A model generated the notes under the pieces. That model did no database searches, was not told the DNA's origin, and saw nothing but the letters and a program-made list of their open reading frames with translations. From Dendrolimus kikuchii (lineage: Eukaryota; Arthropoda; Insecta; Lepidoptera; Lasiocampidae): a DNA stretch of 64,000 bases. Within the stretch, counting starts at the first letter, position 1; each line of letters opens with the position of its first letter. The translations under genes were made by a program, and so were the position numbers. Below are positions 1-64,000 of the stretch, one piece after another. The stretch lies in the NCBI GenBank assembly GCA_019925095.2, contig CM034389.1:17161435-17225434 (forward strand), read 5' to 3'.

Positions 1-1214
1 TCTTTTGACTTATTGTTTTGCAAGATGAAATAATAAATAACTTTTAGCAGTTAAACTTGTTTATTTACTTAAACACTTATTAATAATAATTTAGGACATA
101 TTATATAATCTTTTCAGAAATGTTCAGTTTTATCTTTTTCTTTTTTCTGCAGGCTAGCATTTGGTTTTTTCTATACATAAAGTTTTCATGTAAATTGCAG
201 TGGATAAGTCATAAAATCCTATGATCAAGCATAACCCTTGCTTATGCAGAAAAGTTGTTGCTAATTTTTTCTGAACCTGAAAAAAAATAATATAAAGTGT
301 CTATTTAATTACTCGCATAGTCCTTATTTAACTCATAATTTTTCATATTAGTAACTATGTTACACATCAAAATCATATTATTAAGAGATTTACAATCATT
401 AAGGTATTTGTCACAAATCTTCATATTCCATGAAATTCTTCAAGCCATAGATGTGCTTAATTAATCACTTTTAAGCCGGCAAGTGAATATATTTAAGACT
501 ACTGGAGAGTTTCATATTTTCCGGTAATTTGTTGTATAAGATCAGATCCATAACATACATTAGCAATCAAACACACTATCTAACCGCCAGGGCAGTGGGG
601 CAATGTCTGTTCCTTTATTTGTATGAGATACTTTACTTGTATTATAGATTATTAAGAAAGTAATATAGGTTGCTGATTTATTGATTGTACCAAATTATCA
701 AATAAGTAATTAATATTATTTTAAACAGTTTCTAATGAATGAGTGAGACATGTAGCTATTTTTCTATAAATAGGTGCACATTTTAGATGAATTTTGACTT
801 CAACACAAAGTATACTTACATCAATCATATATTAACTAATAATTAACATTACTGATTTCTTATATGGATGAAATTTACAGACAGGAATAGTAATATACTA
901 CACAGGTTCTAAAAGGAAAGAAGGAAGGAAGATCTATGGACGAACATGTTGAATTTAGAAACCTTCACAAAACTACTTACATCAGGATTTTAGCTCCTCT
1001 TATTTCTCCAATATGTACTACGAGTATAGCTATGTACTCTAATAACATTACATGTTAGGTAGGTTTAGCGTATCAGCCTTTACAAAATTAACACTCCTAT
1101 TTGAAGATCCGGCCATGTTTAGAAAGAGAAAATATTTAATACATTTTCATTAATAAAACAGTTCACTTTTTTGTCGGATGACTTTAGAAGATTTTTCTAA
1201 GGACGAAATTAATG
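1..1214. repeat. Old duplication, copy A (left part of the pair A/B)
   Basis: This stretch aligns by eye along its whole length with 2527-3841. Both open with TCTTTTGACTT, share the run TTTAGCAGTTAAACTTG, and end at TCTAAGGACGAAAT. The copies differ by many substitutions and indels, so the duplication is old. No coding frame is visible. Copy A may begin before the window. Confidence 0.75.
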
Positions 1215-2526
1215 GGGATTGTTCACTTTTTTTCAATTTAGCTATTTGAAAAATCATTTCGAGGAATAGTCTTCCTAATCATTTCTGTCTAGTTAAAATT
1301 CAAAAAAACGTACAATCCCCTTGTATTTTGAAAGAAATGTGTTTGACCTTTGTTTGACCTTACTAAATCCTATGACGTCATTAGCATCTGGTGAAATGCA
1401 TATGAATACCGTAGCCATTCAGTTTTAAAACACAAAACGACCGACATTTTCCTTTTTATGTCATTGTTATGTCATACAACATAACATAAACAAACATTTC
1501 ATTCGACGTATTCCAGAATAAAATTATGTAAATTAGCTCTTCAGACCAATATTTAGTAAATATCTGTATACTAAATACTTAAATATGATCTTAAACTAAA
1601 AGTCAAAGAAAAGTGCATTATGTAAACGAGCGTTTTCGTAAACTGCGGTTGGAACGATGTCGAAACCTTTTCAAGAGATACGATCCAAAAGTAACCTGTT
1701 TACCAATAAGAAGATCATCATAGTGGAAGAAAAGTTTAATACGGTAATACGCCTTACGCCAGAAGTTAATGCGTTCAGCCTTCTGTACACAATGTCAACC
1801 ACATTCATCATCAGGAAGTGTAATGGTTTGATGAGGTGTTTCCTACGAGGAGGTCACTTCAAGGCGCAACATTTCCAAAATCACATATAGGAAGCAACGA
1901 TTTAACCATTAAGTGATACTCTATTCCCTGGATAGCAGTGGATTTTCCAACAGGACTGCACCCTCCCATAAAGCTAAGTCTATCTAAAGTTGGTTGCTAA
2001 CCAATTTGCCGGGCTTTGTTCGGAGCGAAGATTGGCCATTGTTGAACTCTGACTTGAATTCTTTGGATTATTCTTTATAAACTGTATTAGAGCTAATGGC
2101 ATACAGCAAAATTTACTAGAACCTGAATTTATCTCAAGCAAGCCCATACCAATAAATCAAAAATTATTCCTATTGAAATGATTTGAACCACCACAGAAGA
2201 ATGGCCCACACCTTTAAAGCTTATTAATTAATTAATTGAAAACAAGGATGGCTATTTTGAATAATTTAATTTTATATATACATAAATCTAGATGTTAGTA
2301 GTTATAATTCATGTAAACAATTATGAATATTTAACATTCCTCCATAAAATATTTCAGTTTTATTTTGTCTGAAGACTTATGAACATACATATAAGATAAT
2401 GACTATATAGCTTAAGAGTTCACATTAAGAGTTATAAGAATGCGATGATTTTCTATACTGAATACAAACTATTGTGAGTTATAAATATGTGAGTGCCATA
2501 TATTTATATATAAATTGATTGATATA
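1215..2526. other. Unassigned spacer between duplication copies
   Basis: No recognised gene or element. It opens with GGGGATTGTTCA, whose inverse TGAACAATCCCC closes the tandem units at 5243 and 6249. A 77-codon open frame at 1657-1890 shows no recognisable domain and is not called as a gene. Confidence 0.4.
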
Positions 2527-3841
2527 TCTTTTGACTTGTTATTTTGTAAGATGAAATATTAAATAACTTTTAGCAGTTAAACTTGTTTATTTACTTAAAA
2601 CACTTATTAATAATAATTTAGGACATATAATCTTTTCAGAAATGTTCGGTTTTATCCATTTCTTTTTTCTGCAGGCTAGTATTTGGTATTTTCTAATGCT
2701 CGAATGATGAGTATTTGGTATTTTCTCTATGTTTTTAAAATTTTCATGTAAACTGCAGCGCATAACTCATATAAAGTTCTATGTTCAAGCATAACCCTTG
2801 CTTGTACAGAAAAGTTGTTGTTGTTAGTTCTTTCCAGATGACCTGAAAAAACAATTTATATAAATTGTCTGTTTAATAATTTGCATAGTCATTATTTCAC
2901 TCAAAAATCTACATATTAGTAACTATGTTACACATCAAGATTATTAAGATAGATAAGATATTATTAACAGATTTACAATGAATAAGGTGTTTGTCACAAA
3001 TCTTTATATTCCATGAAATCCTTCAAGCTTTAGAAGATGTGCTCGATTAGCCACTTTTTAAGCTGTATGTGTAAGTGAATATATTTAAAACTACTAGAGA
3101 GTTTAATATTTTCCAGTAAGTTGTTGTATATGGTCAGACCTATAAGATACCTTAGAAATCAAACACACTATACAATGGTCAGGACAGTGGTGCAATCCTA
3201 TGTCTGTTCCTTTATTTGTATGTATTTATATGAGATACTTTACTTGTATTATAAATTAATAAGAAAGTAATATAGGTTGTTAGTTATTTGATTGTACCAT
3301 ATTATCAAATAAGTAATTAATATTATATTAATCGTTTTCTAATAATCGGTCAGTTTCTAATTAATTAGTGACACTTTTGAATAAAACAGGTGCACATTTT
3401 AGACGAATTTCGACTCCAACACAAAAAATACATCTATCATCATCTATCAGTTAAATAAGTAATTAATACTACTGGTTTTATTACATGAATGAAATTTATA
3501 GACAGTAATAGTAATAAAATACACAAGTTCTAAAAGGAAGTAGCGGCGTCTGATGAAATCTTGATATGGACGAACAGGATGAATCTAGACACGTTCCCAA
3601 AACTACTTACATCAGGATTTTAACTCTTATTTCTCCAATATTATGTACTGGAAGCTATGTACGCTAATAACATTACATTGTCAACTTTAGGTAGGTTTTG
3701 CGAATCAGCTTTTACAAAGTTGACACTCGTATGCGAAGATCCGGCCATGTTGACAAAGAAAATATTTCAAATATTTTCAATAATAAAACACTTCACTTTT
3801 TTGTTGCATGATTCCAAAATTATTTTCTAAGGACGAAATGA
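2527..3841. repeat. Old duplication, copy B
   Basis: Direct, diverged copy of 1-1214, offset by about 2.5 kb. It is slightly longer because of small insertions such as the repeated ATTTGGTATTTTCT near 2690-2725. No coding capacity is seen. Confidence 0.75.
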
Positions 3842-5243
3842 ATTGTAATTAATAATATTAGCATTCAGAAACGTCGCATTAACCACTGATCTGAATCCGA
3901 TATACCCAATGTTGCTAATAATGAAATCACAAAAATTTTGAATTTTTGTAGATAGACACACGTGTGTAAATGAAACTAACTCCCAACGCATTGACTGAAA
4001 AAAGGCTTTATCGAACGTCGCAATGATTTTTGAAGTTAAAAACTTCTGTGGGCACTTTTGGGGTGGGGAAAATGCACTGAATCCCGTGACCGTCACTCTG
4101 AGATACTAAGATACTAAGTTTTTACCTCTGAAGTGCCGTCCCAACATCTGAGAGATTTTTAAGTCTTACTAACGACACCCCCCCCCCCCCTCCCCTTAAT
4201 TGAAACTGACAATACAACCTTTTTATTCTAACTGTATTGACAACATCATTGGATAATGAATCATGTATAGGCCAGAGATTAAAAATGATAACCTAAATGT
4301 GATACCAAATCAAAGCATTTTAATGGTCAAACGTTTTAATTGCGAAAAGAATACTTTATTACAAATAAAGAAAGTAATGTCATTGCGATGTCTAATAGAA
4401 TAACTGGAATTTTTGCCTGGTAATCAATGAATTACAATATTACTTCGTAATACCGAAGTAAGAAAGAGAGTTGGTCTGAAAGAGTGTCGGGGTGAAGGTA
4501 AGGAAAGGAATGCTCCGGTGGTTCGGCCATGTAGCAAGAATGCATGATGAAAGAATGACTAAACAGATATACAATGCAAAAGTGGATGGATGCAGAAGTC
4601 GTGGAAGGCCACGACACACCTTCCATGACCAAACTGATCGTATACTAGCAGAAGGTGATGGCAGGAGCCTTAAGAACAGACGAGCGTGCGTGACAAGAGC
4701 TATGAATGTCAAAGAAGCAAGTGAGGTGTGTAAAAATAAGCCTGAATTGCGCTCTGTTGTTCGTGCCTACCTCGCAAGGGAACTGGCGTGAAGCTATGTA
4801 TGTATGTATGTAATCAATGAATGGTATCAAATTATAGCTGTATATTTTTCAATATAAGCTCTGTAAGATTGATTTTTCACTAAAGGTCACTTTATATAAT
4901 TTACCGATAACTTTAGAAAATAATAATAGTTGAACACGAAAAATTATAAACATAGCGACAAAATTGCTAAGCTGGCCATACTAAAATGATCACGATATGT
5001 CATAATGAATAATGACAGTAACATTTAAATAGTAGCACAGATTAATATGATTATTTTCGTTTTATAGGCAAAGGAATTAATGTAAAGTTGTCCCCAATGA
5101 CGTCATCGGATAATTTGTTTAAAAATCGAATTAAAAAAGAACTAAATCTTAAAACACAAAAATATTCAAATTAGTATCTTAAAATACCCTATTTTACGTA
5201 ATAAAAATATAAAATCAAAGGGTAATTTTTTTTGAACAATCCC
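3842..5243. repeat. Tandem unit C1 (contains a LINE insertion)
   Basis: First of two head-to-tail units. Both start with ATTGTAAT-AATAATATTAG and end with TTTTTTTTGAACAATCCCC, and both carry AAAGTTGTCCCCAATGACGT (5088 and 6092). C1 is about 400 bp longer than C2, mainly because of the RTE-type insertion at 4433-4809. A C-run lies at 4178-4190. Confidence 0.8.
4433..4809 (+). mobile_element. RTE-type LINE, 5'-truncated 3' end with target duplication
   Basis: It encodes the C-terminal tail of a LINE reverse-transcriptase ORF (4492-4791; motifs RKGMLRWFGHVARMHDERM, GRPRHTFHD and VRAYLARELA) and ends in (TATG)n. The perfect 13-bp repeat GTAATCAATGAAT flanks it at 4420-4432 and 4810-4822. The paralogous unit C2 has an uninterrupted site, so this is a datable insertion by target-primed reverse transcription. 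About 13 bp of filler (4433-4445) precede recognisable element sequence. The same family recurs at 16490, 41213, 42272, 46123, 47192 and 58151. The clade name RTE is inferred from this tail type and was not tested. Confidence 0.9.
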
Positions 5244-6249
5244 CATTGTAATGAATAATATTAGAATTTAGAAATGCTGCATTAACTGCCGATCTAAAGC
5301 CTAAATACCCAATGTTGCCAGGTTGCTAATAGTGAAATGACGTACACACGTGTGTGTAGGAAAGTAACTCCCAACATATTGACTTAAAAAAGACCTTATC
5401 GAACGTCGCCATGATTTTTAAATTGAAAACTTCGGTAGATACTTCTAGGATGGGGAAATGCACCGAATTCGCACGATCGTCACGCTCAGATACCAAGTTT
5501 TTATCTCTGAAGTGCAGTCCTAACGGCTGATTTTTTTTTAAAGGTCTGACTAATAATACTCCCCCCCGCCCCCCCTCAATTGAAACTGACAATACAACCT
5601 TTTTATTTTAACTGGATTGACAACATCATTGGATAATGAGACTATGTCTATGTATCAGACATTAAAAATGATAACACAAATGTGATACCAAATCAAAGTA
5701 TTTTAGTGATCGAATGAGCTTTATCTGTTGTAATCGCCGAAAGAATACTTTATTACAAATTAAGAAAAGTAATGACATCGCAATGGTGTCTAATAGGTAA
5801 TTTATGCCTGATTATCAATTAATGGTATTCAGTCTAACTGTACATTATTCAGTTTAAGTTATATTATATTGATTTTTCACTAAAGGTCACTTTAAATAAC
5901 TTAACGGTAACTTTAGAAAATAATAAATGTTGAACACCAAAATATATAAAATAAATCTACCGATAAAATTGCTAAGCTGGCCACACTAAAATGATTACGA
6001 TGTGTCATAATGAATAATGACAGTAACATTTAAATAGTAGCACAGATTAATATGATTATTTTCTTTTTATAGGCAAAGGAATTAATGTAAAGTTGTCCCC
6101 AATGACGTCATCGGATAATTTGTTTAAAAATTGAATTAATAAAAAACTAACTCTTAAAACACAAAAATATTCAAATTAGTATCTTAAAATACCCTATTTT
6201 ACATAATAAAAATATAAAATCAGAGGGTAATTTTTTTTGAACAATCCCC
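5244..6249. repeat. Tandem unit C2 (empty-site copy)
   Basis: Second tandem unit, colinear with 3842-5243 but without the LINE. It continues directly through the insertion site (TTATGCCTGATTATCAATTA near 5805). A C-rich run at 5562-5577 matches the C-run of C1. Confidence 0.8.
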
Positions 6250-6579
6250 ATTAGTAGCAATGGTTAAAGTTGGGGTACTTAAAATAGTACCTTGGGCGTT
6301 CATTTGAAGAAATTGGATTTGATGCAGGACTTTATTTACTATTTCATTAAAGTAATTTTTTTAGGAAGTGGACCGGTAGGAGGTTGTTAAGACTGGTTTT
6401 AAAGGCCCTGTAGCCAGAACGGAAAACACTAAAAAAATATTCTTGAAAAATAAAGGAATTTTGAGGTTATTAAAAAGAGATGGTTGATGTCGTAAGAGTT
6501 GATGTTAAAATTTAAATTTTCCTACAAAGCTGTCTCGAATCTTATTATATTATTATTTGAGATTATAAATAGTTCTAAA
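6250..6579 (+). other. Presumed DDX51 promoter and 5' UTR
   Basis: Short AT-rich interval between the tandem repeat and the DDX51 start codon. No clear TATA or initiator motif can be singled out. Confidence 0.3.
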
Positions 6580-9500
6580 ATGGATTTGTTTGTGTTGAAC
6601 AGGTAACTGCTTACACTTCATAATTGTTATTATTTTTGCCTTCATCACTCACTTTTTTTTATTTTTTTTTATTGCAGAAGATCAGCAGACAGGCAGACGG
6701 CCCACTTGATGGAAAGCGGCTACCATCGTCTATGGACATTTGCAACACCAAAGGTGCTACAAATGCGCTGCTGCTCTCTTAAGGGAGACTGGAACCTGGT
6801 CACTAATGCCGGAACACAACTCAAGGTTGTTATGGCGACATACTTTAGACCAGGGGTGGTAGCCATCCAGTCGGGCACATGCCCTACCACCTGGCTGTGG
6901 GTTGTTAAGTCGCCTCTTACGACAGGCCGCCCGGCCGCAGGAAATTGTATTCTTTCTTCGTTCCTGCACAGATAGATATATATTCTTCTATTTTATAATT
7001 TCAGATATAGGGATACAAGTGAAGTAGTCGATTTAATGACACAAGAAAGTGTCCATCTAGAAAAACTGAAGCAAAAAATTGAAGAAAGAAAAAAACTACA
7101 TGCTACAAATAAAGAGTCGGACATTATAATCATAAAACAACCGCAGCCCAAAGAGGATCAAAGAGATACCGAACTTAGTCTGCAGGACATAAAAATTGTA
7201 GAAGATGAAGAAAATAATAATGAGGATAGGGAACTAACAACTAGAGACAAACCTTTGAAAGAAAAATCATTATCTGAATTTAAAGTTCTAGGTACTAATG
7301 AGTTTAAGAAAAAGATAAAGGTGAGATTGAATTTTTGGCACAAACAATGTTTTTCAAAGCTGTTCTCATTTAATCATTGATTTAAATAGCAATTAATCTC
7401 AAAAGGCTATAATTTTTAAGCATAGGAATATATTGATAATTAAATTGGACCTATGAAATATTGCAAACTTGTATTTTCATGCATCCCATGCTTTTTTATA
7501 ATAATATTGTCTAAACGTCCCCACACTAAATATTTTCTAGCTTTTAGCTTGATTTGCTATCCAAATGTGTTTTTTTTAAGTACAATTTATTTTCTTGGAA
7601 GAAATGGTTGTCTTTAATTTTAAAACACTTAATATTTATTCATTAGTGATAAACAATACCATATTTTGTAATTACAGGTATCAAGAGTCTTGCCATATTG
7701 GTTATCCCATCCACTAAATGTGTCAACAGACTTGCAAAACTTATCCAAACCTATAGAAGAGGAAGATTGGCTACACAATACCTTGAGAACTACCTTGAAA
7801 AATGAAGGCCTATCGAGCTTATTTCCTGTTCAGAAGCAAGTCATACCATTTATATTGAAAGAATATAAAGTTTCACATGTATTAAGACCTCGTGATATTT
7901 GTGTTTCTGCTCCTACCGGCAGTGGGAAAACATTAGCTTTTGTTTTGCCTATTATTCAGGTAAAGATTTAATAAACCATTTGCACTGTTTTAACTGCTTC
8001 GTTTAACATGTTGGACTTGGGCTTGCATATTGTGCCTCTGTGTTGCCGTTTGCCCCTCCTGCCCTCTGATATGATGCTGATGCATGGGCCGATCATCTAC
8101 TCTCACGATAATAAAAGGTGGAGTGGCAGCACAAAAACTGTGCATCACACTCACATTTGCCACTGTTAGTTTCAATATTACAAATTAAATACTAGTAAGT
8201 ATTCTGCCATGATTATAATAATATTTTTATAATCATGGTAGAATACTTACTAGAAATAACAAAAAAGTAAATCTAAAACAGCTCCTAATACCTGAATTTC
8301 TAGTAGTACCCAGAGAGTACCACATCATTGTTTTCCCACTTTTTGATATAAAAGAGTCACTAAAAGTTATAATGAAAGTTTTATTATTAAAAAACATATT
8401 TTTGTACTGCAACATAGTCAAAATTTTAAAGTACTAAACTTCACACAAAAATGAAGGGGGCAAAAATATCCCAAATTTGGGGTGATTTTCAAAATGCTGT
8501 AACTTAAAAAAATAGTTGTGCAGCAAATTTAAAAAAAAAATATAGCTCATGTCTAATTTTTGGAAATAAAGTTCAAAAAAATTTTTTGAAAAAATTTTTT
8601 TGAGTAATTTTGAGATAACCACAGTAGAAAAAAAACATCTTGTTCTTTTTCTTTTTGATGGACTTGGAGGACTTGGAAAAAAATTCATAACTTAGCCTAG
8701 ATCAAATCATAGATCAAAAAGAAACAAAAAAAAAATAGTTTTTGTCAGTGATTTTCTCAAAATTCAAAACATCACAGGTTATGTTGAAAAAATGCACACA
8801 TGTCGTAAATGAAGCAACCTGATCCTTGCACGATGATTGATGTACTACCTACTCTGGGATAACGTTACAGATTTAGGCCATGTGGCGCAGATGTGGCGAT
8901 GGGTGTAATGTGTTATTTGTGATCTAATTGGTTTGACATTATCGCAGAGGTGGCCCCCAGCATAAAAATTGGAGTTGCTAGAGTTTAGACAAAGCGAAAA
9001 TGGCACCCCCATTATTTTCTACTTTAATTTGCCACACAGTAAATACATTTTTCTATACTATTTCCATTTCTTTATTTTCTTGATGACAATTCTAATTTGA
9101 TAGTTGTAGTGTTGTGACCAAATAAGTAATGATATTGATCGCATATATTTATTATATTTTGAACAAAGACAAATATAACAAAAACATTCAAATATATTTT
9201 TTCAAGCTGGGAACACTCAATGGCCCACCGCCATTTTGTGTTTGTTTTAATCTGTCACTTGCAACAAGACGTCGTGCTATTTAGTCACTACATTGCTGTT
9301 TACAATATTTTCCTGTAATATGGAAGGTCTCGAAAATCATAATGATATACAAAATGGGTAAACCACCTAATGATGTAGCATCATATAGACCTATTAGTTT
9401 GCTACCAGTTTTGTCAAAGGTCTGTGAGAAGATAATACTGCGTAGAATACTGCCTTTACTTACTGAATTGAAGATTATACCTGACCATCAGTTTGGCTTC

Positions 9501-12500
9501 CGGAAAAGCCATTCTACAGTGGAACAAGTACATCGAGTAGCTGACAAAATCAGAGAGGCCTTAGAAAAGAAAGAGTATTGCTCTTCAGCCTTTCTTGATG
9601 TACAACAGGCTTTTGACAAAGTGTGGCATAAAGGACTGTTATCTAAATTAAAAATGTATTTACCCCATAGTTACCATCTGCTCATGCATTCATATCTATC
9701 GGATAGACTATTCCAAGTTCAAGAATCAGAAGAAAGCTCAGAACTACATAAGATCCAAGCAGGAGTACCCCAGGGTTCAGTTTTGGGTCCAGTGCTCTAT
9801 ACTATATACACTGCAGACCTACCAGAGGTTGCTGGAGTAATGACAGCTACATTTGCTGACGATACTGCACTACTAGCCACTAGCAAGGATCTTAACTCTG
9901 CATCTGAACAGCTACAAAAAGGACTAGACGAAATATGGCGTTGGCTTAACAAATGGAAAATAAGGGCGAGTCCATCGAAATCTCTACACATAACATTCAC
10001 ATTGAGGAAAGGAGACTGTCCTCCTGTACATCTTGGAGAGAATATTTTACCACATAGTGACAGAGTTAAATATCTGGGAATGCATCTTGACCGCAGATTA
10101 ACTTGGAAGTATCATGCTCAAACCAAGAGGGACGAGATGAATCATAAGTACAAGACTATGTTGTGGTTACTTGGACGTAATAGTAAGTTGTCTATAGACA
10201 ACAAGCTGCTTATATATAATATGGTACTAAAGCCAATATGGACATATGGGATTCAAATCTGGGGTAGTGCAAGCAACTCTAACATTTCTATGATCCAAAG
10301 ACTGCAAAATGTCATACTACGCACTATCTCAGGTGTAGCCTGGTATATAAGAAACAGCGAGATTCACGAACATCTCGGAGTAAAAACAACAAAAGAAAAA
10401 ATTCGAGAACTTGCTAAGAGTTACCAATGTCGATTGGCTCTGCATGTAAATAAATTGGCAGTCAAGTTAATGCAGCGTACGTACCCATCTCGGCTGAAAA
10501 GGCATGATATCCAAAAGTTACAGGAGAGGACTTCTCCATAAAACAAAGAGTAGTGTTCTCAATGGAGAACACACTCATTAATAAAAAAAAAATTAGCACA
10601 AGCCATTCATTTAAAGTCGGGTTGCGACTGATTGTGGATATTTAAAAAAAAAAAAAAAAAAACATTGCTGTTCGCTGGGTTTTTTCACATTATCCATACG
10701 TTACATTGTGTATTTTGTGTTCCTCCGTGTTGATTGCTGCCCAGCTGTCAAATATCAAAATGCCTAAAGGATCTGTTCTGATAAGGCAGGCGAGAGAATT
10801 GGTAATTAAGGTTCGTAATTACTTTAAAGCAGAGTATCAAAATGGTGGCCCGCTATTACCACTGTCACAAGAGCGAGAGCGTGTTGCGGCCGCATTAGGA
10901 ATTAGTGGACTGTTTCGGATAAACGTAAAATATTAATGGAGCGTCACGACTATGCTATGGTTCGCTGTGAATTTTTGATCGAAGCCAGAAAGATATCAGA
11001 TTGGTCAAATGTTATTTTCACTGACGAGACTTGGTTAAAAGCAAACCACACAGTATCTAAGAACTGGACTGACGACACCGCCGCTTCCACTAGATCAGTG
11101 CCAATGGGAAAAGGTGAACGCCTTATCATATGCCATGCAGGGTCTACGAAAGGATTCGTGTCAGATGCTTTACTGGCCTTTAAATCCAAGAAAACAGTGG
11201 ACTACCAGGAAGAAATGAACGCGGAGATTTACGAAGGATGGTTTAAAGAAATTGTGCAATCTCTGGAAGAACCGTCGATAATTATTATGAACAACGCTAC
11301 ATATCACTCTAGACAAATTAATAAAATGACGCAGGCCAATAAAAAACAAGAGATAATTGACTGGCTCCAACGTCATGGCGAAAATGTGAATAATACTTTA
11401 TTAAAAGTACAATTAGTGAATATTTTAAAATCGAAAAAAAGCCTCCCTAAAAAATATATTACCGACGAAATAGCTGCCGAATGTGGTTATTGGGTTCTTT
11501 GACTTCCGCCGTATCATTGCCAATACAATGCTATAGAAGTATAGAACTAATATGGGCACAAATCAAAGGACACGCCGTTCGAAACAATACCCATCCCCCT
11601 TTTACTTTTGAAGTAACCGCCGAACACTGGGAAAAAATTGTGAGAAGAACTCAAAACATTATAGCGTCGGATTGAGAAATTCATGTGGCATTCAATAACA
11701 TAGAAGTACAGGAACTTATAATAAATGTTGGGGAGAGCTCATCGAGTGACAGTGACGATTCATCAGATTTTGATTAAGATAAATAAATAAAGAATCAACA
11801 TAATATAATTACATCCTGTAATGAAATGTAATATTAGTTAAAAAATTTGTACAAAATTATCCAGCAATAGTTTAGTTTCTTACACTTTGTAAAAAAGTAT
11901 CGGGTCTGTTATCGTGTTACGTTTATCGATAGCTCCATCCCTGTTAGTTTCTCCGACTCTGCTATGACCTTGTATGTGCCTAAGCGTCATATTTTTATTA
12001 AATAATGTATACATAATGTAAAAAAGACGCTCGTTCAAGTTTCCACAAGTGCTGTCATTGAGAAAATAAAGAAATGGAAATAGTATAGTAAATAAGAAAC
12101 TTTATATAAGATCAAAGAATAACATATTATTATTTAGTAATAAGTTTAAGAATAAAGATCAGACAAAAATGTATCCTTGCCTCTGGCAGTTTTACTTACC
12201 TAAAAGAAAAACCTCTTAATTTTCAGATATTAATGGGTGAAGTTGGTTGCTTTATCAGAGGTTTAGTGGTTTTACCAGTACAAGAATTAGCCACACAAGT
12301 TGCTAAGGTTTTTAAAAGATATTGCTTTAAAACTAGACTCAGAGTGGCCCTTTTAAGTGGTTCAGTTCCACTACAACAAGAACAACAAAAGATTGTTAAA
12401 TATAGTAAGTATTTTAGGAATAACCCACCATTTTCATTATCATAAAAATACTGTTTAGAATTTAGATAGATTACTGAAAATATTTTAATTGTATTTATAA

Positions 12501-15475
12501 AAGCCTTTTGTAATAACAAGGAATTAGAAAGAAGTGAGTGCCACAGTATGTAGAGGTCGACATATTGTAGTATGTACATGCTATATTGTCTATTACTTTG
12601 TAGTGAGCTAAGCAGTAATCTAAAAAGTTCTAACAAGGTAAGCCACTTATGGGCTTCCTTCATGGTATAGATGTCCAAAATCAATGGTATTCACTTATCA
12701 TCAGATGGTCAGCTACTAGAATGTTTTTTAATAGTTCGTCACAATTTCAGCTGAGTCCTCTGGATGGGTTAGTGATGTAGACATCATAGTATGCACAGCT
12801 GGTAGACTGGTCGAACATTTACAAAATACAGAAGGATTTTCACTCAAACATTTGAAATTCTTGGTAATTGATGAAGCGGACAGAATTATGGATCACATAC
12901 AGAATGATTGGCTTTATCATGTCGATAAACATATCAAAGTAGAAAATTGTTTGATGACTGGTGGACTTCCAACTCTGAATTGGAATAATATTACACAGCA
13001 ACAGTCCTACATTCACAAGATGCTTTTCTCTGCTACATTGTCACAAGATCCCGAAAAGTTAGAACGCTGGGGGTTATTCCAACCAATGTTATTCTCAGCA
13101 GCAAAACTTAATGATTCTGAAGACGAAGAACAAATAAGAAAATATTCAACACCAGCTGAACTTAAAGAGAATTGTGTTGTTTGTAACCCTGAAAATAAAC
13201 CTCTTGTGTTATATCACTTCTTAGTCAAAGAAAAATGGGATAAAGTTTTATGTTTTACAAATGCAGCAGAATCGGCTCATAGACTTGCTGTTTTGTTGAG
13301 TGTGTGGGGCAAAAATAAGTTTAAAGTAGCAGAGCTATCGGCTGCACTAGATAGAATAAAGAGAGAAGCTGTTTTAAAGAAATTTACTAAATCTGAAGTC
13401 AATGTGTAAGTATCTTATATTTGTGCAAAGGCTTTGTATACAGTTATACCAATATCTCACATAAAAATAAATCCCATCTTCATCCCCATTGTTTAAATAC
13501 AGTTGTGGTACAGTAGTGATACGTAAAATCTTTTTTTAATTTTAATATTTATGTTAAGTATAGTGATTATATCCTCTTGTTTCTTATTGTTTATCTCAGC
13601 ATCTGTCATTGTCAACATTGCAATTTTCTTATGTCACATTTCTATACTTTACAAATGTAAAATTTGTTAAATTATTGGCAGTATTGTTTCTTGTACTGTT
13701 GCAAGCAAAAATCGTCTTTAAGATGACAAATATTTTCATTAAACATATACTTTTAGTTTAGTCAGGTTTAATTGCTATCTTCAAATCCTTTTTTCTGAGA
13801 ACACTATCCCATTTTCTAAAATTAATTAGTAACTTGTGATCATACTTGTTAACAAAGTCTGATATGTAATGTTGGAGAAGAAATAAAATAATGAATTATT
13901 GAAAGAAATAAAGGTTTCTGTATTAGTATAATTTCTAATTTTTTTTCTAATGTGACATAATTATTTCAATATTTAAAATATTAGTATTGCTTCCGTATAG
14001 TTTACTTAGATATGTCCGCGATTATGTCCATGCTCAACTTGAAATTCACACTGGATTTTTCGGACACAAAGCACTTAAAGATGAATGTAAGCCATCGTTT
14101 TAGTGAAAACCGAGTCGAAATAACCTAATTTTCATGCACCCGAACAACTTCAAACCGCTCCCGGGAAAATTTCCGCGGGATTCCCTGGATAAAAGATATC
14201 ACACATTTTGTTACATAAAATTTTGCTATTGATTCGTGAAAAGTCACATTGAAATTTCGTTTTTTTTTAATCTTGCCATTTTTAAAAAATCCCCGGGATT
14301 CCTAGGATAAAAAGTAGGGTAGATTTTAAGTCTAAGAATTTATTGTTGGCCTAGTAGTTTTCACGTGAATCCCGGGACAAATAAACAGTAAATCTAAAAA
14401 AACTACATCGTTTTCTCCATCATTTTTATAGTCTATTCCAGTTAGTTTTATATATAGCTTCAATGCACAGACACGACATGTTAAGAATTTTATAATATTA
14501 TAGATTTTATTTGTTTATGTATGTTTTCAGGTTGATTGGAACAGATGCATTAGCCAGGGGCATTGATGTACCAGACTGTAACTATGTAGTGTCATATGAC
14601 CCTCCAAGAAACATTAAAACCTACATACATAGAGTGGGCAGGACTGGACGAGCTGGGAGGCTTGGCCAAGCTGTGACCGTTTTATTACCAAATCAAAGCA
14701 GTGTTTTTAAGGTAGGTACTTCATATACCAATTAGTGTATATTTTTTATTTATGTACACTCAAGGAATTAAAATGTTTGTTACCTTAAAGTCGTCTTTTG
14801 CTTGCAGGAGTACTAGAAACAGTATTGTCCATATCTTAATAAATGTTATGTTTAAAAAATACTAGCTGTGCCCGCGACTTCGTCCGCGTACAATTTTTTG
14901 TATTGGATTGTTAAAAAAAAGGTAGCAAGTTACTACTTATAACATAAGCTATCTGCCAGTGAAAGATCCGTCAAAATCGGTCTAGTCAGAACATCCAGAC
15001 AGACAAAAAATAATAATTTGATTTTTTGATATAGGTACCGTATATACTTTTATATGCATTTTCATTTCATAAAGGTAGGTCCGTTTTGGCAAAATTGTCA
15101 TAGAAACCTAAATCTCACGTAAAGCCTATTAAATTTTATGTAAAGAATTGATTAAAAGTAGTACTTGCTACTAGCAGTCCTTGAAAGCGCTCAACTTGCG
15201 CAATATTTTTCATTTTTAGAATATGAACCGGGATAACAATTACATAAAATATATTGAAAATACAATATTTTCAGGGACTTCTATCGTCTGGAGGCAAATC
15301 GGAACTACCCAAAATTGAAATTCCACCTAATGTATTTGAACATTTATCAGAGACCTATCAATGTGCAATTGTAGAGACAAAGAAAATTATACATAATGAA
15401 ATGCAAACAAAAGTACAAAAATCGATAGAAATCAAAAGGAGATTTAAACCTAAAAAGAGGAAACTGGACAGTTGA
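6580..15475 (+). CDS. DDX51: ATP-dependent RNA helicase DDX51 (Dbp6 / Drosophila Dbp73D type), 7 exons, 611 aa
   Basis: DEAD-box helicase of the DDX51/Dbp6 family, which acts in the nucleolus on 60S-subunit rRNA maturation. Exons: 6580-6602, 7005-7320, 7678-7959, 12227-12404, 12751-13405, 14531-14711, 15275-15475. All junctions are GT-AG and the sum is 1836 nt in one frame. Visible motifs: N-terminal [13 protein letters not shown] motif FPVQKQVIP; motif I APTGSGKT (about residues 191-198); Ia-like [22 protein letters not shown] (307-310); SAT (360-362); motif [12 protein letters not shown]; motif [10 protein letters not shown]; motif [10 protein letters not shown] (518-525). The tail is basic ([12 protein letters not shown]). 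The start is chosen because the 23-nt first exon splices in frame to give the family's usual N-terminus. Introns hold transposons: a dispersed repeat in 1, Tc1 plus Jockey in 3, Helitron-like ends in 5 and 6. A poly(A) signal lies at 15498. Intact by eye. Confidence 0.93.
6677..6960 (+). mobile_element. Dispersed lepidopteran repeat in DDX51 intron 1
   Basis: Contains ACGGCCCACTTGATGGAAAG, CTATGGACATTTGCAACACC and TCGCCTCTTACGACAGG. This block type is also present as shorter pieces at 19840-19935 and 31385-31470, all on the plus strand. It fills most of the 402-bp first intron. Class (SINE or LINE-derived) not determined. Confidence 0.6.
8192..8253. repeat. 27-bp near-perfect hairpin in DDX51 intron 3
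   Basis: Arms 8192-8218 and 8227-8253 (CTAGTAAGTATTCTGCCATG... against its complement) pair over 27 bp with one mismatch around an 8-nt loop. It could be a small palindromic MITE or a structured intronic RNA; nothing further identifies it. Confidence 0.85.
8778..9050. repeat. Dispersed repeat containing ATTGGAGTTGCTAGAG
   Basis: The block GGAGTTGCTAGAGTTTAGAC followed by ATTATTTTCTACTTTAATTT recurs at 44440-44640 (with the same upstream TATGTTGA and TCGTAA pieces) and 47725-47815. Non-coding, interspersed; ends not defined. Lies in DDX51 intron 3, next to the Tc1-type element. Confidence 0.5.
9301..10661 (+). mobile_element. Jockey-clade LINE, 5'-truncated, nested in the Tc1-type element
   Basis: One open frame (9342-10541, 399 codons) carries reverse-transcriptase motifs [56 protein letters not shown] and the catalytic box FADDTALLA. 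The endonuclease part is missing. The 3' UTR holds a hairpin (GTGTTCTC / GAGAACAC near 10553-10572) and ends in an A-run. The 11-bp repeat ACATTGCTGTT at 9290-9300 and 10662-10672 is the target duplication. The uninterrupted RT frame suggests recent insertion. Clade assigned from motif style only. Confidence 0.9.
10760..11777 (+). pseudogene. Broken Tc1/mariner-type DDE transposase
   Basis: Fragments in order: N-terminal part [17 protein letters not shown] (10760-10936); catalytic part with [29 protein letters not shown] and [11 protein letters not shown] (10936-11502); then in another frame [17 protein letters not shown] (to 11675); then in a third frame an acidic Ser/Asp tail ending [15 protein letters not shown] at 11777. 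The expected triad is D (TDE), D (usually MDNA), E (IELIW); the second D is read as N here. A linker between the N-terminal part and the catalytic part appears deleted. With the frameshifts, the copy is inactive. Confidence 0.85.
14003..14510 (-). mobile_element. Helitron-like element H3 in DDX51 intron 5
   Basis: Begins with a degraded CTTAGATATGTCCGCG and shares TTCCGCGGGATTCC and ATCGTTTTAGTGAAAAC with 52740-53037 and 30824-31260. It ends in TATAATATTATAG. Read on the minus strand this gives a TC-type start with AATATTATA and a CTAG-T-like end, as in Helitrons. No coding capacity. Confidence 0.55.
14861..15040 (-). mobile_element. Helitron-like 3' end (CTAGT) in DDX51 intron 6
   Basis: ACTAGCTGTGCCCGCGACTT followed by CGTCCGCG. 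On the minus strand this reads as a GC-rich subterminal segment ending CTAG-T. Related ends occur at 36751, 39036 and 52740. The 5' limit is unclear. Confidence 0.5.
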
Positions 15476-15497
15476 TATAACCTAGATGTTGATGTTA

Positions 15498-15503
15498 AAT
15501 AAA
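15498..15503 (+). terminator. DDX51 poly(A) signal
   Basis: AATAAA, 22 nt after the DDX51 stop codon. Confidence 0.7.
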
Positions 15504-15639
15504 ATGAAGGTTTGATTTTGGTAAAAATATTTTCATTTTGATCACAATGCTTTGGAAATCTTTCAACAGCTTCCAATTTGGACATAAGAGTCTTTAAACA
15601 AACATTTCTCATATCAGTGTAACAATTAAGCAAAATACA

Positions 15640-16192
15640 TTAAAGAATCTTTCATCACTTCCTAACTATACTCAATTTGCCCATCATGATGTTAAGAAGG
15701 ATATTTTGTTATTCACGTCGAAGGCTGTTGGCAGTGATAGTATAAGCCGAAATATGACCATCCCTATCCTTGATATTGTTGCTCCCGTAATCAACCATAT
15801 TATGAATCTTTCACTATCAACTGGTACTTTTTCTCACTTTTAGAAAGAAACTTTGATTACACCCATTCCCAAGAAACCAAATGCTAAATCCTTCACTGAA
15901 TACCGACCCACGTCAATTATCCCATTACTTCCCAAAGTCCTCGAGCGTCTTGTTCATAATCAACTACTACTTTTCTTAATATGAACTCTCCTTAATCCTC
16001 TTCTGTCAAGTTTCCATTTTATTGGGCCACTCTCTTAACGTATCTCCAACAGTAATTGAATGGTTTCGTAGATACCTGTTTGCATTGAGGACTCTTTCCT
16101 CATGGTGTGATACAGATGCAGGTGTTCCATGGGGTGACGTCCTATCCCCATTCTTCTTCTTATATCAAATTATGATCTAGAATTCTTTGCTT
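15640..16192 (+). pseudogene. Non-LTR reverse-transcriptase relic (CR1/Jockey group)
   Basis: Translating across stops gives FTSKAVGSDSISR, VINHIMNLSLSTGTF, TEYRPTSIIPLLPKVLERLV and, in another frame, VIEWFRRYLF and AGVPWGDVLSPFFF. These match the conserved order of a LINE reverse transcriptase (YRPISILP, then GVPQGGVLSP). In-frame stops and a central deletion show it is dead. It begins about 140 bp after the DDX51 poly(A) signal. Confidence 0.75.
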
Positions 16193-16397
16193 TTTTTAAT
16201 ACAGTCAAATGGAAATGCTAATATCCCAGACAGATAGTATTCTTAGTTCTGGTTTAACAAGTAAAATGGTCTAAGTATTTGATGATCATTTTAAGTACGT
16301 GTTAATTTTTCAAAAAATACTTTGCCATTTTGTAGTAATTTGTTCACTCTCAGGTTCTTTATTATTATTATAAATGTTTAATTATTTATTGTAGAGA

Positions 16398-17351
16398 CTA
16401 GAGTTTACCTCGCGGCTGCGCCGCGGGTCAACCTCTGGTCCGTGCCTCTTTTATAAAGAGCAGGCGTTAATACAGGTTACATGGTACAAACATGACTAAA
16501 CAGATATACAATGCAAAAGTGGATGGATGCAGAAGTCGTGGAAGGCCACGACACACCTTCCATGATCAAATTGATCGTGTACTAGCAGAAGGTGATGTCA
16601 GGAGCCTTAAGAACAGACGAGCTTGCATGACAAGAGTTATGAATGTCAAAGAGGCCAGTGAGGTGTGTAAGAATAAGCCTAAATGGCACTCTGTTGTTCG
16701 TGCCTACCCCGCAATTGAACTGGCGTGAAGTTATGTATGTATGTATGTATGTATGTACATTGTACAATTTTATTTATGTTAGTCTTATTTGCACCCGGAA
16801 GATTAATTTCATTTTATATCACAAAGTATCCCATCTCCCGGTATGAAAATAATTTAGGTCGATTTTCGGTACTAAAACTACATTAAACAAAATTATAACA
16901 AAACTAATCAAGTATTCCTAGTAGTTTTCCGTGGAAGCTTAACAGATAGATATATCGAGTTACAATCGCATTTTTTATAAACGATGAATTTTTATATCTA
17001 TAAACTTGAGAAATAATTGGTCTCATACAAACTATCCTCATCTATTTGAAACCGTCCTACTTTTGTTTATCCGGGCTATGAAATCCGACTATGAAAACTA
17101 CATAAATGGCGAAAATTACAAAAATGACCGAAATTACCAAAATTACCAAAACGACCAAAATGACTAAATTAATCAAAATGATGAAAATGGCAAACCACAA
17201 ATAAAAAACCTATCATATTTTCTAAGATAACTTTTACATAAATCTATCCTATAATCACCCTCGGTATTAAATTTACATATATACCGAATTTCAGCCAAAT
17301 CGGTCTATTAGTTTTTCTGTAAAGCCATAACAAACAGAGAGACAAATATAT
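16398..17351 (-). mobile_element. Helitron-like element H1, minus copy, interrupted
   Basis: The left edge is a Helitron 3' terminus read on the minus strand: a GC hairpin (CCGCGGCGCAGCCGCG), then CTCTAG next to a T. The inside matches 59969-61059 in reverse, for example CCGGAAGATT and CATCTCCCGG, and carries an AAAATNACC micro-repeat near 17110-17190. An RTE copy (16490-16756) sits inside it, and the gypsy LTR begins where it stops, so the 5' end is missing. Confidence 0.75.
16490..16756 (+). mobile_element. RTE-type LINE 3' fragment nested in Helitron
   Basis: Open frame 16492-16728 with GRPRHTFHDQIDRVLAEGD and (TATG)n tail. Flanks ACATGGTACAA (16479-16489) and ACATTGTACAA (16757-16767) match 10 of 11 and form the target duplication. 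The sequence on either side is one continuous Helitron when the insert is removed. Confidence 0.88.
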
Positions 17352-18085
17352 TGTTACGTGCGAGCGGGGGTACGCACTTGGGATTGGAAGGAACCACCAG
17401 TTTCTCACACAGCCGCACGTAATACCTCTCCGCAGGATTGCCCCTATACACACGACTAACGATGCACTACGATAAAGTGTCTCACTCACAATACCGTCGC
17501 CAATATTGCGTAGACCACCTCCTGCTACTGCAGTGCTTACCACCGATATTACGACGTGTAGCTCGCTTCTGGTTCGTCTCTCGAACTACGCTACACTCCT
17601 CCTTCACTTAACTGTCCACTAAACTTGTCACTAAATTCACCACTTAACTCGTCACTGTCTTCTATTAAACTGTTCTTCCAACTCTTTCGTATCGCACTTG
17701 TCGCTGTCTTGAACTGAACTCAACTCTAAACTGCCCGGTAGCCGTACCTTACGCTGCTTATATACCCGGAAGAATCTTCTGGAACCCATAATTTCGATCT
17801 TCTTTTCGTTATTCTTTTATTTGCTATCCATCCCTTTCTATACATCTATCTATCTCTGCCATTCCCTTCCCGAACCTTCTATCCTAGAACTTTCGTTCAT
17901 CATCTATCCCTTTCTAACATCTATCTATCTCTGTTTTTTCCTTCCCAAACTTTCTATTCTAGAACTTTCTTTTATCGTCTATCCCTTTCTAATATGTATC
18001 TGTCCCTGTATTTTCTTTTCAGAAACTTCTGCCTTTTTCTAAAAGTTCTTAAACCAACTAGTTTGTTCCACCACCACTCGCCACA
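17352..18085 (-). repeat. Ty3/gypsy-type 3' LTR
   Basis: 734 bp starting TGTTACGTGCG and ending CGCCACA on the plus strand, so TG...CA. Directly inward is a polypurine tract when read on the minus strand (CTTAGGAGGGGGTAG, 18086-18100), as expected for a 3' LTR. The partner LTR is not in the window. No target duplication can be tested because the other side is truncated. Confidence 0.75.
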
Positions 18086-18945
18086 CTACCCCCTCCTAAG
18101 ACGTCCTTGTCCCGAGAATCCTTAGAACCATGAAATTTCGCAAGTCATCTACATGCACTATTTTTGCAGGCCTCCTTGGTGATTTCCGAATTCGATAAGT
18201 GACATCATTAATCCTAGTGACTACTGTGTAAGGTTCTGCCCAACTTGATTGCAATTTTGGAGATTTTCCTTTCCGTCGAACTGGATTATGAAGCCAGACC
18301 AATGAGCCTTCATCAAAGTCCCTTAAGTTAGCACGTCTGTCGTAACAGGTTTTCATCCGTTCACTGGCTTGTAGATTTTTTATTCTCATATAGTCATGAA
18401 TTTCTTCTATCCTCCTTCGTAAGTCTTGTACATAGTCCGAAACATAACTAGGCGTATTAGGCGGACATCCTGAAAGAAATTGTACTGGAAGTCGAAGTTC
18501 CCTTCCAAAAAAGCACGCGCTGGCGTTGTAGAAGTGCTTTCATGAACAGCCATCCGATATGCTAAGAAAAAAAGGGAAATGTACTCATCCCAGTCTCGTT
18601 GATGAGAACTCACAACCTTTGCCAGACGCCGTTCTAAAGTTTGGTTAAACTGCTCTACCATTCTATCAGATTGTGGGTGATACGGAGTAGTTCGAGTCTT
18701 GTTTATTCCAAGTATCTTGCAGGTTTCCTGGAAGACTTGAGATTCAAAATTGCGACCCTGATCGCTATGAATCTCCAGGGGTAAGCCAAATTGGCAGAAA
18801 ACTTCTTTCGTTAGTTTATCCGCTATCGTCGCTGCTTCCTGATTTGGAATTGCAAAAGCTTCCGGCCACTTGGTGAAATAATCCATAACCACCAAAATAT
18901 AACGATTTCCTTTAACTGTCCTGTTTTATCCCATATCCTTTGTCT
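18086..18945 (-). pseudogene. Ty3/gypsy integrase fragment
   Basis: Minus-strand frames 18895-18407 and 18389-18096 encode an integrase core with the DDE order (VVMDYFTKWPEAF, then EIHSDQGRNF, then RMVEQFNQTLERR) and a C-terminal GPY/F-like module (EGSLVWLHNPVRR, TRINDVTYRIR, VHVDDLRNF). Frame changes near 18500 and 18400 break it. Upstream, RYILVV is still readable but protease, RT and RNase H are absent. 18946-19205 holds no further recognisable pol sequence. Confidence 0.85.
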
Positions 18946-19205
18946 ACATCAGCGACATTCTGGACGGTTTTCGAACTGTTATTTACAGCTTACAACTGGA
19001 CACTTCTTCAACTATTCTTCTATATGAGATGGTTCTCCATACCTCTTACCTTGTTGTCTTCACAGACTAGTTGAACATTGCTGTTGTCCTCTTTGTCTCC
19101 ACCCACCATTAACTATGATCTGTGCAGTCTGTGCTCCATGTTATAATCCTCAGAAAATTGGTGTACCTGTCTTGTGGTAAACTCAATCTATGGTCTGCGG
19201 TAGCA

Positions 19206-19249
19206 GTGGTAACCACAAATTACTATGGATTCTACGTATGTGGTAACCA
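19206..19249 (+). repeat. Ultra-short 26-bp insertion, copy 1, with direct repeats
   Basis: The 26-bp unit (CACAAATTACTATG then GATTCTACGTAT) at 19214-19239 is flanked by GTGGTAAC at 19206-19213 and 19240-19247. The direct repeat extends to GTGGTAACCA on both sides. Two substitutions relative to the copies at 29544, 37931 and 38287. Confidence 0.75.
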
Positions 19250-19839
19250 ACCGAAATTCCAAAAGCCTTCACTGGTTACTGGTAGTTCATTAGCCGGCTA
19301 AAAAATAATTTGATGACTTTGGCTAATATGTGAATGACTCGGTCGGTAACCAAACGTAGACCGCTAGGTAAAAGCTAGTCCGCACTGCGAATACAATCGC
19401 GCGAATTTTTCCGCGGCGAATCTGTGACACATGGAATCATACGACGGTGACTTCATAGGCGAATAAAATTTCGCGACAAATAAAATTCTATAGATTTCCA
19501 CAGAATTAGCCACCATGTGGCGCGAATTTAATTCGCGCGAATATTCTGTGGGGTAAGGAGTTGTATGAGCTAGGCCGCACTGCGACAAAATTCTCGAGGG
19601 GAGATAAGGCCGGCGCTCAATTGTGCATGAGCTTTCGTGGAAGAATAAGACGCTCTGCATCTCTCACAGCCGCAGAATATGCCGTAGGCGGAGAATAATT
19701 AATTACCCTAATGCATATAAGGTCTCCCCTGTGTGATAAATTTCATTTTAAGTAACAGGATGGGGTAGTAAAACAGGATTGTGAGAGGAACTTCGTCTAA
19801 AATTGTTAATTTATTGGAAATATTTTTTATTACTTTCAT

Positions 19840-19935
19840 ATTGCGAAGCTGGCAAACAGATCGCCCTGCTAAAGGAAAGTGGTTACCGCCACCTATAGAC
19901 GTTTGCAACACCAGTGGCGACGCCAACGTGTTTCC
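19840..19935 (+). mobile_element. Dispersed lepidopteran repeat, short copy
   Basis: GAAAGTGGTTACCGCC and CTATAGACGTTTGCAACACC match the element at 6677-6960. Confidence 0.55.
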
Positions 19936-20350
19936 AGACTTTAGTATGGGATAAGGAGTTCGGATGGATGGATGGATGGATAGAATAAAGGGGATGAGAT
20001 AGAAGGCTCAGACAGGAGGAATGGGATAGGAAAGATGCGGAGGGGGAAGTGTACCATCAGAACTGTCCCTCATCGTACAAAACATGATTAACTTAACGCT
20101 AAGTGTTTCACGACTTTATTGTGTGAAAGCATGATATCACACCTATCGAACCGGCCCTAAGAGCTGTTTAAAGATAATGATTCCAACATGGCTCTATTTA
20201 GTCATAATTATTATGAGTAAAATAACTAATTGATATTATAAAAAAAGGTGCCAAGTAAAATAAAACAAAATATCCAACAAAAATTGCTCTAGTTTTGCAG
20301 GTCTAGATATTTCTTGAAACAATAAATTCTTTCCTTAGATAATATGTACG

Positions 20351-20376
20351 TATCTCTCTCTCTGTCCCTCCCTCCC

Positions 20377-20430
<54 letters not shown>
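20351..20430. repeat. (TC)n microsatellite
   Basis: Near-continuous TC/CCTC tract of about 80 bp. Confidence 0.95.
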
Positions 20431-20433
<3 letters not shown>

Positions 20434-20466
20434 GATTCTTTCATAGGCCAAGCTGTTAATCAAAAT

Positions 20467-20507
20467 ATGTCATGGACATTGGATTCACCATCCAATGTCC
20501 ATGACAT
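20467..20507. repeat. Perfect 18-bp hairpin
   Basis: ATGTCATGGACATTGGAT (20467-20484), 5-nt loop, then its exact complement (20490-20507). It follows the (TC)n tract by about 35 bp. Confidence 0.9.
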
Positions 20508-20900
20508 CTTTTGATATATACGCCTTCTTCGTCGTAGTAAAAAATAAACTATAACTTTGCTTCTATTGTCCATATTAGACGCACGTCCCGGCTGAAGACA
20601 TTATAAAAATGAGATAAAAATCGCACAAAATAATTCGTAGTGCGGCCTAGATAAAACTCATTCCGCCAAATTATCTCGCGTGGTAAAAATTCGCAGTGCG
20701 GACTAGGCCTAAGCCGTAACTTGGCAGTTACGATTTTTTGTTTTATAGCCGGTTTCTATATTTTACCGACGATTGTCTGTAATAGTAACTAGTAACTGAT
20801 TGATTTTGAAGCTACAAACAACCGACGGTTAATAGGGGTATACGAGCGTTTCACAAACTCATTGACAATTGGTAATACTCTTTATATATACAATGTACAA

Positions 20901-21067
20901 CCCACAAGAGTTAACTTGAGACTTCGCTCGGATGACTTAAGCGCGAGGTATTGACGTGTCGATGGCGAGAGCGGTAAGGGGATGGGGGTCGGGATGGCGC
21001 GAGCGGTACGAAGGCGGGGTGGACAGGGAAGCGCGTAGTTCGCTCAGGTCTCAAGTTAATTCTTGCG
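20901..21067. mobile_element. GC-rich MITE-like element
   Basis: Inverted ends: CCACAAGAGTTAACTTGAGA at the left and TCTCAAGTTAATTCTTGCGG at the right (about 20 bp, two mismatches). Interior of about 120 bp is GC-rich, unlike its surroundings. No target duplication was found. Confidence 0.6.
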
Positions 21068-22270
21068 GATAATCTCTTTGGGTAATACTGTTATCAGTTA
21101 CTAATTTCGTCCTAAGCGTTTTGTTAACGCAGCGTCTTTAGTAGTAGTACATGCAACGTCATTCAATGAATCGCGGTATAACAAAAAATAATTACATTTT
21201 CAAAAGAAGAAATCTTTTTTGATAAACGATTGTCATTAAAAAATCAAGCTTTCAATTAATCTGCTTTAAAAATACTTTCAATTACAGAGCCATTTTATAT
21301 AAATGTTGCATGAACAAAACGAAATAATGTATAAACCAAGAAGCTTATACACAATGGAGATTTCGTTCCGAATACCTAACTGAAGACCAATAATTTGTCC
21401 TTGAATGACGTCACTTATGTCTTTTATCTCTTTCTTTAGGGTGACAATGCTTTCTTTTAAAATATGGATAATCAATTACTTTTCGTTTTTGTATCACGTT
21501 TGCCATGACTGATTTTGCTTAACAATTAACAAAAATCTGATAGCTGCCATTTTTTAACCCCCGACGAAAAAAGAGAAATTATAAGTTTGACCGCTGTCCG
21601 TCTGTGGCACCGTATCTCTTGAACGAGTCAACCAATTCGGATACAACTTTTGTATCCCGCCTTGACATTATAGCGCCATTTCAACGTGCAAACCTTATCG
21701 TGCCATCCATCAATTAAAGCATATATAGGTGTTACTCAATCGAATTTGATGGCTCAACGATAGGTATTATTTTCGACTTTTTAAATGTTTACTTTTCTTT
21801 TTTATTGTTTTTTTTTAAATTTAATTTTGTAACAAACATGTCATCCCTCTATACTTTTTATACGAGGATACGGAATACATTGTTCAGTACCTCGTCGTAC
21901 TGTCTGATAGATATTCTTTAGAAAATATCTACCCAAATGTCGATACCAAACATGATTGTCGAAACTTTAGGATTACTTATTTATTTAATACTTTATAATT
22001 TTTATAACTTCTAATTATTTATAATAATCAACAATAGAAATTTTCGGTAAATAAAATTACAATTAGTTTTTGCTATTTCTAGATTTAATTGATAGAATAT
22101 GTGACGCTCACCCCCTGATTCAAAGGTCTAGGAATGACATACCGAAGCCGAAGCATTGAGCGGGATATGGAATAAAAGAATTTATATAGTGAAAATTTAT
22201 TAAATGAATAAAACATATAATATTGGCCATAAATCGTAATCATCTAGTGTTAGGAACCCTTCGCTGCAAA
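21068..22270. other. Intergenic, mostly unassigned
   Basis: 21557-21690 resembles a dispersed lepidopteran repeat (ACCCCCGACGAAAAAAGAG, then GTCCGTCTGTGGCACCGTAT). The rest is AT-rich without recognisable genes. Confidence 0.35.
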
Positions 22271-22315
22271 ACCGTTAACTCTATGTTCACAAGGTAGGTT
22301 ATATAGAAGTGCTGA

Positions 22316-23714
22316 TCAAGAAACAGGTAGACTTATTTTTCTTAAAAAGTTGTATGCTTTCGGCGAATAAAAGTGCAAAGTCAATGCAAAAGCTATGATG
22401 TCAACACTATATGTAATTTTTTTTTCTTGTTTACTCTACTAAGTTTCTGAAATTTTTCACAAATATTAGTAGTTGCCTGGCAAAATATTTTCAATTTTAG
22501 ACTGTGATGTATAATCCTGGACCACATTTATGAGCGATATCATATCACTAATTTTTAGCTCTTGTCTCTTCACCTTTTGCTGCAATATTTTTCTACTCTT
22601 CTCTAAAGATTGCTCCAGTGATGTCTTGAAGTTTACTTGAACATTAAAATCTTTCAAAGCACGCCGTTTGTATGGTGGTTAATTTTCAATATCCTGTCGA
22701 AAATTAATTTAGAGTCAAAAATGTCCAATGGCTATTTCACTTTCATTGTTTTTTATTTTCATGAGTGGAAACTTATAAAAATGTAATTCACAGAATACTG
22801 TCTATCTAATAAGATAATTTGCTAATATAAAAGTTTGTTCCCTTACAATATCTTGTTTTGGAAATAGCATTAGGGGAACATTATCATTGACAGCTGTATG
22901 TGATTGAGTCCATGAAGTTGATGGGACATTAACATAATCCTGAAATTAAAAATGATTTATAGAGGTATACATTTTTCATAAGAACATAATAATATATACT
23001 ATAAAGACCACAAATGTTCTTATCCAACACTTACCACCACATTGCAACATTTACACAATTGATATGAGTAGAATGGTACAGCATCTTTTAGCGGACAACC
23101 TGGCCTTCTAGTTATAGTCTGCATTCTTAAAATGAAGACTACAAATCTTCGCAGATTCATAAATTTTTCCCTTTAATGGTACTACAGATAACCAAGCATT
23201 CCTCTTGTTTGGATCTTTAGGGAAACTGTAAATAGAAATAAAAAGAAAAATAGTAGAAATGTTCAAAATTAGGCTATAAACTATTTTTAATAAATCATTT
23301 TGCTCATTTAATTCACAATGTTTTAAAATCTTGGATCTTCATTATGTCGATTAAAAGGTACACCAAGACTACAAGCACTACATATCCGTAAATACTTTAA
23401 ACAGGAAGTTTTTATCATTAGACCAATTTTTAAGAATAAGAAGCTTGTCACCCTACTCCTCTTGTTTATGTATAGTTTACAATACAATAAATCGTATTTA
23501 ACTGCATATTAGTAGAATAATTCGCTGTGGGAGATGATGCAAAGAAAGTGTCGTCAATTTCTGTATGTGTTATTATAAAATAGCAAGACTTTTAGTGTTA
23601 ATTTCCCTAAAATGTTAATGTAACTCAAAAATAATTTAATTCAACTTACTTGCGGAATTTCACGCCTGATGTTGGATGCCAAACACTTTTGCAACCACGA
23701 ACTACACAACTCAT
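22316..23714 (-). pseudogene. P-element-like THAP transposase relic (THAP9 type)
   Basis: Minus-strand exon remnants with GT-AG borders: 23714-23650, 23225-23035, 22939-22847, then 22693 downward. Exon 1 reads MSCVVRGCKSVWHPTSGVKF and exon 2 FPKDPNKRNAW and AKICSLHF, together the C2CH THAP zinc finger. An AVP-type box (PLKDAVPFYSYQ) follows, but in another frame after a 1- or 2-nt shift near 23105. Exon 4 has an early TAA (22681-22679), then the coiled coil QQKVKRQELKISDM. Further on, after stops and a frame change, AFALTLHFYSPKAYNFLRK (about 22395-22340) matches the conserved segment of P-element/THAP9 transposases. A host THAP gene is less likely because of that segment. Sequencing error could explain one lesion but not all. 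Confidence 0.8.
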
Positions 23715-24120
23715 TCTAGAATATCACTTAAAACACACCATTTATCATATAAAATCTCAGTTATACGATCGAATTAGACGAAACTCATAAACTAACTTTT
23801 TGACAGGAAGCCATATCTAGTTTCAGTGTTGCCAAAGTAGATTTTTAATTTTTGACGAATGTTGGGGACAACTTTGTGAAATAATATTGTTATAATATTT
23901 TGAATCAAAGGAAAATTTCCTTTTTATTTAATAAAAGATTCCATTACATAGAACTAATCCCTGTCTATTGTTTGCAAATAAAATAAAAACTTTTCAAATT
24001 TTATAATAATTTCTTAGAACTGATGGAAATTGACGAATTTTTTTACTTTTATATATATGTCGGCGCGAATATGTTACTTAATTTATAGATGACGTAAGAA
24101 AAAGGATAATTTAAGTTCTC

Positions 24121-24386
24121 TAATCTGAAATCAGCAAACGTACGACAGCATTGTGAATAACACAGTTGGTGTTGGTAGACCACGAAGTACACATCATGAT
24201 CAAATAGAAGTGTTAAAAAAAGGTCAGGTAAAAATCATCTCAAATAAACGTGCGTATATGAAGAGTTTAATGAAAGTAGATGAAGCGAAAGCTGATTGTC
24301 AAGATCGTCGCAAGTGGAAATCCATAGTCTCTGTCTATCCCCATGGGAATAGGCTTGATAATATGTATGTATGTATGAACAAATAA
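24121..24386 (+). pseudogene. LINE 3' tail, second related family
   Basis: Open frame 24153-24386 has VGRPRSTHHDQIEVLKKGQ, NKRAYMKSLMKVDEAKADC and a (TATG)n tail. The organisation matches the RTE-type tail at 4492 but the sequence is clearly different. 5'-truncated. Confidence 0.7.
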
Positions 24387-26145
24387 TTAATTAACATCAA
24401 ATGATAACATAAAAGTAATAACAGGTTCTTTAATTTTATATCGATTATTGAGCATTTGTTTAATAATTACCGACCTGGACCAGATGCATTGGACACTGTG
24501 CCTCGAGTCTTGGAGCAGAGAGCCCGAGAGAATTCTAGTCAGTGTTCACTCATTTATTTACTTTATCTACTTATAATTATTATTTGAAAATTATTTTGTA
24601 ACAATTGTAATCTTTAATAGATAATTTAAATGTTCTTGTGATATATTATTTGGAAGGAGTAAACTACTCTACTATTACTATTTAAGGAATTACTGACTTT
24701 GGCTATAAAAGCCGACGTTCCTTATCTTTAAAAAACCCAGTACCGCCCTTTCTATTATGACATCTAATTTTCTTGCAGAAAAGTAAACCTACAGCTTCTA
24801 TATTATGCTAATTTATTCGATAATAATATTATATTTTGCTAATTTTTCGTTATTAATATATAACAAGGAAAAAAGGAAAAAGTATTATTTGGGTACAATT
24901 TACCATATGTCTTGGTAACCCGAACGATAGAGCGAGTGAGATGGAAGACATAACAAAGGTCAATGGAGTTCATATTTTTGGTCTTCAAAAAAATGTTAGC
25001 ATTGCAATCTCCATTGTGTGTAAGCTTCTTGGTATAAACTCTTTATATACTCAATGTACTCTGTGATGTAAACAACAAAACGTCAGATTCATGAAATTTC
25101 ATATAAACTTTTTAAATAATGATTGTTCCAATGTCATTGGATTTTTTGTAAAAAAAAAAGGTAACAGTGTTGTCACTTCAGCAATTTATCGCTAGTTTTA
25201 GTCATTTGTGGTTTTAAAACGCATTTATTTTTTAAATAAAGGCTGGTTTACATTTCCATTAGTTAGTTAAGTAGCAAGTTACGACTTAAAACTTACGAGT
25301 TTAGACCTTATCGTCGTTTGGACAGACATTTTTCAGTTAAGTCGTAAATTGACGATGAAGTAGAAAATACAAAAGCACGTTCTATTTTTCGCGAGTTAAG
25401 TACACCCCGCTCGCATGTGCTCGCAAGTCGCAATATAGTTACAAAGTCCTGCACTAAAGCTGACGTTATAACACGGTTAATTGTTTTGCCTATAATGATC
25501 GCAGATTATAAATTTATTATCCAAGTTCCCATCAATGGCAGCATGGTCTTCTTATCCCATTTAATACCTAGTCCAGGATCTTAATTTCGTAAACTATGTT
25601 ATCTTCTTGTTTGCTTGTGAAGACTGCCTGGCTGTAGTTGATGAGATTCTTGTTCTTCAAACTTTTTTGAAGCATTGAAAATAGCACTTCCATAGACCGA
25701 ACTGATTCATGCTTGCAATTAATCTTGGATCCATGGTGCATTTAAATGGCATTGTCTTTTTGGGGTAGGTCTAGCTACCGCCTTTGAAGGTGGGCCTCCG
25801 TGGAAAGGCAGAAATATGAGAGTAATTGTAGTGACCGGTATTATCACCTGACCGGCATCAGCTGGTGTTACCACTCTAACAAGTAATGCTACAACTACAA
25901 CTGGTCGTAAGTCGTAAGTTGCACAGAAATGTGTCATAAGTAGCAAGTTGACGATAAATTACAAGATAGAACCATGCTCTATTATTTGCGATTCAAGTAC
26001 AAGTGCAACGCGCTTGCGCGTCTCACTCTGACAATTAAATTGTCAGGCGTGTAAAAAGGAGATTTTACTACAGTGCATAATAAATTCCGTAAAAAGGGGT
26101 GGATGGACATAGAATTGAACTTCGCTAAAATTATACTTAGTTATC
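24387..26145. other. Intergenic with a short direct repeat
   Basis: No gene recognised. AAGTCGTAAATTGACGATGA near 25340 and AAGTAGCAAGTTGACGATAA near 25940 begin two similar blocks of about 110 bp about 600 bp apart, which may mark a non-autonomous element. A minus-strand open stretch near 25500-25720 is unrecognised. Confidence 0.3.
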
Positions 26146-26285
26146 GTCGTCGTCATCGTCAGCCATTTGTTGTCCACTGCTGGACGTATGCCTCCCCAAG
26201 ACGGCGCTACCCATCACTATCCTCCGATTTCCTCAGCCAGCGCCTATCGGCGACCTTGCATAGGTCGTCGGTCCATCGGGCTACT
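26146..26285. repeat. Dispersed repeat (CCACTGCTGGACGTATGCCT type)
   Basis: TTGTCCACTGCTGGACGTAT, CCTCCCCAAGACGGCGC and GTCGTCGGTCCATCGGG form a block common in insect, especially lepidopteran, interspersed repeats. Confidence 0.55.
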
Positions 26286-27715
26286 TACTTAGTTATGATT
26301 AAAACATATTATATTGCTTTTAGTATGAAAACTTGAGTTGCATCGAGTAGATTTCTAAAAATTATCCTTTAAATCGTTTAGAACGCCCAGTTTTATATAT
26401 TTCTTTATAATATAGGTCCTTTCTATTTAAACTTGAAATGGGTTTATTACGGACGACTATTGGAATTATAGGACAAAACCCGTGGGGCTGTTACAATTTA
26501 GTTAAGGCAAAGTATTTAAGGACTAACGATATTATTCATATTGAGTTAGAGTGTAGACTTTCTGCAGTTCTTAAAAAAATCTACAAAGTTATAACTCTGT
26601 GTTCAAACACAGTAGGCTGAGTTTTTGCCGCTCAAGCTTACTGGAGCATAAATGCTCCGAGTTTTATTCTTAGCACGGTTAATTTCTTAAAGTTATTCAC
26701 TATGGTCTGGAAGTCTGGGAACGGCTGTCTTTTTCATTAAAATTGGTTCCGAAACTCCTTTGAGTATTTTTCACTACATCTTATAGTTTCGGATTGAGAG
26801 AGTGGCTCTTTTGAAAAAATAACCTGTATAATCATTTTCAACGACATGAAATCCCTTAACTAAGTGTAAAAGAAGCTGATGATATTCAAATGATTGAACA
26901 TAGGTCACAGCCATTACATTGAAACCGATTTTGTGAGTTACGATGATACAGATAGAAATGCAAACAAACAAAGAGATATGAATTTTAAACCATATAACAA
27001 ACATTTTTGTATCTTCCAGTAACCAAAAATTAAAAATGTTAAAACATAATTAGAAAATATAGGATAATTTACATGTACTACTTATTTCATAAATCATGAG
27101 GTAATCATGTCCATGTATTCCCTTGAATGTCTCTTGGCATGGACATCCCTATTGTATTCTTTCTCCGCTCCTGAACGGATAAAAGAATAATATAACATTT
27201 CGCTTTATTACACTTTAAAGTAATATTTCAATTGTGGTTATATTTTAATGTACAGCTTCCAGGATAAATACTAAACTTGCAAACAGAAAAGATAATAAAC
27301 CCCTTAAAAGCTCGCAATTTGAATCCGAACTTTAGAGTGATATTTTAATAATTTTATTATAACTTGATGTCAAATAACTGTTGTTAGCTTAAAAAATAAC
27401 TATCCTTCTATATATTCTTGCTACTTCATAAGTTATGATTTGTGGCTTATAAAATTTACTGTTATGAGAATCGTAATACCGATTTTTGCCTATTCACCCC
27501 GCTATTCTTATTCACCCCATTTTACGATAATTTATGTTGTCGCCTCGCGACCGTATTTATTTAAACCTCATTTTAGTTAGAAGTCAAAACAAAAAAAAAT
27601 AACTACAGGCCGTGCGCACATTACAACATATTTTAAATCCAAAACGGGGAAAAAATCGCGTTTTCGCCACAACTTTTGTAGAATAAAAACGGATGTAGAC
27701 TGAAACCAAATTTCG
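26286..27715. other. Intergenic, nothing assignable
   Basis: AT-rich sequence. Short open frames on both strands show no domain features. Confidence 0.3.
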
Positions 27716-27718
27716 CAT

Positions 27719-27830
27719 ATATGTTTATTAGGGTTCTGTACCTATTTTGTCAAAAACGGAATACTAATAGTAATATCCGTCTGTGTCCGTTCCTCCATCT
27801 GTCTATAGATGATATACCGATAGATATTCA
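27719..27830 (+). repeat. Dispersed repeat (TTAGGGTTCTGTACC type)
   Basis: TTAGGGTTCTGTACC, AAAACGGAATACTAATAGT and CCGTCTGTGTCCGTTCC resemble a family common in moths. It may extend towards 28250. Ends not defined. Confidence 0.45.
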
Positions 27831-28744
27831 TTTTCACGGATACATGCATGAAATTTCAAAGGAAGGTGTAATCTATTTAGCGCTACAAAGTTATATTGTG
27901 AAATTAGGAAAACATTAAAGACTAGTAGTGGTCATCATAAATGCAACTAAGGGTTGAAACGTGCTTTATTCAGGGTCTTGCTACAGTTGTGTAGGTTATT
28001 TAGATCTTTAATAAAGTCAATAAGTGGTAAATTTTTGGTCGCAAACTACTGAAAATTGTTTCCCCTTTCGCGAAAATTTCTGAAATAAAGATCTACAAGC
28101 TCAATTTATTTCAGAATATTTCATAAGTTTTATAAAATATTCAACAAAAATAATTTGTAATGAATATCCGTTAAATAGTTTTTGAGATATAAGGTATTTT
28201 CGTTAAAATGCTATTTTATAGTTCCGTAGCTACATATCCGTTATTTGGCATAGGGAACGTTGGTCACCACTTCGAAAACCTTTATGTACATGAATTGCCA
28301 AGCATTTACCCAATTCGTTTACTGTTGCAATACTAGAAAAACACAAACAGTATCTTATGAAGGCATTTTGTCGACTCTTCAATATTTTAATACGAATTAT
28401 GGCATCTGAAATTAACTAGGCGACAACACGCCTCTATCGTGGTTCAAGCTCTCTACTGTAACGATTTACGGATTTTATTCCGTTTCCATATAAAAAGTCT
28501 ACCGATCGGTTAGAAAATCCCATGGACCTCTATAATTCCTACTTCAGTGGAAAATACCTCCCATCGGTACTTGGTAGTTTCATGTGTAACCAGCTACGAA
28601 TCATTATAGAAACATTAGTAGAGTTACCAGGCGTTAATATTCTAACTGTCGGTATGAAAAACAAATCGTTTTGCAATATAGAAACTAGCCTTTATTTGAC
28701 AACCATTAGTCCACTGGCTAATGGATGAGGACCGCTGACGGCCA

Positions 28745-28830
28745 AAGTAGCTCATTCACTACCTGCAGGGCAGTCTGGTGAGCGGAACGTACGCGACGGA
28801 CTGCCATGCAGTACATTGAATGGGCCCCTT
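28745..28830. mobile_element. MITE of the AGGCTCATTCACTATCCTGC family
   Basis: Left end GTAGCTCATTCACTACCTGC and right end complementary to GGGGCCCATTCA. Related copies: 47885-48040, 48293-48440 and a half copy near 43535-43622. Confidence 0.5.
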
Positions 28831-29535
28831 AAGCCGTAAAGTTATCAGTTGCCCGCTTTATTCGACAACCATTTCCAATCGTTGAAGTGGTTGAAAACAT
28901 AGTCATAGTATTTTGTGAACAACAGAATTAGCTGGCTTTTACGATAGCTACCCACCCTCCTATAGTCTGTCGAATGGTGAGTTGTGGTATCGGAATTGGA
29001 TTGTAGCTACAGGACGAACAGATTGGACACCAAAAATTTGTAGTAGACATTTTTACAATTTCCATGCACTATTTTGAACTGCGTATACATCACGCAACAA
29101 TAGGATTTGGACCTACTCATAAAGTTAGAAACATTCATACGAAGCTTGTTTTATTTAAAGGACAATAACGTGACTTAATAAAAGCTAAATAAAAATAAAT
29201 AAGTGCTATTATTTATCCACAAAGCCAGAACTTCTATCACATAAGAAACGGCAGTTATTTAGAACCACATCATCATCATCCATCGTCACTCTCCTGCCCT
29301 CATCGCAATTGATTTAAGTTACGCAGCATGTCTTCTCCTCCGCATAGCATGCCTTTACCTATGGATGGAAATTGATTTGTCAGGTTCATTTTAGAGGCTT
29401 CCTTACATAAAAATTTCTAATTATCACAATTATTTTTCCTTACAAGGTAACCCTAAATATAGTGACGTATTCTCTTTTGTCCCTTCCTGCGACATGCTAT
29501 AGCGGTGTCTATAGGTTTCTTTGTCTACGATTGTA

Positions 29536-29577
29536 CTGGTGTTATACGTAGTATCCATAGTAGTTTGTGCTGGTGTC
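29536..29577 (-). repeat. Ultra-short 26-bp insertion, copy 2, upstream of KNTC1
   Basis: The unit at 29544-29569 (on plus: ATACGTAGTATCC then ATAGTAGTTTGTG) is identical to those at 37931 and 38287. Flanks are CTGGTGTT (29536-29543) and CTGGTGTC (29570-29577), 7 of 8 matching. It ends 148 bp before the KNTC1 start codon. Confidence 0.75.
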
Positions 29578-29717
29578 TATGGTGTCTGGTATTCAAAAAG
29601 TGGTGACAGTTAGATTTAAAATTTAAAAGAATTTTGTAATTTATTAATTTTATTTATGCCAACGTTCGTGTTACTGTGTACAGTGATTTTATTCATTTAC
29701 AACAAAAATAATTCGCC

Positions 29718-32700
29718 ATGTCATTTACTCATTCCCAATTAATAAAATATCAAACTGCCTTAGACTTAAAATCTCATTTGAATGCTGAAATCTTCTACCC
29801 AAAACTAGTAATATTTGAAGATGTTTGGAGATTTCGTATTGTGGATTTGACAAGCCATGAAGTAGAAGAATGTCATATGGACGAGGAGATTGTGTATAAA
29901 CGAATATTGGATGGGTTGCTATGGATTATTCTTAAGTCTGGTCAAATTATTTTAATGAACATTCTTACTAATGCAACACTAAAATTAATAACGAATCTTA
30001 GGATTCATAGTATTCAATTAATTATGGGTTTATTAATACTCCGCAGTAAAAGTGAAGAATACTATGAAATGCCATTCACAACTAAAGATCTGCAAGATAA
30101 AATTTCCGATGGCTTAAAAGAGTTGGTTGTCAATTTGAAAATTACTAAATTGGGTCAAAATAATAAACGTAAAGAAATAAAAATTGAATCAAATGAATTG
30201 CTAACTTACATTGAAAATGGAACATTAAAAGTGAAATGCCCAATTACAGGATTGATAACGTCTATTGATTCAGATTTAAGTTTGGAATATTTACTTACAT
30301 GGGAAGAAAACCTGATTTTATCAAACAAATTTCAAATGTTTATCATAGATTCATCACAGTCTAGAGTAGTGTACACTTTTGAAAGTACTGAATCAAAGTA
30401 TTACCCTGTCGGTATAAATGATGGCTGCCTTTATTATTTAATTTGGAACAACAATGAGGTAGGTGTTTTTACATTGTATGGCATAATTTTAACTTTGTTC
30501 TTAAATAGTACACAATTATTACTTCTTAGAGGTATTTAACAAAATTGAAAACAATTATGGTACATTTTTATATAACTTCTAAAAAAAAGGTTGCGGTATA
30601 GATATACTGCACATTTATTTATTACTTGAGATATAAAATTAATTTTGGGTGGTTATAAAAAAAAACTACAAAGGCTAAGGCGGGTGAGAAGCGAAACGGA
30701 GCACCCGCCTAAGCATTCTAACCTATATTAAGAAAGTTCAGATTTATTCATAATAAATAAATGTGCCGTGTATCTATACCCATCCAAAAAATGTTCTAGT
30801 TACATACAAAAGTCATATTTTGTACTAGGACATGCCCACAACTTCATCCATGCTCGATTTGAAATTCCTGCAGGATTCTTGAGACAAAGTATCACATTCA
30901 CAACACTTAAAAAGAATATAAGTCATTGTTTTAGTGAGAACCATGTCAGAATAAGCAATATTTTTTGCATCCAAACAAATAGAAACTGCTCCCAGAAAAA
31001 TTCCTGGCATAAAAAATAGCTATCGATCAGTGAAAAAGTCACATTGGTATTTGATTTATTTTTATCTGGCTATTTTAAATCATTCCTAGAAAAATTCCTG
31101 TGGTATTCCCATGATAAAAGCAGGGCTGATTTCATGTCTAATAATCGGCACTACAAATCTGGCCAGTAGTAAAATGAAGTTATATTTTTTTTAAATTTTG
31201 GATTATCTGTAATGTTTCATGAGAATCAGTTGAATGGTAAAATTGTTTTAAATATATAAAGCCCCTTTTTGTATTGACCTATATTACATGTGTCATGTCT
31301 TTTTAAAGAACTTTATTTTGTTATCTAACATGTCTCCCTTGAATATAAATTTGGAAGGTTATTTATAAGGACTGTTTTTTTATTGCCTAAAGCATGGAAA
31401 GAGGTAGACGGCCTACCTAATTGAAAGTGCTTTACTATATAATCTATAGATGCCTGCAACACCAGGACTATTGAAGGCTCATAAAGCAGCGGGAAAACCC
31501 AGGCGGAAAGTTCCCTCCAGATCATTGTTGAAAGAATAGCTCTGTTATGACTGGATAAATTGACTAATATAAATAATGTTTTCAGGTTCAAGTGTGGTGT
31601 ACCTGGCTCTCTTCAAGCATTGGTGACCAAGACAAAAATTTAAATAATTTCAGTCAATTACTTTTCTCACAAGAAACTCTAATTAGCCAACTTAAGAGCC
31701 TGGTTGATTCAGTGTTGTCAGACCCCAAAAATCTAAATATTAATGTAGAAATGCAAGAGTTGTATGACAAGATTAATGATTTTAGTTTTCTCATTGAAAC
31801 AAGCATAAAACTATGTAAGCATAGTCTTCTATATAAATCACTTTTATACCCCCTGCAAAAGAGAGTTTACCAGTTTGGAACTCCTGATTTGATGGCACTG
31901 TTATTAGATTTGATTATCAAAGTTGATTTATTAGAATACATCATCTTTAAAGGAAATAAAAGCTATGAAAATGTAAAGTTATTTGAACAAAACTTTAAAG
32001 AGCTTTGTGTAATGTTCATTTCCAAATCTGATATAGACTTAGCATCTATTTGTTGGCTTAAATATTTTGAAATAAAAATTGAGCTTTCACCTGATGATAT
32101 TTTAGATATACTAAATGCTATACCACATAATACAAAAATGGGTGCTATCATAATTTGGTTACAACATTTTGTCCCACCACTACTTGAATACAACCCATAT
32201 AATATAGATTTATTTGTGAGATGGACTACAAATAGAGTATTTAAATTGGAACAATCTGGATATTGGCCAAAAATAGGGATTAAGTTTTTAGAAGAGATTA
32301 TAAAGGTTTTAGAAAAATCATCTAAGACAATTACTATTAGACCAATCTCAATGGATGATTTAGACATGCTACTAAATCATGTAAAATATATTCTGGAACT
32401 TAAGGACAATTGCAAAATTAATATGCTTTTAAGTGAAATAACTCTGGGTCCTCAAGAAGTTGCTTTGATCATGTTGCGGCGCTGTTATACTGATGATTTA
32501 GAGGCATTTTTACAAAATTATTTACCTGCCTATGCAATCCAACACTTATTGGATATAGATGACATCTTGAAGGGTTTCATTGAGAATGAAATTGCTTATT
32601 GTGGTGGTCAAGTCGATGGTATAAGGTTAAAAGTTTTGCTAAATGCATTTCACTCTCTCACAAGTAGATTGAACTGTTTGCTTCAAGTTTTGAAAGTGCT

Positions 32701-35700
32701 TGATGTTCCATGGCATCCAACTATACTAGAATTAGCAATTTCTGCAGCCACATCTGTCAATAAAGACTTCACAATGTCTGATAAGGATCATATGCTTGCC
32801 AAAGAAATTCAAAAAGAACTTATTTATTGCAAGGTTAAAGTTGTTATGAAAAAGTACAACTTTCCATTGACATTTATAGATTACAAATTAATTCTTCACA
32901 AGTTGATCAGTGCTCCAAAAGTAGATTTAAATGATTTAAATGTAATAACCAATGTGATGACTTGCAATGTTAACTATGGCCATATTTTATATATAAACAG
33001 GTGTCTCCAAGACTGTGAAATTAGAATTGCTTTAAATTATTTCAGAGAATTGTCAAAGATAGAGAAAGCCTTAGTCCTGAAGACAGTATTGGCTAAATTA
33101 GAACAGATAATCAGTAAGAGTTCAAGTAATCATACCTTAGAAAGAAATTATTTAGATTTCATAAAAGGGACTCAGTGTTTAAGCGAAGTTCAATTTCGCG
33201 ACATTGAACTTTTATATCATCATAAGAATAATAAAAATATAAATACACATTATGAGAATAGTAAATCACAAGAATTACTCGTTTTGTTGCATCAAACCTC
33301 AACTAGCCAACAAGTTCGTAGATTCGTTTCCAATCTTTTATGTACTAATAAAATCTCACCAGAAATAATCATTGATGAACCTTCAAGTTTGCGTGATTTC
33401 AAAGACGGGCAAAATTTAGTACTTTTAGTAGAGGCATGGAAGGTCCTTATTGAAGTCTTAGAAAAGTGCAAAGAAGAACATTTACATGACATAATAATAC
33501 AGGTTTACGAACTAAGTGCTATAATAAATTCCACAATTGTTGTAAAAAATTTATCAATTGCATGGAAATTTCACTATATTCATTTACCTATTTCATCAGC
33601 ACCAGCACTTAATGAATTAATTGATTTCTATAGTATCCACCAACTTGACAAAAAGTTGGATACAGATGTATCAAGTATTAGCAAGTGTGACATTATCTTA
33701 CTAAGACTGGTTTCAATTGCTTTGAATACTACAACTGATTATTCCTATTCAACTGAATTATTAATGCTGTTGCAAAATAAAGCTGCAAGAAGGCTCTTGT
33801 CACAAATTGTTTCTTCTCAAAACATTGATGAAATCTTTGTGACTTCTTTATTACTTGCATCAAGAACGGATGAAGAAATTGATAACAGATGGATATTGGA
33901 CGCTCTACAAGGCCATAACGAGAATATTTCCCCTAATATAAAATACTTCTTATCTTCTGCCCCAATTCAACGAACATTTGAACTAAATTCTGATATTTTT
34001 GGAAACACAGTTTCATATTCCCCACATCACATTCTAAAAATCAAATTTAATATTAATTTATCTGAAATTGCTATACCTGAAAATACAGAAGAGACTTGGG
34101 ATGTCAAAGTAATATTATTCTATGTTCTAAAACAACGTCCATATACTAGGTTTACTGAACTCCTTGAATATTGTCATGCTTTGAATATTCCATATGGTGA
34201 AGGCTTGTCTTTACAATTAATATCATTAATTTCGAATTGGAACTTGAACTATAAAATATTTTACGATGAATTAGGTCAACGCCAAGTGGAAATTGAAGAT
34301 GACGAAAATAATTTATATACCACATGCCATGCTGTTTGGGAAAGTATTGAGAAAAAAGATGTTATAAGAGATGTATTAAATGATTTCTGGAAAAATGGCG
34401 AAATTACTCTACATGGTCGAGTGATATCAATAAATCCATATTTCTATGAGGTATTTTTATGTATCTATCGCCTAATTTTTGGCTCAGGTATTGAATCAAA
34501 AAATCTAAAAGAGTATTTCTTGCTCAGTTTTTTAAAAGAATACCGACGAAAAAGTACACCGAAACAATATGAATTAGAAATATTTTCAGGGGCAATTTTT
34601 CCTGAAATTGGATATTTCCGTTTACCGTTCCATCTATTCATGCGCGACGATAAATGGGCAAATTTAAAATCTGAAATAACTTTAGAAACATATGAACGTT
34701 GGCTTCCAGTTGTTGCATTGCTGTCCCTAGATACCGACCAACAAACTGCACGAGACATGATCTGCAGTAATGCACTTAAGCAAACAATGACTTCACGAAG
34801 ACAAACTAAAGAAGAATGTTCCAAGGATGCTGTGTCATGGCATTTGACGTCACGTGAAGAACCTCTACTACGTGCAGCTCATCGGTGTGTGACACACATT
34901 GCTAATATGGAATGGACAGGTGCCTGTCTCTTTTACTTACTTCAGGGCTGTGCGCGAGGAGCAGACCAAGTTGCTGCAGCACAGCTATGTTACCAATTTA
35001 CACAGAGGTGGACTGCTTTGCAACCAGGCAATCGTGCACTACGACAAATGGAACGTTTGTATGCAACACTTTCAACCCGTCATGCTCTTTATAAAATAGA
35101 TTGGACGTGTGACAATTTAGTTCGACTTACAAATGAACCTGCCCAACTTATTAGAGAACTATATTTACATACAGATTTTATTAAAAAAATTGCTCGCCAT
35201 AATGTGAATCGAGCTGCAAACGAAATAGCTGATAAAAATGGAATCAATATTAGTTCCATCAGGTTACAAATTTTAGAGAATATTCTTAACAAATCTAAAC
35301 AAGATTCAACAAAGAACAAGAATCAAGCCTTCTTAGACACAATAGAACTACTAACTGTAAAGTATATTCTTAAAGCTACATGTCCCAAAATGGGAGCAAT
35401 TTATCTGTCTCGCATCGCTTTTGATGATGAAGCTGATTTTAATAAAGGAAAAAAACTGAGGGCTTTGCAATGCCTAATGAGCATAGTGGAACCAGATACA
35501 GCATTAAAAGTAGCCAATCGGGAAAGAGATACTCTATGGCTATCTTTATTAGAATTGTTATGTGTAGTTAAATTGGAAAATATTGACATGCCTTGGGTAG
35601 TAGTGACATTTTTGCAGGATAAAGTATGTGCACTAAAACAGTCACTTCAAACTGTTGAAGGAAACAGTGAGGGATTAAAAATCGTTGCAGAATTGACTTA

Positions 35701-36172
35701 TTGGTTTGGCACTCCAGAAATAATTTGTGATGTAATTCTTAATTTATTACGCATTGGTCTTTATGAAGAAATCATACCATTACTAATGAAAGTGTCTTCA
35801 CCCCCTAATAATGTGCTGTCCACTGCATGGCGAGCTGTTCTTTTGTCTCCATTTCAGCGAGCAGATTACCCAATAACAGAACAGCAAAGAACTAAATGTT
35901 TAAATGCTATTAACTTGTTACCAGTCTGTCCAGTTATAAAAGATGAAGATTTGGTAGAAATATGGAAAAATTGTGTAAGATGCAAATGCTTAGGACTGGG
36001 TTGCTTATTGCTACCATATATGTCCCTAGAATGTAGAAAATCACTCAATGAACTGTCAAAAGTAGATAGAAGAAATCTTATTGTTAGTTTAAAGAATCTT
36101 CAATCTGAAACTTATCTTGTATCTGGAGCCATGAATGTTATTGAGAATTTGACACCCAGAAATTATCGTTAA
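29718..36172 (+). CDS. KNTC1: Kinetochore-associated protein 1 / Rough deal (RZZ complex), 2 exons, 1775 aa
   Basis: Large subunit of the Rod-Zw10-Zwilch complex, which recruits dynein/Spindly and Mad1-Mad2 to kinetochores for the spindle checkpoint. Exons 29718-30458 and 31586-36172, GT-AG, phase 0. The N-terminal 250 residues look like a partial beta-propeller. The rest is an alpha-helical solenoid. Diagnostic stretches near the C-terminus are RLPFHLFMRDDKW (about residue 1258), SLDTDQQTARDMICSNA, NEPAQLIRELYLHTDF (about 1430) and NEIADKNGINISSIRLQI (about 1460), which follow the order of the Rod C-terminal domain. The start has an in-frame TAA just upstream (29709-29711). At 1775 aa it is shorter than the human and fly proteins (over 2000 aa), mainly at the N-terminus, so an unseen upstream exon or a true loss are both possible. 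The related Sec39-type protein NBAS was considered; the C-terminal motifs favour Rod. Confidence 0.86.
30824..31260 (-). mobile_element. Helitron-like element H3 in KNTC1 intron
   Basis: ACTAGGACATGCCCACAACT at 30824, then AGTCATTGTTTTAGTGAGAAC and GCTATCGATCAGTGAAAAAG, colinear with 52740-53037. The right end is vague. Confidence 0.5.
31385..31470 (+). mobile_element. Dispersed lepidopteran repeat, short copy in KNTC1 intron
   Basis: AGACGGCCTACCTAATTGAA and ATCTATAGATGCCTGCAACACC match 6677-6960. Confidence 0.5.
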
Positions 36173-36216
36173 GTTTAAGATTTAATATGTAGAAATAGGG
36201 TATTGTTATATTTTAC

Positions 36217-36222
36217 AATAAA
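36217..36222 (+). terminator. KNTC1 poly(A) signal
   Basis: AATAAA, 44 nt after the KNTC1 stop, within 60 nt of the opposing ANKRD49 stop. Confidence 0.7.
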
Positions 36223-36234
36223 ATCATAGACTTT

Positions 36235-36240
36235 TTTAAT
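36235..36240 (-). terminator. ANKRD49 candidate poly(A) signal
   Basis: ATTAAA on the minus strand, 33 nt after the ANKRD49 stop codon. A second ATTAAA lies at 36181-36186. Either placement makes the two convergent 3' ends abut or overlap. Confidence 0.5.
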
Positions 36241-36273
36241 GTTTTGTATTTTGTGCTTAATGTCTCTTATGAC

Positions 36274-37876
36274 TTAAAATAATAACTGATTATGAACATA
36301 GGGATTACAAGTAAAAGCTATTGTTTTAATATATGACACTGCTGGATATACCATTTCATATAAGGGAGCATATATACCATGGGCTCTTGCTAATTGTTCA
36401 GGGGTTTCTCCACTTTTATTAGGTTTGCTTGCCAACTCTGTTGTATCTTCTCGTAACAGTAAAACCAATAATGTAGATTTACAATGACTAATTGCAGAAG
36501 CTAAATGCAGTGGTGTTTGTTCTGAAACAAGAAGCCAGAAATAAAAAGTTAGAGTATGTGTAATCAAAACACTTCATTATTCTTACTCAACTAAGAGTAG
36601 TCAGCCTAATTAGTCTGAAGGATAAAAAATCTGCACAGGAACCACAAGTTGAAACAATTTGCTACTTGAATTTTAAGTCATGATGACTTTGGCAGAGAGA
36701 AACTTTATAAAATTTGACTCTTGAATGATGAGGTGGAACATTCTAAAATAACTAGGTTCTGACCGCGACTTCGTCCGCGTGGAATAGTTACTTTGGGCTA
36801 ACGATAACTTTAACCCGCAACTTTGTTTATGTAGAAAGTAAAAATATTTTTAAATCATAATGACTGCCCGCCGGCCTTGCACATCATAAATGCACTTGCA
36901 GTACTTGATCATTATTTTGCTGCGATGTTATTTTAAAACTGCTATATCTCCTAAGATATTGAAATTAAATGAAGTAAATGGCAATTTTGTTTTAAATTAA
37001 ACACTTGTGATGAATAACTTATTTATTTGGATAAGGATTAATATTATGTTTATAAAAACACCTTCGCAAATAATGCATTATTTTACAACAAATTTAACAA
37101 ACAAAACCACTTTTATTTTATTAAGATGGTGCAAGTTTCTTTTTCAAAATCATTTAAATATTTCTGGCTAATATTCAAAATTTAAATAAAGGGGTGACAA
37201 AACTTATGACCCGATTAGGTATATTTCAAGTAGGTACTAATATTCAATTGATAATTTGTCTACCTCCATCAGACAAAGCTGCAATATCAGCACCAGCAGC
37301 CAAAAGTCTAGCAGCAGCATAATAATTGTTCCAATTACATGCAGAATGTAAAGGGGTCCACCCTAGGAGTGTTTTAGTGTTCACATTTGCACCTGCACTT
37401 AGTAGAAAAGACACAGCAGCTACATGATTGCCATAAGATGCACGATGTAGAGGTGTGTATCCATCTGAATCATGAGCATGGACCAAGTCATACTGTGAAC
37501 TTAAAATTTCCTTAAGTGTGTCAACATCACCATTCTCAGCAGCCCATAACACATAATCTATTGGATTGGCTGGAACAAAAAAACTGACAAGATTATAAAA
37601 TGTGTCTTCACTGTAAACAATATACCAGAATTAAAATTAAATGTTAGGTTCAGCTATGAAAGATTGAATATTATAGGGGAATTCAGTAAATAAAAAAAGT
37701 TGATGGCTTGGAAAGATACCTTTAGGATTTTGAACAATATCTACATCTTGATCTGCATCATCCCAACCAGATATGAACATTCCCGACGTTTCAGGATTTC
37801 TTTTACATTTGTCTATTTCGTCTTGAAGGTCTTTAAAGTCATTCACATATGTATCAGAGTCCTCTGAATCAGACAT
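36274..37876 (-). CDS. ANKRD49: Ankyrin repeat domain-containing protein 49 homologue, 3 exons, 236 aa
   Basis: Exons 37876-37720, 37569-37264 and 36521-36274, with GT-AG borders and 711 nt in one frame. The acidic N-terminus (MSDSEDSDTYVNDFKDL) and GMFISGWDDADQD are followed by four to five ankyrin repeats: VLWAAENGDVDTLKEIL, DGYTPLHRASYGNHVAAV, GWTPLHSACNWNNYYAA, QTPLHLASAISHCKS and GETPEQLARAHGIY. The pair GYTPLHRA and GWTPLHSACNWNN is characteristic of ANKRD49, a small cytoplasmic/nuclear adaptor; in mammals it has been linked to spermatogenesis and gene regulation. The molecular role in insects is unknown to me. Intron 2 (36522-37263) contains a Helitron-like end. A 26-bp ultra-short insertion lies 55-80 bp upstream of the start codon. 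Confidence 0.88.
36751..36860 (-). mobile_element. Helitron-like 3' end in ANKRD49 intron 2
   Basis: ACTAGGTTCTGACCGCGACT, then TCGTCCGCG: the same terminus as at 14861. The remainder is eroded. Confidence 0.5.
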
Positions 37877-37922
37877 TATACTGTTTAAAATGCAAACAAG
37901 TTTTTATCAATAATTTATTAGA

Positions 37923-37966
37923 GTTTTAACCACAAACTACTATGGATACTACGTATGTTTTAACCA
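37923..37966 (+). repeat. Ultra-short 26-bp insertion, copy 3, upstream of ANKRD49
   Basis: Unit at 37931-37956 (CACAAACTACTATG then GATACTACGTAT). Direct repeats GTTTTAAC at 37923-37930 and 37957-37964, extending to GTTTTAACCA on both sides, all perfect. Confidence 0.8.
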
Positions 37967-37997
37967 CTTATTTTTGTTAATTATACTTTTTTTTGTG

Positions 37998-38262
37998 TGT
38001 TTATAGCTTGGCAACTAGACGTTTAAGCCAGGCGCAATTGTATTGTAGGCTACAATCGACGCCGTATAACGTAGCTCTTGTGAAAACTTGAAAGGCCACA
38101 TTTAACTATACAGTTCACATTTCTCACAAAAACACATAATTACTACTCAAAAACTATCAATATCCTACAACTATTGTTCATTTTAGAGAGATTTTACACA
38201 TTTTTAGAAAATAAAATTGCACAGCACATAGTCCCCTTTCAGATTCCGCCAAAAACTCCTTA
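37998..38262 (+). repeat. 270-bp dispersed element D, copy 1
   Basis: Runs from GCTTGGCAACTAGACG to CAAAAACTCCT and includes TTGTATTGTAGGCTACAATC. A nearly full inverted copy is at 40936-41203 and a partial one at 38925-39028. Non-coding; class unknown. Confidence 0.7.
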
Positions 38263-38278
38263 TTTTCCAGTATATAAA

Positions 38279-38320
38279 AGTACTCTCACAAACTACTATG
38301 GATACTACGTATAGTACTCT
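38279..38320 (+). repeat. Ultra-short 26-bp insertion, copy 4
   Basis: Unit at 38287-38312, identical to copy 3. Direct repeats AGTACTCT at 38279-38286 and 38313-38320, perfect and unlike the repeats of the other copies. Confidence 0.8.
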
Positions 38321-38924
38321 ATGCTGCTTATTATACTTTGCTCATAAAACGCCACAGAGTACATTAATATAATAGGAGTAAAACGCTAAACAAAGTATTG
38401 GATGCAGCAAGAAGCGTAATCCAAAAATTCAGACTGATGAATGATTAGTTATTAAAAAACAACATATTCTATTAAATTTACTTTTAAAGCGTTCGTAAAA
38501 ACCTTGTAAAAATAAAATTAAACTTCAAGGTCCCGTGTAAATAGGTACCTTCTAAGTAAGCATGCTCCATCTTAACCACATCTATGCTGCACATCGTGCG
38601 ATATAATGGTCAAAGAAGAATCTATAGACTACTATAAAAAAAAGAAGGACAGCCGTTTCATTAAATCTCGTGTAACTAAATTAAATGCATGGTTATATTA
38701 TTAGTGTTATTTTTCATTTATCCTTCGAACCATCGTGCAATAATTTAATGATCTAAAAATAAAAGCTTATTTAAAGCGATTTCTCCCGGACAATCCGTGG
38801 CAGCAATATTGCTGATGGAGCGGCAATGGTGGCATTATTGCATAATATAAATATAGGTTATATACAGAAATATAATGGAATTGTTTAAACATAATAAACA
38901 TTATATGTATATATCGAGACCGTT

Positions 38925-39028
38925 GTATTGTAGGCTACAATCGACGTCATTCAACGGAGTTCTTGTGAAAACTCGAAAGGCCACATTTGGCTATATAGTT
39001 CACATTTCTCGCAAAAACACATAATTAG
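38925..39028 (+). repeat. Dispersed element D, partial copy 2
   Basis: GTTGTATTGTAGGCTACAATC through CACATTTCTCGCAAAAACAC. Truncated at both ends relative to copy 1 and closer in sequence to the inverted copy 3. Confidence 0.7.
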
Positions 39029-39035
39029 TTGTATA

Positions 39036-39200
39036 ACTAGCTTCTGCCCGCAACTTCGTCCGCGTAAAATAGTAAAAAAAAAGTAAGTTAAAAAACCCCC
39101 CCCTGTTGAAACATTCTTCATTGGTGCTCCGCTCCTATTGGTCTTAGCGTTATAATATATAGCCTATAGCCTTCCTCGATAAATGGATTCCTAATAAAGA
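39036..39200 (-). mobile_element. Helitron-like 3' end
   Basis: ACTAGCTTCTGCCCGCAACT at 39036, followed by a C-run and TATAGCCTATAGCCTTCCTC, a block common in lepidopteran repeats. Confidence 0.5.
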
Positions 39201-39291
39201 AATAATTTAATATATTAATGTGATAAAAAACAAATTTTAGTTCAGAAAATAATCAAACTGAACTAGTTTGAATAAAAACTTTTGGATATGA

Positions 39292-40005
39292 ATATTTTTA
39301 TTTCTATAATAGCCTTTTTCAAGTGGTTTAGTTGCTCTTAAGTCCCTGCATTAAACTATTCCGTGTACCTACCCCGTAGTTCCTACTACTGATATAAACT
39401 TTGGATTATACATAAAGCTTACTACTCAATATGAACCTATCGAATCGTTCCAAGTCTACTATTACAAATGATTTCACTGACTTTTAGCGCAGGATAATCT
39501 TTGGGTTATAAATAGTCATGTAATAACCTTCGTGAACATGATGTGTAACACAAAAATAATTTGCCATTATGAATAGTTTTCTTTTAATTATTACATTAGT
39601 ATTGGTAATTAACAGACTTATAAATATGTACTAATATCTGTACAGACATTTTATTGCGAATTAAAATTATTACATGTGCTATGAATGTGTTATGAATTTA
39701 TTTGTGCATGTATTTTTTTATGGTTCGTTCCAAGACACACAACTTTTGTTGCTAATACTTTATTTAAAAAAAAACTGAAACCTCGGAGTAATATTAAATT
39801 ATAACACATAAAGCAATTAAAACATAACGATCATTTAAACTTTTCACTTACATAAAAAATATTTAATTATAAAAAATGGGGTAATATTTTTTCCTGATAT
39901 CCCGAAAACACAGAGTGAACTTAGCAACGCTTCGCGTTTTTGATGCCGTTTTTGGCGATGTTGTTTGTTAGCAATGCTCTCTCTAGACATGTTATATCTC
40001 AATGG
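39292..40005. repeat. 700-bp interspersed repeat F, copy 1
   Basis: Closely similar to 57021-57701 across nearly its whole length (GGTTTAGTTGCTCTTAAGTC; GACATGTTATATCTCAATGG at the right end). Copy 1 has about 25 extra bases near 39925-39955. Non-coding. Confidence 0.8.
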
Positions 40006-40935
40006 TTGTATTCTACTTGGCGATAGAATGCTGTATTTAGGTATATATAGTTCACGTATGAAATTGCAAAACTTAAAGGCTTTCCATCTTGCAAAGTTCT
40101 ATTATTATTCAATTTGCTTGTGTGTAAGCTTCTTGGGATGCAGAGTCTCCAGATTGAATTTATAAAACCCATTTCGGCCAAAAAATGTACCCAAAATGAT
40201 ATTATTTCGAAAACTAATCCGCATTCCGCATAAATATAAAAAAATGGAACAAGTGCGTGACAAACCATGCACATTGCATATTAGAAGATTTCGCAGTCTA
40301 CACATTTTCGTTATTTATTAACCACCTTGAAAAAAAAGGATAGATTCTCAATTCGTCGTATAAATATTTTCTTTATAATTTGATTACAAAACTCAAAAGT
40401 CTATACTATAATAAGTGTGTAAATGGTTCGAGTTTGTACAATGCGTTTAAAAATGTGAAAAAAATCAGGGGGAATAATTCAGATCAAGAGATACCAAAAA
40501 TGATACTTTTAGAATTTTTGTCTGTCTGTATATTAGAGCATCAGGTGAAAACTACTGAATGGATTTAAATAATAGGTACTCGATACAAAGCTAGCTCTTA
40601 TCCCTGGAAACTGAGAATACTTTTTATTCCAACAGATGGCGTCGTTTCCGTGAGATAGATAATACAGAAAAGATGGCGCTGCGATCGCATTCTTTTTGAA
40701 AACTACTTAACTAGCGATGCGCAAACTTCACCAATGAGATCAGTGATTTATAAATCTTTTTCCTTAAAAGATTTAAATCACTCTTTTAAATTTTTGATTT
40801 CGAATGACATAATTCATTCAGTTCAGTCATTCATAACAAATTTGTTGTTTACTCACGTTGTTCACATGTCAGAGTACATGTATTCTTGCATGGTATTCAT
40901 TACTTCTGACAAGTACATACACACACATACATACA

Positions 40936-41203
40936 GGAGTTTTTGGCGGGAACTGAAAGGGGACGTTGTGCTGTGCAGTTATATTTTCTAAAAATGTGTA
41001 AAACTACTCTAAACTGAACAATAATTGTAGGATATTAATAGTTTTTGAGTAGTAATTATGTGTTTTTGCGAGAAATGTGAACTACATAGCCAAATGTGGC
41101 CTTTCGAGTTTTCACAAGAACTCCGTTGAACGACGTCGATTGTAGCCTACAATACAACGGCGCCTGGCTTAAAGGCCTAGTTGCCAAGCATTAAACATAA
41201 AAA
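40936..41203 (-). repeat. Dispersed element D, inverted copy 3
   Basis: Reverse complement of 37998-38262 over its full length; ends AGGAGTTTTTGGCGGGAACT and GCCTAGTTGCCAAGC. Confidence 0.75.
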
Positions 41204-41212
41204 AAACACATA

Positions 41213-41363
41213 GATACATAACTTCACGCCAGTTCCCTTGCGGGGTAGGCACGAACAACAGAGCGCCATTCAAACTTATTCTTATACACCTCACTTACTT
41301 CTTTGACATTCATAGCTCTTTTCATGCACGCTCGTCTGTTCTTAAGGCTCTTGACATCTGACA
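41213..41363 (-). mobile_element. RTE-type LINE 3' fragment
   Basis: Minus-strand tail of the 4433/58151 family (ACTTCACGCCAGTTCCCTTG). Only the last 130 bp of coding sequence are present. Confidence 0.8.
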
Positions 41364-41567
41364 AGTAGTTGCAGTAATAAGACTACCTGATCATTTATAA
41401 TATTTGTAATTATGCGGTTAATATGTATATAGCCAAAAAATTAACGTGTACTATATAATTGGATTAATTAGGATTTATGTGTGCTGTGTAGTTGTCTACA
41501 CTATATAGTCATACTTTCTTTGTAATTGTAGTGAATTAAAAAGAATTTAAAGTATTGAAGGTTTATG

Positions 41568-41772
<205 letters not shown>

Positions 41773-42271
41773 TAAATTACAACAAATAGGTCATTATTTT
41801 TTATGTACGTAACAATAGGGCTTCTACCTAGGGTTTTTCACACGGCTTAGCCGCGGAAAAAATTCTACTTCTAAATAAAATGACTGACATATTATACAAA
41901 GACTAATTATGATATCATAAGGATACCGTATTGCTAAAGTTACTACAGAACCCTAAAAGAACTGCTCGGGTGGTGCTACTTTTTCTTTCTTTATTCTTTT
42001 TTACATTATTCTCTTGTTTTTATTTATTAGTTCGAATTTAGATATCGATACTTTATGTGAAGATGATGGTGAGAAAAATTTCTTGGATGTCGTGATATTA
42101 CTTGCAAATACAGATAACCTATGTGTCATCCCGCGAATCCAATTTGGACAAGCGTGACTGGTATGCTGGTCGTTTTCTAAAATATAATAAAAGAGGCCTA
42201 ACCGCAGCAGTGAGACGTTTATAGACTGTTATTATTATTATTTATATTATATATTTGTTTATTAATATTGT

Positions 42272-42383
42272 GATGAATGTCAAAGAAGCAAGTGAGGTGT
42301 GTAAGAATAAGCCTGAATGGCGCTCTGTTGTTCGTACCTACCCCGCAAGGGAACTGGCGTGAAGTTATGCATGTATGTATGTT
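42272..42383 (+). mobile_element. RTE-type LINE, very short 3' fragment
   Basis: Begins at ATGAATGTCAAAGAAGCAAG and ends in (ATGT)n; same family as 58151-58967. Confidence 0.8.
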
Positions 42384-42664
42384 TATGTAATATTATGATG
42401 CTATATTATGTGATAATATTAGAAGAAATATACAAGAAAACTATTATCAAACATCTATTTATTCAGCAAGAAAAATACAATAACAGCGGCATGGCTTCCT
42501 TTGTTAAAAATTATTTTTTTAAGTATATCACTACAATATATTCGTATAGGAACGGCGAAAGAACTTTTATTAGATGTCACTTTTGGTGTAATAAACTATA
42601 CTATTACAATTATTGTACATGTTTCTATTTAATTTTTATTAGCAATTTTATTCTATGTTGAATA

Positions 42665-42708
42665 TTTTATGGCATTTTTATAGTTTAAATAATAAAAATG
42701 CCATAAAA
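42665..42708. repeat. 17-bp perfect hairpin
   Basis: TTTTATGGCATTTTTAT at 42665-42681 and its complement at 42692-42708, 10-nt loop. Confidence 0.9.
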
Positions 42709-43682
42709 TTGGGATCCCAATGTCCCCAGAACTGAAATTTTGTCCCCAAAAAATGCCTTGCCCAAAAATTCTGCAACCACGATATATACTCCAAAAGGGG
42801 TCAAACTCCAATCTAGAGACCCTGATCAGATGCATCTGTTAAGGGGCACATTCATAATCATTCATGACAGTCCACTGCGTAATGCAGGACTGTGAATGTT
42901 GAGGCTAGATTCCAAACAAGAAATGTAATAGAATTTAGTTTCTGAAACTGAAATTGTTAATTTGTTTAAGATTAATCAATATTTTAAAGAAATAAATATA
43001 TAATAAATAAAATAAAATAAATAATAAATAATAATTAAGATTAATCAATATTTTAAAGAAATAAATAATTTGAAATAAAGCCACTGATTAGGTGACATCA
43101 AACGCTAATCAGAGCGCATGGAATGACAATTAGCCAAATAGTTTATGATTGTTGTTTACGGACTCAGAGAAATGATTACACTATTATTAGAGGAATAATG
43201 TAATAATTCTTGTGAGTTTATGGCGTTTGAAGTGCTTTATATTTCTTTTGCTTTAAAAGATATATCTAATAATGTTTAGGGGCTTAAGAGTCTCTTATTT
43301 AACAGATGGCTAATCCATTCTCTACGAGATTTTTATAAGTAAGGCCGTAATTGTTTAAACAGAACTGATGTTTTATAGACAAAATTAAATTGGTTTAGAA
43401 AAATGCAAAATACATCGCATTAACGATAGATTATGAGTTAAAAACTGATATTTCAATAAAATGGACTATGAGGCTTAATATAAACCGGTTTTTCAAAAAT
43501 TGTTATGTGGCCCGTTGTTATAGCCTGCATTGCATCCAAATCGAGCAGAATGCTTATTGAGTCCTGCAAACTCTCACAACTGCAAGACTGCACTGCAGGG
43601 TAGTGAATGGGCCTCCGTAAGCTACGGCTACTAAGACATTGAATAACTTTTACATTTGTAGCTCTGTGGGTTTGGTGTAGGG

Positions 43683-43741
43683 CAAGAAGCTTACAAAAGC
43701 TTCTTGGTGTAGGGTGTAGAAACAATTCTACACCCTACACC
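43683..43741. repeat. Two adjacent hairpins with the same ACAA loop
   Basis: CAAGAAGCTT / AAGCTTCTTG (43683-43706) and GGTGTAGGGTGTAGAA / TTCTACACCCTACACC (43706-43741), each around ACAA and sharing one base. Confidence 0.9.
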
Positions 43742-43861
43742 CTAGGATACACTCTAATGTACTCTGTTGTGTAGACTGAACCCCTGACCAAAACGTCTAG
43801 AATGACTAATTTTTTTGGCCTCTGGAGTTCTGGCAATATTCTATTTTATCCTGTATTCAAG

Positions 43862-43897
43862 GTCATTAACATATCCATAGTAGTTTGTGGTCAGTAA
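43862..43897 (-). repeat. Ultra-short insertion, copy 5 (shortened)
   Basis: The unit is reduced to 20 bp (43870-43889, CATATCCATAGTAGTTTGTG), lacking six bases near one end. Flanks GTCATTAA (43862-43869) and GTCAGTAA (43890-43897) match 7 of 8. Confidence 0.6.
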
Positions 43898-44095
43898 ATC
43901 ATAAATAAAACGGATTTATGAATATTAGTTTAATTTTAACATTCACCTGAATTTAAAATCTGCTAAAAAATAACTAAATACGCATGTAATAATACCAAAC
44001 GTCATATGAGCAGTAATTTTTAAAGTTTATCAAGTGGTATTCAAAGCAAAAATCGTCTCGTTATAATTCGACGATATTTACCAAAGAATAGCCGA

Positions 44096-44324
44096 CCTGG
44101 GATACGTTCCATTAGAGACTCACAACGACCGCGTTCACGACCGCGATTTTACCTGTTCACGTGGAACGGTTATTCGACCCACCTCTTGACATAGGTCATT
44201 ATGAGCGTAGTGTGATCGCAAATGATGACGTCATTGGTGACATTTTCGCCACGACTGCGGTCGCCTTGTGGAACGGCTATCGGAGCATTTTGGACGTTGT
44301 GAGCTACTAACGGAACGCCCTGAT
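44096..44324. mobile_element. Foldback MITE
   Basis: Ends CCTGGGATACGTTCCATTAG and GGAACGCCCTGATGG are inverted relatives; the arms continue inward with CTCACAACG / CGTTGTGAG. Interior GC-rich. Confidence 0.6.
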
Positions 44325-44439
44325 GGTAGGTTTGCAATGTTTAGTTAGTTTAATCAAATAATTGTTCTGTTGACAATCACGAGGTATTAAAGCCTCTGCT
44401 TACAAAATTAATGTCATTATTATTAAAGTAAATATCATA

Positions 44440-44640
44440 GGCTATGTTGACAAATTGCGTACGTCGTAACTAAAGCAGGTTGATACTTGCAAGAAGTTTG
44501 ATGTAGTAGTAAAAATCACTAGTAAGCATAAAAATTACTATAAACTTAATATTGGAGTTGCTAGAGCTTGACAAATTTGTGAAAGTGGCGCCGCTATTAT
44601 TTTCTATTTTATTTTGCTGCCTTTTTTGTATAGCTAAGGG
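44440..44640. repeat. Dispersed repeat containing ATTGGAGTTGCTAGAG, copy 2
   Basis: TATGTTGACAAATTGCG, GTCGTAACTAAAGCAGG, then ATTGGAGTTGCTAGAGCTTG: same order as in 8778-9050. Confidence 0.55.
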
Positions 44641-44769
44641 AAATCCGTTTGAGGACTATAAGCCGCGACAAGGGCAGAACCTTGGGAGGATAGTTTGCGA
44701 CCCGTGTCTGGAATTTGCCAGGTCGGGGTGGCACTAGCACGCCCAGTCAGAACTGGTGCTATGCTATTG

Positions 44770-45470
44770 CCACTCGTCGGTTAGGGATACCCACTAAAAC
44801 CCCTAGGTGTTCCGTCCTGTGCGTTTTGCCAAGGCTACGGGTATTTGAATTAGTGTCTACGCAACCCTGGCAGGCGTGGGCCTCGCAAGGCCGCTTCCAC
44901 TGCCGGAGGACTTTCTTTTATCCCCCGCCATCTTCAAGCTCTGTGTGCGTGGGGCGGTTTGTAACTCGCCCCACGGGAGGAGAGGTGAGCGCGCGCTGAA
45001 CACTCGTGCTCTCATCTCGACGCCTGTGCAGGTGAATGAGATCCCCTATAACCTAAGAGGCCCCACCCGTGCCACTTACGGCGGCCGAAGGTCCGCGCTG
45101 GCCCTCCGGCACCGGCGCGTCCTCTGTTGGCGGGAGCGGAGCCATGACGTGCGCTCACACTTCCGTTCCGCCTCCTCTTTTGCAAGCATAACGTGCTCGC
45201 AGAAGGAGGAGACGGCGTCTCATCCGGTGTTGCTCGCGATCATGGTGCGTACCACGGTCGGAAGCGAAAGCTCAAGTCCGGTTACGGCGACGAGATCTCG
45301 GCGCTGCTCCGTCCAGGTTGGACACTCCTGGAGTGTGTGCAGCGCCGTATCCTCGTCGCCGGTGTCACAATGATGGCACCCAGACGTCCCTCGCGGCCAA
45401 AGCGACACAAGTACCTCCCGAAGCATCCATTCCCCGAAAGGACCTACGTCAGCCTAAACATCAGGGTGCT
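44770..45470 (-). pseudogene. R1-clade LINE ORF2 C-terminus, broken
   Basis: Minus-strand frame 45426-45220 reads CHHCDTGDEDTALHTLQECP, TWTEQRRDLVAV and LSLPTVVRTMI, the CCHC zinc-knuckle tail typical of R1-clade retrotransposons. TFRLTQVLSGNGCFG precedes it in another frame, and an Arg-rich tail follows. The region is GC-rich against its surroundings. Frameshifted, so inactive. Larger plus-strand frames here are its shadows. Confidence 0.75.
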
Positions 45471-45880
45471 GTGTTTACGTCTAAGCCAGTGTACCCTGTA
45501 CCATATCTGTGTTGACAATGTATCCATCAAAATGCGGATAATACGGATAGCACTGCAGTATCATACGATAAATTTTAAAGGAAGCTCCAAGAGTAAATAG
45601 AGTAAGATAGGAAAATAAACAAAGGCCGAAAGATTTCCGCTTTGTTTTTTATTAATAAAATTCATAATAATTAAATCACTTTACGCAATTTCTCACAGCA
45701 TTATATTTACGCAATTATTTTAGACTACAAGCTGCCGGCAGAAGGTTTGCCGATGATTATTCCTCACACCTCCACCGACCGCGTCCCGCGCTCGTCTGGT
45801 CAGTACCGTTAACAACACAACTCGTTCCAAATTCATTCATTGTTGTTTTGTTAAGTTTGACTTGTTTTTTTTAAGTGTAA

Positions 45881-45929
45881 CTTCTATATAGGCGCGGGGG
45901 ACCCCCCCCCCCCCGCGTCTATATAGAAG
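45881..45929. repeat. 20-bp inverted repeat around a C-run
   Basis: CTTCTATATAGGCGCGGGGG (45881-45900) and its complement (45910-45929) match 19 of 20 across a 9-nt spacer of A plus C-run. Just downstream, GGCGGCATAA-ATTAGA is repeated in direct orientation. Confidence 0.85.
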
Positions 45930-46122
45930 GATTTTTCTGTCACGAAAAAGCGTTACGGCCGCCTGGAGGAGCGGCATAAAATTAGACTAGACGTGGTGAG
46001 AGGCGGCATAATTTTAGAGTAGACTATGGAGGCGATTTTTTGGTTCCGGATCGAATTTAGTTTTTTTGTTTGGTAAAATAAAATATATTTAAATAAAAAA
46101 GGCATTCATTAAAATGTACCTA

Positions 46123-46927
46123 CATACATACATAAATTCAAGCCAGTTCCCTTGCGGGGTAGGCACGTACAACAGAGTGCCATTCAGGCTTATTCTTACA
46201 CACCTCACTTGCTTCTTTGACATTCATAACTCTTGTCATGCACGCTCGTCTGTTCTTAAGGCTCCTGACATCACCTTCTGCTAGTACACGATCAATTTGA
46301 TCATGGAAGGTGTATCGTAGCCTTCCACAACTTCTGTAAAAGCACATCCAAGATATACAAACTCATTCACTTGCTCCAGCATAATATCATCGACCATTAT
46401 CCTTGCATTCGTTCTTCTCTTTCAAACACCATAACTTTTGTTTTCTTGGCATTCAAATGTAAGCCTCTCGCCTGACAGTCATCTTTCATCATTGTGACTA
46501 GTGTTTGCAGTTATGATGGCGATTCGGCTAAAAGCACGGCATCATCCGTATAAAGCAAGTTGCTTACATCTAGATCACTCATGCTCACCCCAACATCCAT
46601 CCATCGTATTCTCTGGAGACAATCGTCCAGGTATAGGATAAACAGCAAAGCCGACAGCACGCAGCCCTGCCAGACGCCAATATTGACGTCAAACCAGGGC
46701 GACAGGCTGCTATCCACCCGCACGCATGCCATACAGTCCTCGTAAGTGGACTGCACAGCACGTAGCAATTAGCCAATAATCCCATATCCGGGCAATATGT
46801 CCCAGAGGTCCTTCCGCACAACCCTGTCAAATGCTTTCTCTAGATCCACAAAACCGCAGAAAACCTTCCGGCCCATCATAGCCAGCTGCTTCTCTACGAT
46901 ATTGCGGAGCGAGAAAACTTGGTCCAT
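46123..46927 (-). mobile_element. RTE-type LINE with internal deletion and 12-bp target duplication
   Basis: Reverse-transcriptase pieces on the minus strand: FCGFVDLEKAFDRVVRKDLW, VWQGCVLSALLFILYLDD and LLYTDDAVLLAES (the canonical YADD is YTDD here), then the C-terminal GRLRYTFHDQIDRVLAEGD. The middle of the C-terminal region present at 58300-58760 is missing, joined near 46340. AAAATGTACCTA at 46111-46122 and 46928-46939 is the target duplication. Several stops and frameshifts. Confidence 0.88.
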
Positions 46928-47191
46928 AAAATGTACCTAACCTAAGCCTGCGAAAAATCGAAATGTGTGCTGGGACACATAGTAGAAGTGAAACTTCAAC
47001 GGACAAGCGGCAAAACGAATCGCAACAATTTTTTTTCTTGAAGTTTTAGGGCAGGTTTTCAAATTGGACAAGTACATTAACAATCTTCCCGTAAAACTTC
47101 ATGATAAAATTTTGTTGCGATTCGTTTTGCTATTTGTCCGTTGAAGTTTTTTTGTTAGTTATTTGTTTTCATTATTTGTTATTTTCTTGTC

Positions 47192-47372
47192 ATACATACA
47201 TAACTTCACGCCAGTTCCCTTACGGGGTAGGCATGAACAACAGAGCGCCATTCAGGCTTATTCTTACACACCTCACTTGCTTCTTTGACATTCATAGCTC
47301 TTGTCATGCACGCTCGTCTGTTCTTAAGGCTCCTGACATCACCTTCTGCTAGTACACGATCAATTTGATTGT
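47192..47372 (-). mobile_element. RTE-type LINE 3' fragment
   Basis: Minus-strand tail of the same family (ACTTCACGCCAGTTCCCTTA), preceded on the plus strand by CATACATA. Confidence 0.8.
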
Positions 47373-47724
47373 TTTAAAATTGTTTGTTAAATATGTCAGT
47401 TGAGTGTATGAAATGTATTTAAGCCGCAAGCTTCTTTGATTATAAGTATAGTGACCAGTTGCTGTTTTTTTATACCATAAACCTTTCTAGGTTGTGGCAA
47501 GTATTACACTTATTAACAGATCAATAACGTAATAAGGTAACATTGCTAAAATATTTAATACCATATATAACTTTGTTCAGTAAGTAATAATACATAGTTT
47601 TTCATATGTTTATACAATCTACTACCACTCGGCTATTTTTATCCTAGGTAAACACTTTCTTTTACATTTTTTCCGTCAAATTATGAACTGGGGTATATAG
47701 TAAGTATCAAAATTATTCGTGACA

Positions 47725-47815
47725 ATATTGAAGTTTCTAGACTTTAGACACATTTGCAAAAGTGGCGCCCCTATTATTTTCTACTCTATTTGGCCGTACT
47801 CTACTACCATTCATT
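47725..47815. repeat. Dispersed repeat of the 8957 family, copy 3
   Basis: ATTGAAGTTTCTAGACTTTAGAC and TATTATTTTCTACTCTATTTGGCC, short copy. Confidence 0.5.
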
Positions 47816-47884
47816 TGCCTTACTTTCGGTTACAAGCCACATACAAGTAATGTCAAATTTACTAGCAATAGTAACTTGTTAAAT

Positions 47885-48040
47885 AGGCTCATTCGCTATC
47901 CTGCAGTGGGTGGAGCTTGCAGGACTCTAGAGGTATTCTGCTTGTTGTTACAGGTAGGAACGCAGGCTGCAACAACATTTAGTCCTACATTACGCGGTGG
48001 ACTGCTAGGCGGACTGTCACGCAGGATAGTGAATGGGCCT
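47885..48040. mobile_element. MITE with 20-bp inverted ends
   Basis: AGGCTCATTCGCTATCCTGC and its near-complement GCAGGATAGTGAATGGGCCT (two mismatches). Confidence 0.7.
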
Positions 48041-48292
48041 CTTAAGGAAAGTAAACATAAGATAAAAACTGGATTAAAAAATTATGAAGTAGTATGTAAT
48101 GACTCACCGCTCGTAAAGTGACGCCATACACTTCGTATCGCTTGCCTCAAAGTCCTTCATGTCGGTAAAACTTACCGTGGCCAGGCCGTAAATGAACATT
48201 GTTGATTATTTTTCAAGGAAACAATTCTGGTTTTGTGACGAAAACTATGTACTTTATTTAGTGAAGAAATGTGACGCTGCTGCAAGACCTAA

Positions 48293-48440
48293 AGGGGCTC
48301 ACTCACTATCTTGCATGGTAGTCCACGCGTAATGCAGGACTATGAATGTTGTTGCAGTATGTATTACGTCCATCAAAATCGAGCAGAACGCCTTTCAAGT
48401 CTTATAATCTTCACCCTTTGCAAAATAGTGAGTGGGCCTC
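48293..48440. mobile_element. MITE with 20-bp inverted ends, second copy
   Basis: AGGGGCTCACTCACTATCTTGC and GCAAAATAGTGAGTGGGCCTCT. Same family as 47885-48040. Confidence 0.7.
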
Positions 48441-48756
48441 TTTAATCTGATTTGCATTAGACAAAAAACAACAACTATTTGGCTGAGGGTGGATTATAAT
48501 AATTGAAATTCAAAATATTGATAGGACTGGACAAAAACCCTAGTATCCAGTACAATAAAAAAATTCAAATTTAAAAAATATTCCAATATGCGGCCATGAT
48601 TGGAATTAGAATAAAAATAATTTCAACATGGCTCCCGGTTGTTCAGAGTGTGTGTGTGTGAAAGTGCAGTGGAATTATGTTAATATCTAGAGTTTTTAGT
48701 GATAATTTTAGTGTTTAAGTGAAAAGTGTGTGCATTAATGCAGCGGATTCCTTATC

Positions 48757-51700
48757 ATGGCTTTGGATTTACGCCTGCATTCTCCTGCGGGCGCGGAACC
48801 TGTTGTTTATACATGGCCCCTTACTTCAGGTCATGGCTCGGTAAGGAAATGTATATTTTATCAAATACATAGTTATTTTTATTTTGAAATCATAGATTTT
48901 CTAGCTACATTCTCATTTTGAATGTAAAGCTTGTCTTTTTCATATAACTAAAATGTGGTTAAGTAACTGAAAGTGCTACTGGCAATGCACACTAACATTG
49001 GTTCGAATAACTGTGCGACAATTTAAACCGAAGGATTAGTAATTTAGGTTATAGGTTTAACTTACATTACAGAATTTTATCACAAATGTCTTAAAAGCGG
49101 TTTAGGTTTATCAAACTATTTCTAACGTCACATGAGTATTGCAGCAGAGTGTATTGACCTCGTGTTTTGTCAAGGTGTCGGCTTTTTTTAGATATGTACA
49201 CACTGTTGCGTAGTTTTCATTCGTCATATATTTACATTTTTACTAATGATATAATCTGGTGGTTATTAATTTTGTAATAGATACTTTTATTGAATAGTAC
49301 CCATTATTTAGAATAATTCTATTATGAGAAAAATTTTAAGAAATTAGAACCTGTCTTTTAAATTATTCTTTTCGTATTTTTGTTTGGGAGATAATAACAC
49401 TGGGACATTTAAGATCTTTATTTATTTGATTTTCACACTAGAATGATTTAAATTTTTTATCTCTGTTATTGTTATTGTGCAATATCAATTTAATCATTAC
49501 CTCTCTCTTATTCATAATAGTTTTATGATATTTATAGTCTGTATTTTTTTATCAAAAGAACTATTTATAATCATATTATCAATGTGATTACAAATAGGAC
49601 TATTTTATAATGTGCCTCATATAACTATTATAAATAAATAATATAATAAAAACATAATAATTACTGGATTTAATCATAATATTGTAATATATATATAAAA
49701 CAAATTTTATCCAACAGAACATAGCTTTGATTAATATTTGAAATTCTATTCAATTATCAAATTATAGAAACAAAACATGCACATGGTGTTTTTTAGTAAT
49801 TATACGGATGGCAAATTGTAAATAATGCTGATGTAACGTCATTAGATATTCAGGTGCATAAGATGGGTTTTAAAATGCTTTTGCTTCCACCTGCTTCTTT
49901 GTTTAAATATTGATTCTCCAATTGACACCTTTTGGCATTAAACTTAAGGTTTCCTTTAAGTTTAATTCCAGTTCACTGCTTGGTTGCCCATTATTATAAG
50001 TATGACTGAAAATAGTTTTGCTCTTTTTTGGTACCTAGGTTCCTTAGCTGTCTTTGCCAAAAACAGACCACTTATAAAATGGTTGAGTAGGTACATGAGG
50101 CATTGTGCAAACTTGTACATCATTTTTTGTTTTTTATGATAACTGAATACAAAAACATAGCGATGGTGAACTTGATCCTTAAAATTTTAGTCTTGAAATT
50201 TTTTAGTAAGAAATGTTTTAGAAGCATTTTAAAATTGACTTTTAAATTTTATATTTGAGAATTCAAAGAAACCAATATTTACCCCAGCCTAAAACTTACC
50301 AGGTATTTACAAATAAATTTAACTTTTTTTTTTTTGTAATAAAAATGTTCTTGAGACTTGATGAATAAACTAAAAAGCTTAGCCAGGTATTTGCTGAACA
50401 ATCTCTCAAGTGCCAGGCTAAGTTTTAGGCCCTACTAAATAGTCTAGGTTTTTTATTGTTTACCTTCTCAAATATCTTAAAAGGCTGCTGCTTAAATATT
50501 CAATATATAAATTTTAAGTAGTGGGAGGGTGGAGTGATGTGGGGGGAAAGTATACCCCCTTCCGCAACCCTTATGGTCCAGAGTTCTTAAATCATAAATT
50601 TTTTGGTAAACATAATATCACTTTTTTTGTCATAAAGTTTTGTTACTTTTGATATTTACAAAGCATGATTTCGTTTATGAATGTACTCATGACTTGCTTA
50701 TAACTGCCAAAACTGTTTTATAAACACTAAAACTGTTTTTCAATGAAGAAATAGTTTTTTTTATTGCAGTACACCTATAACATTCATGTTAATTATTTGA
50801 CTAAAAAGTGACTGTCACTGTTTTTACTTTATAGCTAGGCTAACAAAGTGTAGAGATGTCATTATGATAAACATCAATTAATCAATATGTCAATAATACT
50901 TAACAAATTTTAAATAAGAAAGTCGAAATGTTGAGCTATCTTATATGTAAAAATCAATTGTAGAAATGTATGTACTCGCATAACTTGAGAACGACTTTAC
51001 CAATTTTGATTAAATTTATTGTGTGTGGGTCCCTGGATGGTTTAGACTTACAACTGGAACCGGTAGGTGGCGCTGGGATCGGGTTCTAGGATCCTCCTAA
51101 TCTCCTGAGCCAATTTGCATGATTTTGTATTTGTGTGTTTAAGTGGCGCTGCAGATAGTTTAGATTCACAATTGGAACCGGTAGGTGGCATTAGAATTGG
51201 GGCGTAGATTTTTATTTTTTCAGGGCAGGACAATGTCTGCCGGGACAGCTAGTTTAATATAAATATTGTTTGATACAATTTTCAGACAGATATTAACTTT
51301 TTTGTAAACATAACCTTTTTTTAAATAATGTTGATAATATACAGGGCTATAAGCTTGCCTTGTACTAAGTCAAGACTACCATATAGAATGATTAATGATC
51401 ATTCTAGACTGAAAGCCTTGTTATAAAAAAAATATTTTGGTATTCATACAAAACTAGGGCATTGGTACATTTCTTCCCTCTGCTCTTTTATGACCATTTG
51501 CTTTCGGAAATTTAGAATAATAGTATAATAGCTACCAAAGGGCCCAGAATATTTGATTGCTATGGTAAACAGTTTATTGATAACAATTGAATGTTGAAGT
51601 CGCCAATTTTAATTATTACTAACCAAATGTATATAACAATTTTGATAAACATTTACACTCCAGCCTTCCCAATTGATGTGCATCAGATCTGATCAATTTA

Positions 51701-53526
51701 ATATTTTTGAAAATTCGACATTTAATATCCAAACATGTTTAGCCTAGTGGTTTACTAATACTGTAGTAGTAAGGGGGTAAGGGACTGGATTCCCAGACAG
51801 TCGGTTCTTTTTTTTCACTTTTCCAACAACATTTGATACAGTTAAACTTTATTAAAATGATATTAGTGTATTTGAATCAACAATTAATCACTATTTAATT
51901 TAATATTCTAAATGCGAAAGTAAATCTCTGTTACGCTTTCACGGAAAAACTACTAGACTACTGGATTCGGCTGTAACTCAGTATATATTTTTTTTTCGAT
52001 GTCGAGGACGAACATAGGATACTTTTTATTCCGAAAAATTTAATAGTTTCTGGGGTAAAATATATTTGTTTCTCTGTTTGTTATATTTTTACGGAAAAAC
52101 TATTGGACCGATCTGGATGAAATTCAGTATATATGTAACTGTAATACGGAGGGTGGACAAGGGATACTTTTCATTCCGGATACTGGGATAGATTTATGTA
52201 AAGGTTATCTCGGAAACTAGGATAGGTTTTGTGATTTTGTCCAATTCGCCCACTCGGTCCACTCGGAGTACACCTGGGGTCCTCGCGTTGACCACTCGGC
52301 GTCCACCTGGGTCCACTTGGCCTACTCCTGGGTTCCACTCGGAGTCCATCGGGGTACAGTCGGGGTCCACTAGCAGTCCCCTCGGGGTCCACTCGGCGTC
52401 CATCGGGCTCATGTTGTCCATGTTGGTATTTTGTCAAGTTTTGTCATTTATGTAGTTTACAGATAGACGGAGGATTGATATAGTTTGCGATATAAAATGA
52501 AGTGAATCTTCCGGGGGCAAATACATAAAAATTGAATAGAGTGTAACCTGTATCGCCTGCTCTTTAAACAAAAGATACGTATGAGAGGTTGACCCGCGGC
52601 GTGGCCGCGGGGTAAACTTTAGTGACTATATAAATTTGCACCAGCAGATTCCAATTCTTTGTTGTTAATGATAAAAAGTGTCTGTTGATTTGTCTGTCAA
52701 CCAATTCCTGTTTATATGAAAAGTGCAATTGTATATACTACTAGGATATGGCCGCGACTTCGTCCATGTATGACTTGAAAGTCTCATGGGATTCCGGGAC
52801 ACAGTATCGTAGCATTTGAAAAAGGATGTAAGCTATCGTTTTAGTGAAAACTGTGTCGGAATAAGCTAATTTTTATGCACCGAACAATTTCAAACCGCTA
52901 TCGGGTAAATTTCCGCGGGATTCCTGGGATAAAAAAATATCATACATTGTATTACATAAAAATTGCTATCGATCAGTGAAAAGATCACATTGAAATTCGA
53001 TTTTCTGTTTAGAATTTTATAATATTATAGATATATGTCCATGACTATTCCTAGAATGTAATAAACATGATTGTCTTGACTTTATGCACAGACTCCTATC
53101 ACCAATGTCAGGAGTGTGCAATTATACTATGTAAGGTGCTTTTATTGATTGTATACTGTTTGTTGTGCCTGTAAACACAAAACTCTCATGATATTCCACT
53201 CACAGTTAATTTATAAACATTGGCTTAGTACATTTACAATGAATGGATATAAATTATAATTATTGAAAAGAAGTCAATCACAAATTTAATAGAAAATGTC
53301 ATAATTATCCTAAACTATACTATCATGTGTATCTGTAAATTGTTTTTTCATGTGTATGTGGTGAAAAATAAAGAGTTTACTATTCATTTATCTGTATTGC
53401 AGAAAAAGGTTTAATAAGGACAATATTGTTAATACAAGTGCTTACATGAGACATTATTATTATATACTGTGTTCAATTGTTACAGGAGAAACACGATGGG
53501 GCCTTGGAGATAGTAGAAACAATAAG
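48757..53526 (+). CDS. DOT1L: DOT1L / grappa H3K79 methyltransferase, first two coding exons (3' partial)
   Basis: Exon 1 (48757-48840) reads MALDLRLHSPAGAEPVVY, then TWPLTSGHGS. Exon 2 (53486-53526) reads EKHDGALEIVETIR, with the last codon split. These 41-42 residues follow the order of the human DOT1L N-terminus (ELRLKSPVGAEP, then HEIIETIR). Borders are GT-AG, exon 1 to 2 in phase 0. An in-frame TAA at 48736-48738 fixes the start. DOT1L methylates histone H3 lysine 79 in the nucleus; the SAM-binding methyltransferase domain lies in exons beyond the window. No continuation (expected next residues W-V-C) was found up to 64000, so intron 2 exceeds 10 kb. Intron 1 (48841-53485) holds three Helitron-like elements. 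Confidence 0.86.
48841..50938 (+). other. DOT1L intron 1, repeat-poor part
   Basis: AT-rich intronic sequence with no recognised element. Low-complexity AT tracts occur around 49600-49700. Confidence 0.4.
50939..51252 (+). mobile_element. Helitron-like element H2, complete, 314 bp
   Basis: Starts TCTTATATGTAAAAATC after an A and ends with GGCAGGACAATGTCTGCC (hairpin), GGGACAG, CTAG before a T: the A|T insertion and CTAG end expected of Helitrons. It contains about 1.6 units of a 118-bp tandem repeat (TTTAGAYT starts at 51041 and 51159). Non-autonomous. Confidence 0.75.
51895..52623 (+). mobile_element. Helitron-like element H1, in DOT1L intron 1
   Basis: Eroded 5' end near TATTCTAAATGCGAAAG, then TTACGCTTTCACGGAAAAAC; the 3' end has hairpin CCCGCGGC-GTG-GCCGCGGG followed by TAAACTTTAG. 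Colinear with 59969-61059. Its variable segment holds a GC-rich minisatellite (52240-52405). Confidence 0.75.
52240..52405. repeat. GC-rich minisatellite inside Helitron H1
   Basis: About 15 degenerate 10-12-bp units close to GTCCACTCGGG. Flanked by TTTTGTCCAATTCGCC and TGTTGTCCATGTTGG, remnants of the AT-rich TTTTGGTCA-like repeat found at this point in other H1 copies. Confidence 0.85.
52740..53037 (-). mobile_element. Helitron-like element H3, in DOT1L intron 1
   Basis: ACTAGGATATGGCCGCGACT, then TTCCGCGGGATTCCTGGG, ending TATAATATTATAGAT. Best preserved of the three colinear copies (14003, 30824). Confidence 0.6.
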
Positions 53527-54183
53527 GTAAAGATAAAACTATACTTAATTTTTTTATATATATTAAAATTAACACTTGTTACACAGATAAACTTATTCAT
53601 GCCTAGAAAATTAAAATAGTTAATTATATTTTAAAAGTTTTAGACAATTTTACTCAAAGTTTTAATGAATACTGCAATAATAACAGATGCTTTATCAAAT
53701 TGTGGTGGAAGCAAAGATATTAGTGCAAGGTCCAAGTTCCAATATCAACTTTGGCGAAGAGATAGTGAAATCAAACATGAGAAAAAAAAAACAAAAGAGA
53801 AATAATAGGTGTGATTATTTTCACACCATCAAATATATAATTTATAATATGAAATTGTATGATATGGAAATACTCAAGTTCTGAAATAAATGGATTTAAA
53901 AAAAAAAACAAATTATTTCATACTAAAAAACACATTGCCGTGCTGGAAATACCCTTTCATTTAAAATTTTGGCAAACTGTCCAAATACATAAAATTGTAA
54001 CAATTCTATGAACTTTGAACATTGAAACTATATTAAAAAAACAATTGGAATAGACTATAGACAGATAACACTTTATTGCTCACCAAAATCACAGACACAA
54101 AACATTAGTTTTTAGACAAAACAATAGACCGCCTTATCACTTAAAGCGATTTCTTCCAGGCAACCTAACTTATATATAGGATT

Positions 54184-54360
54184 ACTAGCTGACCTATGCC
54201 CACTTCGCTACGGGTAATTAAAAATACTCACGCATGCACGCAAGTCTAATTATCCTATGTCATTCTGGAATAATGTAGCTTTCTACTGGTGAAAGAATTT
54301 TCAAAATCGGTTCAGAAATTCAAGACATATGCACATATGCACGCAAGCAATTTTTTTATA
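54184..54360 (-). mobile_element. Helitron-like 3' end
   Basis: ACTAGCTGACCTATGCCC followed by TTTCTACTGGTGAAAGAATT and AAAATCGGTTCAGAAATTC, the common lepidopteran block read from its CTAG-T end. Confidence 0.5.
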
Positions 54361-54510
54361 ATGTTGTATTAAAAAATACATACAACCCTAAATTTTCACC
54401 CCTCTACGATCAACCCCTATTTTTTATTTGTTAATTATAAACTTTAATTTTTTGGCAAGATTTTTAATCTTATTTTGTGATTACTTGAATAAAAAAAAAT
54501 ATATTACTCT

Positions 54511-54840
54511 TTTAGATTCACAATTAGAACCGGTAGGTGGCGCTGCGATCGGGTTCTGGAATCCTCCTAATCACCTGGAGCGATTTTGGTGATTTTGTTT
54601 TTGTGTGTTTGAGTGGGTACCCGGATGGTTTAGATCCGCAATTAGAAGCGGTAGGTGGCGCTTAGATCGGGTTCTGGAATCCTCCTAATCAACTGGAGCG
54701 ATTTTGGTGATTTTGTTTTTGTGTGTTTGAGTGGGTACCCGAATGGTTTAGATTCGCAATTAGAACCGGTACATGGCTCTGGGATCGGGTTCTAGAAATT
54801 TATTTTTTAAAGGCAGGACAACGTCTGCCGGGGCTGCTAG
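54511..54840 (+). mobile_element. Helitron H2 3' part with 118-bp tandem repeat
   Basis: Units start at 54511, 54629 and 54747 (TTTAGATTC/TTTAGATCC), period 118, about 2.7 copies with few differences. It ends with AGGCAGGACAACGTCTGCC, GGGGCTG and CTAG (54837-54840) before a T. The 5' start is unclear. Confidence 0.8.
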
Positions 54841-55841
54841 TATCTATATATTAATACGTGAAGCAAAAACTTTGTACCCTTTTTCACGAAAATTGCGCCG
54901 ACGGAGGAGTATGAAATTTCGCACACTTCTAGTTTATGTAGAGAAGCGACGAACGCTAATATTTATGTAAAATTATGCATAAAAATTACATTTAATCAAT
55001 AAAAAAACATTACACACACACTACCATGTATTTGACACACACACGCATATATACTCTTCTGTTTATTGTTCAAGTCAAATTAACAGTGTAGCTTTGGCGA
55101 AATCTGTGATTATAGAAGCCTTTGACATTAATTATTATGGTCGAATTTCGACCACGGACGACCACTAGTTAGTATAAATTCTTAGCTAATGTGGGTATGT
55201 GGGTGGGGAATAAATTCAGATTTATAAAGTATGTAATATAATTGATGGAGAATATGAAATATGTGCCTGTTGGTTTGTTCGGGATTCGCGGAAAAAATAC
55301 TGTGCCGATTTCGATACAGTTTTCACTAATCGATAGAATTTATTTTACTAAGTTTGGGATATTTCCTTCCCGGCGGTTTAGAGTGCTTAGGGTGCACTAA
55401 AATTTGATGAATTGACACAACTTCCACTAAAGATAGTTCAAGTCAGTTTTTAAATGCTGCGGTCTTTCGAATCATGAAATTAGCTATATTTTTCCTGGGA
55501 ATGGTTTACAGTGAGTACGATGCATAAAAATTGGTTGATTCCGATGCGATTTGCAATAGAACGATGGATAAGTTTCTTTTTTAAAACCTGCGAAACTTTA
55601 TATCCCGGAATCTCACGAGAAATTTACGGCAAAAAAGTAACACACATCTCACGAAAACTAAATAAAAATCATATGATTCTTTATTATATTAAAAATTCAG
55701 AAATAAAGGATTATGAAAAGAACATTTTTTTTAAATAAGCTTTTATGTATATATTCCTTTAAAAAAAGGAAAAATAACTGTTGAAGTATCAAACCCATTA
55801 TTTTGCTACTGTATGCCTATGATAAACAATTTTATATATCA

Positions 55842-55930
55842 TTAGCTGACCCGGCAAACTTCATACCGCCTCAGAATCAATAAATAAAAAAGATGAATGA
55901 TAATTGCAGAATGTTTCAACTTTAGTAAAA
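55842..55930 (-). mobile_element. Helitron-like 3' end, degraded
   Basis: TTAGCTGACCCGGCAAACTT is the reverse of the H2 terminus (TGCCGGG-CAGCTA). Little body remains. Confidence 0.4.
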
Positions 55931-57020
55931 ATATATGGTCAAAGCTTAACCCTTAGATCATATAAACGTCTAGATCACGCATCAATTGCACAAAAACGGC
56001 CCAAAAAAGTGCACCAAAATTGGTGCACTGGCTTCAGTGGCTTCCCACGCCTGTTAGTGTCGCTTCGATTACTTCACTGATTAGAGCTCTCGCAAAAAAA
56101 AAATCATTATTAAAATGCCTGCGTTATTAAAATGTGTCTGAACTATTTTCAAACAGGAAAGGATAAGGATAAGATGTCATTTAATCGGAAGACTTAACAC
56201 TTTTCTCATAATTTCTTTGTAAAAACATGAAATTTAATTTCGACATTTTTAAAGGTTATCGAATTGATTGATGTTGTCAGGTGAGAAGTGTGACTTATTT
56301 TCCAAAATTTGGGGACTTGTTACGATTTTTTTTTATTTGTGAAATATGAATAATTGAAAAAATCTATAGAAAACAGACATGTAATGTTTGTGTGTCCGGT
56401 TTTCTTAAACTAGTTTATATTACGTTTTAGACTTCCTACGGATCCAATTGTAGCCTGTTGTTGGACAAAGAGATGGATTTTGAATCATTTTCGGAGATAT
56501 TTTTACACTATGTTTTTTATATTTTCTTATCAACGGCACAGTTGTATTGAAATAAAGTACCTAAAATAATTACATAATGATCGTGACCGATAAGATGTAA
56601 GGTGTGTTAAGGATAATTAGAAAATTTAAGAATATTTAACCACCATATAAAATTATTTGTAATCTAACCTTAGCGCTTTGGACAATATAAACTTTTTAAT
56701 GTAACCTTATGACGTTTGACATAGAATTGACAGAATGCGTGCTGCAAATATCGTCAAAGAGGATGTAAAAAAAAACTGAATATCGTTTAAAGCAGATGCT
56801 TTGGTCGGAGTTATCTGTACTAATATTATAAAGAGGTAAAGTTTGTAAGTTTGTGACGTTGTAGGGGGTAATCTCGGGATCTACTAAACCGATTTTAAAA
56901 ATTCTTTTACTGTTGGAAAGCTACGTTAACAGGGAGTGTCATAGGCTATATAACATGACGCTTTATACCACGGGAGAGGGACATACCGCGGTTGAATCCG
57001 CGCCGGGCCGCTATTATATT

Positions 57021-57701
57021 ATATTTTTATTTTTATAATAGCCCTTTTCAAGTGGTTTAGTTGCTCTTAAGTCCCTGCATTAAACTATCCCGTGTACCTA
57101 CCCCGCAGTTCCTACTACTGATATAAACTTTGGATTACACATAAAGCCTACTACCCAATATGAACCTATCGAATCGTTCCAAGTCCACTATTACAAATGA
57201 TTTCACTGACTTTTAGCGCAGGATAATCTTTAGGTTATAAATAGTCATCTAATAACCTTCGTGAACATGATGTGTAACACAAAAATAATTTGCCATTATG
57301 AATAGTTTTTTTAGAATTATTACATTAGTATTGGTAATTAACAGACTTATAAATATGTACTAATATCTGTAAAGGCATTTTATTGCGAATTAAAATTACT
57401 ACATGTACTAAAATATGTTATGAATTCATTTGTGCATGTATTTCTTATGGTTCGTTCCAAGATACACAACTTTTGTTGCTAATAGTTTATAAAAAAAAAA
57501 TAAAACCTCTGAGTAATATTACATTATAACACATAAAGCAAATAAATCATAACGATCATGTAAACTTTTCACTTACATAAAAAGATATTTAATTATTAAA
57601 AATGGGGTAATATTTTTTTCCTGACATCCCGAAAACGCAGAGTGAATTTAGCGGTGTTGTTTGTTAGCAATGCTCTCTCTAGACATGTTATATCTCAATG
57701 G
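57021..57701. repeat. 700-bp interspersed repeat F, copy 2
   Basis: Direct, closely similar copy of 39292-40005 lacking about 25 bases near its right end. Confidence 0.8.
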
Positions 57702-57899
57702 CTTAACCGCAACGAACATCAAACGTTTGACATTCAAAATAAAAAAAACGACACTTTTAAATTTATTGTGATTTCTAAACGACTTTTAAATTTAATTGAT
57801 TTCTAAACGACGGAACAAACATCAAATGTTTGACAGGTAGGAATAGTTTCTAAGGGAAAGCGAAATTGTTGTTTTTACTATATATTCCAAGCATTTTTT

Positions 57900-58040
57900 T
57901 CATATAAACTCACCTTTTAAACCTTCCCTGGACTTCCACAAATAATGCTAAACCAAAATTAGCCAAATAAGTCCAGCCGTTCTCGAGTTTTAGCGAGACT
58001 TAACGAACAGCAATTGATTTTTATATATAAGTATATAAAT
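57900..58040 (-). mobile_element. Helitron H2-type 5' end
   Basis: On the minus strand it reads TATATATAAAAATCAATTGC, GCTAAAACTCGAGAACGGCT and TTGTGGAAGTCCAGGGAAGG, the usual opening of this lepidopteran Helitron family. Confidence 0.55.
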
Positions 58041-58150
58041 AAAAGTTTTTCGCGACAAGCATTTATGATACTGTTACATACCGACAAAGAACGCACACCT
58101 GGCTGTCGTAAAACGCATTTTATTGCCTTTCCTGCATTCGAAGTTCTTTT

Positions 58151-58967
58151 CAGAACTGCAAACACTAGTCACAATTATGAAAGATGACTGTCAGGCGAGA
58201 GGCTTATATTTGAATGCGAAGAAAACAAAGGTTATGGTGTTTGAAAGAGAAGAAACCAGAACGAATGCAAGGACAATGGTCGATGATGTTATGCTGGAGC
58301 AAGTGAATGAGTTTGTATATTTTGGATGTGCTTTTAGCAGGGATGGAAGGTACACCGCTGATATAGAAAGAAGAGTGAATTTGGGGAATAGCGTGAATGG
58401 AGAGTTAGGTAAACTACTAGGCGCTAAGAACCTCAGCCAGAAGGCCCAGCTCAGCTTGCCATATACAACGCGGTGCTGGTACCTACGCTCACGTATGGTA
58501 GCGAGAGTTGGGTATGGAAGAGAGAGCATAAAAGTAGAGTAAACGCGGTCGAGATGCGAGCACTGCGCAAAATCTGCGGAGTGACGCTCGCAGACCGCGT
58601 CCGTAATACCGAAGCAAGAAAGAGAGTTGGTCTGAAAGAGAGTCTCGGGGTGAAGGTAAGGAAAGGAATGCTCCGGTGGTTCGGGCACGTGGAAAGAATG
58701 CATGATGAAAGAATGACTAAACAGATATACAATGCAAAAGTGGATGGATGCAGAAGTCGTGAAAGGCCACGACACACCTTCCATGATCAAATTGATCGTG
58801 TACTAGCAGAAGGTGATGTCAGGAGCCTTAAGAACAGACGAGCGTGCATGACAAGAGTTATGAATTTCAAAGAAGCAAGTGAGGTGTGTAAGAATAAGCC
58901 TGAATGGCGCTCTGTTGTTCGTGCCTACCCCGCAAGGGAACTGACTTGAAGTTATGTATGTATGTAT
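58151..58967 (+). mobile_element. RTE-type LINE, longest copy, 11-bp target duplication
   Basis: C-terminal half of the ORF in two frames: LQTLVTIMKDDCQARGLYLN, KVMVFEREETRT, MLEQVNEFVYFGCAFSRDG (to about 58460), then after a frameshift VPTLTYGSESWVWKREHKS, RKGMLRWFGHVERMHDERM and VVRAYPAREL (to 58949), and (TATG)n. GAAGTTCTTTT at 58140-58150 and 58968-58978 is the target duplication. Serves as reference for the other fragments. Confidence 0.92.
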
Positions 58968-59013
58968 GAAGTTCTTTTGTTTACTTCGTGTTTAAAATTT
59001 AAAAACAACCTAT

Positions 59014-59385
59014 TGTTATCGTCCTTATTTTATGGCCGTCATTAGTGTCGAACTAATCCTTGTTTTTATTGCATTGCGTCGAAGCTTGCCAGATGTGCGG
59101 ATTGTCTCGGTGAACGCGGCCCCTTTGTCGGTATTATACAGTTTAGTATAAAATAAAACAATGCCCGAACGGAGGGGTGGGGCAGTCGAGCAAGGATTAC
59201 GATACGAGTAAGACGTACATTCGATAAGCGATATAGTGACGGACATTGCGCGTGTTATTGAATCGTGCAGTTGTACTAGTAGTGTCTAGCTATATTTGTA
59301 CCTATGTTATACGTGTTTGTATATTTCTAATAAACTCTAGTAATTCCAACAGCATTTTAATTCGAGTCCTGCGTAACTCGTAACA
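59014..59385 (+). repeat. Possible solo LTR
   Basis: TGTTATCGTCC to CTCGTAACA (372 bp, TGTTA...TAACA), with AATAAA near 59328, GC-richer than its surroundings. No internal retrotransposon sequence adjoins it, and the flanks CCTAT and ATACA do not match, so the call is tentative. Confidence 0.45.
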
Positions 59386-59968
59386 ATACATAAAATTGTA
59401 TAGTGCAAGGATTTTTTCATAGTTATAATTGTTTTTAGTGAATAATTAATTCAATAAACCGCACTTTATGCGGAGGCAATTCATGGTTGACCTAGAGATA
59501 CGCTATGATGGCTCAGCGTTGCATACTCTGTGCACTCCATCTCCAAAACACAAAAAAAGTTTTAAAATAAAATTTGTAAGGAATATACGCTGTACAACTT
59601 TTATAATACATGCGAATATCCTTTACTGCATTAGAAGCGAGATATTGACAAAAAACCGTATTTTGCAAACTTTGACTTTAGTATATCTTAAGATGCAGGC
59701 ACGAGTTTTTATAAAACTCTTGGAGACTTAAAATATCAAAATAAAGATCTTTACAGGTTTTATAACTTATTGGCTTTCTAGGTGAAACCCCTAAGGCTTG
59801 ATTTGCGGCTTAATATGGAAATTTTAATGACGATCGGTTCATTTTCAAATCCGTAAAGTAAGGAACAAACAAATAATAAACAAACTAGTCACTTGCAAAT
59901 TTTTATATCGGTACGGATTAATAGTAAAAAAATCGGTACAATCATCCAGTTCATTCAATTTTAAACAA

Positions 59969-61059
59969 TCCCTATTAATATTATAAATGCAAAAGTTAAC
60001 GCCCGTCTGTCTGTTACGCTTTCACAGAAAAACTGCTGAACCGATTTGGCTGATATAAATATACCCTAACTTATATATATATTAGGGTGGCGCAAACAAA
60101 CCGACTTTTTTTTGAGTCTCGAGTGAAAACAATGTTAGTTTTTGATGTTTTAAGAACTCCCTCCCTCCAAAGTATAACTCAAATTTTTTTTAAGAGGTCG
60201 TACCAAATTTTTTAAGGTTTCAAAAATCGCCAAAAACTGTTTTTTTTTATTCAAATTTTTATCTCGTTACGGTATAATTTTATAGACCAAAAAATAATAC
60301 GTTTCTGAAAGTTTCAGTTCAAAATTTGAATTTTAAAAGGTCGCTCATCATTTTTTAAAATTTACTAGTGCATTACTCGCTCAAAAAATCTAAAGTAATT
60401 TTCTAAAGTTTTTTTTTCGATGCCGAGGATGAACATAGGATACTTTTCATCCCGAAAAATGAGATAGTTTCCGGGATATAAGTATATTTTTCCGTTTGGC
60501 TGTTATACTTTCACGGAAAACAATTGGACCGATTTGGCTGATATTCGATATATATTTAAGTTCAATAGCTAGGATGGATATAGGATACTTTTCATCCCGG
60601 AAAAGGGATAGATTTATGTAAAGGTTGTCTCAGAAATTAGAGAGGTAGGTTTTTTTGTATTTTTTCTAGTTTACTGATAAATAAAACTAGGACGATTTGA
60701 AATACGGGATGAAGTTTTGTATGGGAGACCAATCATTTCTCAAGTTTAAAGATATAAAAAATCATCATCCATTAAAAAATGCGATAGTAACTCTTTTAAG
60801 CTTTCGTGAAAAAACTACTAGGAGTACTAAATCGGTATTGCTGTAATTATGTTTAAATGTAGTTTTAATATGGAAAACGGACATTAATACTTTTCATGCC
60901 GGGAGATGGTATAATTTGCGATATAAAATGAAGTGAATCTTCCGGGGGCAAATAGCACTAACATAAAAATTTGATACAATGTAACCTGTATTAATGCTTG
61001 CTCTTTAAACAAGAGGCGGGGACAGGTGTTTGACCCGCGGCCCAGCCGCGGGAAACTAG
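59969..61059 (+). mobile_element. Helitron-like element H1, complete
   Basis: Starts TCCCTATTAATATTATAAAT after an A; ends with an 8-bp hairpin CCCGCGGC-CCA-GCCGCGGG (61034-61052), AAA, CTAG before a T. About 1.09 kb including an unrelated insertion of about 350 bp at 60062-60412 (TTAGGGTGGCGCAAAC). No Rep/helicase coding, hence non-autonomous. Confidence 0.82.
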
Positions 61060-61061
61060 TA

Positions 61062-61640
61062 ATATAATAAATAAATCGGTAAATAGTTCGCGTCTGTACA
61101 ATGCATTTAAAAATGTGAAAAAACTTAGAAAGGATAATTCGGACCAAGAGATTCCGAAAATGCAATTTTTAGAATTTTTGTCTGTCTGTCTGTCAGACCA
61201 TCACGTGAAAATTATTGAATAGATTTAAATAAAACTCGATAATGAGGTAGCTTATATCCTGGGGCGTAACTTATGATACTTTTTATCCTGATAAATGATG
61301 TCGTTTCCATAAAATAAACAGATTAGCTAAGTAGATGGCGCTGCAATCGCGTTTTTTTTTTAATTCACTAACAAATACGTTGTCATAGAAAACAAGTCAT
61401 TCATTGTATTACTTTAAATCAGGTTGGCTTCGACTCATCTTTATGTTTTACTGGGCAGCTGTTTATATTATATGAACTTGGTTTCTTTGTTATTGTAGTG
61501 AATTGAACAAGAAACAGTATAAAGTTTTAGGTAATTAAAACACCTAATTAAATTTATATACATACGTTATATAGAGCTACTACCTAGGGTTTTTCACGCG
61601 GCGTAGCGGGCACCGCGGGGAAAACGCTCTTATAATTATG
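61062..61640. repeat. Interspersed repeat E, compact copy
   Basis: Colinear with the two halves of 40383-41860 without their insertions. Includes AGATGGCGCTGCAATCGCG and TACCTAGGGTTTTTCACGCG. Confidence 0.6.
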
Positions 61641-61739
61641 TGTACAGTTTTGTTAATATTTTCTGGTTTGCTGGTGCCTCTTATTAAATTTTAATTGTTT
61701 ACAAATTGTCACATAATAGCGAGAATAACAATGGCAAAA

Positions 61740-62227
61740 GAGCTTTTATTAGTAAAAACTATTTATTTAGGTCTAAAATGGCACAATCCATTAAAAAAAG
61801 TTTAATTAAAATTTATATCTGGAGCATGGCTTTATATGGATGTGAAGCATGGACAATGACACAAAGAGATCGTGATAGATTAGAAGCATTTGAAATGTGG
61901 TGTTGGAGACGCATGAAGAGAATAAGTTGGAACGAAAAGAAGACGAATGAAGAAGTACTGGATATGGTAAAAGAGAAACGCACAATTTTAAAAACTCTAG
62001 AGGAAAGAAGGGGGAAGATGTTTGGCCATTTGTTACGACATGACACCTTTTTATGCACGTTAATCGAAGGCAAAGGGGAAGCAAGCAGAGGGAAGGGAAG
62101 ACTAAGGCGAGCATTCATGGATCAAATAAAAGAAAAAGTGGGTATCGTGTCTTACATAGAAATAACACAACTGGCCCATAATAGAGAAGATTGGAGGAGG
62201 CTCCACCGACAAGAGCATAGCTCTTAA
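61740..62227 (+). pseudogene. LINE endonuclease/RT C-terminal fragment (RTE-like, another family)
   Basis: Open frame ending at 62227 with SMALYGCEAWTMTQRDRDRL, FEMWCWRRMKRISWNEKKTN, KMFGHLLRHDTF and GRLRRAFMDQIKEKVG. This is the post-RT region common in RTE-like LINE proteins. The frame is intact but only the C-terminal 160 residues are present. A divergent family from 58151-58967. Confidence 0.8.
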
Positions 62228-63419
62228 ATGATAGATAAATACAAATTGTGGGAGACTAAATTGAAAAGTTTATCATTTATTTTATTCGTTTCACAAATAT
62301 TATACTTGAAACAAGTGGCCCCGTAACCTACATAGTGTGCCTGAACCGAAACGAAACTAAAGTTATTCGGGCCCAGCGCCCATTCCGTTGTAGACGTGTC
62401 TTAACTATTTACACAGTTGTGAGGAAGCACATCGGACGCATATTTATGCATAGACAGCTATGGCTCCACAAACTAAATTCGAAATGATTATATCGCAGAA
62501 TAAATAAATGCAGAAGTTTTAGTTAGTACTTTAGTGCTCCCGTCAAAAAACGTGAATTATTTTTAAAGTGAACGGTAAACCCTATATTAGACGGTCCATT
62601 TCTGTTTTTCAATTTGGATCCAACCAAAGTAATCCATATAAACAAAAATGTGGATCATTCAATGTCATTGAATAATGTCATGTCCTTACAGCTCCTTGCC
62701 TTTCAACCAAATTGAATTATTGTGCTTCTCTGTTTATTTATTTTATGAATATGACATGTAGCGTGCATGTGGTGCGTGGGGTCTGATATGCGGTCTTTAG
62801 GAGTCTTCAAGTCAAATATTCGCTACTAATCATTTGCATTATGTAATCATATAAATGTATCGAATGTAGGATTACATTAAAACTATTATTTCATTGCATG
62901 CGCGGATCAAAAATATTGTGTACGATATTTTAAAAGCCAATAGAACAGATTAATATAGTTTTGAATACAATGTGTAGGTATTATATAAAGAGAAATAGTT
63001 TATTTAAATCATTTTAAAATAGTGCAGTTGAATTTAGTTTGGGATAACCACAAATGTGTCAACAATTGTATACATACCTATATTATCAAACTACGAAATA
63101 AAAACGATGTTCTAGGACCCAGTTCGACTATTATTATACTAAAATAATTATCTGTGTCCACACACGGCTACACTCCCGAAAGATAATGGCCGGTTCCTGT
63201 ATCTTACTATTTATTCACTTGACTTATCATTGATAGAAATTTAATATGTATATGTACAAAGCTTTCGACAAATTGTAAATATTCGTAAGGCAAATGAACG
63301 CTTAGTTAGTTAAAGGAAGCGGCCATAAATAACTACTTGTACCAGCGAAACTTCGTACGCCTAAACATTAAATTATGTAAGGATTGTTATCACAATCGTT
63401 GGCGATATATTCATCGCTA
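62228..63419. other. Unassigned sequence
   Basis: AT-rich, no recognisable gene or element. The short GC-rich segment near 62320-62420 may be untranslated sequence of the preceding LINE. Confidence 0.3.
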
Positions 63420-64000
63420 TCCCTATTAATATTATAAATGCGAGAGTAACTCTGCCTGTCTGTCTGTTACGCTTTCACGGAAAAACTACTGAACCGATTT
63501 GGCTGAAACTAAGTATATATGTATATTTCAATGCCGAGGGTGGAGAAGGGATAGTTTTTCATCTCGGACACTGGGATTGATTTATCCCAGAAATTACGAT
63601 AGATTTTTTTTTGTGATTTGCCATTTTGGTCATTTTTGGTTATTTTGATAATTTTCTTCATTTTTGTCATTTATATAGTTTGCAAATAGATGACGGCGGA
63701 TAGATAAATAAAACTAGAACGGGTTGAGGTACAGTATGAAAGTTTGTATGGGAGACCAATCATTTTTCAAGTTTAAAGATATAAAAATTCATCATCTATA
63801 AAAAAAAAGTGATAGTAACGCCATCTGTGTACCTGTTAAGGTTTCACGGAAAAACTACTAGCAGTACTGGATTGACTTTGCTGTAATATTGTTTTAAATG
63901 TAGTTTTAATATCGAAAATAGACAAATACTTTTCATGTCGGGAGATGGGATAGTTTGCGATATAAACTGAATTGAATCTTCCGGGGGTAAATAGCATTAA
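63420..64000 (+). mobile_element. Helitron-like element H1, runs off the right edge
   Basis: TCCCTATTAATATTATAAAT after an A, colinear with 59969-61059 (without its 350-bp insertion) to AATCTTCCGGGGGTAAATAG. The AT-rich TTTTGGTCATTTTTGG repeat stands at 63619-63672. Confidence 0.8.

What the first reader, a model, noticed from the sequence alone, without database searches (positions are those of the whole stretch)
37923..38320. A 26-bp sequence that behaves like a mobile element: five copies, each with its own ~8-bp direct repeats
The same 26-bp unit (CACAAACTACTATG then GATACTACGTAT) is at 37931-37956, 38287-38312 and, inverted, 29544-29569 with no differences; at 19214-19239 with two substitutions; and at 43870-43889 shortened to 20 bp. 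The flanks differ between loci but match within each locus: GTTTTAAC x2, AGTACTCT x2, GTGGTAAC x2 (three perfect 8-mers), CTGGTGTT/C (7 of 8), GTCATTAA/GTCAGTAA (7 of 8). That is the signature of insertion with an 8-bp target duplication, yet the unit is far too short to be a normal MITE and lacks obvious inverted ends. hAT and P transposases make 8-bp duplications; a link to the P-like relic at 22316 is speculation. I know of no described element like this.
Basis: partly seen in the sequence, partly recalled or inferred. Interest (0 to 1): 0.87.

Follow-up and report, generated by a model that had tools for sequence, protein, structure and literature searches.

The report
Identical scars of departed jumping genes
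A 26-base sequence scattered through a pine moth's genome, mostly found between its own 8-base direct repeats, is best read as the scar left when a P-type jumping gene cut itself out, which would let vanished transposons be counted from what they leave behind.

Summary
The window is Dendrolimus kikuchii. The 26-mer occurs 1,689 times genome-wide at up to 3 mismatches, reversed-pattern control 0. Among the first 100 of 1,519 places of its left 15 bases (all 100 fetched), 69 have an 8-bp flanking repeat, 52 perfect; six of the 52 are one event copied with its host. Eight is the only repeat length that stands out. That host also exists 56 times as an empty site.

I think the unit itself is probably not what moves. 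The same genome holds 63 short sequences made of the two ends of a P-like element, 17 of them one 34-mer (17+17 nt) and 17 one 31-mer (17+14); 21 of 22 read have 8-bp repeats. That is P-element excision-scar anatomy, in which 17-nt tails make the repair product recur at unrelated places. The 26-mer fits: constant first 17 nt, variable remainder, intact repeats. Against: no parent element found, a far end unlike a P end, and neighbouring copies pointing the same way (30 of 32 pairs). Excision scar 0.6; genuinely mobile 26-bp unit 0.22.

The parts
37931..37956 (+). 26-bp unit (set 1), exact; 8-bp repeats GTTTTAAC at 37923-37930 and 37957-37964
38287..38312 (+). 26-bp unit (set 1), exact; 8-bp repeats AGTACTCT at 38279-38286 and 38313-38320; sits inside a copy of set 2
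29544..29569 (-). 26-bp unit (set 1), exact; 8-bp repeats CTGGTGTT / CTGGTGTC (7 of 8)
19214..19239 (+). 26-bp unit (set 1), 2 substitutions; 8-bp repeats GTGGTAAC twice
43870..43889 (-). 20-bp form of set 1 (CACAAACTACTATGGATATG); 8-bp repeats 7 of 8; the same 20-mer is in L053 (7 of 8), and its letters also in L034 and L074
28521..28549 (+). 29-bp scar of the P-like element (set 4): left 16 nt + right 14 nt, 1 shared; 8-bp repeats GAAAATCC / GAAAATAC (7 of 8)
38268..38286 (+). core of a set 2 copy (CAGTATATAAAAGTACTCT), cut by the unit at 38287; its own repeats would be TCCTTATT / TGCTTATT (7 of 8, by eye)
   Evidence: for the absence of set 1 ends

Best explanation
The 26-mer is an excision scar of a larger P-type DNA transposon. 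Step 1: the element inserts with an 8-bp staggered cut, making the 8-bp direct repeats. Step 2: its transposase cuts it out with the P-type offset, leaving on each flank a 17-nt 3' tail of element sequence next to the 8-bp repeat. Step 3: end joining of the two tails leaves a short insert between the repeats. As the tails are element sequence, the same product recurs at unrelated loci. For set 1 the constant side is CACAAACTACTATGGAT (17 nt); the commonest product has 9 more nt. A simple reason for its dominance would be that the other tail is CTATGGATACTACGTAT, so the tails pair over 8 nt (17+17-8=26). Step 4: where break repair does not restore the element, copies turn one by one into scars until few or no intact copies remain. 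Shown: 8-bp repeats, empty sites, recurrence, and for set 4 the 17-nt scar anatomy. Inferred: that set 1 had a P-type parent, the sequence of its second tail, that its constant part ends at 17, and the loss of the parent.
For: (1) Insertion between 8-bp repeats: of 106 distinct copies, 57 perfect and 70 at 7/8 or better; at lengths 9-13 none, at 4-7 at most 2 perfect. (2) Empty sites: 56 host copies (42 exact) with one TATAACAT and no unit against six fetched host copies with unit and doubled TATAACAT. (3) Same genome, set 4: 63 junctions between CATGGACCTCTAT and CCTACTTCAGTG; one 34-mer 17 times, one 31-mer 17 times, the other 29 in 18 forms; left retention exactly 17 nt in 26 of 63, 19 in 18 of 63 where the extra GG can be shared with or copied from the other end, less in 19 of 63; some with short templated-looking inserts. 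The pattern demands at least 13 left and 12 right nt, so deeper trimming is not seen, but longer left retention would have been. 8-bp repeats in 21 of 22 read, 19 perfect. Long copies of the left end run into a frame that begins like a THAP domain by eye. (4) The Drosophila table of P excision junctions has this anatomy: 8-bp duplication, up to 17 nt of each end, short homology or insert, two products recovered 14 times each (PMC2895639, section 7 read). (5) Set 1 variants look like end-joining products: perfect repeats around 19, 22, 23, 28, 29, 30, 31, 33 and 43 bp and 7/8 around 20, 24 and 25 bp, several with partial re-copying. (6) Repeat consensus RTnATnAY, palindromic; published motifs are GTCCGGAC for P and GTNCGNAC for hobo (PMC3276498 passages). 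(7) D. melanogaster P needs at least 138 and 216 bp of its ends, and the same passage infers about 100 bp for Anopheles (PMC1562414), so a P transposase should not move 26 bp alone.
Against: No parent of set 1: of 127 distinct exact left ends in the DNA then held, 42 lack a nearby repeat, and what these share downstream is a common repeat 20-60 bp away, nested units, a long set 4 element beside the unit (L051, L054) or about 900 bp lying on both sides of the unit (L073, L074), not an element starting at the unit. The parent of set 4 is incomplete too: no locus read holds both of its ends and Pfam gave no THAP hit for its 36-residue start. The far end of the 26-mer (GTAT) does not mirror the CACA end and does not end in TG. 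Variation looks one-sided: CACA end fixed, far end ragged; right-end-only pieces look rare (33 hits of BCTATGGATACTACGTAT; of 20 read, 9 are units with one or two substitutions and 2 more decayed units), but most of my searches were anchored at the CACA end, so this is not an even comparison. Set 1 is more uniform than set 4 (54 of 100 exact, against 17 of 63 for the top form). Set 2 has the same modal length of 26 bp (6 of 15), which two unrelated pairs of tails need not give. Neighbouring units share orientation in 30 of 32 pairs, which excision alone does not explain. Set 4 repeats show no clear RT..AY consensus (n=21).
Confidence: 0.6

Rival explanations
1. A genuinely mobile ultrashort unit: the 26-mer (with sets 2 and 3, which start alike) is a non-autonomous element with one strong end (CACA, about 13-17 bp) and a loosely defined far end, inserted in trans by an 8-bp-stagger transposase that docks on resident ends, so that new copies land beside old ones in the same orientation.
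For: High copy number and uniformity; fixed CACA end with ragged far end; sets 1 and 2 both mostly 26 bp with 10 of the first 13 bases alike (by eye); re-use of the same target 8-mer and same-strand clusters; no parent found.
Against: No inverted ends; known P and hAT ends need far more than 26 bp (PMC1562414 passage; Tol2 200 and 150 bp, PMC10368747 passage); set 4 shows that recurrent identical short sequences with 8-bp repeats can be made of element ends.
Confidence: 0.22
2. Abortive or one-ended insertion: a transposon end is joined to the target, gap filling copies the 8-bp repeat and the first 17-26 nt of the end, then the transposon is lost and the break is sealed.
For: Explains the fixed CACA end, ragged far end, intact 8-bp repeats and partial re-copying.
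Against: Predicts no fixed far end, yet 81 of 100 places match the whole 26-mer within 3 mismatches; known to me only from recall in bacteria (Tn3 family); set 4 shows both ends.
Confidence: 0.1
3. RNA-templated insertion: an enzyme makes an 8-nt staggered break and a 26-nt RNA is copied from a fixed 3' end.
For: Direction of synthesis fits the fixed start, ragged end, re-copying and same-strand neighbours; equal modal length of sets 1 and 2.
Against: The 8-bp repeat is strict and its motif palindromic, as for transposases; no such enzyme or RNA is known to me.
Confidence: 0.03
4. Chance or assembly artefact.
For: None found.
Against: 1,689 places against 0 for the reversed pattern; repeats in 69 of 100 places; empty sites.
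Confidence: 0.01

Closest known systems
P-element excision footprints of Drosophila melanogaster (PMC2895639, passages and section 7 read)
   Same: 8-bp duplication kept; insert made of terminal element sequence, at most 17 nt per side; short homologies, inserts, recurrent products. Set 4 has this anatomy.
   Different: Seen there as experimental junctions at one locus; here 63 (set 4) and perhaps over 1,500 (set 1) lie through one genome. The parent of set 1 is unseen and its far end is not P-like; the parent of set 4 is seen only in pieces.
P-MITEs of Anopheles gambiae (PMC1562414, passages read)
   Same: 8-bp duplications, P-derived, high copy number.
   Different: Copies carry inverted ends and hundreds of bp; the unit here has 26 bp and no inverted ends.
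hAT elements hobo / Hermes (PMC3276498, PMC10368747, PMC2803484, passages read)
   Same: 8-bp duplication; target motif nTnnnnAn fits RTnATnAY.
   Different: Ends start CAG and footprints are a few bp (both recalled); the hAT family search did not complete, so no hAT element of this genome was looked at.
REP sequences moved by RAYT in bacteria (recalled, no call)
   Same: Very short dispersed units of 20-40 bp.
   Different: Bacterial, palindromic, no 8-bp duplication.

Membership tests
P-type excision scar (set 4, including window 28521-28549) | flanked by 8-bp target duplication | tested here: met
   19 of 22 perfect, 2 at 7/8, 1 without
P-type excision scar (set 4, including window 28521-28549) | made of at most 17 terminal nt of each element end | tested here: met
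   left retention exactly 17 in 26 of 63, 19 in 18 of 63 where GG can be shared or copied, less in 19 of 63; right retention up to 20 where ATA is shared
P-type excision scar (set 4, including window 28521-28549) | parent with both ends and a THAP transposase | tested here: inconclusive
   long copies of the left end in L051, L053, L054 and sequence running on from the right end in L027, L028, L038, L072; no locus read with both ends; THAP-like start by eye, no Pfam hit for those 36 aa
P-type excision scar (set 1, the finding) | 8-bp target duplication | tested here: met
   69 of 100 places; only length 8 stands out
P-type excision scar (set 1, the finding) | constant part limited to 17 nt per side | tested here: inconclusive
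   98 of 100 places keep AT at 16-17, but places were chosen by their first 15 nt and 94 of 100 keep the 18th base as well
P-type excision scar (set 1, the finding) | parent element with both ends exists | tested here: inconclusive
   none among 127 distinct exact left ends nor 20 of 33 right-end places; 1,519 exact left ends exist
P-type excision scar (set 1, the finding) | element ends begin CA and end TG | tested here: not met
   the 26-mer begins CA but ends GTAT; only the 20-bp form and a 29-bp form end TG
MITE | terminal inverted repeats | tested here: not met
   no inverted ends in the 26-mer; DNA fold no better than shuffles
hAT element | 8-bp duplication with nTnnnnAn | tested here: met
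   as a tendency: T2 = T in 33 of 65, T7 = A in 41 of 65
hAT element | inverted ends of the CAG type (recalled) | tested here: not met
   ends CACA and GTAT

The most novel reading that the evidence does not exclude
The genome carries a class of ultrashort mobile units (at least three sets, about 20-26 bp, all starting CACA[A/G]A) that insert as such with 8-bp target duplications, one fixed end and one loose end, and that land preferentially beside resident copies in the same orientation: far smaller than any transposable element that I know of, and with only one real end.
Probability: 0.22. Interest if true: 0.9.

Novelty: new variant of a known kind. Interest (0 to 1): 0.66.

Why it matters
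If the scar reading holds, cut-and-paste transposons leave a countable, datable trail: one genome would record over a thousand past excisions of a family of which no intact copy has been seen, giving a direct measure of excision, repair choice and self-extinction of a transposon family in nature. It would also mean that some short dispersed repeats are scars, not elements. If the rival reading holds, the lower size limit of a mobile element falls to 26 bp with a single defined end.

Tried and rejected
Rejected: chance; tandem repeat or part of a longer repeat in the window; classical MITE (no inverted ends); simple tandem duplication of unit plus repeat (neighbours are 14-100 bp apart and never 34); presence in viruses or prokaryotes (0 exact hits in IMG/VR for the 26-mer and an 18-mer; 0 in GTDB contigs for a 23-mer). 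A scan of the window for other short units with matching repeats found only this one at 12 bp or more, plus one 12-bp low-complexity pair; it needs two copies in the window and so could not see sets 2 and 4. An early idea that the unit is a solo inverted repeat of a longer MITE was tested with the inverted-pair pattern: 4 places (each seen from both strands), three of them (L031, L033, L034) explained by eye as nested insertions, L032 not. Literature: one search found no paper with the unit's first 14 bases; in the titles and abstract starts listed I saw no 20-40 bp eukaryotic mobile unit; two searches returned mostly unrelated papers.

Full report
What the window is. The 1,526-aa frame at 31592-36172 is the kinetochore protein Rough deal and is 100% identical to K1T71_001986 of Dendrolimus kikuchii; the contig length given there equals that of contig C3 of the held genome, and the window is C3:17161435-17225434. 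The genome is 705.5 Mb (PMC8589036, search listing and passages).

The observation. All five copies and their flanks are as described. The match between flanks is confined to 8 bp: of 106 distinct copies at up to 3 mismatches in the DNA then held, 57 have a perfect 8-mer and 70 at least 7 of 8, against none at 9-13 and at most 2 perfect at 4-7. Genome-wide the 26-mer has 837 + 852 places at up to 3 mismatches, reversed-pattern control 0, and its first 15 bases 746 + 773 exact places. I fetched all of the first 100 listed places of the 15-mer, all on contig C1: 52 have a perfect 8-bp repeat, 17 have 7 of 8, 31 neither; 54 are exact 26-mers, 81 are within 3 mismatches, 19 are something else; with the repeat required at exactly 26 bp, 49 of the 81 qualify. 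Six of the 52 are one insertion multiplied with its host. Loci L001-L030 were chosen as exact 26-mers and are biased in that respect. In chance positions nearly the same test gives 0.5% perfect and 3.6% at 7 of 8.

Insertion, not ancestry. The unit sits at one point of a repeated host sequence in six fetched loci (L010, L016, L019, L020, L025, L050), always as TATAACAT-unit-TATAACAT; the host without the unit and with a single TATAACAT occurs 56 times, 42 of them exact. I count those six loci as one event.

Target preference. Over 65 distinct insertions with 7 of 8 or better, position 1 is a purine in 47, position 2 T in 33, position 7 A in 41, position 8 a pyrimidine in 46, with weaker A and T at 4 and 5 (27 each): a palindrome RTnATnAY. 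Published motifs are GTCCGGAC for P and GTNCGNAC for hobo (PMC3276498, passages), nTnnnnAn for Hermes (PMC10368747, passages). The motif alone cannot separate P from hAT.

Other short sets in the same genome. Set 2, CACAGAGTACTTTTATATACTGGAAA, has 56 exact copies of a 19-base core; of 23 copies read, 8 have perfect 8-bp repeats and 7 have 7 of 8, and its modal length is again 26 (6 of those 15). By eye it shares 10 of its first 13 bases with set 1. Set 3, CACAGAACACTAGTACTCTC, was seen with a perfect repeat once (L014) and as altered relatives in L055 and L090; its genome-wide count did not complete. Set 4 is the key.

Set 4: scars of a P-like element. CATGGACCTCTAT..(0-14)..CCTACTTCAGTG has 63 places, control 0. 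Seventeen are the same 34-mer, the first 17 nt of one element end plus the last 17 of the other; seventeen are the same 31-mer (17 + 14); the remaining 29 fall into 18 forms, some with short templated-looking inserts. Left retention is exactly 17 nt in 26 of 63, 19 in 18 of 63 where the extra GG can be shared with or copied from the other end, and less in 19 of 63. The pattern cannot see trimming below 13 and 12 nt, but would have seen longer left retention. Of 22 read with flanks, 19 have perfect 8-bp repeats, 2 have 7 of 8 and 1 has none. Long copies of the left end (L051, L053, L054) run into a frame beginning MPVCSVIGCGIRKTPNQSSLTIHRY (L054; L053 and L051 differ slightly), which looks like the start of a THAP domain, the DNA-binding domain of P transposases (by eye; Pfam gave no hit for the 36 residues). 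Sequence running on from the right end is in L027, L028, L038 and L072. No locus that I read holds both ends, so the two are joined only through the 63 junctions. P transposase cuts 17 nt inside the element end (PMC7776569, passages), and Drosophila excision junctions have this anatomy, two products being recovered 14 times each (PMC2895639, section 7). One set 4 scar is in this window at 28521-28549. In L140 a set 1 unit carries the 17-nt right end of set 4 between doubled ACTATGGA (by eye). So, on this reading, P-type excision in this moth leaves short, recurrent, identical sequences between 8-bp repeats at unrelated loci.

Applying this to set 1. Its first 17 nt are CACAAACTACTATGGAT; 98 of 100 places keep bases 16-17 and 94 the 18th, the first 15 being the search word. 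Between perfect repeats, lengths of 19, 22, 23, 26, 28, 29, 30, 31, 33 and 43 were read, and 20, 24 and 25 between repeats with 7 of 8, some with partial re-copying. The P-type cut leaves the double-stranded edge of the flank exactly at the 8-bp repeat, so a scar that has lost one tail still has intact repeats; this would explain the ragged far end (inference). A second tail CTATGGATACTACGTAT would pair with the first over 8 nt and give 26 as the dominant product (inference). The prediction was tested with BCTATGGATACTACGTAT: 33 places, 20 read; 9 are units with one or two substitutions, 2 look like more decayed units, three (L118, L120, L134) have 13-16 nt of the CACA end followed by the full 17-nt second part (L118 with two bases between), one (L122) is a hybrid with set 2, and five are orphans; no full-length parent appeared (my reading).

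What does not fit well. No parent was found among 127 distinct exact left ends; the 42 without a nearby repeat share downstream a common repeat, nested units, a set 4 element beside the unit (L051, L054), or about 900 bp on both sides of the unit (L073, L074), but no element that starts at the unit. The far end GTAT is not P-like. Neighbours within 150 bp point the same way in 30 of 32 pairs (inverted-search loci L031-L034 and duplicate loci L007, L018 left out); among the first 100 places 19 lie within 100 bp of another against 0.05 expected, 10 of 10 such adjacent pairs on the same strand. New copies land on or next to the CACA end of resident ones and re-use the same or an overlapping 8-mer (L077, L080, L085, L089; my reading). 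Short-range, orientation-keeping re-insertion of a departing element would give this, but so would docking of a transposase on resident ends. Sets 1 and 2 sharing the length 26 is also unexplained.

Verdict. Confirmed and enlarged as an observation; most likely excision scars of P-type elements (0.6), with a genuinely mobile 26-bp unit as the chief rival (0.22). Haplotype or sister-species comparison at the 1,689 places would decide it.

Noticed in passing
window 37931-37956 with repeat 37989-38260; L002, L009, L017, L045, L071 (two), L075, L077 (three), L084 (two): Of 131 distinct units, 13 lie within 100 bp of the T-rich start of one common repeat (GCTTGGCAACTAGGCCTTTAAGCC) on the same side and strand, about 0.5% expected; only 1 in the other three arrangements. 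Unexplained.
   Followed up: partly
L095, L101, L102, L103, L106, L112, L047, L105; window 38268-38286: A second short set (set 2, 26 bp, starts CACAGAG) with its own 8-bp repeats; one copy sits inside a set 1 unit (L106), and one set 4 scar (L158) appears by eye to sit inside a set 2 unit.
   Followed up: yes
L014, relatives in L055 and L090: A third short set, CACAGAACACTAGTACTCTC (20 bp), perfect repeats GTATTGAT in L014.
   Followed up: partly
G000 contig C1: The first 100 15-mer places (0-36.9 Mb) are unevenly spread: 55 of 100 lie beyond 30 Mb.
   Followed up: no
window 22316-23730 (-): THAP-type relic (PF05485 on one piece of three tested from it); its ends were not found.
   Followed up: partly
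window 9342-10541 and 10936-11502: Reverse transcriptase (RVT_1) and a DDE_3 match below its curated cut-off, remains of other transposable elements.
   Followed up: no
L031-L034; L022: Rare inverted pairs of the unit 48-60 bp long in all, three of four explained by eye as nested insertions; L022 is a unit inside an inverted partial copy.
   Followed up: partly
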